64,000 nt of DNA, taken from positions 992,001 through 1,056,000 of the forward strand of contig NZ_CP156660.1 of assembly GCF_039851975.1 (NCBI RefSeq), read 5' to 3'. The stretch comes from Desulfoscipio sp. XC116. Lineage in GTDB: Bacteria > Bacillota > Desulfotomaculia > Desulfotomaculales > Desulfallaceae. The number at the start of each line of letters is the position of its first letter. Position 1 is the stretch's first letter. Made by a program: the position numbers and the translations under genes. This document shows positions 1 through 64,000 of this stretch, piece by piece. The notes under the pieces were generated by a model. The model searched no databases, had not been told where the DNA came from, and saw only the letters and a program-made list of their open reading frames with translations.

Positions 1-387
1 GGCTTCTATACAAGCGATTGAGAAGACTTCTTCCGGACAGCAGAAATATAGGGTTAAAACGGAATAGTCTAGTGAGGCTAATAATGTCAAGCTACTTGAG
101 TTGTCTAGCAAATTATCCGAAGTTAGGCGTAAAAAAACTCAAACCCACTCCAGAGTTTGAGTAAAGTTAGCTGCAGATTATGGTGAAGAAGCTGCTAGCC
201 CTAACTTTGGATAATTACATTGCACGAAACCGCGTTGATTGATGCTCTCGCTATGGGGATTAAATAGCTATTTTCCCGTCTAACTTTAGATGGCATTAAG
301 GGAAACTTGATAGCAAAATGTATCAAAGCAGCGTTAATCATGCTGAAATAGACATAGCTTCCCCCTCCCCATGACAGGGCAAATTTT
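1..387. other. left edge, no convincing gene
   Basis: No complete gene is seen here. A reading frame open from base 2 to a TAG at 65-67 could be the last 21 codons of a gene entering from the left, but it is too short to name. The rest is AT-rich and holds the hairpin listed separately. It is probably the 3' flank of the IS91-type element plus older chromosome. Confidence 0.4.
131..162 (-). terminator. hairpin terminator for the IS91-type genes
   Basis: ACTCAAAC (137-144) pairs with GTTTGAGT (155-162) around a 10-base loop. On the minus strand the stem is followed directly by a run of seven T (131-137). This fits a rho-independent terminator for the minus-strand transposase genes, though it could also be a structural end of the IS. 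Confidence 0.5.
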
Positions 388-1584
388 TTAAACATATACA
401 GTTTTGTTATTGATAGGGGGAGATTTACCCAAGCTCATATACCGTCTGGGTTTTTCCGATCCGCAGTTAGGGCATTTAGATAAATCTATTCCAGTTAGTT
501 TTAGGATGAGTTGAAGCGTAGAGTATTTTTCTCTGGTTAAAAGAGGTGTATGGGTTAACTGTTTGCAAATCTTCAGTTTGGCTGTCTTGTTACGATTGCC
601 TAGCAAACCGTAGTGTCTGATTTTCATAAAGCCACTCGGTAGGATATGAATAAGAAATCTGCGGATAAACTCATCGGCGGAAATCGTCATCACCTTATGT
701 TTACTGTTATCCTTGTAGTCCCTCCATTTGAAGGAAACTGTATTCTTTTCAATGCTAACGATACGTTTATTAGATATAGCCACTCGGTGAGTATATCGAC
801 CCAGGTATTCAACAACACAACCAGCATTTTTAAATGGTGGTTTGCAGTAAACAATCCACTCTTTGCTATAGAGAGAGGAGAGCAGCTTTTCAAATTCCTT
901 ATCGTCAGAAAGATAAGTTTGATTACCGTGGAATTCAAGCTTATTTTGACCGTAGAGTTGTTTTAGGTAGTACAGGAATTTGCCTCTGAACTTTCGGGAT
1001 AAAACTTTAACTGGAATGAAAAATTTTTTCCTACTATTTACCCATTTCCCAATGGAGGATAATCCGCCGCCGGGTACAATGCAGTGAATATGCGGGTGGT
1101 GCATGAGGTTTTGTCCCCATGTATGCAGAACAGATGTAAAGCCAATCTTGGCACCGAGATATTTTTTGTCAGAAGCTAATTCAGTAAGTGTTTCAGCAAC
1201 GGCCTTAAACAAAAGGGTGTAGACTACTTTTTGATTCTGATAGGCTATTGAATTGAGCGTATCGGGGATTGAGAAAACTACATGGAAGTATCCAACGTCG
1301 AGCAGATTGATTTTCTGGTTTTCAATCCAGCGTTCTTTGGCAAGAGCTTGGCATTTAGGACAGTGCCTATTGCGACAAGAATTGTAAGAAATTCGGATAT
1401 ACCCACAACTGTCACAAACCTCCTTATGGCCGCCTAACTCTGATGTTCTACATTTTTGAATGGCTGACATCGCTTTATGCTGCACAAGAGTAAGCTTGTG
1501 GTTGCTTCGATAGTTATTGCCGTATTTTAGGAAGATATCTTGAACCTCAGTCATTGGCTTTTTCCGATTCAGCCATCTGATCAA
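388..1584 (-). CDS. IS91-family transposase
   Basis: 398 residues. The N-terminus carries a zinc-finger-like cysteine cluster (C57, C60, C70, C75, C78), and the catalytic region holds an HPHIH motif (about 163-167) followed by a PGGG turn, as in the HUH-type transposases of IS91 elements (Transposase_32 family). A YLGRYTHR block near 263-270 is also typical. It would nick and transfer one strand during rolling-circle transposition. It overlaps the upstream recombinase gene by 38 bases, so the two are probably cotranscribed and translationally coupled. An internal methionine at residue 11 is an alternative start. The frame is complete. Family call fairly sure; activity unknown. Confidence 0.85.
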   Translation of the reverse strand: MIRWLNRKKPMTEVQDIFLKYGNNYRSNHKLTLVQHKAMSAIQKCRTSELGGHKEVCDSCGYIRISYNSCRNRHCPKCQALAKERWIENQKINLLDVGYFHVVFSIPDTLNSIAYQNQKVVYTLLFKAVAETLTELASDKKYLGAKIGFTSVLHTWGQNLMHHPHIHCIVPGGGLSSIGKWVNSRKKFFIPVKVLSRKFRGKFLYYLKQLYGQNKLEFHGNQTYLSDDKEFEKLLSSLYSKEWIVYCKPPFKNAGCVVEYLGRYTHRVAISNKRIVSIEKNTVSFKWRDYKDNSKHKVMTISADEFIRRFLIHILPSGFMKIRHYGLLGNRNKTAKLKICKQLTHTPLLTREKYSTLQLILKLTGIDLSKCPNCGSEKPRRYMSLGKSPPINNKTVYV

Positions 1585-2410
1585 GGGGACTCGTTACGTT
1601 GAGGGATTCAATCTTGACCAAATGCAAATAAACGCAGGTCGTGTTGATATTTGAGTGACCAAGCAGTTGCTTGATGTGGTAAATACTTGTGCCGGATTCA
1701 AGCAGATGAGTTGCAAAACTATGCCTCATCGTATGGACTGTCACGTTTTTATTGATTTTAGCTTTCTTTACATATTTATGGAAGAGATTTTGTACAGCTC
1801 TGGGAGTTATGTGAGTGTCGGTATGATTTCGGCTGTAAAAAAGCCACTCTTTGGGGCGGTAAGCTTTCCAGTAAACTCTAAGAATCTCAAGATTAGCTTC
1901 AGAAAGCAGGGCATAACGATCTTTACCCCCTTTGGCATTGCGAATGAACAGTTGCATTTTATCGCTATGAATATCTGAAACTTTAAGGGAGGCCACTTCA
2001 CTTAGGCGAAGTCCAGCCCCATAGAGGGTCATAAGAATGCATTTATCTCGCAAATTGTCACAGACGTTAAAAAGGGCTTGGATTTCCTCTTGGGTAAGTA
2101 TGTCAGGGAGTTTGCGTGGTTTACGGTGGCGAGGGATTTGCCTAGGGTTAATATTAACGTTCAAAGTTACGCCATACAAAAAGCGGAGACCACTATTGTA
2201 GGTGTTTACCGATTCGGGAGCAAGCTTCTTTTTTGTGGTGAGATAATGAAGGAACTGCCTAACATCCTCTACACCTAGTTCAGTTGCAGGTTTATCAAAG
2301 TGGTCCTGAAAGAGTTTAACTTTGGTATAGTATTCGGCCTGGGTATGCTTGCTTAACCCTCTAAGCTCTACATCGAATTTTATCTTGGCTAAAACCTCTT
2401 CTTTTGTCAT
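1547..2410 (-). CDS. tyrosine recombinase of the IS91-type element
   Basis: 287 residues with a SAM-like N-terminal domain (about 1-85) and a C-terminal catalytic domain holding the tyrosine-recombinase set: R135 in GAGLRLSE, H226 and R229 in HTMRH, H252 in LGH and nucleophile Y261. It resembles the XerC/D-like integrases that accompany IS91-family transposases, and its 3' end overlaps that gene here. It is therefore taken as part of the IS rather than as the integrase of the large element. The ATG at 2410 follows an AAAGGAGA ribosome site that lies inside a perfect 15-bp inverted repeat, so start-site access may depend on RNA folding. Confidence 0.85.
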   Translation of the reverse strand: MTKEEVLAKIKFDVELRGLSKHTQAEYYTKVKLFQDHFDKPATELGVEDVRQFLHYLTTKKKLAPESVNTYNSGLRFLYGVTLNVNINPRQIPRHRKPRKLPDILTQEEIQALFNVCDNLRDKCILMTLYGAGLRLSEVASLKVSDIHSDKMQLFIRNAKGGKDRYALLSEANLEILRVYWKAYRPKEWLFYSRNHTDTHITPRAVQNLFHKYVKKAKINKNVTVHTMRHSFATHLLESGTSIYHIKQLLGHSNINTTCVYLHLVKIESLNVTSPLDQMAESEKAND

Positions 2411-2418
2411 AGTTTGAA

Positions 2419-2460
2419 CATCTCCTTTAAAATTAAATTAGCTTTATTTTAAAGGAGATG
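2419..2460. repeat. perfect 15-bp inverted repeat over the recombinase ribosome site
   Basis: CATCTCCTTTAAAAT (2419-2433) pairs perfectly with ATTTTAAAGGAGATG (2446-2460) around a 12-base loop. On the minus strand one arm is the ribosome-binding site of the recombinase gene. It may be an RNA switch limiting translation, or the terminal (origin) hairpin of the IS. Confidence 0.6.
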
Positions 2461-2668
2461 CATAAAAAAGGAACTGACTTTTTACAGTATCATTTTCAAT
2501 TACACAACTTAAAAAAACATTACAGGAACTACCGCGCCAGCGGTTTAGTGCTATGTCTATTAGGCGAAGTTTCGGATGCTTTTGGTTATAGCAATAATAA
2601 GAAGTAAATTTAGCCTATATAAACGATAAACTGCGTTGCAGGATGTTCAGATGTAAAGGCGGAGTTAG

Positions 2669-4009
2669 ATGCGTTATTCTGATTTTATAAAACAAACTAT
2701 ATCAAACGAGAATGGAATCGATTGGAATTATTATAAGACAGGAATGCCCATAGAAAATATTTTACAGGCAAACCGGTCCGGTATTTTTATTCGTAAGTAC
2801 TTTGAAAGTGGTGGCAAAGAACTTCCGTTACTGCTTAACCCAACAGAAGCCACTAATTTTATCAATACCTATTTCGCTGCCGGATGTAAAGAAAACACAT
2901 TATCTTTTGATTTTAGTGAAATGTATCTACTTCCAGATGACCGTGCAATACATACAGTTTCTGGTTTCTTTTTAGGATTGCTTATTGAGAGTTGTTTAAA
3001 TGGAACAAGGACACTCGCTATCGAGAGTTCAAATCAGTTCCCGTTTGCATATCTGTGGTTTTTGATGTTTCTGTATCACGATTATGGGTACTGCGTCACA
3101 GAAAGGGATAATAGCCCAATTTCAACGCCGGAACGTGCGCCCATACCAGATATGCTTTTTACATGGAATCCTTTGAGAATACATCGCAAAGAATATGATG
3201 CACTTTGCCGCATGAAAAGAGAATTAGGCATTGATCTTTCACTCTTTTCTCCTTATCCGGGATCACTGAATAGGGTGGGCAATTTCAGACAAAACAATGA
3301 GATAAACTTGCAACGTGCTCTGCTACGCGAGCTCACACAACGTACATTTACAGTAACAGGACGCCCAAGGCTTCGGTTTAATACAGGAGCAAAAATAATC
3401 GGACATCAATATACAAGCATTATTACAACAAGATATTTTAACTATTGTATCAATGAACGACACAAGGTGGATCACGGAATTGTTGGTGGATATCTGTTTT
3501 ATGACAGAATGGTTAAAAACTATTTATCCGCATATATGACAGTGCTTTACGAACGTGAGGGGCTTTGCGTTTTAGGTGATTTTCATTATAGAGACAGGCA
3601 TTTTTGCCAAGAACAGCTTCCTATTTTCTCATATATTGCCGATTGTATTTCAGCTCACAACATTTGGAAACAGCCCGAGGAGAGTAGAGCGGCGTACGAG
3701 CAGTATAAACTGGATGTCTTGTTAGCTGAAAACTTTAAAAACATTACTTTCCAAGAAAACCCACTTCTCTATATACTTGTAGTTGCAGACAGTTTAGAGC
3801 CAACAAAAGTGTACGGAGGACTACCCCCGCAAAAGGTTTCAGACGCAATTGATATTGAATATTTGCCAGCACATCATGTGCTGACCTTCTCAAGCAGAAA
3901 TAGCGAAGTCTCTATAGAGATCTTGTATCGCAAAGCAAAGGGATTGGAAGATTGGACATCAGTACGTTGCTCCGAATTGAATGAGGGCAAATTTACTCTT
4001 CATATTTAA
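2669..4009 (+). CDS. HD-domain phosphohydrolase-like protein
   Basis: 446 residues, not assigned to a named family. The spacing of H95 (HTVSGFFLG), H137-D138 (FLYHDYGY), H269 (VDHGIVGG), H330 (ISAHNIW) and D374 (VVADSLEP) follows the H...HD...H...H...D metal-site pattern of HD hydrolases, so a metal-dependent phosphohydrolase acting on nucleotides or signal molecules is likely. No transmembrane segment is evident. The ATG follows an AAGGCGGAG site. It lies between the IS91-type element and the nuclease-caspase-TIR genes on the same strand, 149 bases ahead of the next gene, so membership in that system is possible but not shown. Base composition is AT-rich like its neighbours. Confidence 0.6.
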   Translation: MRYSDFIKQTISNENGIDWNYYKTGMPIENILQANRSGIFIRKYFESGGKELPLLLNPTEATNFINTYFAAGCKENTLSFDFSEMYLLPDDRAIHTVSGFFLGLLIESCLNGTRTLAIESSNQFPFAYLWFLMFLYHDYGYCVTERDNSPISTPERAPIPDMLFTWNPLRIHRKEYDALCRMKRELGIDLSLFSPYPGSLNRVGNFRQNNEINLQRALLRELTQRTFTVTGRPRLRFNTGAKIIGHQYTSIITTRYFNYCINERHKVDHGIVGGYLFYDRMVKNYLSAYMTVLYEREGLCVLGDFHYRDRHFCQEQLPIFSYIADCISAHNIWKQPEESRAAYEQYKLDVLLAENFKNITFQENPLLYILVVADSLEPTKVYGGLPPQKVSDAIDIEYLPAHHVLTFSSRNSEVSIEILYRKAKGLEDWTSVRCSELNEGKFTLHI

Positions 4010-4105
4010 TATTTACGATGCACAATTGGATTATAGCAATAATGCGTACCTTAATAAATCCGAATTTGATGGTGCGGTTGCTATAGTGAGATTGAAAATT
4101 AGTGG

Positions 4106-4111
4106 TATAAT
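4106..4111 (+). promoter_or_regulatory. candidate -10 box before the nuclease-caspase-TIR genes
   Basis: A perfect TATAAT lies 48 bases upstream of the nuclease start, with weak -35 candidates around 4082-4098. It would start a separate transcript for the Mrr-like, caspase-like and possibly TIR genes. Confidence 0.35.
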
Positions 4112-4158
4112 AAAGAACGCTTTATTTAGACTAAAAATATATAGGAGGCGATGAAAAA

Positions 4159-4719
4159 ATGTTTATGCCTTGTAAAGAATCAATTCTTGAGATGACTCCT
4201 ACTGAATTTGAAAAGCACTCATTGCGTATATTGACTGAGCAGATACAAAATATTAGAAATTGCAACTTTCAACATAATAAAATTATGGAGGTGGATGATG
4301 GAAATTATCAAATTGATGGATACATAGAGTTTGAGCTTATGGGCATTTATTATAAAACTTTGATAGAGTGCAAACATTATAAAAGCAGTATATCCAGAGA
4401 AAAAGTTGCTGTACTCTATGATAAAATACGAGCTTGTGGAGCAAATAAGGGTGTATTGGTGTCATCATCTAATTTCCAAAGTGGTGCAGTACAATATGCG
4501 TCAAAACATGGTGTTGCATTAATTCAGTTGACTGATGCTGACAGTATATATGAAACACGATCTGATTTCACAGAAAAAAGCGGTGCATTTGCTACGCAAA
4601 AGAAAAAAACAAGCTCTTATATAGGTGTAATGCAGGTCGGGGATGAGCATATTGTAAATTGTTTGTATTTAAGTAACACAGAATTAAATGTAAGAGATTT
4701 CTTAATTAAAAGAAGTTAG
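4159..4719 (+). CDS. Mrr-like restriction endonuclease-fold protein
   Basis: 186 residues. Residues about 50-125 match the Mrr-type PD-(D/E)XK nuclease core: D53 in IDGYIEF, E70 and K72 in IECKHY, then VLVSSSNFQSGA with a conserved Q107. Such enzymes cleave DNA, often modified or foreign. The last 60 residues are unassigned. The ATG at 4159 follows AGGAGG (4143-4148) at a 10-base distance. The caspase-like gene starts 10 bases downstream, so they form an operon. Its link to the caspase-TIR pair suggests a defence role, either as an extra effector or as a separate element. Confidence 0.7.
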   Translation: MFMPCKESILEMTPTEFEKHSLRILTEQIQNIRNCNFQHNKIMEVDDGNYQIDGYIEFELMGIYYKTLIECKHYKSSISREKVAVLYDKIRACGANKGVLVSSSNFQSGAVQYASKHGVALIQLTDADSIYETRSDFTEKSGAFATQKKKTSSYIGVMQVGDEHIVNCLYLSNTELNVRDFLIKRS

Positions 4720-4729
4720 GAGGAGCAGA

Positions 4730-5698
4730 ATGAGAAAGGCATTATGTGTTGGAATTGATAGCTACGAGAAAATCAAAGATTTACATGGATGTGTTAATGA
4801 TGCAAATGGGGTGAAAGCAGCATTAGAGAGAAATGGCGATGGAACACTAAATTTTTCTACGAAACTTCTATGTGCAACAAGCGAAGCATCTTACATTACT
4901 AGAGAGGGATTGAAAGATGCAGTTCAAGATCTTTTTAGAGATGAATCCGAAGTTGCTGTTTTTTATTATGCCGGACATGGTTCTTATGATGCACTTGGTG
5001 GATATCTATGTACTAGCGAAGTGGAAAGAGAAGATCAAGGGTTATCATTGAATGACCTTATGGGGATAGTAGCTGATTCCCGTGCACAAAACAAAATTGT
5101 AATACTTGATAGCTGTTTCAGCGGACGAGCAGCAAATTCAAAAGAAATGCAAAATTATTCTGTGCTACATAATGGCACAACTATTTTAGCGGCATGCGAC
5201 GAAAATCAGTATTCATCGGAAGAAAATGGTCATGGTGTTTTTACATCGTTGTTGATTGAAGCATTATATGGTGGAGCAATGAATCTACTTGGTGAGGTTT
5301 CTCCTGGCAGCATTTATTCTTATATAGATAGTTCTTTGGGAGGATGGGAGCAACGACCAGTGTTTAAGGCAAATATAAAGCAATTTGTTTCGCTTAGAAA
5401 AAATGCTCCACCAATTGCTATTGGAGAATTGCGTCGCATTACGGAATTCTTTATTACGCCGTATGATGAATACGCATTGGATCCTACATATGAACCAGAT
5501 AAACACGAGGCTGACATTAAAGATGTAAATCTTGAACATGAAGAGATATTTTCAATTTTGCAAAAATATGTGAAGCTAAATTTAGTGGTACCGGTAAATG
5601 CTGATCATATGTACTACGCTGCGATAAAACATGAGTCGTGTAAATTAACAGCTCAAGGACAACATTATTGGAATCTGGTAAATAAAGGAAATATTTAA
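4730..5698 (+). CDS. caspase-like (metacaspase, C14) protease, probable defence effector
   Basis: 322 residues. Residues 1-215 form a caspase-fold domain: ALCVGIDSY at the N-terminus, catalytic H83 in FYYAGHGSYD, and catalytic C129 in VILDSCFSG. The C-terminal part (about 225-322) is unassigned and may sense a ligand or bind a partner. The gene follows an AGGAGG-type site and lies 10 bases after the Mrr-like gene and 86 bases before a TIR gene. As I recall, a Thoeris type has been described in which a TIR enzyme makes a nucleotide signal that activates a caspase-like protease; this pair has that layout. The domain and dyad are seen; the system assignment is inference. Confidence 0.8.
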   Translation: MRKALCVGIDSYEKIKDLHGCVNDANGVKAALERNGDGTLNFSTKLLCATSEASYITREGLKDAVQDLFRDESEVAVFYYAGHGSYDALGGYLCTSEVEREDQGLSLNDLMGIVADSRAQNKIVILDSCFSGRAANSKEMQNYSVLHNGTTILAACDENQYSSEENGHGVFTSLLIEALYGGAMNLLGEVSPGSIYSYIDSSLGGWEQRPVFKANIKQFVSLRKNAPPIAIGELRRITEFFITPYDEYALDPTYEPDKHEADIKDVNLEHEEIFSILQKYVKLNLVVPVNADHMYYAAIKHESCKLTAQGQHYWNLVNKGNI

Positions 5699-5784
5699 AG
5701 ATATTCATGATGTTAGAAGCGGCTATAAGTCCATGCAAGTTGTGGACATTTAAGTATATAAAATATTAAGTGGAGGTCATGAAA

Positions 5785-6171
5785 ATGGGAAAAAAGAATG
5801 TGTTCATAAGTCATCGTTGGGATTATGAAGAGGATTACGAGAAAATTAGTGCAGTATTAGATAGGTCAAAATATGACGTGTCTGATCGTTCGGTTGAGAG
5901 TTCTGATCCATTGGTGGGAACAAAAAAGCAAGTGACAGATGCAATAAAAGGCAAGATTGATAGTGCTAGTGTGATTCTTGCACCAGCACGTCCAGCAGCA
6001 GTTACGGTAGGCAGCATGGGACGTACAGAAATTAATTATGCTATTAGTAAAGGAAAGAAAATTATAGCAGTTAACACTGGAACGACAACTAGTGTAGCAT
6101 CTTTTTGGGAAGATAATGATATTGAAGTTATTGCATGCAGAAAAGATAGTTTGGAGAATGCTATAGGGTAA
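5785..6171 (+). CDS. TIR-like (MTH538/DUF1863, ThsB-type) protein
   Basis: 128 residues from the ATG at 5785, chosen because GGAGG (5772-5776) lies 8 bases upstream; a GTG at 5770 overlaps that site. VFISHRWDYEED at the N-terminus, the ASVILAP strand, and GRTEINYAISKGKKIIAV with E82 as the candidate catalytic glutamate match the MTH538 TIR-like fold used by Thoeris ThsB proteins, which convert NAD to cyclic ADP-ribose-type signals on infection. There is no effector domain in the same chain, so a separate effector is expected; the caspase-like gene just upstream is the obvious candidate. The TIR fold call is fairly sure, enzymatic activity is inferred. Confidence 0.75.
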   Translation: MGKKNVFISHRWDYEEDYEKISAVLDRSKYDVSDRSVESSDPLVGTKKQVTDAIKGKIDSASVILAPARPAAVTVGSMGRTEINYAISKGKKIIAVNTGTTTSVASFWEDNDIEVIACRKDSLENAIG

Positions 6172-6361
6172 AAGTGAGTATTCTCTTTTATTAAAGTGAA
6201 ATAGCGCATGATTAGAAATACTCTTATCCTACAAATTACAGTTTATCGAGTAGACTACATGCACGATCAATACGATTTGAGTTTCGTATTATGTTTATAA
6301 TGCATTGATTATCAGGAACGGTAAACTTCGTTTAGTCCATATTACAATCAAATAAATGAAC

Positions 6362-6395
6362 AAGAGGACATGGTTTTGATTGATTATGTCCTCTT
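6362..6395. terminator. hairpin after the defence genes
   Basis: AAGAGGACAT (6362-6371) pairs with ATGTCCTCTT (6386-6395). The T-run is weak (TTTCATATAT). It may end transcription of the TIR-caspase block. The 190 bases before it (6172-6361) hold no gene. Confidence 0.5.
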
Positions 6396-6414
6396 TCATA
6401 TATAAACCACAATT

Positions 6415-6457
6415 AAAAGCCGTTTGCTTTATTATCCCGATAAGCAGGCGGCTTTTT
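6415..6457 (+). terminator. terminator hairpin just before parA
   Basis: AAAAGCCG (6415-6422) pairs with CGGCTTTTT (6449-6457), extended by an inner TTTGCTT/AAGCAGG pairing. The stem ends in five T. It separates cargo genes from parA and could act as an attenuator. Confidence 0.55.
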
Positions 6458-6478
6458 CACGTGAAAGGGGAATTTCAA

Positions 6479-7303
6479 GTGTCAAAAGTAATCACCCTTG
6501 CCAACCAGAAGGGCGGCACGGGCAAAACGACCACAACGGTCAATCTGGGTATCGGCCTTGCTATGCAGGGTAAAAAGGTTCTTTTAGTGGACGCGGACGC
6601 GCAAGGCAACCTAACGGATTCGTTAGGCTTCCATGAGCCGGACAATCTATCTGTTTCATTGGCTACCGTTTTAACCAAAAACATGTTGGAAGAATCATAT
6701 GAGCCTGACGAGGGACTCCTTCACCATGCGGAAGGCGTTGATCTCATGCCGGGCAACATTGAGTTGTCGGCCATTGAAGTTTCCCTCGTCAACACCATGA
6801 GCCGGGAAACGGTACTGCGCAGCTACATCAACACTGTCAAAGACAGGTATGATTATGTGCTGATCGACTGTATGCCCTCCTTGGGTATGATGACCATCAA
6901 CGCCCTTGCCGCCGCAGACAGCGTAATTATTCCGGTTCAGGCCCATTATCTTCCCGCCAAGGGAATGACGCAGCTTTTGCAGACCATAGCCAAGGTAAGG
7001 CGGCAAATCAATCCGAAGCTGACCATTGACGGCGTTCTGGTGACAATGATGGATAACCGCACCAACTTTGCCAAGGATATTTCCTTTATCCTGCGCCGCG
7101 ACTACGGCGACAAGCTGCGCATTTTTCAAACGGAAATCCCCCTGTCCATCCGTGCGGCTGAAACCAGCGCCAAAGGGAAAAGCATCTATGCTCACGATCC
7201 TCACGGTCTGGCGGCAAAAGCCTATGAAGCCTTTACGAAGGAGGTGCGGGACATTGGCGAAAAACGACGTGCGAAGCAGCATAAAGCTGGCCTCAGTAGA
7301 TGA
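6479..7303 (+). CDS. parA: ParA-family partition ATPase
   Basis: 274 residues from the GTG at 6479, which lies 8 bases after AAAGGGG; upstream in-frame codons run through a terminator hairpin and are not expected to be coding. A deviant Walker A box KGGTGKTT (residues 11-18), the VLLVDADAQGN switch and DYVLIDCMPSLG identify a ParA/Soj ATPase, which segregates DNA with ParB. It belongs to the element: parB starts inside its 3' end (50-base overlap). It opens the GC-richer block running to about 29 kb. In such elements ParAB may stabilise the excised circle. Confidence 0.9.
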   Translation: MSKVITLANQKGGTGKTTTTVNLGIGLAMQGKKVLLVDADAQGNLTDSLGFHEPDNLSVSLATVLTKNMLEESYEPDEGLLHHAEGVDLMPGNIELSAIEVSLVNTMSRETVLRSYINTVKDRYDYVLIDCMPSLGMMTINALAAADSVIIPVQAHYLPAKGMTQLLQTIAKVRRQINPKLTIDGVLVTMMDNRTNFAKDISFILRRDYGDKLRIFQTEIPLSIRAAETSAKGKSIYAHDPHGLAAKAYEAFTKEVRDIGEKRRAKQHKAGLSR

Positions 7304-8189
7304 CCTGTTCACCACCGAGGAAAGCCGCGCCGAGCAGCAGCGCGAAAAGGTGATGGACATCCCCCTGTCGGAAATCAGTGATTTCCCCGACCACCCTTTT
7401 AAGGTGAAAGCGGATGAGGCTATGTTGGAAATGGCGGACAGCGTAAAGCAATACGGCGTTTTAGTCCCCGGCCTTGTGCGGCCCAAAGCGGACGGCGGCT
7501 ATGAAATGGTGGCCGGACACCGGCGTAAAAAGGCAAGCGAGCTTGCGGGATTGGAAACTATGCCCTGTATCATCCGGGAACTGGACGACGATCAGGCCAC
7601 CATTATTATGGTTGACAGCAATCTGCAAAGGGAAAGCATCCTGCCGAGTGAGAAAGCTTTTGCCTACAAGATGAAGCTGGATGCCATGAAACGGCAAGCA
7701 GGCAGACCAAGCAAAGAAAATGTGTCCCAAGTTGGGACGCAAAAACGTTCAGACCAAATATTAGCTGAACAAAGCGGAGAAAGCAGAAATCAAATCCAGC
7801 GATATATCCGCTTAACTGAGCTTAGCCCTTCCATTCTTGAAATGGTGGACGAAAGACAAATTGCCTTTAACCCCGCTGTTGAGCTTTCCTATTTGGCCGA
7901 AAAGGAACAGCAGGAGCTTTACGAAACCATACAGTCGGAAGATTGCACCCCGTCCTTGGCCCAGGCGCAACGGATGAAAAAGCTTAGTCAGGACGGCAGG
8001 CTGAATATGGATGTCATTTTTTCCATTCTCACCGAGGAAAAGCCGAATCAAAAGGAAAAATTCAATATCCAACGGGAACGCATCGACCGTTTTTTTCCCA
8101 GCAGCTTTACGGAAAAGCAAAAAGAGGATTTAATCGTTCAGCTCCTGGAAAGCTGGTATAAAAAACGGCAGCGGGAACAGGAACGCTGA
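7254..8189 (+). CDS. parB: ParB-family partition protein
   Basis: 311 residues from the TTG at 7254, placed by AAGGAGG (7238-7244) nine bases upstream; the longer frame upstream is only the shadow of parA. IPLSEISDFPDHPF and YEMVAGHRRKKASELAG are the ParB nuclease-like (CTPase) boxes, and SRNQIQRYIRLTELS is the DNA-binding helix-turn-helix. It would load at a parS-like site and work with ParA. Its C-terminus is the basic tail KKRQREQER, one of several similar tails in this element. No parS was recognised. Confidence 0.88.
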   Translation: MAKNDVRSSIKLASVDDLFTTEESRAEQQREKVMDIPLSEISDFPDHPFKVKADEAMLEMADSVKQYGVLVPGLVRPKADGGYEMVAGHRRKKASELAGLETMPCIIRELDDDQATIIMVDSNLQRESILPSEKAFAYKMKLDAMKRQAGRPSKENVSQVGTQKRSDQILAEQSGESRNQIQRYIRLTELSPSILEMVDERQIAFNPAVELSYLAEKEQQELYETIQSEDCTPSLAQAQRMKKLSQDGRLNMDVIFSILTEEKPNQKEKFNIQRERIDRFFPSSFTEKQKEDLIVQLLESWYKKRQREQER

Positions 8190-8252
8190 ACCGTGGCAGC
8201 TTCGCTCTTAAGGAGGGCGATTTTTTTATGCCCTTTGGAAGGAGGTGCTTGG

Positions 8253-8420
8253 ATGTACTTTACGGAAGGGCGGCTGCGCGAATGTGAACGCATAATGCGG
8301 GAAAAACCGGGACATGACCGCAAACCCGTTAAAGCGGCGGAAAGACGGGATTGCCAGCATTGTCCGCACTTTGACAGGCATCAAGGAAAATGTGGCCAAA
8401 AGTGCGTAATAAAAAAGTGA
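8253..8420 (+). CDS. small four-cysteine protein
   Basis: 55 residues. The ATG follows AAGGAGG at a good distance. Four clustered cysteines (CQHC and CGQKC) suggest a small zinc ribbon. Function unknown. It sits between parB and the pilus genes on the same strand. Confidence 0.5.
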   Translation: MYFTEGRLRECERIMREKPGHDRKPVKAAERRDCQHCPHFDRHQGKCGQKCVIKK

Positions 8421-8541
8421 TTTTACACGAAGGGGCTAGCTCCTCTACTTACGAAAAACGCAGACCGCGCCGTCTTTCGTCATTCCCCTCCTCACCACTG
8501 CCCCAAAAGCCACCGGCCGAAAAAAGAATGAAAAGCAGACC

Positions 8542-8579
8542 GGACGGCCTTCCTTCTTTTTCGGTAGGTAAGGCCGTCC
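8542..8579. repeat. inverted repeat ahead of the pilus operon
   Basis: GGACGGCCTT (8542-8551) pairs perfectly with AAGGCCGTCC (8570-8579). No long T-run follows, so it may be an attenuator or binding site in the leader of the pilus operon. The rest of 8421-8615 shows nothing. Confidence 0.45.
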
Positions 8580-8615
8580 TCTAAACTAAAATCTTCGGAA
8601 GGAGGAAGTATCACT

Positions 8616-9323
8616 TTGGAACTAATAAAAAACCGAATCTTTTTAAGCGTCCTTTGCCTTGTCCTGGCGGCGGGCGTTTCTTTTTTGCTCCTGCCGCGCT
8701 TCTACGAGGACAAAGGCGCAACGGTCACGGTGCTGCGGGCGGCGCAGGATATCCCGGCTGGAACGGAGCTTGCGGAGCACCACCTTGCAAGCGTGGAGGT
8801 AGGCGGCTACGGGCTGTCGGAGGGCGTATTGAACGACAAAGCGCAGCTTGTCGGTAAGGTGGCGCAAACCGCTATTGCCAAGGGAGACTATTTCTTCCCT
8901 CAAAAGCTCGGCAGCTTTCTTGCCAACGAGCTGCTTGACCGCCTTGTGAAGAACAACCAGCGCCTTGTTACCATCAACGTTCCCAGCATCGCGGCGGGGC
9001 TTTCCTCCCACTTGCGAGCCGGAGATGCTGTTACGGTGGCCATATTCTTAGAAAAGGCGTCCGATGGCCGGGATACCTCCCCGCAGGTCATTATTTATCC
9101 TGAATTAAAAGGGCTGGAAACATACAGCGTCGAGAACGCCCGGACCCAGGACACCGCCGAAATGCGGGAGCAGCAAAAGAGCAGCCAATCGGCAAACAGC
9201 GATCCGGTTCCCAAGGCCGTGACCCTCATTGTCACCGAAGCCCAGGCGGAAAAACTCATTCAGGCCGAGTACACGGGGAAATTGCATTTAATCTTTGAGA
9301 AGCGGGGTGCGGATCATGAGTAA
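8616..9323 (+). CDS. cpaB: CpaB/RcpC-like pilus assembly protein (SAF domain)
   Basis: 235 residues from a TTG after AAGGAGG. A single N-terminal membrane anchor (about 8-28) precedes a SAF domain: VTVLRAAQDIPAGTELAEHHL and the paired RLVTINVP segment typical of CpaB. The family helps assemble the Flp pilus at the cell envelope. It is the first gene of an ordered Tad cluster and overlaps tadZ by 8 bases (ATGAGTAA). Confidence 0.8.
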   Translation: MELIKNRIFLSVLCLVLAAGVSFLLLPRFYEDKGATVTVLRAAQDIPAGTELAEHHLASVEVGGYGLSEGVLNDKAQLVGKVAQTAIAKGDYFFPQKLGSFLANELLDRLVKNNQRLVTINVPSIAAGLSSHLRAGDAVTVAIFLEKASDGRDTSPQVIIYPELKGLETYSVENARTQDTAEMREQQKSSQSANSDPVPKAVTLIVTEAQAEKLIQAEYTGKLHLIFEKRGADHE

Positions 9324-10050
9324 AATCATTGCCGTATGGGGCGGCAAGCACAGCGGCAAAACCACCTTTGCGGTCAACCTGGCCTGCGCCCTTTCAAAGC
9401 GGGATGTGCTCGTCGGTCTCATTTCCTCGAATCTCACCTATGGAGAGCTGCAAACCTTTTTCGGCCAGGAGGTTCTCCCGCAAAAGGGACTGTTTGAAGC
9501 ACTCAACGCGGAGACCCCCAACATCGGTGAAAATTTCACGGCTTATACGGAGAGCAAAAACCTGTTTTTCCTGTCCGCACCTACCAAATACAGTGGACTG
9601 CTTTGCGATACCGTGGCCATTGAGGACGTGGAGCGGATGATCAACGCCTCCGCCCTTGCGTTTGACCTTCTCATTGTGGATGGAGCCGCGGAGGTAAACA
9701 ATCCGGTATCCGGCGTGGGATTGTGGCTGTCTGACACCATTTTCACCCTGCACAGGCCATCTATCGCGGCTAAGATGTGGTACACGGGTGTTTCAGATTT
9801 TGCAAGGGAGCTGCATATCGAAGAGAAGCAAATCCACATCCTGCGCGCTCCCAATGGGGAATTTGACGACCAGGCTTACCGGAGCATCATGGAGACGCCT
9901 TTTGTCTATGAAGTGCCCCACATCAAACGCGCCGGTGAGCTGGAAAACGCCGGAACGCCCCTGTATTTCTTCCGTGATCGCGCTTGCAGATGCTACGGCA
10001 AGGCGCTGGAGCAAATCGCCGGAAAAATCTGCGGGGGTGGGAAGCCATGA
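9316..10050 (+). CDS. tadZ: TadZ/CpaE-like ATPase
   Basis: 244 residues; ATG at 9316 overlapping the cpaB stop. The N-terminal loop GGKHSGKTTFAVNLA is a Walker A of the MinD/ParA superfamily, and LLIVDGAAEVNNP fits the B region. In Tad systems this protein marks the site of pilus assembly. Its stop overlaps the ATPase start (ATGA). It is more divergent than a standard MinD; the call rests on motif plus position. Confidence 0.7.
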   Translation: MSKIIAVWGGKHSGKTTFAVNLACALSKRDVLVGLISSNLTYGELQTFFGQEVLPQKGLFEALNAETPNIGENFTAYTESKNLFFLSAPTKYSGLLCDTVAIEDVERMINASALAFDLLIVDGAAEVNNPVSGVGLWLSDTIFTLHRPSIAAKMWYTGVSDFARELHIEEKQIHILRAPNGEFDDQAYRSIMETPFVYEVPHIKRAGELENAGTPLYFFRDRACRCYGKALEQIAGKICGGGKP

Positions 10051-11435
10051 ACAGCAGATTTTCCGTCAACGACTTAATTTATAGGGCCAACAAAAAGCGC
10101 TCCGACAGGGGAGAAAGCGTCAAGGCGCAGGAATATGGGGAAATCCTCGACAAGCTGCAGCGGCTTATCGCCAAGAACCACTCGGCAGAGCTGGCAGAGG
10201 TATTGTACTCAGAGGAAGCCGAAGGGAAGCTTAAAGACCTTATCATGCGCTATCTCAACAGTGAGCAGTTGGTAGCCAAAGGCCTGCGGAACATTTCCGA
10301 ACTGGTGGACGCCGTTTATTACGACATGGCCGGTATGGGGCTGCTGTCCCCGTACCTGCAGGACAGTGAAACGGAGGAAATCAACGTCAACGGCTTCGGG
10401 GGCGTCTGGGTACTGTATAAGGACAGAAAGATACGCTTAAATGAAACCTTCAGCAGCGCGGAAGCCTGCGCCAACATCGTTCGGAAAATGAGCCGGTTTG
10501 GCGGCGTTATCCTGGACGGCTCCAAGCCTGTCGGGGACAGCTTCATCGCCCGCGGCGTCCGCATGTCGGGAGCCATTGAACCCTGCGTTGACCCCGACGC
10601 CGGGGCGATTGCCTCCGTCCGAAAACAAAAGCCCTCCTACATTACAAGGGAAAACCTCATTGAATGGGACACGGCCACAGCCGAGGAGCTGGACTTTTTG
10701 GTTATGTGCGTCAACAACGGCGTATCGCTTGCCATTGCCGGAGCCACCGGCTCCGGGAAAACGGCGGATATGGGCTATATCTTAAGCTGTGTCCCCAATG
10801 AAAAACGCATTGTGACCATCGAGGACACCCGTGAACTGTCACTGGCGCGATACGATGAAAACGGCGCAATGATAAACGACGTCATCCACCTTTTGACTAA
10901 GGAAGCACCGAACGAGATTACCATGCTGGACCTGTTGAAGCTCTCGCTGCGCCTGCACCCGGAAATCCTGGTGCCTGCGGAAATGCGCGGCAAAGAGGCC
11001 CTCACCGTGCAGGAAGCGGGCAGAACAGGCCACACGGTTGTCAGCAGTCTGCACGCCAACAGCGCCAGATCAGCTTATGACCGCGTCCTGACCATGTGCC
11101 TGGAGGCCGGAACCTCCCTTTCGGAGGAAAGGCTCCTGAAGAATATTGTGGAAGCCTTCCCGGTGCTGCTGTTCAAAATGCAATTGCCCGACAAGTCCAG
11201 AAAGTACATGGAAATCTTTGAAGCCACCGGGATAAAGAACGGTGAAGTTGCCGGAACCACGCTTTTCAAATACGTGGTGGATCATTATGAACGCGACGGC
11301 GAGGGCAGAATTGCCAAGGTGGCAGGCAGTCACCGGCGCACGGGGAATATTTCTCCGGCCCTTGCCGAAAAGCTTTTGATCGGCGGTGTGCCGCAAAGGG
11401 AGATCCGCCGCTTTTCGGAAGGCGGTGCGGCATGA
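10047..11435 (+). CDS. tadA: TadA/CpaF secretion ATPase
   Basis: 462 residues from the ATG at 10047; upstream codons overlap tadZ. A hexameric secretion ATPase of the VirB11/GspE family: Walker A AGATGSGKT (about 231-239), the Asp-box region IVTIEDTREL, Walker B LHPEILVPAEMRG and the His-box TGHTVVSSLHANS. It powers pilus polymerisation at the inner face of the membrane. It is coupled by 4-base ATGA overlaps to tadZ before and tadB after. Confidence 0.92.
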   Translation: MNSRFSVNDLIYRANKKRSDRGESVKAQEYGEILDKLQRLIAKNHSAELAEVLYSEEAEGKLKDLIMRYLNSEQLVAKGLRNISELVDAVYYDMAGMGLLSPYLQDSETEEINVNGFGGVWVLYKDRKIRLNETFSSAEACANIVRKMSRFGGVILDGSKPVGDSFIARGVRMSGAIEPCVDPDAGAIASVRKQKPSYITRENLIEWDTATAEELDFLVMCVNNGVSLAIAGATGSGKTADMGYILSCVPNEKRIVTIEDTRELSLARYDENGAMINDVIHLLTKEAPNEITMLDLLKLSLRLHPEILVPAEMRGKEALTVQEAGRTGHTVVSSLHANSARSAYDRVLTMCLEAGTSLSEERLLKNIVEAFPVLLFKMQLPDKSRKYMEIFEATGIKNGEVAGTTLFKYVVDHYERDGEGRIAKVAGSHRRTGNISPALAEKLLIGGVPQREIRRFSEGGAA

Positions 11436-12346
11436 ACCTCATAGCCTTTGCCCTTGTCGCCATATTCGCCCTGATTAGCCTGGCTCTGTTTCTTTTGTTT
11501 AACTTAAGCCCCTTCGCCGCGGCACAAAATCCTTTGCAAAAGCGCCGCCTGGTTTTGACAGGGACAAAGCTGAAAATCACCGAACGGATTGCCATCCATT
11601 TTGCCTCGCTGTTCCGGCAGACCCGATGCACACCAAAGAAATTTTTCGTTATGGCGCTTCTGTCAGCGGCGGGGGGCTTTACCGCGGGAATGCTGCTGTT
11701 CGGCGGCGCGGAGCTTGCGGCGGTAATGGCTGTCTGCATGCTGCCCGCCCCTTACTTCTATCTGACGGTAAAAAGCTCGGCAACGGCCAAGGAGGAAATC
11801 GAAGGACTGGAAAACACCATGTCCATCATCACCAACGCCTACGCGGGATGCGACGATATCATCAAGGCGGTGGAAGCCTATGTGGAGGAAAAGAACCGCT
11901 ATGTCCCGGCGCATTTGAGAAGCACGACGCCCTTTGATGAATTTATCACGGAAATCCGCCTGGTCAATCCCAATGTAGAGCACGGCCTTTATCGCCTTTC
12001 CGCAAAAATCAAAAACCGCTACTTTAACGAATGGGTCAAGACTCTGATCCTGTGTCATAACGACAGAAGGCTGAAATTTGCCCTGTTCCCCGTCATCAAG
12101 GCCATGAATGACGCCAAATCCATGCAAGTCGAGAGCGACGGCATGATGGTGCGGGTGTGGCGCGACTATCTGCTGACGGCGGGCCTGATGTTCTCCATCA
12201 TTCCCATGACGAGATTCGCCAACGCCGAATGGTTTTACCTGCTGACCCAAACCGCCGTCGGCAAGCTCCTGATCATCCTCATGCTGCTGGCCGCGCTGGG
12301 CACCGCCTTCTATGTGATGAAGGCCACAAAGCCGTCCAATAAATGA
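11432..12346 (+). CDS. tadB: TadB-like pilus platform protein
   Basis: 304 residues with an N-terminal hydrophobic pair (about 1-25 and 70-112) and a C-terminal pair (about 245-300), the layout of the GspF-type inner-membrane platform of Tad pili. It is less conserved in sequence than TadC, so the call rests on topology and its place between tadA and tadC. ATGA overlap with tadA. Confidence 0.75.
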   Translation: MNLIAFALVAIFALISLALFLLFNLSPFAAAQNPLQKRRLVLTGTKLKITERIAIHFASLFRQTRCTPKKFFVMALLSAAGGFTAGMLLFGGAELAAVMAVCMLPAPYFYLTVKSSATAKEEIEGLENTMSIITNAYAGCDDIIKAVEAYVEEKNRYVPAHLRSTTPFDEFITEIRLVNPNVEHGLYRLSAKIKNRYFNEWVKTLILCHNDRRLKFALFPVIKAMNDAKSMQVESDGMMVRVWRDYLLTAGLMFSIIPMTRFANAEWFYLLTQTAVGKLLIILMLLAALGTAFYVMKATKPSNK

Positions 12347-12358
12347 GGAGGAACGCCA

Positions 12359-13261
12359 TTGTTTTACCAGATCATTATTTTTATCCTGCTGACCGCGGCA
12401 GGATTTTTGCTTTGCAGGCAGCTGCTCAAGATTCCGAAGCTCAGTATGAAAAAGAACATCAAAAATCTACAGGCCGCCAAGGAAAGGCCGGATAGATTGA
12501 TAAATCGCTTTCTCATGCCCCTTGCCAGACCTATTTCCCGGTTTATTCCCCTCGACCCCGTCAAGGAGGCGCGGATGGCCTCCATGCTGCGGCGTGGCGG
12601 GCTGGAGTTAACCCCCAAGGAGTACCAAGCCAAGGCTATCCTGGGCGCTCTTTTTACCCTGCCTCTTGCCCTGCTGTTCATGGTCATCGGAGCACCCAAT
12701 CTCGCACCCATCATCCTGATCTTGGCGGTGGTCGTGTACCGCCATTTCACGACCGATTTGAATGATGCGCTGAATGAGAAAAAACGCCGCATTGAAATGG
12801 AGCTGCCGGGCTTTGTGCGGTCCATCCTGTACCGGCTGGAGGACAGCGGGCGCGAGAATGGCCGGATTGTGGTGCAGGTGGATTTAATCCAGATATTTGA
12901 GGATTACCTCAAGGTAGCCAGCGAGGCGTTCCGGGAGGACGTGGCGATCCTAATCGTGGAAATGAAGGCGAAGGATATCGAAACCGCCCTGCGGAGCTTC
13001 AATGAGCGCCTCGGCTTAACGGATGTTTCCTTTTTAGTCAACGCCTTAATCGGCCTGCACCGGGGCGAGCATCAAGGCGAGGCTTTATCGTATCTTGCCA
13101 GAGACATGGACGTTAAGGCCAAGGAGGTTTTCAGGAAAAAGCTGCATACGCTGCCCCGCAGGGTGAAAATCGCGTCCATCCCCCTGGTGGCGCTAACCCT
13201 GGCCAGCCTGCTGTATGTCATCGGCTCCCACTTGATTCGGTCAATGGGGGGCCTTTTTTAA
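12359..13261 (+). CDS. tadC: TadC-like pilus platform protein
   Basis: 300 residues from a TTG after GAGGA. Membrane segments lie near 1-20, 93-128 and 275-298, around a cytoplasmic helical T2SSF-like domain (ELPGFVRSILYRLED, ALRSFNERLG). It pairs with TadB to form the platform on which the ATPase acts. It ends the assembly half of the operon, just before the pilin genes. Confidence 0.78.
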   Translation: MFYQIIIFILLTAAGFLLCRQLLKIPKLSMKKNIKNLQAAKERPDRLINRFLMPLARPISRFIPLDPVKEARMASMLRRGGLELTPKEYQAKAILGALFTLPLALLFMVIGAPNLAPIILILAVVVYRHFTTDLNDALNEKKRRIEMELPGFVRSILYRLEDSGRENGRIVVQVDLIQIFEDYLKVASEAFREDVAILIVEMKAKDIETALRSFNERLGLTDVSFLVNALIGLHRGEHQGEALSYLARDMDVKAKEVFRKKLHTLPRRVKIASIPLVALTLASLLYVIGSHLIRSMGGLF

Positions 13262-13376
13262 TCCGTGAAAATGGGCAGCGCCCCTTTTCAAATAAAAAAT
13301 ACATTTTCAGGAGGTACGACCCATGCAAAGCGTCAACACCGCAAGTACAAATTTCCAGGAAAGGAGAATCAATTCC

Positions 13377-13574
13377 ATGAGAAAACGCCTGGCAAACGCT
13401 CTATTAAGAGCGAAGGCCGCCCTGATGAATCCCTGCGGCGATCAGATGACCGGCTGGCTCATAGTGGTTCTCATCGTTGTCGTGGTAGGCGCCGTGTTCA
13501 TGACCCTGTATCAGGGCTCCATCACACAAATTTGGAACAGCATTGTCGCCAAGATTACCAACCTGCTGAATTAA
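13377..13574 (+). CDS. Flp1-type IVb pilin, first copy
   Basis: 65 residues from the ATG at 13377, set by AAAGGAG at 13361-13367; an upstream ATG at 13323 also has a ribosome site and would add 18 residues. A basic leader is followed by GDQMTGWLIVVLIVVVVGA, a single hydrophobic helix, and a short polar tail, as in Flp1-like pilins. Glutamate at +5 after the expected Gly cleavage point, usual in Flp pilins, is missing. It is nearly identical to the next pilin from GDQMTG onward. Confidence 0.8.
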   Translation: MRKRLANALLRAKAALMNPCGDQMTGWLIVVLIVVVVGAVFMTLYQGSITQIWNSIVAKITNLLN

Positions 13575-13595
13575 CAGCCGGTTCCCCTTTGCACG

Positions 13596-13622
13596 GGAGG
13601 GAGCACGGCTCCCTCCTTTTCC
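13596..13622 (+). terminator. terminator between the two pilin genes
   Basis: GGAGGGAGC (13596-13604) pairs with GCTCCCTCC (13608-13616) around a 3-base loop, followed by TTTT. It would make the first pilin end most transcripts, a common way to make a major pilin in excess. Confidence 0.75.
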
Positions 13623-13651
13623 ATTAAACAAATTCAATGGAGGTATGTGTT

Positions 13652-13861
13652 ATGTTGAAAACAGTAAAAAGCAAAATCCAGGCAGCGGCTGTTAAAGCCA
13701 AAAATGTACTGGCCAATCCGTCCGGCGACCAGATGACCGGCTGGCTCATCGTCGTGCTTATCGTTGTGGTGGTGGGCGCAATCTTTATGACCCTGTATCA
13801 GGGCTCCATTACGCAGATTTGGAACAGCATCGTCAGCAAAATTACCGGTCTGTTAAGCTGA
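13652..13861 (+). CDS. Flp1-type IVb pilin, second copy
   Basis: 69 residues; ATG at 13652 follows GGAGG at 8 bases (an earlier in-frame ATG at 13637 overlaps that site). The mature part matches the first pilin almost residue for residue (GDQMTGWLIV, MTLYQGSITQIWNSIV). Leaders differ. Lies after the terminator, so it may be expressed at a lower level or under separate control. Confidence 0.8.
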   Translation: MLKTVKSKIQAAAVKAKNVLANPSGDQMTGWLIVVLIVVVVGAIFMTLYQGSITQIWNSIVSKITGLLS

Positions 13862-13907
13862 TAGGTGACCAAAAGGCATATCCGCAAGCGCGGGAGGTGC
13901 GAAATCC

Positions 13908-14390
13908 ATGGACAGCAGTCACCGGGGCATACGGGGGAGATTTTCTCCCCCTTTGCTTTTTCCAAAGCTGCTTTTGAGCAAGAAGGGCAGCAGCTATTTT
14001 GACCTGATGATAAAAACGCTGGTGGTTATTACGCTGATGGCAACCGTGATATCCTTTTTAAGCGTCTTTACCGCCTATCTTAATCTAAACCACGTCTGCC
14101 GCCGCGTTGTAAGGGTGGTGGAGCTGGAAGGGCAGGTTTCCGACCGGGCCTATGATGTTTTCTACAGGCTCAAACAGCAGACCGGCATTTCGCCGGAGAT
14201 GGCCGTTGAGGATGTGGAGTATTGCGAGGATCAGAAAATCCAGCTGCGGGATAATTTCACCATTACCATGCGCTACAGCCATCCCTTTGCCGTCCTGACC
14301 CCATCCTTTGCGCCTCCGGTGGAAATTCAAATTCCGATGAAAGTCAGCATTACCGGCATGTCCGAAAAATATTGGAAGCTTTCGGAATGA
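13908..14390 (+). CDS. DUF4320/TadE-like minor pilin
   Basis: 160 residues. A basic N-terminus ending in KKGSSYFDLMIKTL leads into one hydrophobic helix (about 38-62) and a soluble C-terminal domain, the form of TadE-like pseudopilins; the SSYFDLMIKT box recalls DUF4320 proteins that accompany Flp genes in Clostridia elements. It probably primes or caps the pilus. Confidence 0.6.
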   Translation: MDSSHRGIRGRFSPPLLFPKLLLSKKGSSYFDLMIKTLVVITLMATVISFLSVFTAYLNLNHVCRRVVRVVELEGQVSDRAYDVFYRLKQQTGISPEMAVEDVEYCEDQKIQLRDNFTITMRYSHPFAVLTPSFAPPVEIQIPMKVSITGMSEKYWKLSE

Positions 14391-14415
14391 GAGCCCTGGA
14401 GAGGAGGCGAAGTCT

Positions 14416-14901
14416 GTGGTCCTGATCCAACGGGCACTGCGAAACCGCAAAGGCGATACCTTTGTGTTTATCATCATTCTCGTCTTTTTCGTCCTGACCC
14501 TGTCCGCCGTCCTGATCGAGTATTTCCGCATGGAAAGCCTGTATCAGCAGGTGGAATATGTACTCCAACGGGGCGTGAACAGCGCCGTGGAGTATGCCAT
14601 GCGCGACGAGTACCGCAGGGACGGCCACGCCCTGCTGGATACGGCGGTGGCGGAAGAAAGGCTGTACGAATACCTGCGCGAAAGCATGACGCTGGACCCG
14701 GGGCTGAACAAATACGCCGGTGACGAGTGGGTATACGAGCTGGAAATCGAACGTATCCACGCCACCGAGACCCCGCCCCGGCTGACAATGGACGGGGCGC
14801 TTAGGACCCGCAGCATTTTCAGCTTCCTGACCGGGGAGGCCCGGCTTCCCTTCAGCATATCCAGCGTCAACACGCAAATCACGGAAGGAGGTTCCGAATG
14901 A
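14416..14901 (+). CDS. TadE/TadF-like minor pilin
   Basis: 161 residues from a GTG 8 bases after GAGGAGG. RNRKGDTFVFIIILVFFVLTLSAVLIEYFRM is a pseudopilin-like leader and helix, followed by a soluble domain. Its stop overlaps the next ATG (ATGA), so it is coupled to the surface protein gene. Confidence 0.6.
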   Translation: MVLIQRALRNRKGDTFVFIIILVFFVLTLSAVLIEYFRMESLYQQVEYVLQRGVNSAVEYAMRDEYRRDGHALLDTAVAEERLYEYLRESMTLDPGLNKYAGDEWVYELEIERIHATETPPRLTMDGALRTRSIFSFLTGEARLPFSISSVNTQITEGGSE

Positions 14902-17900
14902 AACGAAAAGCTTTACTTGCCATGCCCCTTTTGGTCCTGTGCTGCCTGCTGCTTTCCGCCAAGGCATTCGCCGCGACAGACAGCGATATTGAAATCCTCG
15001 TAGCTTCCCCCATAGACAGCCTGACCAATGAAAGCGGCGTGGTGGCCGTGGAGCAGTTTCCGGCTGAAATTCCCATTAGCGTCACGGCGTCAGCCGGAAC
15101 ACTGACAGATGGGGAACTGGAATACGGCGGCGAAAGCCGGACGATACCGCCGAGCTATACTTTGACCATAGAAAGCAAAGAATTTTGCGGTCCCTATACC
15201 ATCACGGCCAAGACCGATCAGGGCGCTGTTCTCACCGTCACGGCCAATGTGGTGTTTCAGGTCCGCGCCACCTACGACACCAGATACCGTACAGTCGGCA
15301 TGCTGATTACAGATATCTATGAGGGCGATACGCTGGTGAAGTCCTTCCCGGAACCGCAGCACATTGAACTTGTAAATGCGAACACCGTGGCGGACCATGA
15401 GAACCAGCGCATCGCCGGATGGATCGGACGCCTTGACGGGGGAACCTACAGCCTGAAGGGCAGCCTTGCGGTGGAAATTCATAATATCTCTACGGGCGAA
15501 GCTTACGGCAGCTATGACGCAAACACGGATTTTGACGCTCTGACCACAGGCTTCGGCTGGACGCACAAAACCCTGATTGCCTTTGCAACTATGCGAAATA
15601 CCGCCATTTCCTATCAGGCCCCGGTTAAAATTGACGTAAAAGCGACCTGGTGCGGCGACGACAAGCAGGAGGCTTACGGGAAGCTCACGGCACAGGACAA
15701 GGGCGTGCCGGAGCTGTTCTACCCTTATCAGACCACCTCCGTCACCTTCCATAAGGATGACATTAAGCTATCCCGCAACTTTCAGTACATGGGGCTGGAA
15801 TGGTATTACACCCCGGAAACGAAAGAGTTTGCCGACGGGGAAAGCAAAACACAGGTGGAGATCACGCAGAAAATCCATTATCAAATCCCTGCCGCCGATT
15901 TCTTTTTCAAATTCAAAGCTCAGAAGGAAAACGACCTGTCGGTTGCCATCCGCGCCCCCGCCACAGTAAACCGTGGGGCGGATTACTCTTTCACCGTTCT
16001 GTATACGAACAGTGGAAGCAGTTCGGCCTATGATGTGCCATTGGAAGGTATGGTGGATGAAGCTGTCATTGAGGAAATACCGGTCACGCAGGACTTTCCT
16101 CCGAATACAAGCAAAGCCTATGAGGTGAAGCGCAGCGCAGACACCGCCGCCGGTGAAATCCGCCTTTGGGCGCATATCGGAGTACCGGAGGGCTTTATCG
16201 ACGGGAACCTTGCCAACAACACGGCCACGGCGGTCATCAAGGTGGTTGACTCCGCGCCGGAGCCAACGCCCGGCAACAATGAAACGCCCGACGAGCCGGA
16301 TACGCCGGATACACCCGACGAGCCCAGAAATCCCCCGGAGCCGCCGCCCGAGACAAAAGAGCCTTGCGACCTGTCAGCCAATATCATGGCCCCGCCCACC
16401 GTCTATGAACACGAGGCTTACAGCTTTACCGTGAGCTTTGCCAATCATTCCGATGTTCCGGTCAAGGCGGCGCTCATCCAAGGAAAAAGCAATGAAAATG
16501 TACTGCCGCAGATTCCGAAAACAGCGAGCTTCGCGCCGCAGGAAATCAAAACCTACACTATCACCGGCACGGCCGGCAGCGCAGGCCAGGTTTACCGTTT
16601 GAGGGCCAATGTGGAAGCACCGGAGGGCTTTACAGATGAAAATCCCGTCAACAACACCGCCGTTTCCAGCATTACCGTAGTGGAAAAGCCGGATACTCCC
16701 GATAGGCCCGACACCCCCGACATTCCAGATACTCCTGATGAACCGGATATCCCTGACACGCCGGATAACCCCAATGAGCCTGACAATCCCGATGAACCGG
16801 ACACACCCATTTACAGGCTTTGCGACGTATGGGTAAACCTATCCTCACCGCCGACTGTCTACGAACGGGAAGGCTACAGCTTTACGGTGTATTTTGCCAA
16901 TTCCACCGACATGGTATTGTCCGATGTGCGCCTGAAGGTGACCGTCAACGGCGAGACGGTTTCCGCCGTACCTGTGACAGGTAATTTCAAGCCGTATGAA
17001 AAGAAAGCCTACCTTGTGACCGGCACCGCGGGTCCAAAGGACGTTCCTATTCAAATAACGGCGCGGGTATGGCCTCCCAACGGCTATATGGACACCAATT
17101 TGAGCAACAATCAGGTTTCCGCTGAAATCATGGTGCTGGAACGCCCCTATGACCTGGATGTGCAGCGGATTACACCGGACAGATACAAGGAGAATCAGGC
17201 GGTTGTTACCACCGTCAAGGTTGGCAACCGCGGCAGTCTCGACTTTACACCGGGGGAGAATGTCGCCGTGCTGTTCCAGATTCCCGAGCTGTCCGTTTCA
17301 AAACGCATAGACGCTGTCGTGATGGAAAAGAATACCTGGAATGTGGTATCCCTGCGTTGGGATACCCCCAATGTGCAGGCTGACAAGGACATTACCCTGA
17401 CCGCCATCATCAATCCCGACCAAACCCTGGTGAATGAAAGCAGCGCAGACAACAATATTTACAAGCAAAAGGCGGTCATCCGGAACGTGACCTACGGAGA
17501 GCCGGAGGAAAGCCGGACGCTGCCCGAACCGCCGCAAAGGAATGAACAGGCCAGAGTGACGTGGTGGGAACAGCGGTATGAAAACGGCCGGTTTGTATGG
17601 CGTGAGTTTTACGCCGAGCTGAAGGCGAGCGCCATCCTGGATTATGACACCAAAGGCAAGGACTATCTGAAATCCGGCTACGGCTATTCCATCAAGGTTG
17701 CCACATCTGTCAGCACCAACTATGACAGGCCGGAGCTGATCACAAATCCGCAGACGGCGGAGGTTTATCTTCCTGAATACCGCTATGACACCGCCATCCC
17801 TCTTACCAGAGAAGGCGGTCAATATATTTTTCAGGAGAATCCCGCCTCTCCCTTCAAATACCGGAAGCAGTACGTCCCCATCTGGTTCCCCGACGATAAG

Positions 17901-18038
17901 GATTATATCGCGCAGCTCCTGGTCACCGACGTGCATACCCCGGGCGGCACCTTATCCCGATGGATTACAGGAGGGAACCTTAAAATCCATGTGGTGGACA
18001 GCATGTATTCCGACGATGTGACCACGTGCGACTGGTAA
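14898..18038 (+). CDS. secreted CARDB-repeat surface protein of the pilus locus
   Basis: 1046 residues with a clear signal peptide (cut near 26 after AKAFA). The middle holds at least three CARDB-like Ig-fold repeats, each starting near 'APPTVYEHEAYSFTV' and ending in 'GFxDxNxxNNTA' (about 345-450, 490-595, 640-745), with a fourth, divergent one near 745-860. The linkers at about 455-487 and 595-637 are acidic proline repeats (PDTPDEPD type). The C-terminal 180 residues are unassigned. No LPXTG or membrane anchor is visible, so it may attach through the pilus. Its place inside the pilus operon, coupled at both ends, suggests an adhesin or pilus tip protein for mating contact. Confidence 0.7.
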   Translation: MKRKALLAMPLLVLCCLLLSAKAFAATDSDIEILVASPIDSLTNESGVVAVEQFPAEIPISVTASAGTLTDGELEYGGESRTIPPSYTLTIESKEFCGPYTITAKTDQGAVLTVTANVVFQVRATYDTRYRTVGMLITDIYEGDTLVKSFPEPQHIELVNANTVADHENQRIAGWIGRLDGGTYSLKGSLAVEIHNISTGEAYGSYDANTDFDALTTGFGWTHKTLIAFATMRNTAISYQAPVKIDVKATWCGDDKQEAYGKLTAQDKGVPELFYPYQTTSVTFHKDDIKLSRNFQYMGLEWYYTPETKEFADGESKTQVEITQKIHYQIPAADFFFKFKAQKENDLSVAIRAPATVNRGADYSFTVLYTNSGSSSAYDVPLEGMVDEAVIEEIPVTQDFPPNTSKAYEVKRSADTAAGEIRLWAHIGVPEGFIDGNLANNTATAVIKVVDSAPEPTPGNNETPDEPDTPDTPDEPRNPPEPPPETKEPCDLSANIMAPPTVYEHEAYSFTVSFANHSDVPVKAALIQGKSNENVLPQIPKTASFAPQEIKTYTITGTAGSAGQVYRLRANVEAPEGFTDENPVNNTAVSSITVVEKPDTPDRPDTPDIPDTPDEPDIPDTPDNPNEPDNPDEPDTPIYRLCDVWVNLSSPPTVYEREGYSFTVYFANSTDMVLSDVRLKVTVNGETVSAVPVTGNFKPYEKKAYLVTGTAGPKDVPIQITARVWPPNGYMDTNLSNNQVSAEIMVLERPYDLDVQRITPDRYKENQAVVTTVKVGNRGSLDFTPGENVAVLFQIPELSVSKRIDAVVMEKNTWNVVSLRWDTPNVQADKDITLTAIINPDQTLVNESSADNNIYKQKAVIRNVTYGEPEESRTLPEPPQRNEQARVTWWEQRYENGRFVWREFYAELKASAILDYDTKGKDYLKSGYGYSIKVATSVSTNYDRPELITNPQTAEVYLPEYRYDTAIPLTREGGQYIFQENPASPFKYRKQYVPIWFPDDKDYIAQLLVTDVHTPGGTLSRWITGGNLKIHVVDSMYSDDVTTCDW

Positions 18039-18454
18039 TGGTGCTGCCGCTTTGCGCCATACCTCTCCTGTGGGCGGCGGTTATGGATTACCGGAAGCGG
18101 ATCATTCCCGACTGGACCTGGATTGCCATTTTGCTGATCGGGCTTATATCCGCTTTTCTGCTGCCGGACCCGGCTCCGTATGAGCGAATCGCGGGATTGC
18201 TTATACCGGGGCTTTGTCTGCTCCTTCTGGCCGTGAAATACGGCGGCGTGGGCGGCGGCGACATCAAGCTGACGGTGGCGCTGGGCTTTTGCTTTGGTCT
18301 GAACGCGCTGGCGGCCATTCTCTTTTTTGCCCTGCTTCCCGCTTGCATTTATGTAGTGGCTACACGGCAGAGAAGCATACCGCTGGCTGTGTTTTTGTGC
18401 ATCGGCTTTTTTATCTGCGCCGGTGTTCTTTTTATATATGGACTGACCTGCTGA
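18038..18454 (+). CDS. prepilin peptidase (A24, TadV/CpaA-like)
   Basis: 138 residues from the ATG that overlaps the preceding stop (TAATG); an in-frame GTG at 18026 is possible. Several membrane helices carry the two aspartate motifs of A24 aspartyl prepilin peptidases: MDYRKRIIPDW and GGVGGGDIKL (GxGD). It lacks a methylase domain and is short, like TadV/CpaA. It should cleave the two Flp pilins and minor pilins at the membrane. Confidence 0.85.
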   Translation: MVLPLCAIPLLWAAVMDYRKRIIPDWTWIAILLIGLISAFLLPDPAPYERIAGLLIPGLCLLLLAVKYGGVGGGDIKLTVALGFCFGLNALAAILFFALLPACIYVVATRQRSIPLAVFLCIGFFICAGVLFIYGLTC

Positions 18455-18477
18455 CTGAATACAAGGGGGTGCTTTTT

Positions 18478-18588
18478 GTGGAGTTGAAGACGATTTTAGC
18501 CGTCGTGCTTTGCCTCGTAATTGCAGGGGGTGCGGTTTACCTACGCAAACGAAAGAAAAATACGGACCTGCGGAAAAAGGACGGATAA
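18478..18588 (+). CDS. small single-pass membrane protein
   Basis: 36 residues from a GTG after AGGGGG. One hydrophobic helix (about 5-23) followed by a strongly basic tail (RKRKKNTDLRKK). No family recognised; may be an accessory of the pilus machine. Confidence 0.5.
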   Translation: MELKTILAVVLCLVIAGGAVYLRKRKKNTDLRKKDG

Positions 18589-18630
18589 CCGCCCCTTTTC
18601 CGCTGCCCGCAAAGGAGCGTGAACCTGCAA

Positions 18631-19239
18631 ATGACTGAAGGAAAACGCATGGTGGATACCTACAAGGTAACACACGCCATCCATGTTGGCGATAGAGAAA
18701 TCCTTTTTGCGGTTGACGACGGGAAAACCGATTGTCCGTACATGGTATGCGACTGCAACTGGGATAACCCGTTGGGTATCGACCAATTTTTTGATCCTGC
18801 CGGAAGCGACGATTACCTGGAAATGATGACCGAGTTTACCAACCGGGTGCAGGCGCAGCTTGAGGCGGTCAAAGCAGAACGGGATAAAATTACCGTTCCG
18901 CTTTCGCCCTTCACACAGGAACATTGTACACCAAACAATTACGGCGAAAGCATTGAAAACAAGGTCGTGGTCATCAGGACGGAGCGCCTGCGTCATGAAT
19001 ACCGCACCGTCAATAATCAGCTTGTGCTTGCCGTGGGCGGCTTTGGCACTTATGCCAATGCCAGAGGCCGGGCGGTTTACACCGTCAATCTCTACTCCGG
19101 CAAGGAAGCCCGCTGGAATCGGGAGGACATCCTGGGCGTTCTGAAACCCGAATATATGCCCGGTTGGGCGAAGGAACAGCTAAAACAGATCCTGGCCGGG
19201 CAACAGGCCAAGCACAAAGAACAAGTACAGGAGCGTTAG
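18631..19239 (+). CDS. conserved element protein, unknown function
   Basis: 202 residues from the ATG at 18631 (a GTG at 18619 is too near the AAAGGAG site). Soluble, no motif recognised; similar proteins are common in Clostridia conjugative elements. It ends in KEQVQER, one of the shared ER tails. The next gene follows after an AGGAGG 2 bases past the stop. Confidence 0.6.
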   Translation: MTEGKRMVDTYKVTHAIHVGDREILFAVDDGKTDCPYMVCDCNWDNPLGIDQFFDPAGSDDYLEMMTEFTNRVQAQLEAVKAERDKITVPLSPFTQEHCTPNNYGESIENKVVVIRTERLRHEYRTVNNQLVLAVGGFGTYANARGRAVYTVNLYSGKEARWNREDILGVLKPEYMPGWAKEQLKQILAGQQAKHKEQVQER

Positions 19240-19253
19240 GAGGCTTTCAGGAT

Positions 19254-19550
19254 ATGGAAAAAGAGATCAATGCAGGGTATGTCATTACCGACCGGCTGGC
19301 CGTGGGCAACGCGGAATTCGTCATCGGGCACAACGAGAAAGCATCTACGCAGTTTGTCACCTGGAAATGCAGAAAGGGCGAAAAGGATTACTTTTGGGGC
19401 CACTATCTGGGCGACCGGCTGGCCGCCGTGGAGGATTTATGCAAGCGCGCCCTGGAGGAAATCGAGTATTTGCGCTCCCTCCAGCCCCAAAGGGACACCG
19501 GGGAAAGACCGGGGCAACAGATAAAAAGACGGCGCGAGCCGGAACGTTGA
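19254..19550 (+). CDS. small conserved element protein
   Basis: 98 residues; ATG follows AGGAGG. Contains a compact globular part (FVTWKCRKGEKDYFWGHY, probably beta sheet) and a helix, then a basic tail ending RREPER. Function unknown. Same strand and close packing with neighbours indicate one operon. Confidence 0.55.
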   Translation: MEKEINAGYVITDRLAVGNAEFVIGHNEKASTQFVTWKCRKGEKDYFWGHYLGDRLAAVEDLCKRALEEIEYLRSLQPQRDTGERPGQQIKRRREPER

Positions 19551-19560
19551 GGTGAGCAAA

Positions 19561-20046
19561 ATGGCGTTTGCAATCAATGCCGCCGCCCCGGAGGAAGCCG
19601 CCCTGTTCTACTCCAATGCCGAAAAGGACAAGGAGCTTGGCTGCATCGGCCATCTGCGCGGCGACTTCGGGCATGGCGGCAAGGAGTTTTGGAGTACCTG
19701 GTGGGAGCATCAGGGGGACCTGAAGACACAGGAATTTAAGGACGAGTTTGACGTGCTTATCAACTCCCTGCGAAAACAGGGGCTATTGAAGGACCGCGGC
19801 AGCATGGCGGAATTTTGCCATGCACATTCGGAAGCCAGGATTACGGGCGCGTGGCATCCCGACGTTTACGGCTTTCGGGTGGATACCGGCAGACACCGCT
19901 ACTTTATCCGCTGTTTTCCGCAGGGGGGAGATTACAACTTCTACATCTACTGCTATATAAACGAAAAGGAACGGCTGCGCGAGCAAACCCAGAGCAAACC
20001 AACGCAGCCTGCTACCACCAAGAAGAGGCGCGAGCCGGAGCGATAA
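19561..20046 (+). CDS. conserved element protein, unknown function
   Basis: 161 residues from the ATG at 19561 (an in-frame GTG lies at 19552). The sequence has GHLRGDFGHGGKEFWSTWWEH and a C-terminal KKRREPER tail like the previous gene. Soluble, no catalytic motif seen; such proteins recur in Firmicute ICEs. The last gene of this operon, followed by a convergent MerR gene. Confidence 0.55.
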   Translation: MAFAINAAAPEEAALFYSNAEKDKELGCIGHLRGDFGHGGKEFWSTWWEHQGDLKTQEFKDEFDVLINSLRKQGLLKDRGSMAEFCHAHSEARITGAWHPDVYGFRVDTGRHRYFIRCFPQGGDYNFYIYCYINEKERLREQTQSKPTQPATTKKRREPER

Positions 20047-20121
20047 GTGGGATAACCCTTGTAAAGCCAAAGGCAGGGAGATTCCGCAGGTTCCCCCTGC
20101 CTTTGCTTCTATCCCGCGCAA

Positions 20122-20919
20122 TTACTTTTTGATGGGAAAATAAATTTCGGTTACATATTCACTGGGCGGAACATTGTCCTCACAGCCTTTGATATACAAC
20201 TCAAAGGGCGGCCCGGAAACGGTGTATCCCTCCCTTTCAATCCATTCCATCAGCGCCGTATAGCAGGGAGTGAAATCGTCATAGGGGCCGATATGGGTGG
20301 CAAAGCAGCAAAGCCCCGGAGCAAGCGTCCGCACCTGCTCGCCGCTGCCGCCCGACACCTCCACCCCAACCTCAATATCCGTGCATTCATGATTGAATTC
20401 CTCGTCATGGTAGACGGACAGGAACGGCCCGGCAGGTTTCAGCCGGTTCTTTTCCAAACCGGCGCATAATGCGCCAAAGGCTTCTTCAAAATCCCGGATA
20501 CTCATTTTCCGTCTCAGGGAATAGATGGTTTTGGGCTGAATTTCCACGGTTTTAACCAAATAATTCGCTTGCATTATATTCTCACACCTTTCTATTTTCT
20601 CAATATCCTGCTCCATTTGCAGCAGGAGGTGCTGCTGGTCCTCGATCTGCCGCTGGAACTCCTCTTTTTTGGCTTGCAGGAGTTCGGCCAGACGGCTGTT
20701 GTCCCCGGCAGCCAGAACGGCGGCAATCTCAGGCAAAGAAAACCGATATCGCTTCAGCTTAGAAATCAGCAGCATGTCCCGAAGCTGAGAAACCTCGTAA
20801 TAGCGGTAGCCGGAGTTCTTGCTGACAAATCCGGGCTTGAGCAGCCCGATCTGATCATAATAGCGGAGCGTTTTTGTCGATACCCTGCTGATTCTGGAGA
20901 ATTCTCCGATTGTGAGCAT
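20122..20919 (-). CDS. MerR-family regulator with GyrI-like effector domain
   Basis: 265 residues from the ATG at 20919. Residues 1-70 are a MerR DNA-binding domain (MLTIGEFSRISRVSTKTLRYY), 75-120 a coiled-coil dimer helix, and 125-265 a GyrI/BmrR-type ligand-binding domain (ending YVTEIYFPIKK). Such regulators sense drugs or hydrophobic compounds and activate promoters with over-long spacers. A promoter with exactly this form lies just upstream and points to its own gene, so it is probably self-regulated. It is the only minus-strand gene in this stretch and may be a later arrival. Confidence 0.9.
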   Translation of the reverse strand: MLTIGEFSRISRVSTKTLRYYDQIGLLKPGFVSKNSGYRYYEVSQLRDMLLISKLKRYRFSLPEIAAVLAAGDNSRLAELLQAKKEEFQRQIEDQQHLLLQMEQDIEKIERCENIMQANYLVKTVEIQPKTIYSLRRKMSIRDFEEAFGALCAGLEKNRLKPAGPFLSVYHDEEFNHECTDIEVGVEVSGGSGEQVRTLAPGLCCFATHIGPYDDFTPCYTALMEWIEREGYTVSGPPFELYIKGCEDNVPPSEYVTEIYFPIKK

Positions 20920-20959
20920 AGAATCACCACCCGATGGCATTTGAACATGTTCTGATTGG

Positions 20960-20990
20960 AGTATACGGCTTCCAGTTAGGGCAAAGTCAA
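20960..20990 (-). promoter_or_regulatory. MerR-type promoter with 19-bp spacer
   Basis: On the minus strand TTGACT (20985-20990) and TATACT (20960-20965) are separated by exactly 19 bases, the spacing MerR proteins correct by twisting DNA. It drives the MerR gene. Confidence 0.75.
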
Positions 20991-21047
20991 GGGCTCTTTC
21001 ATATTTTTATAAAATTATCTATCCGCCGACAATGAGGGAGGGAAAAG

Positions 21048-21314
21048 ATGAACGATCTGGCCAGCTACAGGCTGTGAGCGGGCCTCCACGCCCCCGCGTC
21101 GGCCAAGCGCTTCTACTGCTACCTGCTGGACATGGCGGGAGACCACCACAACAGCGTGGTCGTATCTATCAAAGGCCTTGGCAAAAGCGTGGGCCTGTCC
21201 CGTTCGGCTACCAGCCGTAATCTGAACCGCTTGCGGCGATTGGGCATGATCGGCATTGTTCCCCGGTACTCTGAGGACGGCGGCAGGCTGTCCAACCAAT
21301 ATCTGATGAAGTAA
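21048..21314 (+). pseudogene. winged-helix/HTH element protein with a TGA at codon 10
   Basis: From the ATG at 21048, which has a good GGGAGGG site, the frame reads MNDLASYRL, a TGA (21075-21077), then AGLHAPASAKRFYCYLLD and a helix-turn-helix (GKSVGLSRSATSRNLNRLRRLG) to 21314. The full frame is 88 codons, a usual size for small element regulators. The stop probably replaces TGG (Trp). A restart at the ATG at 21132 has no ribosome site but would keep the helix-turn-helix (60 residues). It lies directly before the helicase gene. Confidence 0.55.
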
Positions 21315-21328
21315 AGGAGGGATACGGA

Positions 21329-24300
21329 TTGGCGACCAAGCTGCAACTGATTACAGAGCTTTCCGAAAGGACGGCCCGCAGCCTCACCGGAAACCATGCC
21401 AACTGGATTTCCTTCCTGAAAACCGCGGCCTGGAGCTACAAATATCCGTTTCAGGATCAGCTTTTGATTTACGCCCAGCGGCCTGACGCGACGGCCTGCG
21501 CTCCCATTGAAGTGTGGAACGGGAAGCTGGGACGATGGGTGAACAAAGGCGCGAAGGGCATCGCCCTCATTGAGGACAGCGGCAGCCGCTTAAGGCTCCG
21601 CCATGTGTTCGACGCGAGTGATACCAACAGCCGCTACAGCCGTCCCGTTCCGCTGTGGGAAATGCGGGACAAATATGCCGAGGCGGTGACGGAATCCCTG
21701 GAAAACACCTTTGGCGAACTGGACGATAAGACCAATCTGCCCGCTGCGCTCATTTCCACTGCGCAGAACGCCGTGGACGATAATTTTTCCGATTACCTTT
21801 CCGAACTGATGGATTACCGGGAGGATAGCGTTCTTGAAGATGTGGACGACCTCAATATAAAGGTTGTTTTTAAGGATACGCTCAAAATCTCCGTGGCCTG
21901 CATGCTTTTAACCCGTTGCGGCTATCCCGTCGGCAAATATCTGGCTTTAGAGGATTTCCAGAGCGTTATTAGCTTCAATACGTTGAATACCGTTTCCCGC
22001 CTGGGCGCGGCCACCAGCGACATAGCGGAGATGCTCCTGCGGGAAATCGAGGCCACGGTGAAGGACATGCAAAAAGTGGAGCGAAAGCAAAGCCGCACAT
22101 TTGCCAAAGATCGAGGACCGGCGCACAATAAAGGCGTAAAACAAACTGATGAAAGGAGCGGTGAGCATGGAACTGACTTACACGCGGCAGGGCGATTATC
22201 TGCTGCCCGAACTGGCCCTGCCGGAGGAAGAAACGAACATCGGCAAATATGGGATGTTGCGCAAAACATACCTGAAAAACCACCGGAAAGGAATGTACGC
22301 CAGCCTGATGCTGTCCGGGGACCTGAACAGCCACCTGGCGGAGATCGACCGGACGGCGCGGGAGCGCGTCGAGCGGATCACGGCGCAGCTCCTGGCAAAG
22401 AACCCCGCGCCGGACAAGGCGACCGATCCGCTGGGCTGGACGGGGCACATGAACAGCCTCAAGCACCAGGCCGAGGAAAGCATACTGGCGGAGCTTATTT
22501 ACAGCTAACCCTGCTGCCAACCGAGGAACAGCAAATAGCGGCCATAGAACAGGCGGAGGACGAAAAATCCTCCGCTTTCTCTATTCCCAAGGAAGCCATT
22601 GACGCGGTTTGGCAGCAGGGCGGGGGCAAAAAATCCGATGTGGAATCTGACTCAGAGCTGTCGGACGGCCAAGCCGGGAAAACGGAAAAGCAACCAGCCG
22701 AAAAAGAAATAGCCGCGGGCCTGGAATTGTCCATCGCCGACCGCCGCTTTGCCATTGACACCATCGACGAGGAAACCGGCACAGTCAGCCTGCGGGATAT
22801 TACCTTTCAAAATGGCGTGGGTTTCCCCATCTTTCGTCGGGAGAGCGTCGGCTTCGTGCGCCGCGCTTTGGAACAACAGAAGACACAGGACGGCGAGGCT
22901 GCCAAAGCCCGCCTGCACCTTGCGCCGGAACCGCCGAAGCAGCCCCGCGTCAATTTCCGGATCACCGACGACAACCTGGGCGTAGGCGGCCAAAAGACCA
23001 AGTACGCCTGGAATGTCGCGGCCATCCGTCTGGTCAAGCAACTGGAGGAAGAAAACCGGCTGGCCACCCCGCAAGAACAGGAGATCCTGGCAAAATACGT
23101 CGGCTGGGGCGGCCTGCCGCAAGTCTTTGACGAGGCCAACCCCCAATGGGCGAAGGAATATACGGAACTGAAGGAACTGCTGGAGGGGGACGAATACAAC
23201 TCCGCGCGGGCTTCCACCCTCAATGCCCACTACACGTTGCCCGCCGTGATTAAAGCCATCTACACCTGTTTGGAAAACATGGGCTTTCAGACCGGCAACA
23301 TTCTGGAGCCCGCCTGCGGCAGCGGCAACTTCTTCGGCCTGGTGCCCGAGAGCATGAAAAAATCCAGGCTTTACGGCGTAGAACTGGACGGCGTCACAGG
23401 CCGGATCGCCAGGCAGCTCTATCAAAACGCCAGCATTGCCGTACAGGGCTTTGAGGAAACCAATCTGCCCGACAGCTTTTTCGACCTGGCCGTGGGCAAC
23501 GTTCCTTTCGGTTCTTATGGCGTAATAGACAAGAAATACGACAAATACAAATTTTACATCCACGACTACTTTTTCGCCAAAACACTTGATAAGGTAAGGC
23601 CCGGCGGGATTATCGCCTTCATCACGTCCAAGGGCACGATGGATAAGCAAAACCCCGAGGTGCGCAAGTACATGGCGCAGCGGGCCGAGCTGTTGGGCGC
23701 TGTCCGGATGCCCAACAACGCGTTTCTGGCCAATGCCGGGACCGAGGTTACCACCGACATCCTCTTTTTGCAAAAGCGCGACCGCGTGATGGACGTGGAA
23801 CCGGACTGGGTGCATCTCTCCACCACCGAGGACGGCGTGCCCGTCAATAAATATTTTGCCGACAACCCGGACATGGTGCTGGGCACGATGGTCTTTGACA
23901 AAAGCATGTACGGCAACGAATCCGAGACCGCCTGCCTGCCCCATGAGGACGCCGACCTTGCCGAGCTTCTCCGGGAGGCGCTGGAAAACATTCACGCTGA
24001 GATTACGGACTACGAGCTGGACGACATCAGCGAGGATGCGGATACCTCCTTCATTCCGGCGGACCCCAACGTCCGCAATTTCAGCTATTGCCTGGTGGAC
24101 GGCCAGATTTATTACCGGGAAAACAGCCGGATGAATCGGGTGGAAACCTCCGTCACGGCCCAGGGCCGCATCAGGGGCATGATCGAGCTGCGGGACTGCG
24201 TCCGCGAACTGATCGAGTACCAGACCGAGGATTACAGTGATGAGGCCATTTTGCAGCAGCAGCGCAAGCTGAACCGGCTGTACGACGCCTTCACCGCCAA

Positions 24301-27300
24301 ATACGGCCTGATCAACAGCCGGGGCAACAGCATGGCCTTTGCCGACGACAGTGCTTACTGCCTGCTCTGCTCCTTGGAGGTGCTGGACGAAAACGGCGAG
24401 ATGGAGCGCAAGGCGGACATGTTCAGCAAGCGCACCATCCGGCAGCGTACCAGCGTGGCCCATGTGGACACCGCCGCCGAAGCCTTGGCCATCTCCATCG
24501 CGGAAAAAGCCTGCGTGGACTTAGGTTTCATGCACAGCCTGACCGGGCTTTCCGAGGAACAGCTTGCCGACGACCTGCAGGGCGTAATCTTCCGCAGCCT
24601 CGGAGACCAAGACCCGGCTCAAGTGCCGAAAGCCTTTTTCGATATCACCCGCTGTCCCTTCGTTACCGCCGATGAATATCTTTCCGGCAATGTGCGGAAT
24701 AAGCTCCACCTGGCCAGAGGGCTTGCCGAAATACAGCCCGACCTTGCGGAGCAGATTGCCCCCAACATCAAGGCGCTGGAAGCGGTGCAGCCCCAAGATC
24801 TGTCCGCCTCCGAGATCGACGTGCGTCTGGGCGCAACCTGGCTGCCTCCCGATGTGGTCAAGGACTTCCTGTTTGAACTGCTGGAAACGCCGCCCATGTA
24901 CCGGCAGTATATTGATGTTTTCTATTCAAGCTATACCGCCAACTGGAACGTCAAGGGCAAGAACGACGACCGCAGCGACAACATCAAGGCCAACGTCACC
25001 TACGGCACTAAGCGCGTCAATGCCTACAAGATTATTGAGGATACGCTCAACCTGCGTGACGTACGCATTTTTGATACCGTCTACGAGAATAACGTCGAAA
25101 AAAGGATTATAAATAAAAAGGAAACCGCAATCGCCCAGCAGAAGCAGGAGGCCATCAAGGAAGCGTTTCGGGATTGGATATGGAAAGACCCCCAGCGCCG
25201 GGAATGGCTGACCCGAATCTACAATGACCGCTTCAACTCCATCCGGCCCCGCGAATACGACGGTAGCCACATCCGCTTTACCGGCATGAACCCGGAAATC
25301 ACCCTGCGCCAGCACCAGGTGGACGCGGTAGCCCATATCCTCTACGGCGGCAACACCCTGCTGGCTCATTGCGTGGGGGCGGGCAAGACCTACGAAATGG
25401 CCGCCGCCGCGATGGAAGGCAAGCATTTGGGACTGTGCCAAAAAAGCCTGTTTGTTGTGCCCAACCACCTGACCGAGCAATGGGCCGGGGAATTCTTGCA
25501 GCTTTATCCCAGCGCCAACATCCTGGTGGCCACTAAAAAGGACTTTGAAACCAAGAACCGCAAGAAATTCTGCGCCCGCATCGCCACCGGCGACTACGAC
25601 GCGGTGATCATCGGCCATAGCCAGTTCGAGAAAATCCCCATTTCAGCCGAGCGGCAAAAGCGCCAATTGCAGGAACAGATATGGGAGATTACCGACGGCA
25701 TCCGGGAAATCAAGGCGGCTAAAGGGGAACGCTACGCCATCAAGCAGCTTGAAAAGACCAAAAAGAACCTTGAATTGAAGCTGAAAAAACTTAACGACAC
25801 CAGCCGCAAGGATGATGTCGTCACCTTTGAGGAACTAGGCGTTGACCGGCTGTTCGTGGACGAGGCGGATTTTTACAAAAATCTGTTCCTCTACACCAAG
25901 ATGCGCAACGTGGCGGGCCTGGCCCAGACCGAGGCGCAAAAATCCAACGACCTGTTTGCCAAATGCCGCTACCTGGACGAACTGACGGAAGGACGCGGCG
26001 TTGTTTTTGCCACAGGCACGCCCATTTCCAATTCCATGACCGAGATGTACACCATGCAGCGGTATCTGCAATACGAAGCCCTGCGCAAACAAGGCCTCCA
26101 GCATTTTGACTGCTGGGCCTCCACCTTCGGGGAAACCGTGACCGCCATCGAGCTTGCGCCGGAGGGTACGGGCTACCGGGCCAAGACAAGGTTTGCGCGG
26201 TTTTACAACCTCCCCGAATTGATGTCCATGTTCAAAGAAGTGGCGGACATCAAAACGGCTGATATGCTGGACCTCCCAGTGCCCAAAGCCAATTACCGCA
26301 ATGTGGCGGTCAAGCCCAGTGAGTTTCAGCAGGACATGGTGGCCGAGCTTGGCGAGCGTGCCGAAAAGGTGCGCAACCGAATGGTGGAGCCCTATGAGGA
26401 CAACATGCTGAAAATCACCAACGACGGCCGCAAGCTGGCCCTTGACCAGCGGTTGGCCAATCCCATGCTGCCCGACCACGAAGAAAGCAAGGTGAACGCC
26501 TGCGTGGATAATATCTTCCGTTTCTGGCATGACCACTGCGACCAAAAGCTGACCCAGCTTGTGTTCTGCGACCTGTCCACCCCGAAAAACGACGGGAATT
26601 TCAACGTCTACGACGATGTGCGCCAGAAGCTCACGGCCTGCGGCGTTCCCGCTGACGAAATCGCCTTTATCCACGACGCCAACACGGAAACCCGCAAAAA
26701 GGAGCTGTTTGCCAAGGTGCGTACTGGACAGGTGCGTATCCTTGTTGGAAGTACCTTTAAGATGGGTGCGGGCACCAATGTTCAGGATCGCCTGATCGCG
26801 CTGCACGACCTGGACTGTCCCTGGCGGCCCCGCGACCTGGAGCAGCGTAGCGGCAGGATTGTCCGCCAGGGCAACAAAAACGACGAAGTGCATATCTTCC
26901 GGTATGTGACGGAAAATACCTTTGACGCCTATCTCTATCAAATATTGGAGAACAAGCAACGCTTTATCTCGCAGATCATGACTTCAAAATCTCCGGTGCG
27001 TTCTGCCGAGGACATTGACGAAACGGCCCTTTCCTATGCGGAGGTCAAGGCGCTGGCGACGGGCAACCCGCTCATCAAGGAGAAAATGGATTTAGACATC
27101 CAGGTTTCCAAGCTGAAGCTCCTGAAAGCAAACCACCTCAGCCAGCGTTACGCTTTGGAGGACAGATTGCTCAAACACTTCCCCCGGCAGATCAAATCCA
27201 CCGAGGAACGCATTGCGGGCTACGAGAAGGATATTGCCCTATATGAAAGGCACAGCGCGAAGGAACCCGCCGGAGAGAAGGCTGGAGAAAGCAAATTCGC

Positions 27301-27796
27301 GGGCATGACGGTCAAAGGCATTTTCTACCCCGAAAAAGCCAAAGCGGGCGCGGCCATCCTGGAAGCCTGCAAGCTGATGACCTCGCCGGAGCCACAGGAA
27401 ATGGGCAGCTACCTGGGCTTTCCAATGCTGTTCTCTTTCGACAGCTTCAACAAGAAGTATCAAATCACGCTCCAGGGCGCTCTCAGCCATACGGTGGCCT
27501 TGGGCGCTGATGTGCACGGCAACATCACCAGGCTCAACAACGCTTTGGCCGAAATGCCGAAGAAACTGGAGTATTGCCTGGAACAGCTCAAAACCCTCCG
27601 TCAGCAGATGGAAACGGCCAAGAAAGAAATTGATATCCCCTTTGAAAAGGAGCAGGAGCTGCAAAGCAAATCCGCGCGGCTGCATGAACTGAACATTCTG
27701 CTGAATATGGACAAGGCGGAAAACGAGATCATGGACGACGGGCCGGATGAGAACCTGGATATTCCCGCAAAAAAGGCCGTGGGCTATGAACGGTAA
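21329..27796 (+). CDS. giant element protein: ArdC-like domain, N6-adenine methylase and SNF2 helicase
   Basis: 2155 residues from a TTG after AAAGGAGG. In order: an ArdC/LtrC-like N-terminus (WISFLKTAAWSYKYPFQDQLL, about 25-90); a low-complexity stretch (about 275-395) where a second gene lies in another frame; an N6-adenine methylase core with EPACGSGNFF (about 658) and a DPPY-like NVPF motif (about 725); a superfamily-2 helicase with VGAGKT (about 1350), DEAD (about 1511) and the C-terminal QRSGRIVRQG box (about 1838). Proteins of this layout are a hallmark of Firmicute ICEs and may protect or process the transferred strand. The NVPF form raises the question whether the methylase is active. 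Confidence 0.88.
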   Translation: MATKLQLITELSERTARSLTGNHANWISFLKTAAWSYKYPFQDQLLIYAQRPDATACAPIEVWNGKLGRWVNKGAKGIALIEDSGSRLRLRHVFDASDTNSRYSRPVPLWEMRDKYAEAVTESLENTFGELDDKTNLPAALISTAQNAVDDNFSDYLSELMDYREDSVLEDVDDLNIKVVFKDTLKISVACMLLTRCGYPVGKYLALEDFQSVISFNTLNTVSRLGAATSDIAEMLLREIEATVKDMQKVERKQSRTFAKDRGPAHNKGVKQTDERSGEHGTDLHAAGRLSAARTGPAGGRNEHRQIWDVAQNIPEKPPERNVRQPDAVRGPEQPPGGDRPDGAGARRADHGAAPGKEPRAGQGDRSAGLDGAHEQPQAPGRGKHTGGAYLQLTLLPTEEQQIAAIEQAEDEKSSAFSIPKEAIDAVWQQGGGKKSDVESDSELSDGQAGKTEKQPAEKEIAAGLELSIADRRFAIDTIDEETGTVSLRDITFQNGVGFPIFRRESVGFVRRALEQQKTQDGEAAKARLHLAPEPPKQPRVNFRITDDNLGVGGQKTKYAWNVAAIRLVKQLEEENRLATPQEQEILAKYVGWGGLPQVFDEANPQWAKEYTELKELLEGDEYNSARASTLNAHYTLPAVIKAIYTCLENMGFQTGNILEPACGSGNFFGLVPESMKKSRLYGVELDGVTGRIARQLYQNASIAVQGFEETNLPDSFFDLAVGNVPFGSYGVIDKKYDKYKFYIHDYFFAKTLDKVRPGGIIAFITSKGTMDKQNPEVRKYMAQRAELLGAVRMPNNAFLANAGTEVTTDILFLQKRDRVMDVEPDWVHLSTTEDGVPVNKYFADNPDMVLGTMVFDKSMYGNESETACLPHEDADLAELLREALENIHAEITDYELDDISEDADTSFIPADPNVRNFSYCLVDGQIYYRENSRMNRVETSVTAQGRIRGMIELRDCVRELIEYQTEDYSDEAILQQQRKLNRLYDAFTAKYGLINSRGNSMAFADDSAYCLLCSLEVLDENGEMERKADMFSKRTIRQRTSVAHVDTAAEALAISIAEKACVDLGFMHSLTGLSEEQLADDLQGVIFRSLGDQDPAQVPKAFFDITRCPFVTADEYLSGNVRNKLHLARGLAEIQPDLAEQIAPNIKALEAVQPQDLSASEIDVRLGATWLPPDVVKDFLFELLETPPMYRQYIDVFYSSYTANWNVKGKNDDRSDNIKANVTYGTKRVNAYKIIEDTLNLRDVRIFDTVYENNVEKRIINKKETAIAQQKQEAIKEAFRDWIWKDPQRREWLTRIYNDRFNSIRPREYDGSHIRFTGMNPEITLRQHQVDAVAHILYGGNTLLAHCVGAGKTYEMAAAAMEGKHLGLCQKSLFVVPNHLTEQWAGEFLQLYPSANILVATKKDFETKNRKKFCARIATGDYDAVIIGHSQFEKIPISAERQKRQLQEQIWEITDGIREIKAAKGERYAIKQLEKTKKNLELKLKKLNDTSRKDDVVTFEELGVDRLFVDEADFYKNLFLYTKMRNVAGLAQTEAQKSNDLFAKCRYLDELTEGRGVVFATGTPISNSMTEMYTMQRYLQYEALRKQGLQHFDCWASTFGETVTAIELAPEGTGYRAKTRFARFYNLPELMSMFKEVADIKTADMLDLPVPKANYRNVAVKPSEFQQDMVAELGERAEKVRNRMVEPYEDNMLKITNDGRKLALDQRLANPMLPDHEESKVNACVDNIFRFWHDHCDQKLTQLVFCDLSTPKNDGNFNVYDDVRQKLTACGVPADEIAFIHDANTETRKKELFAKVRTGQVRILVGSTFKMGAGTNVQDRLIALHDLDCPWRPRDLEQRSGRIVRQGNKNDEVHIFRYVTENTFDAYLYQILENKQRFISQIMTSKSPVRSAEDIDETALSYAEVKALATGNPLIKEKMDLDIQVSKLKLLKANHLSQRYALEDRLLKHFPRQIKSTEERIAGYEKDIALYERHSAKEPAGEKAGESKFAGMTVKGIFYPEKAKAGAAILEACKLMTSPEPQEMGSYLGFPMLFSFDSFNKKYQITLQGALSHTVALGADVHGNITRLNNALAEMPKKLEYCLEQLKTLRQQMETAKKEIDIPFEKEQELQSKSARLHELNILLNMDKAENEIMDDGPDENLDIPAKKAVGYER
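22167..22508 (+). CDS. tnpV: TnpV-like protein nested in the helicase gene
   Basis: 113 residues, read in a different frame inside the helicase gene. ATG at 22167 follows AAAGGAG. The sequence (ELTYTRQGDYLLPELALPEE, GKYGMLRKTYLKNHRKGMY) is that of TnpV proteins of transposons. The overlapping stretch of the helicase frame is rich in Gly, Pro, Ala and Arg with no fold-like pattern, so this frame is the real coding one and the helicase tolerates the insert as a linker. Confidence 0.75.
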   Translation: MELTYTRQGDYLLPELALPEEETNIGKYGMLRKTYLKNHRKGMYASLMLSGDLNSHLAEIDRTARERVERITAQLLAKNPAPDKATDPLGWTGHMNSLKHQAEESILAELIYS

Positions 27797-27876
27797 TTGC
27801 TGAACACGCATTAGTAGCTTTGACTTTCTATTTTCTCAAGGCTTACAGTAAACAAAAACCGGGAAAGAGGCGCGTA

Positions 27877-28206
27877 ATGAACGAACCTTTTATATTCCAG
27901 ACCCTGCCGGAACGGATTGCGGCGCTGTTTCCCGAAATTCATAGCGACACCGCCATTGACTTGCTGCACAACAATGACGAGTATGGCCAGCTCTATCAAA
28001 GAAAAGGAGAACTCACGGAGCGGCACCCTTTCGTTTCGGCTGTCCTGGAGGGCGAGGGGCCGATTGCTCTGAGCGCGGAAGAACATAAAATCCTAACGGA
28101 CTATCTGGATGCAGCAACCCGCATGGAGGACATGGAGCATATGCAGCTTTATTTTCGCGGACATACGGACGGCTTTTCCTATCTCAAAAAAATCGGCGCA
28201 ATATAG
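27877..28206 (+). CDS. conserved element protein of unknown function
   Basis: 109 residues; ATG at 27877 after AAAGAGG. Helical, soluble, with FQTLPERIAALFPEIHSDTAIDLL and a C-terminal YLKKIGAI. No named domain recognised. It lies between helicase and primase genes, as in related elements, and is followed by a terminator hairpin. Confidence 0.6.
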   Translation: MNEPFIFQTLPERIAALFPEIHSDTAIDLLHNNDEYGQLYQRKGELTERHPFVSAVLEGEGPIALSAEEHKILTDYLDAATRMEDMEHMQLYFRGHTDGFSYLKKIGAI

Positions 28207-28230
28207 CCGCATTGCAAAAATTCCTTAAAG

Positions 28231-28261
28231 AAGCATCGGAAGACAAAGTCCGATGCTTTTT
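28231..28261 (+). terminator. terminator before the primase gene
   Basis: AAGCATCGGA (28231-28240) pairs with TCCGATGCTT (28249-28258) and is followed by a T-run to 28261. Ends the helicase operon or attenuates the primase. Confidence 0.75.
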
Positions 28262-28280
28262 GCGTTCGGAGGTGATCGTT

Positions 28281-29243
28281 ATGCCCTATGTGGCCCCGGA
28301 ACAAATTAAGCGCGCCAAACAGATGGATCTGCTGACCTATTTGCAATATTACGAACCGCAGGAGCTGGTGCACTTTTCCGGCAACGTCTATACCACCCGT
28401 AGCCATGACAGCCTGAAAATCTCCAACGAAAAGTGGTGCTGGTGGTCCCGCGGCATCGGCGGGCGCTCCGCTCTGGATTATCTCATCAAAGTCCGGGGCA
28501 TGACGCTCCCCGAGGCGGTCATGCGGATAGACGGGCAGGCAGTTGTTGTTCCGCCTGCCCCGTCAAAGGCGCGGGAAACCGCCGGGCCGAAAAAGCTGCT
28601 GTTGCCGGAGAAAAACCAAAGCAACGACCGCGTAGTTGCCTATCTCAAAGGGCGCGGCATGCACAGTGCTTTAATTGATTACTGCCTGCAAACCGGACGG
28701 CTGTATGAAAGTCGCTACCGCCACAACGCAGTCTTTGTCGGCTTTGACCCCCAGGGCGTTCCCCGCTACGGCGCGCTCCGGGGCACATCCGGCAGCCGGT
28801 TTATGAGGGACGCAAGCGGCAGTGACAAGCGCTTCTCCTTTTCCATTCCGGCAAGGGAAAAATCCACCAAGCTGCGCCTGTTTGAAAGCGCCATCGACCT
28901 TTTGTCCTACGGCACCTTGGATCTGCTGGCCGGCAGGGATTGGCGGCAGGAAAACTGCCTCTCCCTGGCGGGTATTTTTAAGCCGAAAAAGAACATCATG
29001 GAAAGCACCCCGCCCGCCGCTTTGATGCAGTACCTCAAGGATTACCCGCACATAACCGAAATTGCCCTGCATCTGGACAACGATGCACCGGGAAGGTTGG
29101 CGACAAAGACCATTGAAACCCTGCTCTCTCCCTTACTCATCATTTTCGATGAACCACCTAAACAAGGAAAGGACATGAACGATTACTTGAAAATTGTATT
29201 AGGGATAAAGCTGCAGAAGGAACCCGATCATTATAGCCTTTAA
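28281..29243 (+). CDS. DUF3991/Toprim primase-like protein
   Basis: 320 residues from the ATG at 28281 after GGAGGTGAT. The N-terminal part (QMDLLTYLQYYEP, WCWWSRGIGGRSALDYLIKVRG) is a DUF3991-type CHC2-like region; the C-terminus has the Toprim features EIALHLDNDAPG and a KDMNDYL ending. It probably primes synthesis of the second strand after transfer or assists element replication. It is the last gene before the AT-rich cargo block. Intact. Confidence 0.78.
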   Translation: MPYVAPEQIKRAKQMDLLTYLQYYEPQELVHFSGNVYTTRSHDSLKISNEKWCWWSRGIGGRSALDYLIKVRGMTLPEAVMRIDGQAVVVPPAPSKARETAGPKKLLLPEKNQSNDRVVAYLKGRGMHSALIDYCLQTGRLYESRYRHNAVFVGFDPQGVPRYGALRGTSGSRFMRDASGSDKRFSFSIPAREKSTKLRLFESAIDLLSYGTLDLLAGRDWRQENCLSLAGIFKPKKNIMESTPPAALMQYLKDYPHITEIALHLDNDAPGRLATKTIETLLSPLLIIFDEPPKQGKDMNDYLKIVLGIKLQKEPDHYSL

Positions 29244-29280
29244 TTGCTTTAATTGTATCTAATTACATCTAATTGTATTA
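29242..29280. repeat. four near-copies of a 10-bp AT-rich unit
   Basis: Units AATTGTATCT, AATTACATCT and AATTGTATTA start at 29251, 29261 and 29271, and a shorter AATTGCTTT starts at 29242. The 10-bp step puts them on one DNA face, as in iteron or cooperative-operator sites. They mark the junction between the ICE backbone and the cargo block. The remaining bases to 29390 hold no gene. Confidence 0.55.
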
Positions 29281-29390
29281 TGAGAAAAGAAATAAAATCG
29301 TGACATCTCATAATATTTTGTGGAGATTTGCCGAATTCTGTGATATGCTAAAAAAGCAATTTATATCCTTAATTATATGAGGTGTACAAT

Positions 29391-29591
29391 ATGGGAGTCA
29401 GTTATAAGCGGTTGTGGATGCTCATAATTGAAAAGGAATTAAAAAAATCACAAGTGCGTCAAATGGCTAACGTAAGTGCGAGCACCTTTTCAAAAATGAG
29501 TAAGAACGAGTATGTGGCTCTGGATGTATTAGTTCGTTTATGTGTTGCTCTTGATTGTGAATTAAGCGATATCGTTGAGATTGTTCGGTAA
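29391..29591 (+). CDS. XRE/Cro-type regulator of the cargo block
   Basis: 66 residues; ATG at 29391 follows TGAGGTG. It is a bare helix-turn-helix (KSQVRQMANVSASTFSKM, then LDVLVRLCVALDCELSDIV) of the small XRE regulators that often control defence or restriction genes. It lies 47 bases before the DUF4338-type gene on the same strand and may repress the block, perhaps through the 10-bp repeats upstream (inference). Confidence 0.75.
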   Translation: MGVSYKRLWMLIIEKELKKSQVRQMANVSASTFSKMSKNEYVALDVLVRLCVALDCELSDIVEIVR

Positions 29592-29638
29592 TCAATTTTT
29601 AGCATGTATTTTATTCTTTAGATCCTGGAGGTCGCTTT

Positions 29639-31627
29639 ATGGCAATTGAGGCAAACGAAATATCAGAAATATTTTCCCCTGCACTAAATGAGGAATACGT
29701 GGGTAGATTTCAGTGCTTGGTTAAAAGATTCGGGAAGGTCTTCCCTAATTATAGGGATTTATTAATCAAGCAGGAAATAGCAGCTACCGAAGACGGTATC
29801 CCTAACGACGATTTCGAGGGGTTAAGATACATAACAGCGCTTAGGGTTCTGTATGATTTAACTCAGCAGGGCTGGGGCCTTGAGGTAAAAAACAATACAG
29901 AGCTTCACTTGACAATGCATACTGAAAATTCTAACGACAAGGAATATATCCGGCACCGCTTAAGCACTGAAAGAAAGGCACAGTTTAAGGTCGACTCCAC
30001 GCTACGCTTTATTGCTTACATGGAACGTGTAAGGGTATATCACGGCCGTGAGATATCTATTAAGAATCTGATCGGCAGCAGGGATGCGTTAATCCAAGCT
30101 ATCCAAAATGAACAGCGCGTTGTTGACCCTTACCTCCAGTTGGTTACTCATTCAATTGATAAGCAAACAGGCTATCGGGATACAGACATATGGAGATATT
30201 TCAGGTATACCTGGTCTATTCCGTATAAATCCATGCCGGGGCGAAATTTGTTCTACCTTGTCAGGGATCGTGCACAGGAATTTCATCCTGTCATTGGTAT
30301 CTTCGCATTAGGAAATTCCGTTTTAAATCTGACGGTGCGGGATAATGAGATCGGCTGGACGGTGGACTCCGTTCGAGCTGCCTTGGAGCGCAAGGCCTCT
30401 AAGGAAATCAGTACACAGGAGGTAAGTCAGACTAACGGCAAAACAGTAACCTCTAAGCGGACGCGATATTTAGAAACTGAAGAGGGGCATATAGCCAGAA
30501 TTACAGCTTATTCTCGGCAAACCATGGATGTACTACTTAGGAATCTGAAAAATGCAATCAACGATATATATGTGCGGGATCTGGGCTACCATAGGGGCAC
30601 CAAGTATCCCTCAGAAAAAACAATCAATGAGTTAAAAAGCCTATATGAGGAATTACGTGAGCAAGCAATAGACAATAAAAAAACAGCCAGGGTTACCGAT
30701 TGGGAGGGTGAAACGAAAGAGATTCTTTTCAAAAAAAAGCGAGCCTTTGAGCTTGCAAAGCTGCTTGACGCTATGCGCTGGTTCAATCATTTCAAGTGCG
30801 ACAGTCATACAAAATGGCTTGAGGCTATGGTAAAAAATGAGCAAGGCCGCAAAGCCATTAATGTAGCTCTTGTTGCAAACCGGAAAACGAAGATCGGCTC
30901 CAATATGATGGAGATCATCGTATGTGGAGCAATACCTCCCTACAATGAATTGCTTGGCGGCAAGCTGGTAAGTATTTTAGCCTGCAGCCCTATTGTAATC
31001 CGTGATTATACAGATAAATATAAACATCAGGTTAGTGAAATTGCATCCCGCATGAAGGGCAAGAGAGTAATCCGTGACAGTCGGCTTGCTTTTTTAGGCA
31101 CAACAAGCCTTTATTCCTTGGGAAGCAGTCAATATAACCGAATCAAGGTTCCCATAACCGAAGACTTTACTCTCCAATTTAAGAAGATGGGAATTACCGA
31201 GGGCTACGGCACTGTATATTTTTCCAAGGAAACCACCGATGCAATGATGCACCTTTTAGAGCTTCAGGATGGCGGGCGCAGAATAAACCATGTTTTCGGC
31301 GAGGGGACAAGCCCCCGCTTTCGCTTAATCAGTAGAGGGCTAAGCATAATAGGCATTAAGGCTGACGCTTTTTTGAAGCACTATTCACCAAGAATCGTAT
31401 ATTCGATGGAGTTGGCATCGAATACAAATGAATTTCTCCTCGGCTATACAGATGAACTGGATTATCCCTTTGATATCACCAGTGACGAGGATGTCAGGGC
31501 AAAAACGCAGGACATGATCGAATATTGGTATGAGCGGTGGATGAGTAAAAGGCTTCAAACCGTTGATATTATTCAGCGGCTCCAGAGCTTTACTCCCGAG
31601 AGCATCATACTGAGCTATACGAGGTGA
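29639..31627 (+). CDS. DUF4338 (Druantia DruA-like) protein
   Basis: 662 residues; ATG after GGAGGT. The block GRNLFYLVRDRA...PVIGIFALGNSVL...RDNEIGWT (about 201-241) matches the DUF4338 pattern of Druantia DruA: a motif for a ligand-like pocket ending in an R-D-x-x-I-G-W turn. A second conserved-looking part (about 410-480) has VALVANRKTKIGSNMMEI and NELLGGKLVSILACSP. The DruA mechanism is unknown. It is longer than typical DruA proteins and is followed after 4 bases by an ATPase gene instead of the usual Druantia partners. Family call from pattern only; the residue spacing should be tested by profile search. Confidence 0.6.
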   Translation: MAIEANEISEIFSPALNEEYVGRFQCLVKRFGKVFPNYRDLLIKQEIAATEDGIPNDDFEGLRYITALRVLYDLTQQGWGLEVKNNTELHLTMHTENSNDKEYIRHRLSTERKAQFKVDSTLRFIAYMERVRVYHGREISIKNLIGSRDALIQAIQNEQRVVDPYLQLVTHSIDKQTGYRDTDIWRYFRYTWSIPYKSMPGRNLFYLVRDRAQEFHPVIGIFALGNSVLNLTVRDNEIGWTVDSVRAALERKASKEISTQEVSQTNGKTVTSKRTRYLETEEGHIARITAYSRQTMDVLLRNLKNAINDIYVRDLGYHRGTKYPSEKTINELKSLYEELREQAIDNKKTARVTDWEGETKEILFKKKRAFELAKLLDAMRWFNHFKCDSHTKWLEAMVKNEQGRKAINVALVANRKTKIGSNMMEIIVCGAIPPYNELLGGKLVSILACSPIVIRDYTDKYKHQVSEIASRMKGKRVIRDSRLAFLGTTSLYSLGSSQYNRIKVPITEDFTLQFKKMGITEGYGTVYFSKETTDAMMHLLELQDGGRRINHVFGEGTSPRFRLISRGLSIIGIKADAFLKHYSPRIVYSMELASNTNEFLLGYTDELDYPFDITSDEDVRAKTQDMIEYWYERWMSKRLQTVDIIQRLQSFTPESIILSYTR

Positions 31628-31631
31628 GGTT

Positions 31632-33194
31632 ATGAACAGCTTACAATTCATTAAAAAGCTCTATAATGGGAAGAATTGCTATTCTGACTCTCTTACAGAG
31701 GATGAAATAGCCCTGCTCCATATTCCCTCCGGCGTTGAGCGAATCGTTGAGGAAATGGTGGATGCCAATCGCATTGTGTTCCTCACTGGAAACCCAGGGG
31801 ACGGCAAAACGTACATAATTCGAGCCCTGGAAACAAAGCTGCCACAGAGCGTTTATATCGAAAAGGATATGAACAGTGTCACAGATGAGAAAATGAACGA
31901 CGTTATAAGCAAAATCGTTGATTGCTATCACAATAACAAAAGCTGCATAATTGCAGCCAATGAGTTTCCGTTCTTTAAGCTTATAAGAGCTTCAAGAAAG
32001 CTCGCTCCTGAGCTACATAATGAGCTTATAAATGTGAAAAAAAACGTTATTGTATATGGCCATTCTACCTTCCAACTGCGCCGGATTTGCATTATTGACT
32101 TAAACGAGAGAAATCTGCTTGATAAGGATCGCAGTGTGCTCCCTCCCATTGTAAGCAAGTTTGTGGAACTCTTAAAAAACAGTGCTGGAGTTAACCCTGT
32201 ACTTGATTATAATGTAGCGGCACTGCAAAACGAGCTCGTAATTGAACAGCTATTACGGCTATTTAATCTGGTTGCAATGAGCGGAGAGCATTTTGCCATT
32301 CGAGATATCCTTGGTACACTTGCCTATGCCATGACTAGCTGCACGGTGGATGACGAGGATGTTAACGGCCATTATTATGATGCGTTGTTTTCTGGTGAGA
32401 ACGAGCTAATGTCCTTCATTGCTCAGTTTGATCCAGTTCTTCTTTCTAAGCCCAGCCTAGACGAGCAGCTATGGAACGGGGAAAAAACAGACGGATGGCT
32501 TATGGGTGCCCCTACCAAATGGCCGAAGTAGCTTACTGATGAAAGCGTCGAGGAGGCAACCAAGCTATTTAAATCCATAAAGCGTAAATTCTATTTTGAA
32601 AACATATATGCCAAAGAGCTAAGCGAGCTTCAGCCTGTAGATTATACTGAATGTGAGCGTATTTTTGTAAGCTTGGGCAATTCAAGCAGTAAAAGAGGCA
32701 TCCTCAGTATGCTAATTAACTCAATGAATCGCTTATTTCTGTCAACGGACGATGAAAAAGAGCGGTTAAGAATTTGGACCTCGCATAGCTATGATCTTAG
32801 CCGCGAAACTGGCGCTGCCGTTTCAACAAAATATATAGATGCCTCGGATCTCGATTTGGTCTATCCTGAGCCGATCTCCTGGCTGAAGGATATGGAATTT
32901 ACACCAGATAGTCTTATTATGAAGCTAAAAAGGGACAATACATCCCCAAAGCTCGAAATAGACGTTACGCTCTTGCGTGGTCTTATAAGCATAAAAAGCG
33001 GATATCCTGCCAGTCTGCTTTCGGGGCAATATGAGCAGTCTATCTCCCAATTCACACAGGCCCTAGCCTCAACCTCCGCTGCCAGAGACTATGGCGATGG
33101 AGAGCTATTGATAGCCAACCGTCGAGAAGGCTCAAGGAAAAAGATATTTATTGAGGATAATAAATATCGCTTTCATGACGGAGGTGAATTTTAA
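31632..33194 (+). pseudogene. DptF-like P-loop ATPase with an in-frame TAG
   Basis: The frame runs for 520 codons but is cut by a single TAG (32529-32531) at codon 300. Before it lies a P-loop (FLTGNPGDGKT, about 49-59) and a stretch (IIAANEFPFFKLI) like the ATPase DptF of phosphorothioate-dependent restriction. After it the same frame continues without further stops to a C-terminal domain. The neighbour triple P-loop ATPase, helical protein, FtsK-type ATPase has the DptF-G-H order. A CAG to TAG change would explain the break. Either the gene is inactive, or readthrough or a 5' product suffices, or the base is an error. A TTG at 32673 could restart the C-terminal part. Confidence 0.6.
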
Positions 33195-34678
33195 TGGCGC
33201 GTGAAAAGGACTATTTGGACAGATATGGCGAGGATATATGTAATGCACTCGGCTTTAATCCAACCTCAAATTCAACAAAGCCTCTTTCAATTGCAAACGC
33301 CTTGTTCCGTTCCTGCTTGGGAACAGTCTGCGATATAAAGGATATCCATGAGTGGATTACAAGTGAACGCAGAAGTAATGCACGTATTCTGCCCTCTACT
33401 GAAATTCGCGATAAATATAAGGACATTCTTGCCCATGGTACAAATGAGCCGGTTGATGACATCAAGGAGGCACGGTTTGTCCTTGAACAGATATTCAATC
33501 CAGATTCGACGGTTTATCCTGGTTATCAAAACTCCGTTTTGAACATTCCGTCACGCTGGCTGGTGCGCTCATCACTGCCAGCCGAAGCAAGGATTGGCGA
33601 TTTTATCTTTGGAATTCTCAGCTATCCTATTGAAGGTAAGGCTTCTCCTGCAATCGAGCTTATCCGTGACGCTCTTAAGGATGACGATGATGATATATCA
33701 CGGCTTATAAAGCCAATTTTGACAAGCTCTTACAAGGAGCGCATATCGGATATTGAAGTCAGTCCTAAAAGCATTAGCTTTAATAGCAGCAAGCAGGCCA
33801 TAAGAAAGGGCTTTGATAATTTGGCCGTAAACCTGCTTTATACAGGTCAGTCCCGCAATTCGCTTCTGGTGCTTAAGCGAATGTCAAACCTCGCCGTTTT
33901 TGCTTCGTATTATTATTTAGTTGACGTGAATAACGCAGAATACAACGGCGAGAGGATTCCGCTTTTACTTGATTCCTTCTCTGATTTAGATGCCATTGAG
34001 CGGGCAAGCGAGCTGTGCTACATTGCTTGCAAAAAATCTGTTGAAGCGTATATCGTTAACCTGCTTGAGGATATCATACGAAATGAAAGGCTTATAGCGG
34101 ACACCACAAGTGCTGAAGCCTGCAAACGCTTTATATCATCGGACATAGCGTTAAATGCTGCGAAGGAGCAGAAAAATGCCCGCGAAATCCTATTGCAATA
34201 CTTTGAAACCTTTTATACCGGAGGAGATAAACCCTTACGAGCCTTATCACGGGCGCTTCAGTTTGCTATCTATGCCTTTACATATCCAAACAATACCCCC
34301 TCCGATTTCTGCCGTGTGCTAGGTACGAGAGCCGGACTGGTGGGACCCGGAGGCGGAGCTAAGTTTAAGCGACTGCTTATTAATCGCTTTTTGCTTGAAA
34401 CCATTGTTTTAAGCACTGTAACCCTTGAAGGAATGCCCGATGGCATTGAGCTACGTGAGCTTGGAGAGCTTTTGAGATCGCAATACTATATACTCATTGG
34501 TACCGATACCGATAAGGATTATTCCTTATTGGATCAAGCTAAAATTGCACAGGACGCACCGGAGGATCTGCGTGGTGAATTAGCAAGTAATGCCCGAAGC
34601 ATTGCGGATATGCTTATTACCATGGGTTTGGCAAAAAGATATGCCGATGGTGTTACTATAATTGGATGGGGGTTGTAA
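33194..34678 (+). CDS. DptG-position protein, unassigned
   Basis: 494 residues; ATG overlaps the preceding stop (TAATG), so it is translationally coupled. No P-loop or catalytic motif was found. It is mostly helical, and its C-terminus (ASNARSIADMLITMGLAKRYADGVTII) resembles a winged helix. By its place between the ATPase and FtsK-like genes it would be the DptG-like partner, but sequence alone does not show this. Confidence 0.5.
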   Translation: MAREKDYLDRYGEDICNALGFNPTSNSTKPLSIANALFRSCLGTVCDIKDIHEWITSERRSNARILPSTEIRDKYKDILAHGTNEPVDDIKEARFVLEQIFNPDSTVYPGYQNSVLNIPSRWLVRSSLPAEARIGDFIFGILSYPIEGKASPAIELIRDALKDDDDDISRLIKPILTSSYKERISDIEVSPKSISFNSSKQAIRKGFDNLAVNLLYTGQSRNSLLVLKRMSNLAVFASYYYLVDVNNAEYNGERIPLLLDSFSDLDAIERASELCYIACKKSVEAYIVNLLEDIIRNERLIADTTSAEACKRFISSDIALNAAKEQKNAREILLQYFETFYTGGDKPLRALSRALQFAIYAFTYPNNTPSDFCRVLGTRAGLVGPGGGAKFKRLLINRFLLETIVLSTVTLEGMPDGIELRELGELLRSQYYILIGTDTDKDYSLLDQAKIAQDAPEDLRGELASNARSIADMLITMGLAKRYADGVTIIGWGL

Positions 34679-34679
34679 A

Positions 34680-37600
34680 ATGCAAACGCTTCTGACCAAA
34701 GTGATTATTCAAGCAGTTATAGCCAAGGAGAATGCAGATGGCTTTGGCGTATCCATAATAAATCTGCCAGAGATTGACTATAGTCTGCTGGTACAAGGTA
34801 TTAAGCAGCGCAAGCGCTTGGAGATATATTTTCTCGGCTTTCAAATGGAACAGCTTACGTATTTGCAAAGCAACCTTCCTCAAATAAATGATGTCAGCTA
34901 TTTCTTTACCGTCGAAGAAGCTGAGGACTCCAGAAACAGTGGTGCCGAGGATGTATTTCGAGTTCATATTGTAAAAAATCAAGAGCTTGAAAAAATATCC
35001 TCTCTACGTTGGTATGACACCATAGGTATGGATCAGGTATATAGAAAAAGCTGTGAATATGTGAGGAAAAGCCTCTCACCCTCAAATGAAACCATTTCAA
35101 ACCTGCTCAAGGCCTTGGGACGTCAGGATATAAGAGGCATACTGAATTTCGAGCGGGTGCTTTGCTACCTTGAAGCATTGCTTAATACCCCTTCAGAGCA
35201 GTTGCCCCAGACTATTTCAGATAATCTATACATGCTGGGCTTGCTTGCACATAAGGGCTTTGGAATAGGAGCATCGACAATAGATGACTTTCGCTCTAAA
35301 ATTAAACGCAATCATGAGTTGACTCGGAGAATCAGCAGCCTTGAGCAGAAGGAGCGCCAAAATATCACAAGCTATGCCTCTGTTAACCCTGAAAATGAGC
35401 TAACAAGGTTTATCCTGAACTATTATCGAACAAAGGATATCGAGCTATTAAAGCAGATGGACGTTGACGAGGTTGAAAAATGCCTGAAAAGTGCTGCAAA
35501 ATCGACAGGCACTACTCCGAAGCAAAGTACTAAGGTATCAACAGTTAACGCCACAACCGCCGCGGCACAATTGGTATTTGATAATGATTTCGAGCAAATA
35601 GGCGAGGTTATCGATAAGGTACAGCAGGCTATTGATGAGCGCTCGGACACTGACAAGGCCGATCAGGTTGAAATATCCGTAGGCGGCTCAAAGCTGAAGA
35701 TAAATGTTGAGCCTGCGACCGAAGCTATTGCTCAGACTGTTTCAACAGAGGAGTATTGGGGTGGCTTAGTCTATGCAGAGGTAAAAAACCCAAAGGACGC
35801 TCTTGACGTCTTGGATAAATACGAGCTTATGCCCTTTGATGCCAGCTATATTGACAAACGCATCAGAGAGTATTTAATCAGAGCAAAGCGATACATTACC
35901 GATTCTGAAGCCGCTGAGGAAATTTTCTCATCCTTCGAGGCCTTTGCCTTAAGCAGGCAGAAAATCCTGCCCTATAGTAAGCGTCTACAGGATATCCCTA
36001 TGCTTCAGGTGATTAACAAATACAAGGACTTCGCAGAATACCTTTCCTCCTACGAGCGTCTGCTGGCTTCGATTAAGAATCATTTTGCAGTTCTTTGGAG
36101 CGTGGACTCTGTAGGAGCAAGGGATATTGTCAACACCATTATCTCTTTGGATTTTTTATATGTGCTTGGCACAGAAAACAGTCATGTGATCCCTACTCCA
36201 CTCAATCCTCTTTACCTGTGGAAATATATCAAGCTGGCACAGGAGATGCTGGAGTCGGGAAGTCTTGAGGAGGGCCAGGACTGCTATCTTTCAGAGGATG
36301 ATAAAGCCTTCATTGTTTGTAAGGCTGAGGATATTCCAGATCCCCTGACGCTTGTGCTTGTGCCGAACAGCATCGCTGAAAGCTCTGAGTGCCTGCCGAT
36401 TGCAGGTAGAATTGGATGCTTACCGGTGTATTCCACCAAGCCCCAAATCAATGAGGGTGAAACCGGCATGGAGGCAGTGCAGCAGGCCATAATCCGGTAT
36501 ATGTGTCTGTATCCACATTCAAGCATGATGCTTCGCATCACCCTTATAAACCCTCCGACCGTAGAGGCTGTTGTTGGTATGCTCAAAAGGCTTGATAAGG
36601 ATAAGGAATTTGCGGCCTTTGGCTCAGTCGGTATTGATCTTTCTGTATATCGAACCAAGGAGGCTTCCTCTGATTGGATGGAAATTCAGGATAAGTCCCT
36701 GAATGACGGAATGCTCGGCAAGATTAAGGGCAAAAGGTCCGGACGCTTTAATCTTTCCATTGTAAATAAAAAGCTTTCATACACAGATATCCTTGGCAAG
36801 CTTAATCGTGAGCAGCATCTGCTGGTTGTTTTTGATCCCAATGAAAAGCAAATTGATTTGGCACGTAACAGCCGGCATATTCATATTCATCCCCTATGCG
36901 TACCTAAGGTCTATGAATACAACCGCATTCAGGGCAGTGTGAGAATCCGCCCTGCTAACGAGGGAGGGATATTTGCCGATTATGCAGGAATCCTGGAAAA
37001 GCTTCGTGAGCAGCCCTCATCTTTCGGGCATCGGAGCGTATTCGTGAATTCTCCCTTACAGGAGGAAACCTACAAGCAGTTACTTGGCCTTGCAGACTGG
37101 CTGATAATTCTTGACCAGAATCTAAAAAGCTGGGATATCTCTCTGCGTTCAGCAAGCGAAAAGCTGTTTTATAAGGGCTACGATTATCGTTCCATAGGGA
37201 TATATTCAAAAAACAGCGGGAAGTTCGTGCTCGGATATAATCAGTTAATTGCGTCCTTAGGCAACTATATCCCAAACAAGGATGGAGTAAAAAACGTTAT
37301 AAATACAATAAGAGATATTAATGATGATGGTCTGCTGAGTATCGCCTCCCATTCCACCAATAGTATTTTTGACCAAAATCATGGCAAGGGCAGCCTTGGG
37401 CTGGCGCTTGCCGCAATACATTACAAGCAACGGCATCCAGCATCCCTTTTGGTTGGCCTTGACACACAGCTTGCCCGTGAATGGTTATCAGATCGTGAGG
37501 ACGGTAAGCTTCCTGATCTTATTGGGCTTCGGTTTGATTCACAGAACACTGCGCCACAGATTGATATTATAGAGGTTAAAACGCATGCCGACTACTCCAT

Positions 37601-39284
37601 TTCACAGGGTGCTATCTCTGGGCATGCTGTAGAGCAAACCCTAATTCTTGAAGGACTATTACGTGAAATGTTTGGACACACCGAGAAAATCACCACAGTA
37701 TCACGAAAGGAAATTCTCCGGGAGCAGGTCTTTGAATGTCTGTTTCATTCAGAGCTGTTCTCTGATGAAAAATACGAGCATACGCAATGGCTTAATGGGC
37801 TGTTTGCTGGCGAATACGCCTTCGGTCTTACAAAGACCATATGTCATGTCGATTTCGAAAGCGCTATCACCTCTGAGGAGGTATATCATGGCGAGGGTGA
37901 TGTAGTGCATGAAAGCTTCAGGCTGCTTAGGCTTGGTAGCTCAGATATACAGGCTTTGCTGACTGATGCGAAGACTACTCAGCTCGGAAGCACTCCTACT
38001 CCAGTATCCTCATATATACAGGAGACACCGGCAGAGCAGGCTACTCCTACTGCATGGGAAGAGGCTTCTGAACAGCCAGAAGCACACACTTCTGTTGAGG
38101 TACCCGCACAGAATACTATTGACGTAGTAGCGTCGGAGCCTAATGCACAAGCCGATGATGGACAGACTCCCTCAGCATCTGTCAATGAGCCTGTGATTAG
38201 CCCTGAGATCAAGGAGAAATGTATTCGTCTGAATATTATCCTCAAGGGGTATGGAATTAAGGCTAACCCTGTAGATGAAAGCCTGGTACAGCAGGCTGCA
38301 CGCTTTACGCGCTTCAAAATTGAGCTCAAGCCGGGCGAAACCATTAAGAAGCTGATTGATAAGAGCCAAGATATTGCGCGTGAGCTTGAGGCCTTTGGTG
38401 AAATCTTCATTGATAATATTAAGGGTACCCGATATGTTGGCATGGATGTTCCCTTCGCTGATATGGGAAAGCCCTTGATGCTGCCCGAGAATCTGCATAG
38501 GCTTGATGATGGCACAGGCTCACTTAATGTCTTAGCTGGACAGACACCAGATGGCTCGTATCAACTGGTTGATTTAGCAAGGGCTCCGCATATGCTCATT
38601 GCCGGAACTACTGGTTCAGGTAAAACAGTGTTTTTATATTCAGTAATCGTCAGCCTATTACACAAGCTTGGTCCGGAGGATTTGGAGCTTCTTATTGTAG
38701 ATCCAAAGCAAACAGACTTCCATTTCTTCGAGGGTATTCCGCATCTTCGTGGTCAAACAGTTCTGACCGATGCCAATGAAGCATTGAATGCGTTAGAGCT
38801 TATTAACAGCGAGGATAAGGAGGCACGCACTCAGCTAATACGTTCAGTTAATAGCCGCGATATTGATTCCTATAACAGCAAAAATCCAGAAAACCGTATG
38901 AAGCGATTGGTTGTAATAATAGATGAGTATGCAGATTTAGTGCAGGCCGCGGAGCTACAGGGTAAGGATGTACGAAGAAGCTTTGAGACCAACCTCTGCA
39001 TGCTTGCTCAGAGAGTACGTAATTTAGGTATCCATTTAGTCATTGCCACACAGCAGCCCAGAGCAACAATTGTAACCTCATCCTTAAAGGCCGTGCTACC
39101 ATATCGTGTATCCTTCAGGCTACCCTCCCATGTCGATTCTCAGACGATATTGGATCGCGCTGGCGCCGAGGATTTGCTGGGCAAGGGCGATATGCTGCTG
39201 ATGACCGATAGCGACATTATTAGGATGCAGGGTTTTTTCATATCAGAGGAACAACTATTGGGCTTCATCGAGTCCAAAAAATAA
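34680..39284 (+). CDS. DptH-like FtsK/HerA ATPase with nuclease-like region
   Basis: 1534 residues from the ATG at 34680 (upstream codons lie in the preceding gene's end). The C-terminus is an FtsK/HerA-type motor: Walker A AGTTGSGKT (about 1309-1317), DPKQTDFHFF, Walker B LVVIIDEYADL (about 1410-1420), then IATQQPRATIVT. A central region has DIIEVKTHAD (about 963), the D-E-K part of a PD-(D/E)XK nuclease, in a stretch like the DptH proteins. A long flexible acidic stretch (about 1110-1180) joins it to the motor. It would translocate and cut DNA. No dndABCDE modification genes are seen nearby. Coupled to the gene before. Confidence 0.7.
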   Translation: MQTLLTKVIIQAVIAKENADGFGVSIINLPEIDYSLLVQGIKQRKRLEIYFLGFQMEQLTYLQSNLPQINDVSYFFTVEEAEDSRNSGAEDVFRVHIVKNQELEKISSLRWYDTIGMDQVYRKSCEYVRKSLSPSNETISNLLKALGRQDIRGILNFERVLCYLEALLNTPSEQLPQTISDNLYMLGLLAHKGFGIGASTIDDFRSKIKRNHELTRRISSLEQKERQNITSYASVNPENELTRFILNYYRTKDIELLKQMDVDEVEKCLKSAAKSTGTTPKQSTKVSTVNATTAAAQLVFDNDFEQIGEVIDKVQQAIDERSDTDKADQVEISVGGSKLKINVEPATEAIAQTVSTEEYWGGLVYAEVKNPKDALDVLDKYELMPFDASYIDKRIREYLIRAKRYITDSEAAEEIFSSFEAFALSRQKILPYSKRLQDIPMLQVINKYKDFAEYLSSYERLLASIKNHFAVLWSVDSVGARDIVNTIISLDFLYVLGTENSHVIPTPLNPLYLWKYIKLAQEMLESGSLEEGQDCYLSEDDKAFIVCKAEDIPDPLTLVLVPNSIAESSECLPIAGRIGCLPVYSTKPQINEGETGMEAVQQAIIRYMCLYPHSSMMLRITLINPPTVEAVVGMLKRLDKDKEFAAFGSVGIDLSVYRTKEASSDWMEIQDKSLNDGMLGKIKGKRSGRFNLSIVNKKLSYTDILGKLNREQHLLVVFDPNEKQIDLARNSRHIHIHPLCVPKVYEYNRIQGSVRIRPANEGGIFADYAGILEKLREQPSSFGHRSVFVNSPLQEETYKQLLGLADWLIILDQNLKSWDISLRSASEKLFYKGYDYRSIGIYSKNSGKFVLGYNQLIASLGNYIPNKDGVKNVINTIRDINDDGLLSIASHSTNSIFDQNHGKGSLGLALAAIHYKQRHPASLLVGLDTQLAREWLSDREDGKLPDLIGLRFDSQNTAPQIDIIEVKTHADYSISQGAISGHAVEQTLILEGLLREMFGHTEKITTVSRKEILREQVFECLFHSELFSDEKYEHTQWLNGLFAGEYAFGLTKTICHVDFESAITSEEVYHGEGDVVHESFRLLRLGSSDIQALLTDAKTTQLGSTPTPVSSYIQETPAEQATPTAWEEASEQPEAHTSVEVPAQNTIDVVASEPNAQADDGQTPSASVNEPVISPEIKEKCIRLNIILKGYGIKANPVDESLVQQAARFTRFKIELKPGETIKKLIDKSQDIARELEAFGEIFIDNIKGTRYVGMDVPFADMGKPLMLPENLHRLDDGTGSLNVLAGQTPDGSYQLVDLARAPHMLIAGTTGSGKTVFLYSVIVSLLHKLGPEDLELLIVDPKQTDFHFFEGIPHLRGQTVLTDANEALNALELINSEDKEARTQLIRSVNSRDIDSYNSKNPENRMKRLVVIIDEYADLVQAAELQGKDVRRSFETNLCMLAQRVRNLGIHLVIATQQPRATIVTSSLKAVLPYRVSFRLPSHVDSQTILDRAGAEDLLGKGDMLLMTDSDIIRMQGFFISEEQLLGFIESKK

Positions 39285-39298
39285 GGAGCAAAAAACGT

Positions 39299-39979
39299 GT
39301 GAATTCATTGGAGAAGCCCACAGAGGGCATATTTATAAAAGAACGGAAAAATCGCTTTATATGCGAGGTTATGGTGGAGGATGAGGCCATAGAATGCTAT
39401 GTCCCATCCTCCTGCCGTCTTGATAATTTTATCGATTTACATGGAAAGCGGGTGCTTCTGCTTCCAATAGAGGCACAAAACGCAAGAACAAGCTATTCCT
39501 TGTTTGCTGTTCCATATAAGCGCAATCATATCCTGCTGAACATTGGAAAAGTCAACAGTGTGATTGAACGGGATATTAAAAAAAGTTGTTTTTCCACTCT
39601 CGGCAAACGGTCTGAGGTTTATAGGGAATATAAAATCGGCTCTTATAAAAGCGATTTGTTTATCGAAAACAGCAAGACACTACTGGAGGTCAAGAGTATT
39701 CTTTCTTTAGGAAAAGTGGCAATGTTCCCAACCGTTTTTTCTCAGAGAACCCTTGACCAGTTTAGGGAGATATCTTCATTGCTGGACAAGGGCTATAATG
39801 CAGCTCTTGTCATTGCTTCCTTGAGTCCATATTTAGAGCAAATCCAGATCGACCACGCTTCGCCGTTTTACGAAGCATTGAAACCCTGCATTGAAAATGG
39901 TATGCAGTTGCTTGCTGTATCCCTACATATTTATCAAGGTGAAGCAAGAGTCAAGAGAAAAATCAAAATTGAGTTATAG
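39299..39979 (+). CDS. SfsA-like nuclease-fold protein
   Basis: 226 residues from a GTG after AAGGAG. It shows the SfsA layout: an OB-like N-terminus (GIFIKERKNRFICEVMVEDE, CYVPSSCRLDNF), then DLFIENSKTLLEVKS with D and E-x-K of a PD-(D/E)XK nuclease fold (about 121-134), MFPTVFSQRTLDQF and a C-terminal lobe. SfsA proteins bind DNA and are normally housekeeping genes; here it is the last gene of a defence-like block, 14 bases after the FtsK-like gene, so it may supply the nuclease or a binding subunit. Confidence 0.7.
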   Translation: MNSLEKPTEGIFIKERKNRFICEVMVEDEAIECYVPSSCRLDNFIDLHGKRVLLLPIEAQNARTSYSLFAVPYKRNHILLNIGKVNSVIERDIKKSCFSTLGKRSEVYREYKIGSYKSDLFIENSKTLLEVKSILSLGKVAMFPTVFSQRTLDQFREISSLLDKGYNAALVIASLSPYLEQIQIDHASPFYEALKPCIENGMQLLAVSLHIYQGEARVKRKIKIEL

Positions 39980-40252
39980 CTTCAAATGCAAAGGCCACCT
40001 GTGTAATTCCTGTTTATTTGCTCTCACTTTTGAGAAATGCCGTTATCATTAACACGAGCTTCATGGTGAGCAAGGGCAAAAGCAAACGAATTCTTGTTGT
40101 ATTCAGGGAATTGGCCATTGTCCGGTCAAAAAACCATTTAGATAGATACATATGTAAATTTTTTTAATGTTTTTAGATGTTGTATATTTGTTTTAAAATA
40201 ATCATCATTAATGATGAAGATGAACACTCGAAAAGCAATATAAAATTGCTAT
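39980..40252. other. intergenic stretch at the right end of the cargo block
   Basis: About 270 bases of AT-rich DNA without a coding frame I can support. It has a short palindrome ATCATTAATGAT near 40204 and a T/A-rich stretch around 40150. It marks the return from cargo to the mobilization genes. Confidence 0.4.
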
Positions 40253-40286
40253 GAGCAGGAGCGATAACCTCCTGCTCTTTCTTTTT
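40253..40286 (+). terminator. terminator after the cargo block
   Basis: GAGCAGGAG (40253-40261) pairs perfectly with CTCCTGCTC (40269-40277), 7-base loop, followed by TTTCTTTTT. Closes the cargo operon and shields the mobilization genes. Confidence 0.85.
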
Positions 40287-40323
40287 CGGCTGATTGTATT
40301 TGAGAACAAGCGTAACCCACACC

Positions 40324-40403
40324 CAACACAAGACTGCTGTCTTGTGTTGTAGCAAGCACTGAATTTGGATAGCCAAATTCGCTTATTAGGGGCTCGCCCC
40401 TAA
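40324..40403 (+). other. putative origin of transfer (oriT)
   Basis: Three perfect hairpins stand in a row just upstream of the mobilization genes: CAACACAAGAC/GTCTTGTGTTG (40324-40349, 4-base loop), GAATTTGG/CCAAATTC (40361-40380) and TTAGGGGC/GCCCCTAA (40386-40403, 2-base loop). Such stacked inverted repeats next to mobC and the relaxase are typical of MOBP oriT regions. The nick site was not identified. Confidence 0.6.
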
Positions 40404-40452
40404 TACCCCTTTCATGCTGCACTCCTATTAATCAAGAAAAGAGGTGCTATGA

Positions 40453-40545
40453 ATGAACGAACTGCAACAAAAGTGGCGGAAGGAATTTCGCGCTTTCATC
40501 CGGTGCAAGGACATCCATCCTGCGCGAAAGGAGCCGGAGCGATGA
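40453..40545 (+). CDS. 30-residue leader protein ending KEPER
   Basis: MNELQQKWRKEFRAFIRCKD and a KEPER end, read from the ATG at 40453 after GAGGTGCT. Its TGA overlaps the mobC ATG (ATGA). Translational coupling to mobC is likely. The tail is the same as in larger element proteins. Too short to name. Confidence 0.45.
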   Translation: MNELQQKWRKEFRAFIRCKDIHPARKEPER

Positions 40546-40913
40546 GAAAACGGAATATCCAGATCATTGTACGGCTGAACGCCAAAGAACAACAGAATCT
40601 TGCCAAGCAGGTAAAGAAATCGGGACTTTCACAGGAAGCATTTATCCGTTCTCTCATCAACGGCTATGTGCCCAAGGAACTGCCCCCTCCTGACTATTTT
40701 TCCATGACGCGGGAGCTGCACGCCATCGGCGGCAACCTGAACCAGATTGCGGCCAAGGCCAATGCCACCGGGCATATTGACAAGACGGTATTTCAATATG
40801 AAGCCAACCGGCTCAGAAAGGCGGTACAGGATATTATAGAGGCGGTCACAGCGCCGGAAAGGAGAAGGGACGATGGCGACCACAGCGATATGGGACGTGA
40901 CCGACCGCCTTGA
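40542..40913 (+). CDS. mobC: MobC-like relaxosome protein
   Basis: 123 residues from the ATG at 40542, preceded by AAAGGAG and overlapping the small leader frame; the earlier in-frame ATG at 40449 would read through that leader. RKRNIQIIVRLNAKEQQNLAK is a ribbon-helix-helix-type start and the NLNQIAAKAN box is characteristic of MobC. It would bind oriT and assist nicking by the relaxase. Overlaps the relaxase gene by 41 bases. Confidence 0.85.
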   Translation: MRKRNIQIIVRLNAKEQQNLAKQVKKSGLSQEAFIRSLINGYVPKELPPPDYFSMTRELHAIGGNLNQIAAKANATGHIDKTVFQYEANRLRKAVQDIIEAVTAPERRRDDGDHSDMGRDRPP

Positions 40914-42264
40914 CCGGGTGCTTGACTACGCCGCCAATCCCGAAAAAACCGAAAACCCCGATTTTACCAATCCAGACTTTCAGGGCTTGCGCAAGGTGCT
41001 GGATTATACCCAGCAGGATGTCAAAACCGAAAAGCAGTTCTATGTGACCGGCATCAACTGCGACCCGGCCACCGCCTGCCAGCAAATGGGCCGCACAAAG
41101 CGGCAATATCAAAAGCAGGACGGCATCCTGGCCTTTCACGGTTACCAAGCCTTTGCGCCGGGAGAGGCCACCCCCGAAACCGCCCACGCCATTGGTGTGA
41201 AGCTGGCCAAAGAGCTTTGGGGCGACCGCTTTGAGGTGGTGGTATCCACCCACCTGGACAAGCAGCATCTTCATAACCATTTTGTCCTGAATTCCGTGTC
41301 CTTTAAGGACGGCAAGCGGTATTACGACAACAACGCCAGCTACGCTCTCATGCGCAAGACCTCCGACCGGCTGTGCCGAGAACATGCCCTGTCCGTCATT
41401 GAAAACCCGAAGCGCGGCAAGTCCAAGCACTACGCAGAATGGAGGGCGGAACAGGAAGGCAAACCCACCTGGCGGGGCCTGATCCGGGAGGATGTGGATA
41501 AAGCCGTTGCCGCCGCCATGACCTTCACCCAGTTTATCGCCGCCCTGCGCAAAGAGGGCTATGAAGTCAAAACCGGCGTGAAACATCTGGCGGTGCGTCC
41601 TTTAGGCAAGGAACGGTTTGTTCGGCTGAAAACCCTGGGCGACGATTACACCGAGGAAGCCATCAAGCGCCGCATCCTGCAAAACCGCGCACCCCGGCGG
41701 CCGCCTCCCTTGCCGGAGCCGAAGCAAAAACGCTGCACCTTCAATGGGTCCCTCAAAACGGCGAAAAAGCTCACCGGCCTGCAAGGGTTATACTTCCACT
41801 ACCTCTATAAGATGGGCATCCTGCCCAGGCACCGCGCGTCCCCCCGAAGGACGCATTTTTTATTGCGTGAGGACCTCCGGCATCTGGAGGAAATCACCGC
41901 CCAGACCAGGCTGCTCTGCAAAAACCATATTTCCAGCAAGGAGCAGCTTTTCGCCTACCGGTCAACCGTGGAGCAGGAAATGAGCACCCTGTCCGCCGCG
42001 CGCAAGTCCCTTTACAACCGCATCCGCCGATGCGGGGACGAGGAGCAGGCGACAGCCTATAAGGAGCAAATCGCCGGACTGACCAGGCAAATCAGCCAGC
42101 TTCGCAAGGAGGTGAAACTCTGCACGGGCATCCTGTCCCGTTCCGGGGAAATGAAGGAAAAGCTGCCCCGGATCAAACAGGAAGAAATCCAGCAGCGAAA
42201 GGAGGAAAAAACATATGAGCAGCGGAGCCGACGCCGTGGACCAAGCCGTCAGCCTGAGTCTTAA
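40873..42264 (+). CDS. mobA: MOBP-type relaxase
   Basis: 463 residues; ATG after GAAAGGAG. The histidine triad STHLDKQHLHNHFVLNSV (about 133-150) is the metal site of MOB relaxases; a Tyr-rich N-terminal region (AIWDVTDRLDRVLDYAAN) fits the catalytic end. After residue 270 a long helical C-terminus with coiled-coil character follows. It nicks oriT, stays bound to the 5' end and is passed through the conjugation pore. Complete, so the transfer start reaction may be intact even though the coupling protein is split. Confidence 0.9.
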   Translation: MATTAIWDVTDRLDRVLDYAANPEKTENPDFTNPDFQGLRKVLDYTQQDVKTEKQFYVTGINCDPATACQQMGRTKRQYQKQDGILAFHGYQAFAPGEATPETAHAIGVKLAKELWGDRFEVVVSTHLDKQHLHNHFVLNSVSFKDGKRYYDNNASYALMRKTSDRLCREHALSVIENPKRGKSKHYAEWRAEQEGKPTWRGLIREDVDKAVAAAMTFTQFIAALRKEGYEVKTGVKHLAVRPLGKERFVRLKTLGDDYTEEAIKRRILQNRAPRRPPPLPEPKQKRCTFNGSLKTAKKLTGLQGLYFHYLYKMGILPRHRASPRRTHFLLREDLRHLEEITAQTRLLCKNHISSKEQLFAYRSTVEQEMSTLSAARKSLYNRIRRCGDEEQATAYKEQIAGLTRQISQLRKEVKLCTGILSRSGEMKEKLPRIKQEEIQQRKEEKTYEQRSRRRGPSRQPES

Positions 42265-43042
42265 GGGGATCGAGGTAATGGCCAGAATCTCCGGCGAGGG
42301 GGCCAAAAACCTGGCCACCTATTTGTATGCCATTCTCACAGGCCAAAAGAAAACCAGGGGGAAAATCCGGCTGGAGGGGCTGCTGCGCAGCTGCAAGGAG
42401 CTGAAAGTCTTTGCGGTCAGGAACGAGGACTTGCAGAAATTCACCCGGGAGGCCAAACGCTACGGCGTCCTTTATTGCGCCCTCCGTGACAAAAAGGACA
42501 CGGACGGCATGTGCGACATCATGGTGCGGGCCGAGGACGCGGCCAAAATCAACCGCATCGTGGAACGCTTCAAGCTGGCCACCGTGGACACCGCCAGCAT
42601 CAAGAGCGAAATCGAAAAATCCCGGGCCGCCCAGCAGGAGGAAAAAGAACCCGCCGCCAAGGAAACGCCCGCCGAAAAAAGCGCGGACGATTTTCTGGAC
42701 GAGCTGATGGCCAAGCCCGACCAGCCGGAGCCGGACCAGGAGCGGACCGACAACCCAAACCCCACCACGGACCCTACGGCGGCGAAGACGGAGAAATCCC
42801 CTCCGTCCGAGCCTACTTACGAGCGCAGCGGGAAGGCCGCCGGGGGTACGAGTGAGCTGGAGCGGAAATCCGTCCGGCAGGACCTGAAGGAAATCCGGGA
42901 GGCCCACCGGGAGCAGACGGAACCCAAGCGCGAACAATCCAAGGAGCAATCCAAATCCACCGGCCAACCCGCCAAATCGGGCCAACCGAAAACAAAATCC
43001 AAATCCAAATCTAAAAAGCCGAAAGGAGGTAAATCCAGATGA
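42215..43042 (+). CDS. DUF3801/PcfB-like protein
   Basis: 275 residues; the ATG after AAAGGAGG overlaps the relaxase end by 50 bases. Residues 1-130 (SLSLKGIEVMARISGEGAKNLATY, CKELKVFAVRNEDL, YCALRDKKD) match DUF3801, the family of PcfB in enterococcal conjugation, which helps bring relaxase complexes to the coupling protein. The C-terminal half is a charged Pro/Glu/Lys tail ending in lysine repeats. Overlaps the next gene (ATGA). Confidence 0.8.
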   Translation: MSSGADAVDQAVSLSLKGIEVMARISGEGAKNLATYLYAILTGQKKTRGKIRLEGLLRSCKELKVFAVRNEDLQKFTREAKRYGVLYCALRDKKDTDGMCDIMVRAEDAAKINRIVERFKLATVDTASIKSEIEKSRAAQQEEKEPAAKETPAEKSADDFLDELMAKPDQPEPDQERTDNPNPTTDPTAAKTEKSPPSEPTYERSGKAAGGTSELERKSVRQDLKEIREAHREQTEPKREQSKEQSKSTGQPAKSGQPKTKSKSKSKKPKGGKSR

Positions 43043-43941
43043 GCAATTTTGACGATCTTTTCCGGCAGGAACAAAGCCAAGCCGCGTCCATGAGCGCCCA
43101 GCCCTTCGACAAGGAGGCCTGGGCGCAGAAAAAGCAGGAGCAGCGGGAAGCGGTTTACGCCATGATCGACGAAACGGCGACAGCCGTGGCGCGGGACGGA
43201 GACACCTTTCAGAAATATCTGGACATGCAGAGCCGTTTTGACCGCTACAGCGTTTCCAACGCCCTGCTAATCCTGGCGCAGAAACCGGAGGCCACCCGCA
43301 TAGCGGACTTCAACACCTGGAAGGAACAGGGCGCGTACATCCGCAAGAAGGAATCCGGCTTTTACATCATTGAGCCGGGCGAGGAATACCAGCGCCAGGA
43401 CGGTTCCACCGGCATCAGCTACAACCCCAAAAAGATGTTCGACATTTCCCAAACCGGAAACAGCCGCAAACGGGAAACCCCCGCCTATCCGGACGAGCGT
43501 ATGCGGATCAAGGCGCTACTGGCCCACGCCCCCGTGCCCGTCCGCATCAGCGACACGCTGCCAAGCGGCGTGAACGCCCTGTACCAGCCGGACACGCGGG
43601 AAATCCAAATTCGGCGCGGCCTGGACGCCAATCATATTTTCCGCGCCTTGGCCCAGGAACTGGCCCAGGCGGAAATGGACAAAGGCGACGGCAGCTACAA
43701 CCGTTCCGAGCAGGGCTTTCACGCCTATTGCGCGTCGTATATGCTCTGCAAGCAGTACGGCGTGGAAACGAACGGCTTTTACCACTTCGAGGGCGTTCCC
43801 CAAAGGCTGGAGACTTTGGAGCCGCAGGAGATACGCGCCGAGCTTACCACCATCAAGGAAGCGGCGGGCGAAATCTCCGGCCGGATGAACCGGACGCTGA
43901 ACCAGCAGCGGCAGCAAAAACGGCAGGAGCCGGAACGTTAG
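43039..43941 (+). CDS. ArdC/LtrC-like element protein
   Basis: 300 residues. FQKYLDMQSRFDRYSVSNALLIL and EATRIADFNTWKEQGAYIRKKESG match the N-terminal single-strand DNA-binding domain of ArdC-type antirestriction proteins. The C-terminal half has a degenerate metallopeptidase-like stretch (IFRALAQELAQAE instead of a full HExxH), so protease activity is unlikely. It ends in KRQEPER. It may protect the incoming strand in the recipient. Confidence 0.65.
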   Translation: MSNFDDLFRQEQSQAASMSAQPFDKEAWAQKKQEQREAVYAMIDETATAVARDGDTFQKYLDMQSRFDRYSVSNALLILAQKPEATRIADFNTWKEQGAYIRKKESGFYIIEPGEEYQRQDGSTGISYNPKKMFDISQTGNSRKRETPAYPDERMRIKALLAHAPVPVRISDTLPSGVNALYQPDTREIQIRRGLDANHIFRALAQELAQAEMDKGDGSYNRSEQGFHAYCASYMLCKQYGVETNGFYHFEGVPQRLETLEPQEIRAELTTIKEAAGEISGRMNRTLNQQRQQKRQEPER

Positions 43942-43953
43942 GAGGGATGGTCC

Positions 43954-44145
43954 ATGAAGGAAGAAGAAAGAGTGCTGACCCTGGACGATTACGAATACGG
44001 CGTGGTGGTGAACGCCCTCAATGAACTGCGGAACGACCTGATTAAAGAAGAAAGGCCCACCGACGCCGTGGACGAACTGCTTTTGAAAACCATCGACGCC
44101 CCGACCAAAAAGCAGAAGCGCAGGGACCACGATGAAACGCGCTGA
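43954..44145 (+). CDS. small conserved transposon protein (DUF5720-like)
   Basis: 63 residues; ATG after AGGAGGG. TLDDYEYGVVVNALNELRNDLI and a Lys/Arg-rich C-terminus are typical of a short helical protein set before the coupling gene in such elements. Overlaps the virD4 start by 14 bases. Confidence 0.65.
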   Translation: MKEEERVLTLDDYEYGVVVNALNELRNDLIKEERPTDAVDELLLKTIDAPTKKQKRRDHDETR

Positions 44146-44611
44146 AACCGCCAAGAGCAATCTCATCCTCTGGGCGGTTTTTTTAATTCCGGTGGTGTGG
44201 GCGGCCTTGCTGGTCGCCCCCTCCCTTTCCGGCGGGCTGCCCGAAATCCTGGAAAACCTCACGGCGGCAATGAACGACCCGTTTCATATTCAATGGGTGG
44301 ATAATTCGCTCAAGTGCGTTTTGATCTTTGTCGCCGCCTACGGGATGGGCATCGGGATTTACCTGTCCACCAAGCGCAATTATCGGCACCGGGAGGAACA
44401 CGGCAGCGCCCGCTGGGGCGGCGCGGCGGCTGTCAATAAGAGATACCGGGACAAAGACCCGCAAAAGAACAAAATCCTGACCCAGAACGTCCGCCTCGGG
44501 CTGGACGGCAGGAGGCACCGGCGCAACCTGAACGTCCTGGTGGTGGGCGGCTCCGGCTCCGGCAAGACCAGGTTTTACGCGAAACCCAACGTCATGCAGA
44601 CCAACACCTCC
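44132..44611 (+). pseudogene. VirD4/TraG coupling protein, 5' part, cut by IS110
   Basis: The first 160 codons of a type IV coupling protein: two membrane helices (about 10-30 and 55-80), an EHGSARWGG box and Walker A GGSGSGKT (about 139-146). The frame runs into the IS110 element after AAC-ACC-TCC (44603-44611). Removing 44612-46503 joins it in frame with the second part to give 587 codons, the normal family length. As it stands the protein is split after the P-loop and cannot drive DNA transfer. Confidence 0.88.
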
Positions 44612-44669
44612 CTTAATAATCTTCAATTATCTCCCTTAATAATCTTCCCTTAATAATCTTCAATTATCT
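44610..44669. repeat. tandem repeats at the IS110 left junction
   Basis: A 23-base unit beginning CCCTTAATAATCTT occurs at 44610-44632 and again at 44647-44669, with a shortened 14-base copy between (44633-44646). The array begins at the insertion junction and may be part of the IS end or a later slippage product. Confidence 0.7.
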
Positions 44670-46503
44670 TTAAATACCTTCGTTTTTCTTAGTTTTTCAA
44701 TTTGTGCTTGGAGAGCTCGTCTCTTGTTATTTACATCAATGTGTAATTCTGGATGATGGCGTGTGACCTTCACCAAGGCCGCGTGTTTTTTGTATTGTGG
44801 CCAGTGGGATTCCACACCATCTCCCGGCAGCAAACCTCCCATGTCTTCCTGGGTCTCCGCCCGAAATTCCTTCGTCCTGCCTATCCAAGAGGTGGAACGT
44901 CAGTCATGCTCCTTAACCGGGTCTTTGCCCTAATGGAAAAATTCAACCTGACTGTCCCGGCTCTCCGTTCTCAAGGTGCGTTATAAAGCATGTGGATAAT
45001 GTTTGGGTCATTCACATCATCGTCTGGATGGGCTGCGGCACTCTCCACTCGGCGATGATGTGCTTATGTTGTTTCTATGTTTTGTTAGGATGTCTCTACG
45101 TCTTTATGCGGCTGTTTTCACCGACTGTTGAATATCGCCCATCATCTTCTCCGGATTGTAATCAACGCCCTTGCTGAGAATGGCGTAGAATACACGGATG
45201 AGTTTTCCACAGAGGGCAACAATGGATTGCATCTTGTTTAGCGGGTTCTTTTCCCTGGTCAGGTTGCGGTGGTGCAGTTCCCTAAACTCCGGATTCTTGC
45301 CCAGGATGGCGATCATGGTCATGAACAGCCCATGTCGTAACCGCTTCCGTCCCCGGTGACTGATGGTGGTCTTTCCTTTGTGCTTGCCGGAACTGTTCTC
45401 TACCAGGTTGAAGCCGGCCAGCTTTTGTATCTGCCGTGGGTCTTCGAACCTGTGGATATCACCGGTTTCACCGACAAAGGTTGTGGCTGTAACCAAACCA
45501 ACTCCCTTGATGCCCAAGAGTTTGACTGCGTTCGGAACTTGAAGCAACAGTTCCAATATCAGTTGTTCCAAGCGTTCAAGCTGTACACAGTACAATTCGT
45601 ACTCAGCAAGCAGGTTCTGCAAGCTGGCTTCTGAAGCTACATGGCCGTTGGTTCTGCCAATGCTGTTGGTTGCAGCTTTTACCAGCGCTTGTGCTCTTTT
45701 TATGCCCACAGAGCGCTTTACAACTGTCCTCCAGGTGGCCAGTATTTTGTCCGCGCCGGCTTCCAAAACCTTGGCTGGTGTAGAATATATCCGAAGCGTC
45801 AGAAGCGCCGTTTTTCCTGTCCATTTCTTGAATACACCGTCAAACTCTGGAAACCGGATATCCAGCCAGCGAACAACCCTGTTGTGGATAGCAGTTAGCT
45901 GCTTTTGCAGCCGCTCTCTTTCATCCACCGCTTCCCGTAGTTCTTGATAGATCTTGTCCGGGATGTACACCTCCCGGTAACGCCCGTCTTTCACCAGCAT
46001 GGCGATTGTCTTCGGGTCCTTGCGGTCATTCTTGGTGGGGCTGTTGTCATCCAGTTCCTTGGTGCGTTTGACATGGAATGGGTTGACTATGGCCAGTTTA
46101 TGGCCTTGGCGCTTGAGATGGTCACCCAATGAAAACCAGTAATGTCCAGTGGGCTCAAAGCCGGCGATGATTTCCGACTTTCCTTGCTGCTTGCAAATGT
46201 CCTGCATCCATCGGTCCAGGAGTTTAAATCCTTCCGCCGTGTTGCTGAATTTCAGCAGCTTACCCAGTTCAATCCCTCTGTAATCAAAGGCTCTGGCGTA
46301 GTGGGTTTCTTTCCCAATGTCGATTCCGACTACCAAGGTTTCAATTCTGATTTGCATAATCTTCTCGTTTTGTGTACGCTTCATGTAGAGGCGCCTCCTC
46401 AATTTTGGTTTTGTGCCTTCTTTTGCGGGATTAGCACATTACCATTGTATTGATGGGCGTCTCTTTTTTCAAAGGTCGTTTTTAATGATTACAGGAATGC
46501 TCC
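44612..46503 (-). mobile_element. IS110-family insertion (about 1.9 kb) in virD4
   Basis: Bounded by exact rejoining of the virD4 frame; CTCC is found at both junctions (44608-44611, 46500-46503), so the edge is uncertain by up to 4 bases. It holds one transposase gene. The long noncoding part is downstream of the transposase (44612-45103), the side where IS1111-group elements keep their guide (bridge) RNA. That stretch also contains a minus-strand frame (44660-44842, 60 codons, with NNKRRALQAQIEKLRK) that may be a gene remnant. The region downstream of 46402 is short (about 100 bases). Confidence 0.8.
45104..46384 (-). CDS. IS110-family DEDD transposase
   Basis: 426 residues from the ATG at 46384, which follows GAGGAGG at 9 bases; an upstream ATG at 46402 is less well placed. 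N-terminal RuvC-like domain with VVGIDIGKETHY (first Asp about 22) and EPTGHYWF (Glu about 100), then NDRKDPKTIA (Asp region); the C-terminal Tnp20 domain has GIKGVGLVTATT and LAGFNLVENSSGKHKGKT with the conserved serine region and SHRGRKRLR. These enzymes recombine DNA guided by a structured RNA from the element. The frame is intact. Confidence 0.92.
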   Translation of the reverse strand: MKRTQNEKIMQIRIETLVVGIDIGKETHYARAFDYRGIELGKLLKFSNTAEGFKLLDRWMQDICKQQGKSEIIAGFEPTGHYWFSLGDHLKRQGHKLAIVNPFHVKRTKELDDNSPTKNDRKDPKTIAMLVKDGRYREVYIPDKIYQELREAVDERERLQKQLTAIHNRVVRWLDIRFPEFDGVFKKWTGKTALLTLRIYSTPAKVLEAGADKILATWRTVVKRSVGIKRAQALVKAATNSIGRTNGHVASEASLQNLLAEYELYCVQLERLEQLILELLLQVPNAVKLLGIKGVGLVTATTFVGETGDIHRFEDPRQIQKLAGFNLVENSSGKHKGKTTISHRGRKRLRHGLFMTMIAILGKNPEFRELHHRNLTREKNPLNKMQSIVALCGKLIRVFYAILSKGVDYNPEKMMGDIQQSVKTAA

Positions 46504-47787
46504 TTTGTAATTCTTGACCCCAAGGGAGAGATTTTACGGGATACCGGCAACCTGCTCCAAGCCAGGGGCTATGACATCAAGGTGCTGGACCTGATCAACA
46601 TGCACCTCTCCCACTGCTACAATCCCTTTACTTACTTGCAGGACGACAAGGACGTCTTAAAGCTGGTCACCAACCTGATCCGCAACACCACGCCCAAGGG
46701 CAGCAATACCAACGACCCCTTTTGGGAACGCTCCGAAACCGCCCTCTTAGAGGCGCTTATTCTTTACCTGCTCTACGAAGCGCCGGGGGATGAGCGAAAC
46801 TTCCCGATGGTCATGGAGATGATCGCCGCCGCCGAGGTGCGGGAAGAGGACGAAACCTACCAAAGTCCCCTGGACGAGCTGTTTGAGCGGCTGGCCATGC
46901 GGGAGCCGGAGCATCTGGCGGTCAAGCAGTACAACATCTTCAAGCTGGCGGCGGGCAAAACCGCCAAGTCCATTTTAATCAGCCTGGGTGTCCGGCTGGA
47001 GAAATTCAACCTGTCCACCATCGCGGGAATCACCACGGTGGATGAAATGGCGCTGCCCTCCATGGGGGAGAAAAAGACGGCCCTCTTTGCCGTGATCCCC
47101 GACAACGATTCGTCTTTTAATTTCATCGTCGGCATGCTTTACACCCAGCTTTTCCAGCAACTTTACTACCTGGCCGACCATGTTTACGGCGGCAGGCTGC
47201 CCCTGCACGTCCATTTCGTAATGGACGAATTTTCTAACGTCGCCCTGCCGGATGAATTCGATAAGCTCCTTTCCACCATGCGCAGCCGGGAGGTCAGCGT
47301 CTCCATCATCCTGCAAAACCTGGCCCAGCTTAAAGCCTTGTTCAAAGACACCTGGGAGTCCATCGTCGGCAACTGCGACGAATTCCTCTATCTGGGCGGC
47401 AACGAGCAAAGCACCCACAAGTATGTGTCCGAGCTTTTAGGCAAAGAAACCATCGACCTGAACACCTACGGGCAGAGCAAGGGCGCTCAGGGCAGCTATT
47501 CCACTAATTTTCAGTTGTCGGGCCGGGAGCTTCTCACCCCCGACGAAGTGCGGATGCTGGACAACCGCTACGCCCTGCTGTTCATCCGGGGCGAACACGC
47601 CGTCATGGACGACAAGTACGATATTCTCAAACATCCAAATTTAAAGCTGACCGTTGACGGCGACGGCCAATCCTATCGGCACGGCACCACGGAACACGCC
47701 CTGGACTGGAAGGCCGTGGCTTTAAAGGAAGACGGCGATTACGAACTTCTTTCCGAGGAAGAACTCGCAAGCCTGTCCCCATCATAA
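46504..47787 (+). pseudogene. VirD4/TraG coupling protein, 3' part
   Basis: Codons 161-587 of the split gene, starting FVILDPKGEIL (Walker B-like DPKG) directly after the IS. It keeps YNPFTYLQDDKDVLK, DPFWERSETALLEALILYLL, FVMDEFSNVALPDEF and SIILQNLAQLKALF, all typical of VirD4/TraG. An internal ATG at 46582 could start a shorter product without P-loop. No other stop or frameshift was seen, so the insertion is probably recent. Confidence 0.88.
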
Positions 47788-47807
47788 AAACAGGAGGAAC
47801 GATTCTT

Positions 47808-48116
47808 ATGAAAATGTTTGGAAAAACCAAAGGGGTTTTTGCCATTTGCTGGGTGCTGGTGTTAATGCTGATCCTTTTCGCCGTCCCAGCATACGCGGCT
47901 GACGACCCTCTGACAGTCGTCAATAACCTGTCAGAATTTATCTTCGGGCTGATCCGCGCCATCGGGATGATTCTCTTAGGCTTTGGCATTGTGCAGATCG
48001 GCCTGTCGCTAAAATCCCACGACCCAAGCCAGCGGGCCAACGGCTTTCTCACCCTGGCGGGCGGCGTCATCATCACCTTTGCCAAGGAAATCCTTAATCT
48101 CATCACAGGAGGTTGA
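47808..48116 (+). CDS. Maff2-type/VirB2-like small membrane protein
   Basis: 102 residues. A signal-like N-terminus (cut near AYAA at 32) and two hydrophobic helices (about 45-65 and 80-100) around a short polar loop fit the VirB2/TrbC-like pilin-type proteins called Maff2 in Clostridia elements. It follows virD4 after 20 bases with GGAGG, so it belongs to the transfer operon. Confidence 0.75.
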   Translation: MKMFGKTKGVFAICWVLVLMLILFAVPAYAADDPLTVVNNLSEFIFGLIRAIGMILLGFGIVQIGLSLKSHDPSQRANGFLTLAGGVIITFAKEILNLITGG

Positions 48117-48122
48117 TTGCAT

Positions 48123-48350
48123 TTGTTTAGCAAATTCCCCATCACGGAAAACATGCACATTCATTCTCTGGACGGCGAACTGCGGGAAGCTACTATCCTG
48201 GGACGGCTGGGCGACAACGATTATCTTGCCGAATATAGCGGCGTCAGGTGCCATGCCATCTACAACCCCTTTGTCAATCATTTCTATGTGGATGATAAGT
48301 ATGGCGTCATCAGGGACAAGAAGTCCGGCAGAGACGCACCATGCCGGTAA
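48123..48350 (+). CDS. small element protein, unknown function
   Basis: 75 residues from the TTG at 48123, 10 bases after AGGAGG; a TTG at 48117 is too close. A compact beta-rich sequence (LREATILGRLGDNDYLAEYSG, FYVDDKYGVI). It recurs between the VirB2-like and VirB6-like genes in related elements as far as I recall. No function known. Confidence 0.5.
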   Translation: MFSKFPITENMHIHSLDGELREATILGRLGDNDYLAEYSGVRCHAIYNPFVNHFYVDDKYGVIRDKKSGRDAPCR

Positions 48351-48360
48351 CGACACGAAA

Positions 48361-48391
48361 GCAAAGCCCGTGCTTCAGGCACGGGCTTTGC
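48361..48391. repeat. 13-bp perfect hairpin before the VirB6-like gene
   Basis: GCAAAGCCCGTGC (48361-48373) pairs perfectly with GCACGGGCTTTGC (48379-48391), 5-base loop. No T-run follows, so it is less a terminator than an RNA-processing or stability element ahead of the VirB6-like gene. Confidence 0.65.
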
Positions 48392-48413
48392 CTTGGAAAC
48401 GAGGTGAGTTTAT

Positions 48414-49253
48414 TTGGAAAGCAGCAACTGGGTGATTGAGAACCTGAACAACGCCCTGGGAACTTGGAACGAAAAGCTGGCGGAAATCTGGCAGCTTGTC
48501 ACCCAGTCCCCTACGGAATTCCGAGGTGGCGGCATCTGGCACGTCATTGCAGATATCCACGGCGCGTTGCAGGCCATCGGCCTGGCCCTGCTGGTCTTGT
48601 TTTTTGTCATCGGCGTGGTGAAAACCTGCGGCAGCTTTGCGGAGGTGAAAAAGCCGGAACACGCCCTAAAGCTATTCATCCGCTTCGTTTTGGCAAAAGG
48701 TGTTGTGACCTATGGGCTGGAGCTGATGATGGCACTCTTTACCATTGCCCAGGGGATCGTCTCCACCATCATGGGCAGCGCGGGTTTCGGCACCACAAGC
48801 CAAGCTGTTTTACCGCAGGCCATCGTGCAGGCCGTCGAGGAGTGCAGCTTCTTGGCGAGCATCCCCCTGTGGGCGGTGACGATCATCGGGAGCCTGTTTA
48901 TTACGGTGCTGTCCTTCATCATGATCTTGGCGGTATACGGTCGTTTTTTTAAATTGTTCTTATATACCGCCATCGCCCCCGTGCCGCTGGCCTCGTTCGC
49001 CGGGGAGCCCAGCCAGAGCATTGGCAAGGCATTCCTCAAAAGCTATGCCGCCGTCTGCCTGGAGGGGGCCATCATCGTCCTGGCCTGCGTTATCTTTTCC
49101 GTCTTTGCGGCCGCCCCGCCGGTGGTGGACGCCAGCGCCAGCGCCGTGACGATGGTGTGGAGCTATATCGGTGAGCTGGTTTTCAACATGCTGATCCTGG
49201 TCGGCGCGGTGAAGATGGCTGACCGGGTGGTGCGCGAAATGATGGGACTGTAA
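48414..49253 (+). CDS. VirB6/TrbL-like membrane channel protein
   Basis: 279 residues from a TTG after GAGGTGA. At least six hydrophobic helices (about 48-70, 85-115, 145-180, 182-200, 215-240, 250-270) with FGTTSQA and GEPSQSIGKAFLKSYAAVC typical of the TrbL/VirB6-like proteins in Firmicute type IV secretion. It forms part of the inner-membrane channel. Confidence 0.82.
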   Translation: MESSNWVIENLNNALGTWNEKLAEIWQLVTQSPTEFRGGGIWHVIADIHGALQAIGLALLVLFFVIGVVKTCGSFAEVKKPEHALKLFIRFVLAKGVVTYGLELMMALFTIAQGIVSTIMGSAGFGTTSQAVLPQAIVQAVEECSFLASIPLWAVTIIGSLFITVLSFIMILAVYGRFFKLFLYTAIAPVPLASFAGEPSQSIGKAFLKSYAAVCLEGAIIVLACVIFSVFAAAPPVVDASASAVTMVWSYIGELVFNMLILVGAVKMADRVVREMMGL

Positions 49254-49273
49254 TAGAAAGAAGGGATTAAAAA

Positions 49274-49693
49274 TTGGATATAAAAACACTGCAATTCCAT
49301 TGAAAGTATAGGAAAAGTCCTATCAAACTGGCAATAGATGTTCAATCTTATCAAATGAACGGCAATCTCTATATCGGATTGTGGTGGAAAAATAGTGGAC
49401 AGTTTGAATCATTTACTGATCTGACCGTAAATCTTGGAAACAAGCTAAAACCAAATGAGGCTTATGTTAAGACATTCGATGAAAACGAAGGCTTGCTGGG
49501 TTTTATTTTGAAAAACCAGTTGGGAACACTTCTGCCGGAAAAAGGATATTCGGGATTTAACGAGTATTTGAAAATCGCTTTTGACATGGAACGCCTTAAA
49601 GAGTTTGACCCGGACGGCGTTAAAAATTATATGGAGTCACACGCCAAAGCGCAAAACAGGTCGGCCAAGAAAAAATCCGCCCCGGAGCGGTAA
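49274..49693 (+). pseudogene. DUF4313-like element protein with a TGA at codon 10
   Basis: From a TTG at 49274 after GAAGGGA the frame reads MDIKTLQFH, TGA (49301-49303), then KYRKSPIKLAIDVQSYQMNG and on to the ATG at 49355 and the stop at 49693. The stretch just after the stop looks like real protein, so the stop is likely a mutation (perhaps of Trp). From 49355 a 112-residue protein without the first strands could still be made, but it has no ribosome site. It ends KKKSAPER. Confidence 0.55.
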
Positions 49694-49733
49694 GCCGCAA
49701 CCACCTCATTATGAATGAACGGAGGAAATCACA

Positions 49734-50309
49734 ATGTCATACGGAAGAACAAAACCGAGCAATGAACCGCTGTCTGCAGAAAAGCTGACCGAAGAATTGA
49801 ATAAATGTGTGGAATCGCAAACCACTATGAAAGAGGTCAATGCCTATTGGCGCAAGACCGGCACTTGCATGGGAGCGCCCGGTATTACTGAAGCGCAGGC
49901 AAAAAAGCTGGACGAGAAAATCGCAACCACGCACTATTCGTGGGAAAAGCAGCCCTTTTCCGCTTACGACCTTACAAACAACAACAGCAAAATCAAACGG
50001 CTGCAACAAAGCCTTGCCGAAGCGTCACGCGGTTTTGAGGGCTGGGAATTTAACGGCGGCCGCGCCGAAGCGAATACTGAAATGAACCGTTTGCAGCTTT
50101 TCTTTGATGAAAGGCCGAACGATAACCAACGTGCGCTTCTTAAAGCCAGCGGATTCAAATGGGCCCCGTCACAAGACGCGTGGCAGCGGCAGCTTACCGA
50201 TAACGCCATCTATGCGGCTGGACGGCTGGACTTTATCAAGCCGTCAGACGGCAGGACGGTACGCGAACACCAGCCGAAAGCTCCGCAGCGGGATACTGAG
50301 GCGCGGTGA
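49734..50309 (+). CDS. conserved element protein, unknown function
   Basis: 191 residues; ATG after GGAGG. The C-terminal part (LFFDERPNDNQRALLKASGFKWAPSQDAWQRQLT) is a short module also found at the ends of element antirestriction-type proteins. N-terminal half helical with a GAPGITEAQAKKL stretch. Ends APQRDTEAR. A strong bidirectional hairpin follows. Confidence 0.6.
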   Translation: MSYGRTKPSNEPLSAEKLTEELNKCVESQTTMKEVNAYWRKTGTCMGAPGITEAQAKKLDEKIATTHYSWEKQPFSAYDLTNNNSKIKRLQQSLAEASRGFEGWEFNGGRAEANTEMNRLQLFFDERPNDNQRALLKASGFKWAPSQDAWQRQLTDNAIYAAGRLDFIKPSDGRTVREHQPKAPQRDTEAR

Positions 50310-50324
50310 TAATGGCGGAATCAT

Positions 50325-50361
50325 AAAGAAGATACCGGAAATGAGATCCGGTATCTTCTTT
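50325..50361. terminator. bidirectional terminator between convergent genes
   Basis: AAAGAAGATACCGGA (50325-50339) pairs perfectly over 15 bp with TCCGGTATCTTCTTT (50347-50361), with a 7-base loop and A/T on both sides. It serves the genes before and after. Confidence 0.85.
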
Positions 50362-50791
50362 ATATATCCTTGAACTGAACGCCCTCTCCATAAACAACAG
50401 GTTCCCCCGTTCTTGGATCAAGCAAATCCCCCTGCTCGTTGAACCGAACCTTGTCAAGGGGTACGCCCATCTCTCTGGCCCGGCGGATCTGCCACGCGAC
50501 ATCATATTCCATGTATTTCTCGTCCCGTTTGCGCCGTATCGCCTTTATCAGAGACACAATCCAACTCAACACGGCCAGGCCGAGCAACGAGAACAGGATG
50601 ATGTACGCCAAAGTCTCATGTTCCACCGCCCACTTGTTCAGCACGGTGCCGAAAAGCAGGAAGCAAAGGACGGGAATCGTCAGCCGGAGCTTTCCTGCCG
50701 CTTTGAAGATAAAAGAAAGAATGAGCAGTCCTACCGTAAGGCAAAGAGAAATAAGGGCCGCGGCTGCCGTAATGGTCACTCCTTTCCACAT
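50360..50791 (-). CDS. three-helix membrane protein, unknown function
   Basis: 143 residues. Three hydrophobic helices (about 5-30, 34-52 and 62-86) followed by a basic segment and a soluble domain (AREMGVPLDKVRFNEQGDLLDPRTGEPV). It is transcribed against the transfer genes. A TATAAT (minus strand, 50807-50812) lies just upstream of a GGAG site. Possibly an entry-exclusion or surface protein, but this is a guess from position. Confidence 0.6.
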   Translation of the reverse strand: MWKGVTITAAAALISLCLTVGLLILSFIFKAAGKLRLTIPVLCFLLFGTVLNKWAVEHETLAYIILFSLLGLAVLSWIVSLIKAIRRKRDEKYMEYDVAWQIRRAREMGVPLDKVRFNEQGDLLDPRTGEPVVYGEGVQFKDI

Positions 50792-50858
50792 AAACCGTAT
50801 ATTTCCATTATATCACGCGGCGCAAGTGTAAAAAGTTATCGCTATGAAAGAGGTTGAT

Positions 50859-51055
50859 ATGAAAAAGCTCGATTTAAATGAAAAGCTGAAAATAGAGAAG
50901 GAAAAACTCAACAGGCTTGCCGATGAAGCCTGGGAAAAAGGTATCCCCCTCAATCAGGATGAGGCATTTATGGCGCAGAACCGCAAGGTTGATGCCTTGG
51001 TAGTTAAGATAATCAAGGAGGAAGAACGGCACAGGAAAAACAACAGGAACGATAA
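50859..51055 (+). pseudogene. Spo0E-like small protein with a frameshift
   Basis: The open frame from the ATG at 50859 encodes a short helical protein (LNEKLKIEKEKLNRLADEAWEK, then LVVKIIKEEERHRK) that resembles the Spo0E-type aspartyl-phosphatase helical hairpin, though the SxxLD core is not clear. It then runs through a terminator into the PrgI gene. If the A5 run at 51036-51040 had one more A, the frame would end at TAA 51053-51055 as KKQQER, one of the shared tails. So a one-base deletion is likely. Confidence 0.45.
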
Positions 51056-51069
51056 GACAACCAATCTGC

Positions 51070-51099
51070 TAGCGCTTCGTGAAAGAAGCGCTATTTTTT
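51070..51099 (+). terminator. terminator before prgI
   Basis: TAGCGCTTC (51070-51078) pairs with GAAGCGCTA (51085-51093), 6-base loop, then six T. It lies inside the run-on frame of the preceding gene, which argues that frame is shifted. Confidence 0.85.
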
Positions 51100-51115
51100 G
51101 TGGAGGTGATGATAT

Positions 51116-51481
51116 TTGGAAGTCAAGATCAACCGGGAAATCCGGGACTATACCGAGAGCTTGTTTTTTGGACTGTCCATGCGGCAGTTCATTTTTTCTG
51201 TCCTGGCCGTCATCGTGGCCATCGGCATCTACTTCGGCCTGCGCGGCTTCTTCGGCACGGAAACCGTAAGCTGGATGTGCATTTTGGGGGCCGCCCCCTT
51301 TGCCGCCCTGGGCTTTATCAGTTATCACGGCATGACGGCGGAGCAGTTTTTGTGGGCCTACATCAAGTCGGAGTTTCTCCTGCCCAAGCGCCTGACCTTT
51401 CATCCGACCAACATCTATTACGAAGCCCTGAAGCCCACCCTGGAAAAACGCGAAAAGGAGGCTTGGAAACACCATGATTAA
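51116..51481 (+). CDS. PrgI-family transfer protein (VirB3-like)
   Basis: 121 residues from a TTG after GGAGGTGAT. N-terminal EVKINREIRDYTESLFFGLS is the PrgI signature; two membrane helices (about 25-42 and 48-66) and a C-terminal cytosolic part follow. It is the VirB3-like partner of VirB4 in Gram-positive systems. Overlaps virB4 by 8 bases. Confidence 0.85.
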   Translation: MEVKINREIRDYTESLFFGLSMRQFIFSVLAVIVAIGIYFGLRGFFGTETVSWMCILGAAPFAALGFISYHGMTAEQFLWAYIKSEFLLPKRLTFHPTNIYYEALKPTLEKREKEAWKHHD

Positions 51482-53801
51482 AACCCTGCAAAAAATCATG
51501 AAGCAGGACAAGGAAAGGTTTGTCGTCCCCAAGGGCGTGCAGCAGGCCATCCCCATTCGCACCATCTGGCCGGAGGGGATTTTTCAGGTAGGGAACAAGT
51601 TTTCCCGGACCTTTCGCTTTGCGGACATCAATTACGCCGTGGCCTCCAAGGAGGACAAGGAAGCCATGTTTCTGTCCTATTCGGAGCTTTTGAATTCCTT
51701 TGACAGCGGGGCGACCACCAAGATCACCATCAACAACCGCCGCCTGAACAAGACGGACTTTGAAAACTCCATTCTGATCCCCCTTCGGGAGGACGGGCTG
51801 GACGAGTACCGCCGGGAATACAACCGGATGCTTTTAGAGAAGGCCACCGGCGCGAACAGCATCGTGCAGGACAAATACGTCACCGTGTCGGTGGCAAAAA
51901 AGAACATTGAGGAAGCGCGGAACTACTTTTCCCGCATTGATACCGACCTCATCACCCATTTTTCCCACCTGGGCTCCAAATGCGTGGAGCTGGACGCCAC
52001 CGACCGCCTGAGAATCCTGCACGACTTTTTCCGCTCCGGCGAGGAAACGTTTTTCCGTTTCGACCTGTCCGAAACCATGCGCAAGGGGCATGATTTCAAA
52101 GACTACATCTGCCCCGACACCCTGGAATTTGAACGCGATTATTTTCGCATGGGCGACAGGTTCGGGCGCGTCATCTTCCTGCGGGAGTACGCCAGCTTCA
52201 TCAAGGACAGCATGGTGACCGAGCTGTGCGACTTAAACCGCAGCATGATGCTGTCCTTGGACATCATCCCCATCCCCACGGACGAGGCTGTGCGGGAGGT
52301 TGAAAACCGGTTGCTGGGCGTGGAGACCAACATCACCAACTGGCAGCGGCGGCAGAACCAAAACAACAACTTTTCCGCCGTGGTGCCCTACGATATGGAA
52401 CAGCAAAGGAAAGAGAGCAAAGAATTTCTGGACGACCTGACCACCCGCGACCAGCGCATGATGTTCGCCGTTTTGACAATGGTGCATATCGCGGACAGCA
52501 AGGAGCAGCTTGACAGCGACACGGAAACCCTGCTGACCACGGCCAGAAAGCACCTGTGCCAATTCTCCCCCCTGACCTGGCAGCAGATGGACGGCCTGAA
52601 CACGGTGCTACCCTACGGCCTGCGCAAAATTCACGCTATCCGGACCCTAACCACCGAAAGCACGGCGGTGTTAATCCCTTTTCGGGCGCAGGAAATCGCC
52701 CATAGCGGCGGCATTTACTATGGACAGAATGTGATCTCCAAAAATATGATTATCGCTAACCGCAAGCTGCTGCTCAACGGAAACAGCTTTATTTTAGGCG
52801 TATCCGGCTCCGGCAAATCCTTCACGGCCAAGCGGGAAATCGTCAACCAGATGCTGGCCGGTGACGACGACATCATCCTGATCGACCCGGAAAGGGAGTA
52901 TTCCTCCCTTGTCAAAGCAATGGGCGGCGAGATCATCCATATTTCCGCCACCTCGAAAAACCACATCAACGCGATGGATATGAGCAAGGACTACGGCGAC
53001 GGCGCTAACCCGGTCATCCTGAAATCGGAGTTCGTCCTGTCCCTGTGCGAGCAGCTCATCGGCGGCCAGAATCTGGGGGCGAAGCAGAAATCCCTGATCG
53101 ACCGCTGCACCGCCAATATCTACCGAAAATACCTGCAAAGCAATTTCAAGGGGAAAACGCCCACCTTGCAGGACTTCCACGGGGAGCTTTTAAAGCAGGC
53201 GGAGCCGGAGGCCCAGGAAATCGCTTTGGCGATAGAGCTTTTTACCTCCGGCAGTCTGAACACCTTTGCCAAGCCCACCAATGTGGACGTGACTAGCCGC
53301 CTGATCTGCTACGACATTCTGGATTTAGGCAAGCAATTGCTGCCCATCGGGATGCTGGTGGTATTGGACAGCATCCTGAACCGCATCACCCAAAACCGGG
53401 CCAAGGGCAAAAACACCTTCATTATTATTGATGAAATCTACTTGCTCTTTCAGCATGAATACAGCGCCAACTTCCTGTTCACCCTCTGGAAGCGCGTCAG
53501 GAAGTACGGCGCTTTTTGCACCGGCATTACCCAGAACGTGGACGATCTTTTACAGAGCCACACGGCCCGGACCATGCTGGCCAACAGCGAATTCATTGTC
53601 ATGCTCAACCAGGCCAGCACCGACCGCATGGAGTTGGCCAAGCTCCTGAACATTTCCGACCTCCAGCTTTCCTACATTACCAACGTGGACGCGGGCAACG
53701 GCCTTATTAAAGTAGGCAGCTCCCTGGTGCCCTTCACCGACCAATTCCCGCGCAACACCAAGCTCTATAACCTGATGACCACCAAGCCAAATGAAAAGTA
53801 A
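51474..53801 (+). CDS. virB4: VirB4-type conjugation ATPase
   Basis: 775 residues. An N-terminal domain (1-420) with GIFQVGNKFSRTF; then Walker A GVSGSGKS (about 442-449), DPEREYSSL, Walker B FIIIDEIYLLF (about 645-655) and TQNVDDLLQS, the standard layout. It powers assembly of the transfer channel and substrate movement. Intact, coupled to prgI. Confidence 0.93.
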   Translation: MIKTLQKIMKQDKERFVVPKGVQQAIPIRTIWPEGIFQVGNKFSRTFRFADINYAVASKEDKEAMFLSYSELLNSFDSGATTKITINNRRLNKTDFENSILIPLREDGLDEYRREYNRMLLEKATGANSIVQDKYVTVSVAKKNIEEARNYFSRIDTDLITHFSHLGSKCVELDATDRLRILHDFFRSGEETFFRFDLSETMRKGHDFKDYICPDTLEFERDYFRMGDRFGRVIFLREYASFIKDSMVTELCDLNRSMMLSLDIIPIPTDEAVREVENRLLGVETNITNWQRRQNQNNNFSAVVPYDMEQQRKESKEFLDDLTTRDQRMMFAVLTMVHIADSKEQLDSDTETLLTTARKHLCQFSPLTWQQMDGLNTVLPYGLRKIHAIRTLTTESTAVLIPFRAQEIAHSGGIYYGQNVISKNMIIANRKLLLNGNSFILGVSGSGKSFTAKREIVNQMLAGDDDIILIDPEREYSSLVKAMGGEIIHISATSKNHINAMDMSKDYGDGANPVILKSEFVLSLCEQLIGGQNLGAKQKSLIDRCTANIYRKYLQSNFKGKTPTLQDFHGELLKQAEPEAQEIALAIELFTSGSLNTFAKPTNVDVTSRLICYDILDLGKQLLPIGMLVVLDSILNRITQNRAKGKNTFIIIDEIYLLFQHEYSANFLFTLWKRVRKYGAFCTGITQNVDDLLQSHTARTMLANSEFIVMLNQASTDRMELAKLLNISDLQLSYITNVDAGNGLIKVGSSLVPFTDQFPRNTKLYNLMTTKPNEK

Positions 53802-53965
53802 GCTCTTATGGAAAGTTTTAATGTGGAAAGGCTACTTTTCATATATTCATTTCACATCTCTTTTCATAATATTTTTGCTAAATGTTTGCCATTGTAAAGT
53901 GCTCCGCGCCTTATAAGCGAAAAAGCAACTCTTTTCAAAGAAAAAACAAGGAGGCTATATTCGTT
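53802..53965. other. short gap with inverted repeat after virB4
   Basis: ATGAAAAGTA (53791-53800, at the virB4 stop) pairs with TACTTTTCAT (53833-53842) over a long loop. No gene or clear terminator is seen in the gap. Confidence 0.35.
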
Positions 53966-54112
53966 GTGATAAAAAATAATCGAAAGAGTTTTGTTCTGCC
54001 AACGCCTGAATATCAGCCGTTGGCAGATTCTCTTTCCATAACCTATAACTTTTCATTTGGCCGGTTATGGATAGCTTTGCATAAAAAGCCGGGCGAACAG
54101 GCCCAAGGCTGA
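53966..54112 (+). CDS. small hypothetical protein
   Basis: 48 residues from the GTG at 53966 after AAGGAGG. Likely beta-rich (SFVLPTPEYQPLADSLSITYNFSFGRLWIAL). No family recognised. Lies between virB4 and a terminator. Confidence 0.4.
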   Translation: MIKNNRKSFVLPTPEYQPLADSLSITYNFSFGRLWIALHKKPGEQAQG

Positions 54113-54130
54113 ATCAAGCCGCCAAGCACC

Positions 54131-54166
54131 AACGGCTGGCCGTAATTTTCCGGCCAGCCGTTCATT
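54131..54166 (+). terminator. terminator hairpin after virB4 region
   Basis: AACGGCTGGCCG (54131-54142) pairs perfectly with CGGCCAGCCGTT (54151-54162); only CATTT follows. Strong stem, weak T-run. Confidence 0.6.
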
Positions 54167-54188
54167 TACTTTGAAGGAGGAAAACAAA

Positions 54189-54596
54189 ATGGAACCCATC
54201 TTGTTTGCAGGCAGGGAACACAAGGCTTTTTTTAGCGAGATGCTGACCAAAACCCGCAATAATGACACCTACCACCGGGCGTTTTTTTACGCAATGGGCA
54301 TCTGCGCGGAAACGAGGCGCAATATCCATGCCCTCTTTGATTTCCAGGAGGGCGGCATCAAATCGGAGGGCCTTGCGGCGGCGTGGCAGACGGGCGGAAC
54401 CCGCCGCCTGTGCCGTCTGGCCTTCAACCTCTGGAATGGCTGGACGGAGGAAGGAAAGGAAAACCGTTTCACGCCTTACGAACTGTTTGACTGTGGCTTT
54501 GCCCCCTACTTTTTTGAAGCCATCCGGCTGCGTTATCCCGAATATTGCCGAAGCTTGGAACGCACCGCGCCCCATATTTTTGCAAAGGCGCGGTAG
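54189..54596 (+). CDS. DUF6075-like element protein
   Basis: 135 residues from the ATG at 54189, 8 bases after AAGGAGG. Helical and rich in aromatic residues (FSEMLTKTRNNDTYHRAFFYAMGIC, LAFNLWNGWT), a pattern I associate with DUF6075 proteins in Clostridia elements. Function unknown. Next gene 30 bases downstream. Confidence 0.6.
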   Translation: MEPILFAGREHKAFFSEMLTKTRNNDTYHRAFFYAMGICAETRRNIHALFDFQEGGIKSEGLAAAWQTGGTRRLCRLAFNLWNGWTEEGKENRFTPYELFDCGFAPYFFEAIRLRYPEYCRSLERTAPHIFAKAR

Positions 54597-54626
54597 TCAG
54601 TAAACCCCGGAAGGAGGTTGGGCGCG

Positions 54627-56624
54627 TTGAAAGACATCAAAACCAAAGCCACCGTCAAAGACATTAAGGCGCTGGACAAAAGCCTTGATGTGACCCGCAG
54701 GGCGAAAAACACCTTTATCCGCACCAAGAATCAGGCCGAGCGGACGCAGCGACCGGAAGACGACAGCTATGTGGCGGATGCCGGGGATAAGGTAAAGGAA
54801 AGCGCGGAAACGGTCGGCAATGAAGCTGTTCACACGATAGGGCGTCAGGGCCAAAAGGCGGTTCAAAAAATCAAGGAACGCCGCAATTCTCCCTCGGACA
54901 GCCATCACGCCGATGCTGCCGACGGCCATGCTACAGAGCAGAACTCCTCCCCTTCCGAAACCGGGCGTCCCCAAACACGCCGGAGCGCCGTTTCCCAAGG
55001 AAGGCAAGCTGTCTCGCCCAAGGCCGGAAAAGCACCTGCACAGCCCCAATCTCCCGCGCAGGCCAAGCCAGCGGCCCGGCGAAAAGCCGTCCCATTTAAA
55101 GTGACGGAAAGAGGTAAACGAAAATATACCCTGGCCAAGCCCAACGAATTGGCAAAGCGCCGGTTTGTTCAGAGTCGGGCCAAGGCGCGGTTTACCCTAA
55201 ACAGAGAAATTCAGGCGGCGGAAACCAAAACCGTCCAGACCATCCCAAGTCCCGTGTTCAGATCAGGCGGAAGTACAGCACGGTATACCGCCCCAACCGG
55301 CATCCGTGGCATCGGCAGCACCGTCCGGCCATCTGCCCGGTCCGGCAGCAAAACGGTCAAGGAAACTGCCAGGGACACCATTAAAACAGCGCAAAAATCG
55401 GTCAAGACCGCTGGGCAAACCGCCAAGACCGGTGCCAAAGCCTCTCAGGCGGCGGCCAAAACCGCCGCCCAAACCGCGCGGACCACCGCTAAAGCAGCGC
55501 AACGGGCGGCGCAGACGGCAAGGGCCACCGCCAAATTTACGATTCATATGGCAAAACTGACCGTCAAAGCCGCCGCCGTGCTGACCAAGGGATTGATTGC
55601 CCTGGTGGGCTCAGGCGGGGCTGTCCTTGCCCTATTCCTGATTATTATCGCCGTGGCCGCCTTGTTATCGTCTCCCTTTGGCGTTCTCTTTTCCGACGAG
55701 AACAAGGACGCGGGGGTAACGCCCGTTTCCGTGGTGATACAGGAAGTGAACGAGGAATACAACCAGCGGATAGAAGACATCAAAAACGACAACACCTGGG
55801 ACACGCTGGATGTTCAATACGTGGGCACCGGAGGCAGCCGGGGCAATATCTGGATAGACATTCTGGCCGTGTTCGCCGTCAAAACTGCCCTGGCCGAAGA
55901 CGGCATGGATGTCGTCACCATTGACCAGGCCCGTGTTGACCTCATCCGGGAAGTGTTTTGGGATATGACGGAAATTGACCACTGGACAGAAACCGTGGCG
56001 CATACCGACAGCGACGGGGAAACATGGTATGAGCGCGTTCTGCATATCGTCATCACCCAGCGAACCGCAGGGGAGCAGGCGGAAATCTACCGCTTTAACG
56101 ACGACCAGAAGGAAGTACTGGAGGACCTTCTGAGCGGCGACTATGACCAGTATTTTATAGCCCTGATCACGGGTTTGAGACACCTGGGGGACGGGACGGA
56201 GGTTGTCGCGGAGGGCTTTTATATCTGGCCCAGCGCCGCCAGTGACTATGTAACTTCCTTTTTTGGCACCAGGCTGCACCCCATCCTGGGAGTCTACAAA
56301 ACCCACAGCGGCATTGACATCGGGGCGGGATACGGAACGGCGGTACTGGCTGCCGCGGACGGCGTGGTCACAACCGCAGCTTACGACGCGGGCGGCTACG
56401 GAAACTATCTCATCATCGACCACGGCAACGGCAATATGACCCTTTACGCCCACATGAGCCAAATGAGCGCCGGTGTCGGACAAACGGTGACGCAGGGCCA
56501 GACCATAGGCTTCGTGGGCAGCACGGGATTATCCACGGGTCCGCATTTGCACTTTGAGGTTTATATCGGCGGCACCAGGGTTGACCCCCTGCTGTACTTC
56601 TCTAATTATACGGCGGCATGGTAA
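54627..56624 (+). CDS. membrane-anchored M23 peptidoglycan hydrolase of the transfer system
   Basis: 665 residues from the TTG at 54627 (a TTG at 54618 is too near AAGGAGG). The N-terminal third is basic; at about 230-310 it has a long Ala/Lys/Thr-rich helical repeat (KTAKTGAKASQAAAKTAAQT and on), then one membrane helix (about 320-345). The outer part ends in an M23/LytM domain (HPILG, HSGIDIGAG about 560, GPHLHFEVY about 638), with the zinc ligands present. It opens the cell wall for the channel, as VirB1/CwlT-like proteins do. The repeat may bind DNA or cell-wall polymers. Confidence 0.85.
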   Translation: MKDIKTKATVKDIKALDKSLDVTRRAKNTFIRTKNQAERTQRPEDDSYVADAGDKVKESAETVGNEAVHTIGRQGQKAVQKIKERRNSPSDSHHADAADGHATEQNSSPSETGRPQTRRSAVSQGRQAVSPKAGKAPAQPQSPAQAKPAARRKAVPFKVTERGKRKYTLAKPNELAKRRFVQSRAKARFTLNREIQAAETKTVQTIPSPVFRSGGSTARYTAPTGIRGIGSTVRPSARSGSKTVKETARDTIKTAQKSVKTAGQTAKTGAKASQAAAKTAAQTARTTAKAAQRAAQTARATAKFTIHMAKLTVKAAAVLTKGLIALVGSGGAVLALFLIIIAVAALLSSPFGVLFSDENKDAGVTPVSVVIQEVNEEYNQRIEDIKNDNTWDTLDVQYVGTGGSRGNIWIDILAVFAVKTALAEDGMDVVTIDQARVDLIREVFWDMTEIDHWTETVAHTDSDGETWYERVLHIVITQRTAGEQAEIYRFNDDQKEVLEDLLSGDYDQYFIALITGLRHLGDGTEVVAEGFYIWPSAASDYVTSFFGTRLHPILGVYKTHSGIDIGAGYGTAVLAAADGVVTTAAYDAGGYGNYLIIDHGNGNMTLYAHMSQMSAGVGQTVTQGQTIGFVGSTGLSTGPHLHFEVYIGGTRVDPLLYFSNYTAAW

Positions 56625-56686
56625 GGATTTGGCTGATTAAAAAATTGTTGACGACCATCCAAAAGATAACGGAGGTGTGATACCGA

Positions 56687-56761
56687 TTGATTGGCTGTCA
56701 CGCCATCGTGCTTTTTATTAGTGTTAAATTATACGAAAGGTGGAAGAAAGAATGGATTTAA
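56687..56761 (+). CDS. possible 24-residue membrane leader peptide
   Basis: TTG at 56687 lies 9 bases after GGAGGTG and opens a frame that encodes a hydrophobic stretch (HAIVLFISVKLY) with a basic end (ERWKKEWI). Its stop overlaps the next start at 56752. It may couple translation. Not otherwise supported. Confidence 0.3.
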   Translation: MIGCHAIVLFISVKLYERWKKEWI

Positions 56762-56988
56762 AAACATTAAGAGAGTCGGAATATAGAAAGTGCGCGGGTT
56801 TACTGGCTGAATTGCTTGACTTGGACGGGGATACCAAAGAAAAAATTCAGAAATGCTTTCAGCGCATGGGAATCAGAAATTTTTTTCGGCATCTTGAATC
56901 GGCGGACTTAGCCCCTGAGACTTCCGGGAAGCTGCAAAGTATACAGGTCCTGATTGAGATATTAGATGACAAAAGGGGGCGGATATAA
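56752..56988 (+). CDS. small conserved element protein
   Basis: 78 residues; ATG at 56752 after AAAGGTGG. Helical, soluble (LLAELLDLDGDTKEKIQKCFQRMG). Sits one base before the RadC gene. Function unknown. Confidence 0.5.
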   Translation: MDLKTLRESEYRKCAGLLAELLDLDGDTKEKIQKCFQRMGIRNFFRHLESADLAPETSGKLQSIQVLIEILDDKRGRI

Positions 56989-56989
56989 T

Positions 56990-57688
56990 ATGAGGCCAGA
57001 CACACGCCATACCGAGAAATTTCTAAAAGGGCTGACAACCTTAACGGGTCTGCCCTACAAAAAGGTTCAGCGGTATGTAAAACAAAACAACCCCTTTAAC
57101 ATCTTGGAGCATCCCCGCATTATGGAACCAAATGAAAAGCAGCTCGAAAAGATCGGACTGCTCAACGAGTTCATTGCCTCCTACAACCTTTTGAAAATCT
57201 ATGAGAGCAATGAAAAAATTACCTTCAATTCATCAACCGCGGCGGGCCAATATTTTTACGCCCTCTTAAGCGGGATGAAGGATAAAGAACGATTTATGGT
57301 CGCTTTTTTAGACAGGGGCAATAACGCAATCGAAATAAAAACCATGTCGGAAGGGAGTGTTGGGCAGACAGCCGTTTATCCGAGGGAAATCTTAAAATAC
57401 GCCTTGGCCTGTGATTGCAATGCGGTCATTCTGGCCCATAACCATCCCGGAGGCTCCCGGAACTTTTCCCCGGAAGATCAAGCATTAACCCAGAGGATTG
57501 TGGATATTTTCCATCCTTTAGAGATCAAAGTCTTAGATCACATTATTGTGAGTGCCGGAAACTATTCTTCTATGGCGGAAAAAAAAAGTATACCTGACTT
57601 CTGTAAAGATAAAGCAAATTATGATGCGATTGCATTAGGCGCAATACCCGTGGCAGAAAAGCGAAATAGATTTCAAAATACCCGCTAA
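56990..57688 (+). CDS. radC: RadC/JAB-domain protein
   Basis: 232 residues from the ATG at 56990, after AGGGGGCGG. The JAB/MPN metal-site motif is complete: LAHNHPGGSRNFSPEDQ (H-x-H ... S ... D), after a strand ending in VYPREILKYAL; the N-terminal 110 residues are element-specific. RadC-type proteins are common near the end of mobile elements and are not DNA-repair enzymes in the strict sense; role unknown. It is the last plus-strand gene of the element. Confidence 0.85.
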   Translation: MRPDTRHTEKFLKGLTTLTGLPYKKVQRYVKQNNPFNILEHPRIMEPNEKQLEKIGLLNEFIASYNLLKIYESNEKITFNSSTAAGQYFYALLSGMKDKERFMVAFLDRGNNAIEIKTMSEGSVGQTAVYPREILKYALACDCNAVILAHNHPGGSRNFSPEDQALTQRIVDIFHPLEIKVLDHIIVSAGNYSSMAEKKSIPDFCKDKANYDAIALGAIPVAEKRNRFQNTR

Positions 57689-57697
57689 TGGAAGAAA

Positions 57698-57728
57698 AAA
57701 CGCCGCAATCTATAAGGTTACGGCGTTT
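57698..57728. terminator. bidirectional terminator after radC
   Basis: AAACGCCG (57698-57705) pairs with CGGCGTTT (57721-57728) between convergent genes. A-run before and T-run after are both short. Confidence 0.6.
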
Positions 57729-57760
57729 CATACATATTTTTAAAAAGAAAGCGGGAGATT

Positions 57761-58112
57761 TTACTCCCCCGTTTCTTTGGCTTCTTGTATTCCCTTTGCG
57801 GTAGCCGCCATGATAATTAAATCCGCTTCCTCTAATCCGTCAAGCTGACTTTCAAGCTGGCGGCGGCGCGTTGTCTTTTCCGCGCCGGTATCCGGAAAAA
57901 AGAATTGGTCTACCGATATGTGAAACAAGGTGACAAGCTCATAGAATACCTGGAAAGCTCGGATGCTGTCCTTTGTTTTCAATGGACATAAGATAACGGG
58001 GCGCAAGTCCTACTTCTTGCGCCAACCGTTCCCGTGTCCAGCCTTTGCTTTCCCGCGCTTCTTTTATAGCCTGCCCGAAAGCCGAAAAGTCGTATTTACC
58101 TTCGTTACGCAT
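57761..58112 (-). pseudogene. XRE-family regulator with a frameshift
   Basis: From the ATG at 58112 (minus strand) the frame gives [21 protein letters not shown] and [21 protein letters not shown], a classical helix-turn-helix, then stops early. One base less at about 57951-57956 would join it to [20 protein letters not shown] and a C-terminal domain ending at 57761. So the gene is broken by a one-base insertion, or the base is an error. It would be about 117 residues. Repressors of this type often control element transfer, so its loss could derepress the element. Confidence 0.65.
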
Positions 58113-58473
58113 TATCATATCACCCTATATCATTTTACAAGTCACCCAACGAAAGCTAAACGATGCGATATGATACACTATGTAGTTTTTTATATCTACC
58201 CTGAAAAATAATCTTTAACTGATTTGCGAAGGACAAAAAACGTCCTTCCAAACCTATTTTCAATAGGCCCAAATACTTTCAATAATACTCTTACTAAAAT
58301 ATCTAGTTTGCACCCCTAATTTCTTATGAATATCTAACCCACAACATCTTTGATAAACGACTTGTATGATACGCAGCTCCTTCTACGGCAGTAGACTTAC
58401 TACGGCTGGTGCAGTAACCTCAAAGGAACAATATATTGGTTGAATGATTAATTTATTTCAAAGTATAATGAAG
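58113..58473. other. intergenic region, probable right end of the element
   Basis: About 360 AT-rich bases with no supported gene. GAAGGAC/GTCCTTC makes a small hairpin near 58226. The element's right end probably lies here because the next genes look chromosomal; no attachment-site repeat was recognised. Confidence 0.4.
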
Positions 58474-58502
58474 TTGACATTCATTTTCGGTTACAGTAAA
58501 GA
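58473..58502 (+). promoter_or_regulatory. promoter of the first fur gene with shared operator sequence
   Basis: TTGACA (58474-58479), 17 bases, TAAAGA (58497-58502). The stretch GTTGACATTCATTTTC (58473-58488) recurs with one mismatch, inverted, at 59802-59817 over another -35 box, suggesting a common regulator, perhaps a Fur-family protein. Confidence 0.6.
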
Positions 58503-58576
58503 CTCTATCCTGAAAATACTATTTTCATCCTCTGATGGTGCCGCCCTGGCGGCATGGGTGTCTAAGGGGTATTATC

Positions 58577-59029
58577 ATGAATAATGAACTTGAGATATTA
58601 AGTCTTAAAGAAAAATTCCATCGGTTCGGATACAAATACACAGACCAGCGTCAGCTGGTCTTGGACGTATTATCGGAACATCCCGACTTACACTTAAGCA
58701 GTGACGATATATGTGAATATCTCAAACAGAAGAAAATCAAGATGGGGCAATCCACTGTTTACCGGACGCTGTTGATACTGGAAAAAATGAAAATAGTAAG
58801 AAAAATGGATTTAAACGACGGTTTTACCAGATATGAGCTTTGTGATCATGAAGAAGAACATGCCCACCATCATCTAATCTGTTCCAAGTGTGGGTCCGTG
58901 ACAGATATCAAAGGCGATTTATTGAATAACTTGGAGCAGCAAATATACCGAAGCTATGGTTTTAAGATCAATGATCATATCCTTAAATTCTTTGGGGAAT
59001 GCAGAAATTGCCTAGATAAGAATTCGTAG
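58577..59029 (+). CDS. Fur-family metal-dependent regulator (first)
   Basis: 150 residues from the ATG at 58577, 8 bases after AAGGGG; upstream codons overlap the leader. The winged-helix part has TDQRQLVLDVLSEHP and MGQSTVYRTLLILEKM; the metal region has HAHHHLICSKCG and the second pair CRNC, so structural zinc and a regulatory metal site are both present. It may be a Fur, Zur or PerR type; the sensing metal cannot be told from sequence. It is convergent with the Crp-family gene, 10 bases away. Confidence 0.85.
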   Translation: MNNELEILSLKEKFHRFGYKYTDQRQLVLDVLSEHPDLHLSSDDICEYLKQKKIKMGQSTVYRTLLILEKMKIVRKMDLNDGFTRYELCDHEEEHAHHHLICSKCGSVTDIKGDLLNNLEQQIYRSYGFKINDHILKFFGECRNCLDKNS

Positions 59030-59039
59030 CTGCTTTGTT

Positions 59040-59717
59040 TTAGAGCTGAAGTAAATGCCCAAGCGCTTCCTCGTTGATAATAGAAATTTTATCTCCATTC
59101 ATTTTTATTATGTTATCGTTGCAAAGCTTTTTTAATTCTCTGCATAGTGAAGGGCGGGATACGTTCAGGTATTCCGCCCATGTTTTTTTTGTAAATGGCA
59201 GATGAATCAAACTATACCCCGGTATTCTTTGTTCATTTAGGAGATAAAATGCTATTTTCTTTTGAATTGAGGAATAGGAAAACAATTCCAATCTTTTTTC
59301 GTAACATAAAATTCCATTTGCGAAAAGATTCAATAGATTTTCTGCAAAGAAAGGCATTTTACACAATTCAAAAATGGACTGCTTATGCAAGAACAAAATT
59401 TTGCTTTTCTTTCTTGAAAAAACATCGCAAGGGAAAACGGCGGAGTTGGAAAATACAACCGCTCCGCCAAACATGTCTCCCTTATTTTTATAAAATATGC
59501 AAACAGTATTGCCGGATGGAAAAACTTTTTGTACTTCAACGCATCCGCTGATGATTATGCCGACATAAACTGAGTGCTGATCTGTGCGGCAAATAAATTC
59601 GTTTTTATCAAATTCTCTAATTTGGAATTCTGTTGCAGATAAAATTCGCTCGATTTCCATGCCGCTTATGCCGTCAAATAATACGCAGCGGCTTAAGGCC
59701 TTTATCATATCCTTCAC
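59040..59717 (-). CDS. Crp/Fnr-family regulator (first)
   Basis: 225 residues. An N-terminal cyclic-nucleotide-binding-like beta-roll (FICRTDQHSVYVGIIISGCVEV) and a C-terminal winged helix with TKKTWAEYLNVSRPSLCREL. Single cysteines do not form an Fnr-type iron-sulphur cluster pattern, so it may sense a small ligand, as CprK-type proteins do. Start codon uncertain: GTG at 59717 or ATG at 59708. It shares its upstream region with the importer gene and carries an operator dyad in its leader. Confidence 0.82.
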   Translation of the reverse strand: MKDMIKALSRCVLFDGISGMEIERILSATEFQIREFDKNEFICRTDQHSVYVGIIISGCVEVQKVFPSGNTVCIFYKNKGDMFGGAVVFSNSAVFPCDVFSRKKSKILFLHKQSIFELCKMPFFAENLLNLFANGILCYEKRLELFSYSSIQKKIAFYLLNEQRIPGYSLIHLPFTKKTWAEYLNVSRPSLCRELKKLCNDNIIKMNGDKISIINEEALGHLLQL

Positions 59718-59741
59718 TTAGCCCTCTTATATTTTATCGGT

Positions 59742-59755
59742 GTATCCACAGATAC
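59742..59755. promoter_or_regulatory. Crp/Fnr-type dyad GTATC-N4-GATAC, first copy
   Basis: GTATC (59742-59746), CACA, GATAC (59751-59755): perfect dyad. It lies in the leader of the first crp gene, and upstream of the importer gene. The same dyad stands before the second crp gene. Confidence 0.65.
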
Positions 59756-59787
59756 ACGGTTTTCCTGTGAGATATATTACCATGTTG

Positions 59788-59817
59788 AATGTATCTTAAT
59801 TGAAAATGAAAGTCAAC
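59788..59817 (-). promoter_or_regulatory. promoter of the first crp gene with shared operator
   Basis: Minus strand TTGACT (59811-59816), 17 bases, TACATT (59788-59793). The -35 lies in the sequence (59802-59817) shared with the first fur promoter (15 of 16 bases), which points to one regulator for both. Confidence 0.6.
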
Positions 59818-59840
59818 ATCAATTGTAAGGAGGAAAATAA

Positions 59841-60839
59841 ATGAAGAAATCTTTCGTTTTAGTACTGATGTTATGTTTAGGCTTGCTGGCCGGCTGCGGA
59901 CAAACCGCAAATCAGCAGGATGCGGAAAACAAAAACAATGACCCGGTCAAGCAATCAGTTATTACTGTAGTAGCCCCTAAATCGCCCGCTTCAATCCCGA
60001 TTTTCAGAATGATTGAAAGCAATTGTATGGGAGATGGCGTCCAGATTGATCTCCAGCTTTACAGCGACATGGAGGCGATGATGTCCCTGGCGTCCAGCGG
60101 AGATTACGGAGCTTTGATCGTTCCTGTGCATACCGCGGCTAATCTTTACAATAAAGGGATAAGCGTTGAACTGGTCAATGTATGCAACTGGGGCGGGATG
60201 TATTTGAGTACAACCGATCCCGATTGTAATAGCTGGGAAGATCTTGAGGGAAAGGAACTTTATGTCCCGTCTAAAGGCTCTATTCCGGATGTTTTGACAC
60301 AGTATTTTTTGGATCTGCATGATCTGGTCATCGGGGAAGATGTTGAAATCGTATATTCAAACCATACGGAGATCGCGCAGTTGTTGTCGGCGGGAACCAT
60401 AAAATACGCCATTGATGTGCAGCCGTATGTCACCTCAAACACAAAGAAGATTGAAGGCTACAAGGTTATCTCGGAACTCTCGGAGGAATGGAAGTCAACG
60501 CAAGGAAAAGAGTACACCATGCCTGCCAATTGTATGGTGGCAAACTCAGAATACATCAGTGGAAACGAAGAGTTGATCGCTAAGTTTAACTCAAAATTTG
60601 CGGAGGCAATCGAGTGGACGGCAGGAAATTCGACAGAGGCAGGCGTTCTTGCAAACACGTATTTGAAGGCTGACGCGGAGTTGATTGCTGCGGCTATGCC
60701 GGGTTTCTGTTTTGATTACAAATCAGCCGCCGACGCTAAAAGTGATACAGAGCAGTATTATAATGTCCTATTAAAACTGAAGCCCGAGAGCATTGGCAGT
60801 ATGCTTCCTAAAGAGAGCTTTTATTATAGGGGGAATTAG
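59841..60839 (+). CDS. ABC importer substrate-binding lipoprotein
   Basis: 332 residues; ATG after AAGGAGG. Signal peptide with lipobox LAGC (Cys at 19), so it is anchored at the outer face. The rest has a type II periplasmic-binding fold of the SsuA/TauA/ThiY (NMT1-like) group: VVAPKSPASIPIFRM, ALIVPVHTAANLY, SWEDLEGKELYVPSKGSIPDVL. Substrate unknown; these families bring in taurine, sulfonates, nitrate, thiamine precursors or aromatic acids. First gene of a three-gene importer operon. Confidence 0.85.
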   Translation: MKKSFVLVLMLCLGLLAGCGQTANQQDAENKNNDPVKQSVITVVAPKSPASIPIFRMIESNCMGDGVQIDLQLYSDMEAMMSLASSGDYGALIVPVHTAANLYNKGISVELVNVCNWGGMYLSTTDPDCNSWEDLEGKELYVPSKGSIPDVLTQYFLDLHDLVIGEDVEIVYSNHTEIAQLLSAGTIKYAIDVQPYVTSNTKKIEGYKVISELSEEWKSTQGKEYTMPANCMVANSEYISGNEELIAKFNSKFAEAIEWTAGNSTEAGVLANTYLKADAELIAAAMPGFCFDYKSAADAKSDTEQYYNVLLKLKPESIGSMLPKESFYYRGN

Positions 60840-60936
60840 TCGAAGGGCCTCCGGGCCTCTCTTGCAGATTTGATTATTAAAACGAAGGGAAACTTTCGTT
60901 TGTTATCTGCTAATTCACACATGCGGAGGTATAAAA

Positions 60937-61713
60937 ATAAAAAATTTTATAAATCGTGACAAGAAAAAAAGAGATGTCGGGCTCATACTTATTTTCGCCT
61001 TAGTACTGCTGATTTGGCAGATCTTATCCATGATTTATCCGCCAGTGGTTCTTCCAGGCCCCACCTTGACTTTTCAATCTCTGTATAGAATCATCCAAAG
61101 CGGTAGCTTTTGGTCGGAAACAGTCGTTACACTGCAAAGACTTGTTATTGCGCTGCTCACATCTATAATAGCAGGCAGCCTATTGGGGATCATAATGGGT
61201 GCCAATCAAAAACTAAAAAACCTGTTTGAACCCATTGTTTATCTTATTCAGGCAGTTCCCCCAATCTTGTATATGACGCTTGCCATGATCTGGTTTGGCC
61301 TTAATGGTAGGGCAACGATATTTATCGTGTTTATCGGAAGCGCGCCTGTTATGGCCGTAACCATTAAGGAAGGGTTTGAAAACATAGACCCCAGACTGAT
61401 TGAAATGGGAAAGGCTTTTAAGTTCTCCCCGACTGAAACGATCAGAGAAATCATACTGCCTTCATTAAGCGCCTACTTTAAAGCAGGCTTAATTACAGTA
61501 TTCAGCTTTGGCTGGAAACTGGTTGTAATGGGTGAAGTGCTGAGCGCCAGTACCGGGTTGGGCGCACAAATTACAGACGCCAGAATGAACCTTGAAACAC
61601 ACATGGTATTTGCATGGGGAATTGTTGTCATTGTGCTTTGCTTTCTGTTTCAGAAGATAACCGCAAAAATTTTTGAATTTAAACCAAAACGGAGAAAAAG
61701 CTATGACAAATAA
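60937..61713 (+). CDS. ABC importer permease, with apparent AUA start
   Basis: About 258 residues. The first ATG (61030) would remove membrane helix 1, yet the frame upstream encodes KKKRDVGLILIFALVLLIWQ, the expected N-terminus, and a GGAGG (60925-60929) stands 8 bases before ATA at 60937. No ATG, GTG or TTG exists in frame there, so translation may start at AUA, or an ATG has been mutated. Five further helices and the EGFENIDPRLIEMGKAF loop (EAA motif) are typical of SsuC/TauC-like permeases. The ATPase gene overlaps its end by 11 bases. Confidence 0.78.
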   Translation: MKNFINRDKKKRDVGLILIFALVLLIWQILSMIYPPVVLPGPTLTFQSLYRIIQSGSFWSETVVTLQRLVIALLTSIIAGSLLGIIMGANQKLKNLFEPIVYLIQAVPPILYMTLAMIWFGLNGRATIFIVFIGSAPVMAVTIKEGFENIDPRLIEMGKAFKFSPTETIREIILPSLSAYFKAGLITVFSFGWKLVVMGEVLSASTGLGAQITDARMNLETHMVFAWGIVVIVLCFLFQKITAKIFEFKPKRRKSYDK

Positions 61714-62425
61714 CACAATACTTAGGTTCTCAAATATCGAAAAAAGCTTTGACAATATCGGTGTATTGAATAATTTGTCCTTTGACGCAAACAGAGAAGA
61801 AATCGTGTGTATCATAGGGCCTTCGGGCTGTGGAAAGTCAACTATGCTAAATATCATGTCGGGGCTTATTGAACCTTCCTGTGGCCAAGTGATCAACCAA
61901 AGTCAGAATACAAGCTACGTTTTTCAGGAGGATAGGCTCCTGCCTTGGAAAGACGTATATCAGAACATCCGGATAGTAAATAAAAAAAGCTCTCATGAAT
62001 ACATCATGGAGTTGATCCAAAAAGTGGGCCTGAAAGGCTTTGAAGGATTTTACCCTTCCGAATTAAGCGGCGGGATGCGGCAGCGGTGTTCCATAGCAAG
62101 AGCTTTTAATTATGAAGCCGACCTGTTGCTTATGGACGAGCCTTTTAAGTCGCTTGATTACAATTTGAGGATCGGCATGATTCGCCATCTGCTCACGCTA
62201 TGGGACAGCACGAAAAAAACCATCATATTTGTCACGCACGAAATTGACGAAGTGCTTCTGCTCGGCGACAGAGTCCTTCTGCTTTCCGATCGGCCAGCAA
62301 AGGTACGCAGAGAATTCCGTTTGGAAAAACCGAAATGCAAAAGAAATCTGACTGATGCAGATTTGATTGATACAAGAAACGAAATTATCAGAAACTTTCA
62401 ATCCGAAAATGCATTGCCTTCATAA
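61703..62425 (+). CDS. ABC importer ATPase
   Basis: 240 residues from the ATG at 61703, overlapping the permease stop. Walker A GPSGCGKS, Q-loop VFQEDRLLPW, signature LSGGMRQR, Walker B LLLMDEPF, and the H-loop VTHEIDEVLLL are all present. It drives the importer from the cytoplasm; SsuB/TauB-like. Frame complete. Confidence 0.92.
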   Translation: MTNNTILRFSNIEKSFDNIGVLNNLSFDANREEIVCIIGPSGCGKSTMLNIMSGLIEPSCGQVINQSQNTSYVFQEDRLLPWKDVYQNIRIVNKKSSHEYIMELIQKVGLKGFEGFYPSELSGGMRQRCSIARAFNYEADLLLMDEPFKSLDYNLRIGMIRHLLTLWDSTKKTIIFVTHEIDEVLLLGDRVLLLSDRPAKVRREFRLEKPKCKRNLTDADLIDTRNEIIRNFQSENALPS

Positions 62426-62450
62426 AAACCAATCAAAGCATGCAGATTGT

Positions 62451-63146
62451 TTATAATGAGAGGATTTTCTCCAGCCGGTTCAGCTCTTTGATTACAATTG
62501 TCCGTTTATCAAAAGACAGAATGCCTTCAAACTCCAGCCCCCGTAATTCTCTGGAAAGCGAAGTCCTTGAAACATCCATATACTCGGCCCACTCCTTCTT
62601 TGAAAAAGGCAGTGATATCACATGCGAACCGTTCATTTTGTAATCATAAATCAAATAGCCCGCTATTTTTGCCCGAATGGAATCCAGCGAAAGGATTCCT
62701 ATTTTATTCTTCAAAACCAGCGTTGAATTGGAGACATGTTCCAAATAATTGAGAAGAACAGTATGGTCAAGGCTGAATAAGGTGAGAAGGTCATTTTTTG
62801 TGATAAGCATGATTTCGCAAGGTTTACAGGCGACAATAGTATCCGAATAATAATCAAGCCTGGAAAACATGGACGCCTCGGCAATCATATCGGCATTCCT
62901 TTTTCTCTCAATAATAACGACCTTACCTGTTGGGAAAAGCTTTTGAACGTCGGCTGCACCCGATAACACGATTCCCATTTTGTCGGCGTTTTGAACAGGT
63001 GAAAAAATCACGTCATTCTCAACAAAATTGTCTGTCCTGAAATTGATATTTGAAAGTAAATTCTCAATTTCGTCAGGTTCTTTATTTTTAAATAAAGTAC
63101 ATTTTTTTAGTACAGATAATTTCCTGTTCACGTTAACCTCACTCAA
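62451..63146 (-). CDS. Crp/Fnr-family regulator (second)
   Basis: 231 residues. Beta-roll ligand domain (DNFVENDVIFSPVQNADKMGIVLSG) and winged helix with SKKEWAEYMDVSRTSLSRELRG, close to the first Crp-family protein in its recognition helix (SR-SL-REL). So the two may bind the same dyad, which stands upstream of both genes. No Fnr-type cysteine cluster. It faces the importer operon and is divergent from the second fur gene. Confidence 0.83.
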   Translation of the reverse strand: MSEVNVNRKLSVLKKCTLFKNKEPDEIENLLSNINFRTDNFVENDVIFSPVQNADKMGIVLSGAADVQKLFPTGKVVIIERKRNADMIAEASMFSRLDYYSDTIVACKPCEIMLITKNDLLTLFSLDHTVLLNYLEHVSNSTLVLKNKIGILSLDSIRAKIAGYLIYDYKMNGSHVISLPFSKKEWAEYMDVSRTSLSRELRGLEFEGILSFDKRTIVIKELNRLEKILSL

Positions 63147-63165
63147 GGAAAATACTTCTAAAAAA

Positions 63166-63179
63166 GTATCTCCAGATAC
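63166..63179. promoter_or_regulatory. Crp/Fnr-type dyad GTATC-N4-GATAC, second copy
   Basis: GTATC (63166-63170), TCCA, GATAC (63175-63179), inside a longer perfect palindrome (63165-63180). It lies about 10 bases downstream of the likely start of the second crp transcript, which would suit autorepression. Confidence 0.65.
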
Positions 63180-63194
63180 TCTTTTTCTGATTCT

Positions 63195-63232
63195 ATTATA
63201 CTAAGATAAAATGGAAAAGCAAATGATAATCA
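63195..63232 (-). promoter_or_regulatory. promoter of the second crp gene with Fur box
   Basis: Minus strand TTGCTT (63217-63222), 16 bases, TATAAT (63195-63200). AATGATAATCA (63222-63232) matches the core of the classic Fur box and overlaps the -35 edge; it is also upstream of the second fur gene. Confidence 0.6.
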
Positions 63233-63282
63233 CTTTCTTTGTTTACTCCGTTAAGACTCTTGCATTGATACGGGTGATACAT

Positions 63283-63750
63283 ATGGTCGCAAATACAATT
63301 GAATTTGAAAGCGTGCTCCGTTCGTCCGGATATAAGCTCACAGCGCAGCGTCAGGCTTTACTCGAAATAATTGAAGCTACGAAAGGGCGGCATTTATGTA
63401 CAGAAGAAATTTTTGACGAAGTGAGAAAAAACTTTTCGAGTATCGGGCTTGCAACAGTTTACCGTAATTTACAGTTGTTCGAGAAGCTCGGGCTTGTGCA
63501 TCACATATTGCTGGGCGATGGCTGTATGCGGTTTCAGATAATAGATGCTCAGGAAAAGCACCGGCATCACCATCTTGTTTGCGAGATCTGCAGTGGGGTC
63601 ATGGATGTGGAAGAAGACATGTTGGAGACTATTGAAAAGAAGCTGTTATTAGAAATGGGGTTCACCGTAAGGGATCACAAGGTGCAATTTTTTGGAATAT
63701 GCAAAGAATGCGCAAAAGAAGAAATCAGGAAAGATTTGGAGGAAAAATAA
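63283..63750 (+). CDS. Fur-family metal-dependent regulator (second)
   Basis: 155 residues from the ATG at 63283 (GGGTGAT upstream); codons further 5' cross the Fur box and are not expected to be coding. KLTAQRQALLEIIEATKG and GLATVYRNLQLFEKLG form the winged helix; HRHHHLVCEICSG and CKEC are the metal and zinc sites. It is distinct from the first Fur protein. Its stop overlaps the next ATG (TAATG), tying it to the activase gene. Confidence 0.87.
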   Translation: MVANTIEFESVLRSSGYKLTAQRQALLEIIEATKGRHLCTEEIFDEVRKNFSSIGLATVYRNLQLFEKLGLVHHILLGDGCMRFQIIDAQEKHRHHHLVCEICSGVMDVEEDMLETIEKKLLLEMGFTVRDHKVQFFGICKECAKEEIRKDLEEK

Positions 63751-64000
63751 TGTACAGCGTTGGAATTGATGTGGGCTATTCGTCTGTAAAGGTAATGCTG
63801 ACGGACGAAAATAATGATATATGTTTCAGCCGGTATCAAATGCACAAAGGCAGGATGAAGGACACGCTTAAAAGCGTCCTTCACGAAATGTGCGGTTCAT
63901 TTGACACCCGGCAAATTCAATATGGGGCCGTGACCGGCAGCGGGAGCAAATTCTTAAGCGCAAACAGCGTAATTGCAGCCGTAAACGATGTCGCGGCTGC
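63750..64000 (+). CDS. BadF/BcrA/HgdC-type activase, 5' part
   Basis: First 83 residues; the gene runs past the window. MYSVGIDVGYSSVKVML is the ASKHA nucleotide-binding start, and GAVTGSGSKFL a second phosphate loop, of the ATP-driven electron activators for 2-hydroxyacyl-CoA dehydratases, benzoyl-CoA reductases and double-cubane enzymes. It would pass low-potential electrons to a partner enzyme that should lie downstream. Coupled to the second fur gene, so metal state may control it. Confidence 0.72.
   Translation, partial: MYSVGIDVGYSSVKVMLTDENNDICFSRYQMHKGRMKDTLKSVLHEMCGSFDTRQIQYGAVTGSGSKFLSANSVIAAVNDVAA

What the first reader, a model, noticed from the sequence alone, without database searches (positions are those of the whole stretch)
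29391..39979. Candidate new defence system: DUF4338 (DruA-like) with DptF/G/H-like genes and an SfsA-like nuclease
Six genes on one strand, tightly spaced and partly overlapping, sit inside an AT-rich block between the primase gene and oriT. The sequence shows a P-loop ATPase, a helical protein, a 1534-residue FtsK/HerA ATPase with an E-x-K nuclease-like stretch, plus a DUF4338-type and an SfsA-like protein. The ATPase trio has the DptFGH order known from phosphorothioate-dependent restriction, but no dndABCDE modification genes are seen, and DruA proteins normally partner other Druantia genes. I know of no named system with this set.
Basis: partly seen in the sequence, partly recalled or inferred. 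Interest (0 to 1): 0.88.

Follow-up and report, generated by a model that had tools for sequence, protein, structure and literature searches.

The report
Five-gene DNA-restriction operon with DruA
A mobile element in a bacterium carries a conserved five-gene set that probably destroys foreign DNA; it reuses the cutting machine of sulfur-marked-DNA restriction systems, but has an acetyltransferase-like protein, DruA, and a second nuclease in place of the sulfur-marking genes.

Summary
Window 29391-39979 carries a small HTH gene, DruA (DUF4338), SspF/DndF-, SspG/DndG- and SspH/DndH-like genes and an SfsA-like nuclease on one strand. F is interrupted by an in-frame stop; intact copies exist in relatives. 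The set recurs: I read 18 loci with DruA beside F-G-H (one ends in G), in Bacillota, haloarchaeal and Bacteroidota plasmids and IMG/VR contigs; 6 fuse DruA to F. SfsA follows H in 8 of 8 readable loci of the window's phylum, Bacillota and IMG/VR, and in 0 of 7 others. Phosphorothioate genes are absent: the PAPS-reductase family has no match in this genome, and lies at 0 of 4 DruA-FGH loci against 7 of 8 other FGH loci in a 398-genome sample. DruA models as a GNAT acyltransferase fold. Standalone DndFGH and a DUF4338/GNAT domain fused to DndF are already published, so the engine is known. New here: SfsA as a fifth gene, DruA as constant partner where PT genes are missing, and DruA shared with Druantia. 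Preferred mechanism: DruA supplies self/non-self control, most boldly by acylating self DNA; H and SfsA cut unprotected DNA. No activity was tested.

The parts
29391..29591 (+). Small Cro/C1-type HTH protein (66 aa), possible operon regulator
   Evidence: PF13443 HTH_26 6.9e-16; 95% identical gene at the same place in L005, no tblastn match in L004 or L006
29639..31627 (+). DruA, long form (662 aa), GNAT acyltransferase-like fold
   Evidence: PF14236 1.5e-37, PDLC00001 5e-132; AF2 model pLDDT 84.6; VIA-align best Z 8.5 to NAA60, 46 of 50 listed rows acyl/acetyltransferases or GNAT toxins
31632..33194 (+). F: SspF/DndF-like P-loop ATPase, interrupted by an in-frame TAG at 32529-32531 (ORFs 31632-32531 and from 32673)
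   Evidence: SspF 2.2e-10, DptF TIGR03238 2.3e-6, below cut-off; stop seen; intact in L004, L005, L006 and L010
33194..34678 (+). G: SspG/DndG-like (494 aa)
   Evidence: SspG 1.3e-4; hhalign with G proteins of PT-type loci 97.7%, E 2.5e-12, over 112 C-terminal columns
34662..39284 (+). H: SspH/DndH-like (1534 aa from ATG 34680): methyltransferase-like region, PD-(D/E)xK nuclease, FtsK-alpha and FtsK/HerA translocase
   Evidence: SspH 5e-64, FtsK PF01580 1.7e-33, invariant D946/E965/K967/Q986 and Walker A 1309-1316, hhalign with PT-type H 99.2%, E 2.4e-19, 917 columns
39299..39979 (+). SfsA-like PD-(D/E)xK nuclease (226 aa)
   Evidence: PF03749 5.2e-15, over cut-off; TIGR00230 68 bits, below its cut-off of 126; D119, E130, K132, Q154 invariant in 9 of 9 sequences; only SfsA match in the genome
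29244..40448 (.). Cargo slot of an ICE-like element, between the Toprim gene and the NikA/relaxase genes
   Evidence: In five other genomes the same slot is about 2.3-10 kb long and lacks DruA, G, H and SfsA; the two slots whose genes were typed hold defence genes

Best explanation
It is a standalone DNA-restriction operon of the DndFGH/SspFGH kind, carried as defence cargo in an ICE-like element. SHOWN by sequence: a recurrent DruA-F-G-H-SfsA set; H joins a PD-(D/E)xK nuclease to an FtsK-type DNA pump; SfsA keeps its own nuclease residues; the PAPS-reductase family needed for PT marking is absent from the genome. INFERRED: F senses a nucleotide or the invader, G binds DNA, H pumps along DNA and cuts it, SfsA adds a second nuclease. 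INFERRED, less sure: DruA, a GNAT-fold protein with a conserved loop where acyl-CoA would bind, takes the place of the PT module as the self/non-self component, either by marking self DNA (acylation) or by gating the FGH engine. In this strain F is cut by a stop, so restriction is probably off while DruA, G, H and SfsA stay open.
For: 18 loci read. No strong match to the G profile lacked DruA: 5 of 5 in the sampled genomes (with 29, 89) and 2 of 2 plasmid records found with G. DruA is fused to F in 6 of 18. PT genes: PF01507 has 0 matches in this genome, control positive in 14 of 14; 0 of 4 DruA-FGH loci against 7 of 8 other FGH loci have it nearby (Fisher p 0.010, post hoc). Two kinase-bearing F genes examined (L035, L041) do sit beside a PAPS-reductase gene, so an F extension as such does not exclude PT genes. 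SspFGH without PT marks damages its own host's DNA (PMC8092258, passages), so a standalone FGH plausibly needs some other control. GNAT fold; a GAxxPYxxxLGGKL stretch is conserved in 12 long and 9 short DruA. Mom-family GNATs acylate DNA adenine and in jumbo phages are typically fused to nucleases (PMC7824862, passages). H matches PT-type H over 917 columns; its low-confidence model shows a methyltransferase-like fold before the nuclease, the order published for DndH. The same slot holds an Eco29kI restriction-modification system with ABC-3C and AAA genes, or AbiEii, in two related elements. dN/dS 0.07-0.14.
Against: No activity was measured. DruA shows no detectable sequence similarity to Mom (hhalign probability 0.1%; a weak test with one Mom sequence). 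Published authors read the DUF4338/GNAT domain fused to DndF as a possible protein-modifying co-effector. Long DruA occurs without FGH in 4 plasmids and 3 IMG/VR contigs, and beside DruE in several loci, where I know of no DNA mark. SfsA is missing from the 7 haloarchaeal and Bacteroidota loci. The PT contrast rests on 12 genomes; three of the DruA-FGH genomes have PF01507 proteins on other contigs, and the DruA-FGH contig of G212 is only 10 kb. The G profile was built from DruA-linked loci, so DruA-less kin could be ranked among the 'others'. Foldseek itself gave no PDB match at E<=0.001 for DruA.
Confidence: 0.45

Rival explanations
1. DruA is a suicide or backup effector: once FGH senses an invader, the GNAT acetylates a host protein or tRNA and stops growth, while H and SfsA cut DNA.
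For: Rakesh et al. propose this for GNAT domains fused to DndF. tRNA-acetylating toxins (AtaT, TacT3, KacT) are among the structural neighbours. DruA sits where kinase extensions sit in other F genes.
Against: That paper calls the fused domains variable and occasional, whereas DruA was present with every strong G match here (5 of 5 and 2 of 2). Kinase-bearing F genes keep PT genes next door, DruA-FGH loci do not. DruA also partners DruE.
Confidence: 0.25
2. DruA is a non-catalytic sensor or adaptor shared by two engines: it recognises an invader DNA feature and recruits either DruE (Druantia I) or FGH.
For: Long DruA lies beside DruE in two alphaproteobacterial plasmids and beside both DruE and FGH in four of five haloarchaeal plasmid records. 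DruA-F fusions occur in 6 of 18 loci.
Against: A GAxxPYxxxLGGKL stretch next to the central strand is kept across long and short forms, which points to ligand binding and perhaps catalysis.
Confidence: 0.25
3. The locus is ordinary mobile-element cargo in decay; with F broken it has no function here.
For: In-frame stop in F; a degenerate DruA remnant elsewhere in the genome.
Against: The downstream half of F and the other genes show dN/dS of 0.07-0.14 against L005, so any decay looks recent; intact five-gene copies exist in L004, L005, L006 and L010.
Confidence: 0.05

Closest known systems
Standalone DndFGH (Rakesh, Aravind, Krishnan 2024, PMC10853773)
   Same: F-G-H order, nuclease plus FtsK/HerA pump in H, no linked PT genes; a DUF4338/GNAT domain fused to DndF is mentioned once
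   Different: DruA is a separate 662-aa gene here; SfsA follows H; SfsA and DruA have 0 occurrences in that paper's main text (its supplements could not be read)
SspABCD-SspFGH (PMC8092258)
   Same: F and H match SspF and SspH profiles; G matches SspG weakly
   Different: No PT-marking genes nearby; PF01507 absent from the whole genome; DruA and SfsA added
Druantia type I (DruA, DruB-DruE; gene list recalled)
   Same: DruA family member
   Different: No DruB, DruC, DruD or DruE profile match in the operon; long DruA (662 aa) against 366-410 aa in the short-DruA loci and about 410 aa in two plasmids with a DruE-type helicase
PT-linked FGH with kinase-bearing F (similar to mad6/PglW)
   Same: F-G-H engine with an extra module joined to or beside F
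   Different: Kinases instead of DruA, and a PAPS-reductase gene next to F (L035, L041)
Housekeeping SfsA (DNA/RNA nuclease SfsA)
   Same: Family and nuclease residues
   Different: Scores 68 bits against the equivalog cut-off of 126; operon-linked; the only SfsA match in this genome
Mom DNA acyltransferases (GNAT; phage Mu)
   Same: GNAT superfamily; occurrence joined to restriction nucleases
   Different: No sequence similarity detected; activity of DruA unknown

Membership tests
DndFGH/SspFGH module | F, G, H in tandem on one strand | tested here: met
DndFGH/SspFGH module | F is a P-loop ATPase of the SspF/DndF family | tested here: inconclusive
   Walker A GNPGDGKT seen in the translation; SspF 2.2e-10, but DptF TIGR03238 26.8 bits, under its cut-off of 50
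DndFGH/SspFGH module | G is a triple wHTH protein homologous to DndG/SspG | tested here: inconclusive
   SspG 1.3e-4; hhalign matches only 112 C-terminal columns, E 2.5e-12; fold not predicted
DndFGH/SspFGH module | H joins a PD-(D/E)xK nuclease to an FtsK/HerA pump | tested here: met
   Nuclease residues and Walker A invariant; FtsK 1.7e-33; hhalign to PT-type H E 2.4e-19 over 917 columns
DndFGH/SspFGH module | H has an inactive methyltransferase domain before the nuclease | tested here: inconclusive
   Methyltransferase-like fold at about 585-850, Z up to 12.6, but on a model of pLDDT 65.7 with low confidence in that region; inactivity not tested
PT-dependent Dnd or Ssp restriction-modification system | PT modification genes (DndC/SspD, PAPS-reductase family; the DndC assignment is recalled) | tested here: not met
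   No PF01507 match in the whole genome, control 14 of 14
Druantia type I | DruA present | tested here: met
   PF14236 over cut-off, PDLC00001 5e-132
Druantia type I | DruB-DruE, above all the DruE helicase, linked | tested here: not met
   No DruB-E match in the six ORFs scanned; a DruE profile has no hit in the window
SfsA family | SfsA domain and nuclease active site | tested here: met
   PF03749 and PF17746 over cut-off; D119/E130/K132 in 9 of 9
SfsA housekeeping equivalog | TIGR00230 cut-off | tested here: not met
   68 bits against 126.45
GNAT acyltransferase superfamily (DruA) | GNAT fold | tested here: met
   46 of 50 listed VIA-align rows are acyl/acetyltransferases or GNAT toxins, best Z 8.5, rmsd 3.9, 160 aligned; caution: best Z only just over 8, and Foldseek alone had none at E<=0.001
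Mom-type DNA acyltransferase | Sequence homology to Mom | tested here: inconclusive
   hhalign 0.1% against one Mom sequence
Mom-type DNA acyltransferase | Acylates DNA bases | not testable with these tools
   needs nucleoside mass spectrometry

The most novel reading that the evidence does not exclude
DruA is a GNAT-fold DNA base acyltransferase that marks self DNA, so the operon is a restriction-modification system based on DNA acylation: FGH with SfsA reads the missing acyl mark, as SspFGH reads missing phosphorothioates, and DruA's marking could serve Druantia DruE engines too.
Probability: 0.25. Interest if true: 0.9.

Novelty: new variant of a known kind. Interest (0 to 1): 0.66.

Why it matters
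How standalone DndFGH engines avoid cutting their own host is open: the PT-linked SspFGH is toxic without its mark (PMC8092258, passages). A GNAT-fold partner found with every strong G match here, at loci without PT genes, is a direct and testable candidate for the missing self/non-self component. It also links two defence classes, Druantia and Dnd/Ssp, through one shared protein of unknown function, and gives SfsA, a nuclease family named after sugar fermentation, a plausible role in defence.

Tried and rejected
Druantia type I rejected: no DruB-E beside DruA here. PT-dependent Dnd/Ssp rejected: no PAPS reductase in the genome. Pyrrolysine read-through of the TAG rejected: only two weak PylS matches (27.6 bits and less, cut-off 178), of a kind also seen in most control genomes. 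Sequence relation to Mom not found. DruA in phage records: no match. SfsA in plasmids: no match. PHROGs: nothing telling. Solved structures by sequence: none for DruA; only ribosomal hits at E>0.2 for G; FtsK-type chains for H; SfsA entries 4da2 and 4dap, plus a chance HPr at 0.008. Viral fold library: DruA resembles uncharacterised giant-virus proteins, not followed. The H model is low confidence (pLDDT 65.7), so its methyltransferase-like region is used with care. The SfsA scan of viral contigs gave, besides repeats of L043 and L044, one relative, L054, without FGH. L052 and L053, weak H matches, carry none of the set.

Rows dropped before counts: L001, L002 and L059 (copies of the window region), L003 and L022 (degenerate DruA remnant), L051, L055 and L056 (repeats of L043 and L044). 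Not fetched: G031 (short, broken DruA), plasmid hit H14, and six further relaxase matches (11 matches; G000's own and five others were used). L032 could not be judged because its match ends at the record's end.
Full report
OBSERVATION. ORF calling confirms six consecutive + strand genes at 29391-39979. Spacing is operon-like, and GC is about 40-46% against about 50-60% in the element around it. Profiles identify DruA, an SspF/DndF-like ATPase, a weak SspG, an SspH match over the FtsK part of H, and SfsA. F is cut by an in-frame TAG at 32529-32531. The genome has no PylS match near the cut-off, so I read TAG as a stop. Intact F genes exist in L004, L005, L006 and L010. Against L005, dN/dS is 0.07-0.14 for the five operon genes, 0.074 before and 0.082 after the stop in F: the genes have been under selection and the break looks recent.

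RECURRENCE. One scan of genome contigs with H returned 3 loci (L004-L006, all named Bacillota); all 3 have DruA-F-G-H-SfsA in order at 41-90% identity. In 398 genomes of the window's phylum (not named by any search; I presume Bacillota from its nearest relatives), PDLC00001 hit 15. Long DruA is in 4 of them, and all 4 lie beside FGH. Of the other 11 genomes I fetched 10 (11 loci, short DruA of 366-410 aa); 0 of 11 have FGH in the 8-19 kb read. Among plasmids 14 records matched: of 11 with long DruA, 6 have FGH (five haloarchaeal records and Hymenobacter canadensis), 4 alphaproteobacterial ones do not, and 1 is cut by the record end. In IMG/VR contigs 8 loci matched: 3 of 6 long DruA have FGH genes (L048 ends inside G), 0 of 2 short. 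A search of 113 genomes of the class added G438. In all I read 18 loci with DruA beside FGH genes: window, L004, L005, L006, L007, L008/L009, L010, L023, L024, L025, L026, L027, L031, L034, L043, L044, L048, L058. They are not independent: L027 and L034 lie on one plasmid and L023-L025 are close copies. L026, L027, L034 and L058 are broken or interrupted by other ORFs. DruA is fused to F in 6 of 18 (L007, L026, L043, L044, L048, L058).

SFSA. Downstream of H the sequence is readable in 15 loci. SfsA is there in 8 of 8 from the window's phylum, named Bacillota and IMG/VR (inverted in L010, followed by a second DruA in L008) and in 0 of 7 haloarchaeal and Hymenobacter loci. In L007 and L058 the contig ends under 0.5 kb after H, and L048 ends in G. 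D119, E130, K132 and Q154 are invariant in 9 of 9 sequences, 8 operon copies and L054. It is the only SfsA match in the genome. L054 itself follows a DNA methylase gene in a prophage-like contig, without FGH.

NO PHOSPHOROTHIOATE MODULE. PF01507, the PAPS-reductase family of SspD (and, as I recall, DndC), has 0 matches in this genome; the control found it in 14 of 14 genomes. The G profile found 12 of 398 genomes: the same 4 long-DruA genomes at E below 1e-150, and 8 others at 2e-4 to 5e-9. The profile was built from DruA-linked loci, so this split is partly by construction. In those 12 genomes PF01507 lies within the fetched FGH locus in 6 of the 8 others, about 6 kb from H in a seventh (G135), and on another contig in the eighth (G073, whose FGH contig is 5.6 kb). 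It lies at 0 of 4 DruA-FGH loci; 3 of those genomes have the family on other contigs, and G212's locus contig is only 10 kb. Fisher p is 0.010, chosen after seeing the data. A profile of SspD-type neighbours, which may miss canonical DndC, found none in the other DruA-FGH loci. PADLOC typing shows SspA, SspB and SspC beside FGH in L036, SspD beside a kinase-bearing F in L041, and a kinase-bearing F in L035; the rest of the eight were not typed.

STRUCTURE AND MECHANISM. DruA modelled at pLDDT 84.6. Foldseek gave nothing at E<=0.001. VIA-align listed 50 rows: 46 acyl or acetyltransferases or GNAT toxins, 3 malonyl-CoA decarboxylases and 1 pre-ribosome chain; the best is NAA60, Z 8.5, rmsd 3.9, 160 aligned. 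This agrees with the published naming of DUF4338 as GNAT. Of 35 residues conserved in 12 long and 9 short DruA, 9 lie at G430-L443, at the end of the strand 423-431; that this is the acyl-CoA loop is my inference from position. H aligns to PT-type H over 917 columns, E 2.4e-19. Its nuclease residues are invariant across the bacterial and archaeal sequences aligned. Its model, of low confidence, gives a methyltransferase-like fold at about 585-850, the order published for DndH. G matches PT-type G only at its C-terminus. SspFGH is reported to damage host DNA lacking its mark; [quoted passage not shown] A standalone FGH therefore plausibly needs another control, and DruA is the only extra gene present in all 18 loci. 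Mom-family GNATs acylate DNA (PMC7824862, passages), hence the bold reading; sequence comparison with one Mom was negative. Rival readings, a suicide effector or an adaptor, remain open.

DRUANTIA LINK. DruE-type helicases lie beside long DruA in four of five haloarchaeal records that also have FGH (L023, L024, L025, L031), in two of four alphaproteobacterial plasmids without FGH (L028, L029) and in L046 (PADLOC DruE1 checked in L023 and L029). Among short-DruA loci they were found in L013 (1 of 11 from the phylum), L049 and the P. putida and Nitrosococcus plasmids. No hit fell in the DruA-FGH loci of the window's phylum or of IMG/VR. In a 27-protein tree 15 of 16 FGH-linked DruA rows group together (support 81/86); Hymenobacter falls outside, and a single origin is neither shown nor excluded.

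SETTING. The element has a relaxase, NikA, a coupling protein and a TraG-type ATPase, so it is ICE-like; its integrase was not examined. The operon fills the slot between the Toprim gene and NikA. The relaxase had matches at E<=1e-80 in 8 of 398 genomes; I fetched five places in five other genomes, with slots of about 10.0, 2.4, 2.3, 2.3 and 2.3 kb. The two typed hold Eco29kI restriction-modification with ABC-3C and AAA ATPase genes (G189) and AbiEii (G086); the other three were not typed. This supports a defence role by location.

PRIOR ART. PMC10853773 (abstract, passages, sections 12, 19-22, 25 and 26 read) describes standalone DndFGH and DUF4338/GNAT fused to DndF; SfsA and DruA have 0 occurrences in its main text. 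PMC12839542 (passages) describes a HerA/FtsK-GNAT-TGT BREX-related system. PMC12458937 (passages) treats Druantia helicases and holds neither FtsK nor DruA as whole words. Searches for DruA with DptF/DptH, MADS with DndFGH/FtsK, DUF4338 (3 papers), SfsA with phage defence, DruA with GNAT, and SfsA/DndFGH/SspFGH/DruA/HerA showed no title or abstract start describing this gene set (listings of at most 20 papers). The library lacks most subscription journals, and supplements were not readable.

Noticed in passing
G000:C1:2852014-2852262 (outside the window; L003, L022): A degenerate DruA remnant with internal stops elsewhere in the same genome.
   Followed up: partly
L065 3615-11714 and L066 3360-5061: The same ICE slot in related elements carries Eco29kI restriction-modification plus ABC-3C/AAA genes, or AbiEii: a defence cargo site.
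   Followed up: partly
L023, L024, L025, L031: Haloarchaeal plasmids place a DruE-type helicase (with a weak DruD match upstream in L023) beside DruA-F-G-H.
   Followed up: partly
L029, L046, L047 (also L028, L030, L033): Long DruA without FGH: MzaB-like HATPase genes lie upstream in L029, L046 and L047 (only these tested), and a DruE-type helicase lies in L028, L029 and L046; possibly another DruA-based system.
   Followed up: partly
L054 7799-10684: A close SfsA relative follows a DNA methylase gene (PADLOC PglX, HmaB and DUF1156 MTase matches) in a prophage-like contig.
   Followed up: no
DruA model mc7cb5a833b3a: The DruA model matches uncharacterised giant-virus proteins (Faunusvirus E 1.3e-9, Yasminevirus 3.2e-6).
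   Followed up: no
L008 7326-9377 (G039): A second long DruA gene follows SfsA in one locus.
   Followed up: no
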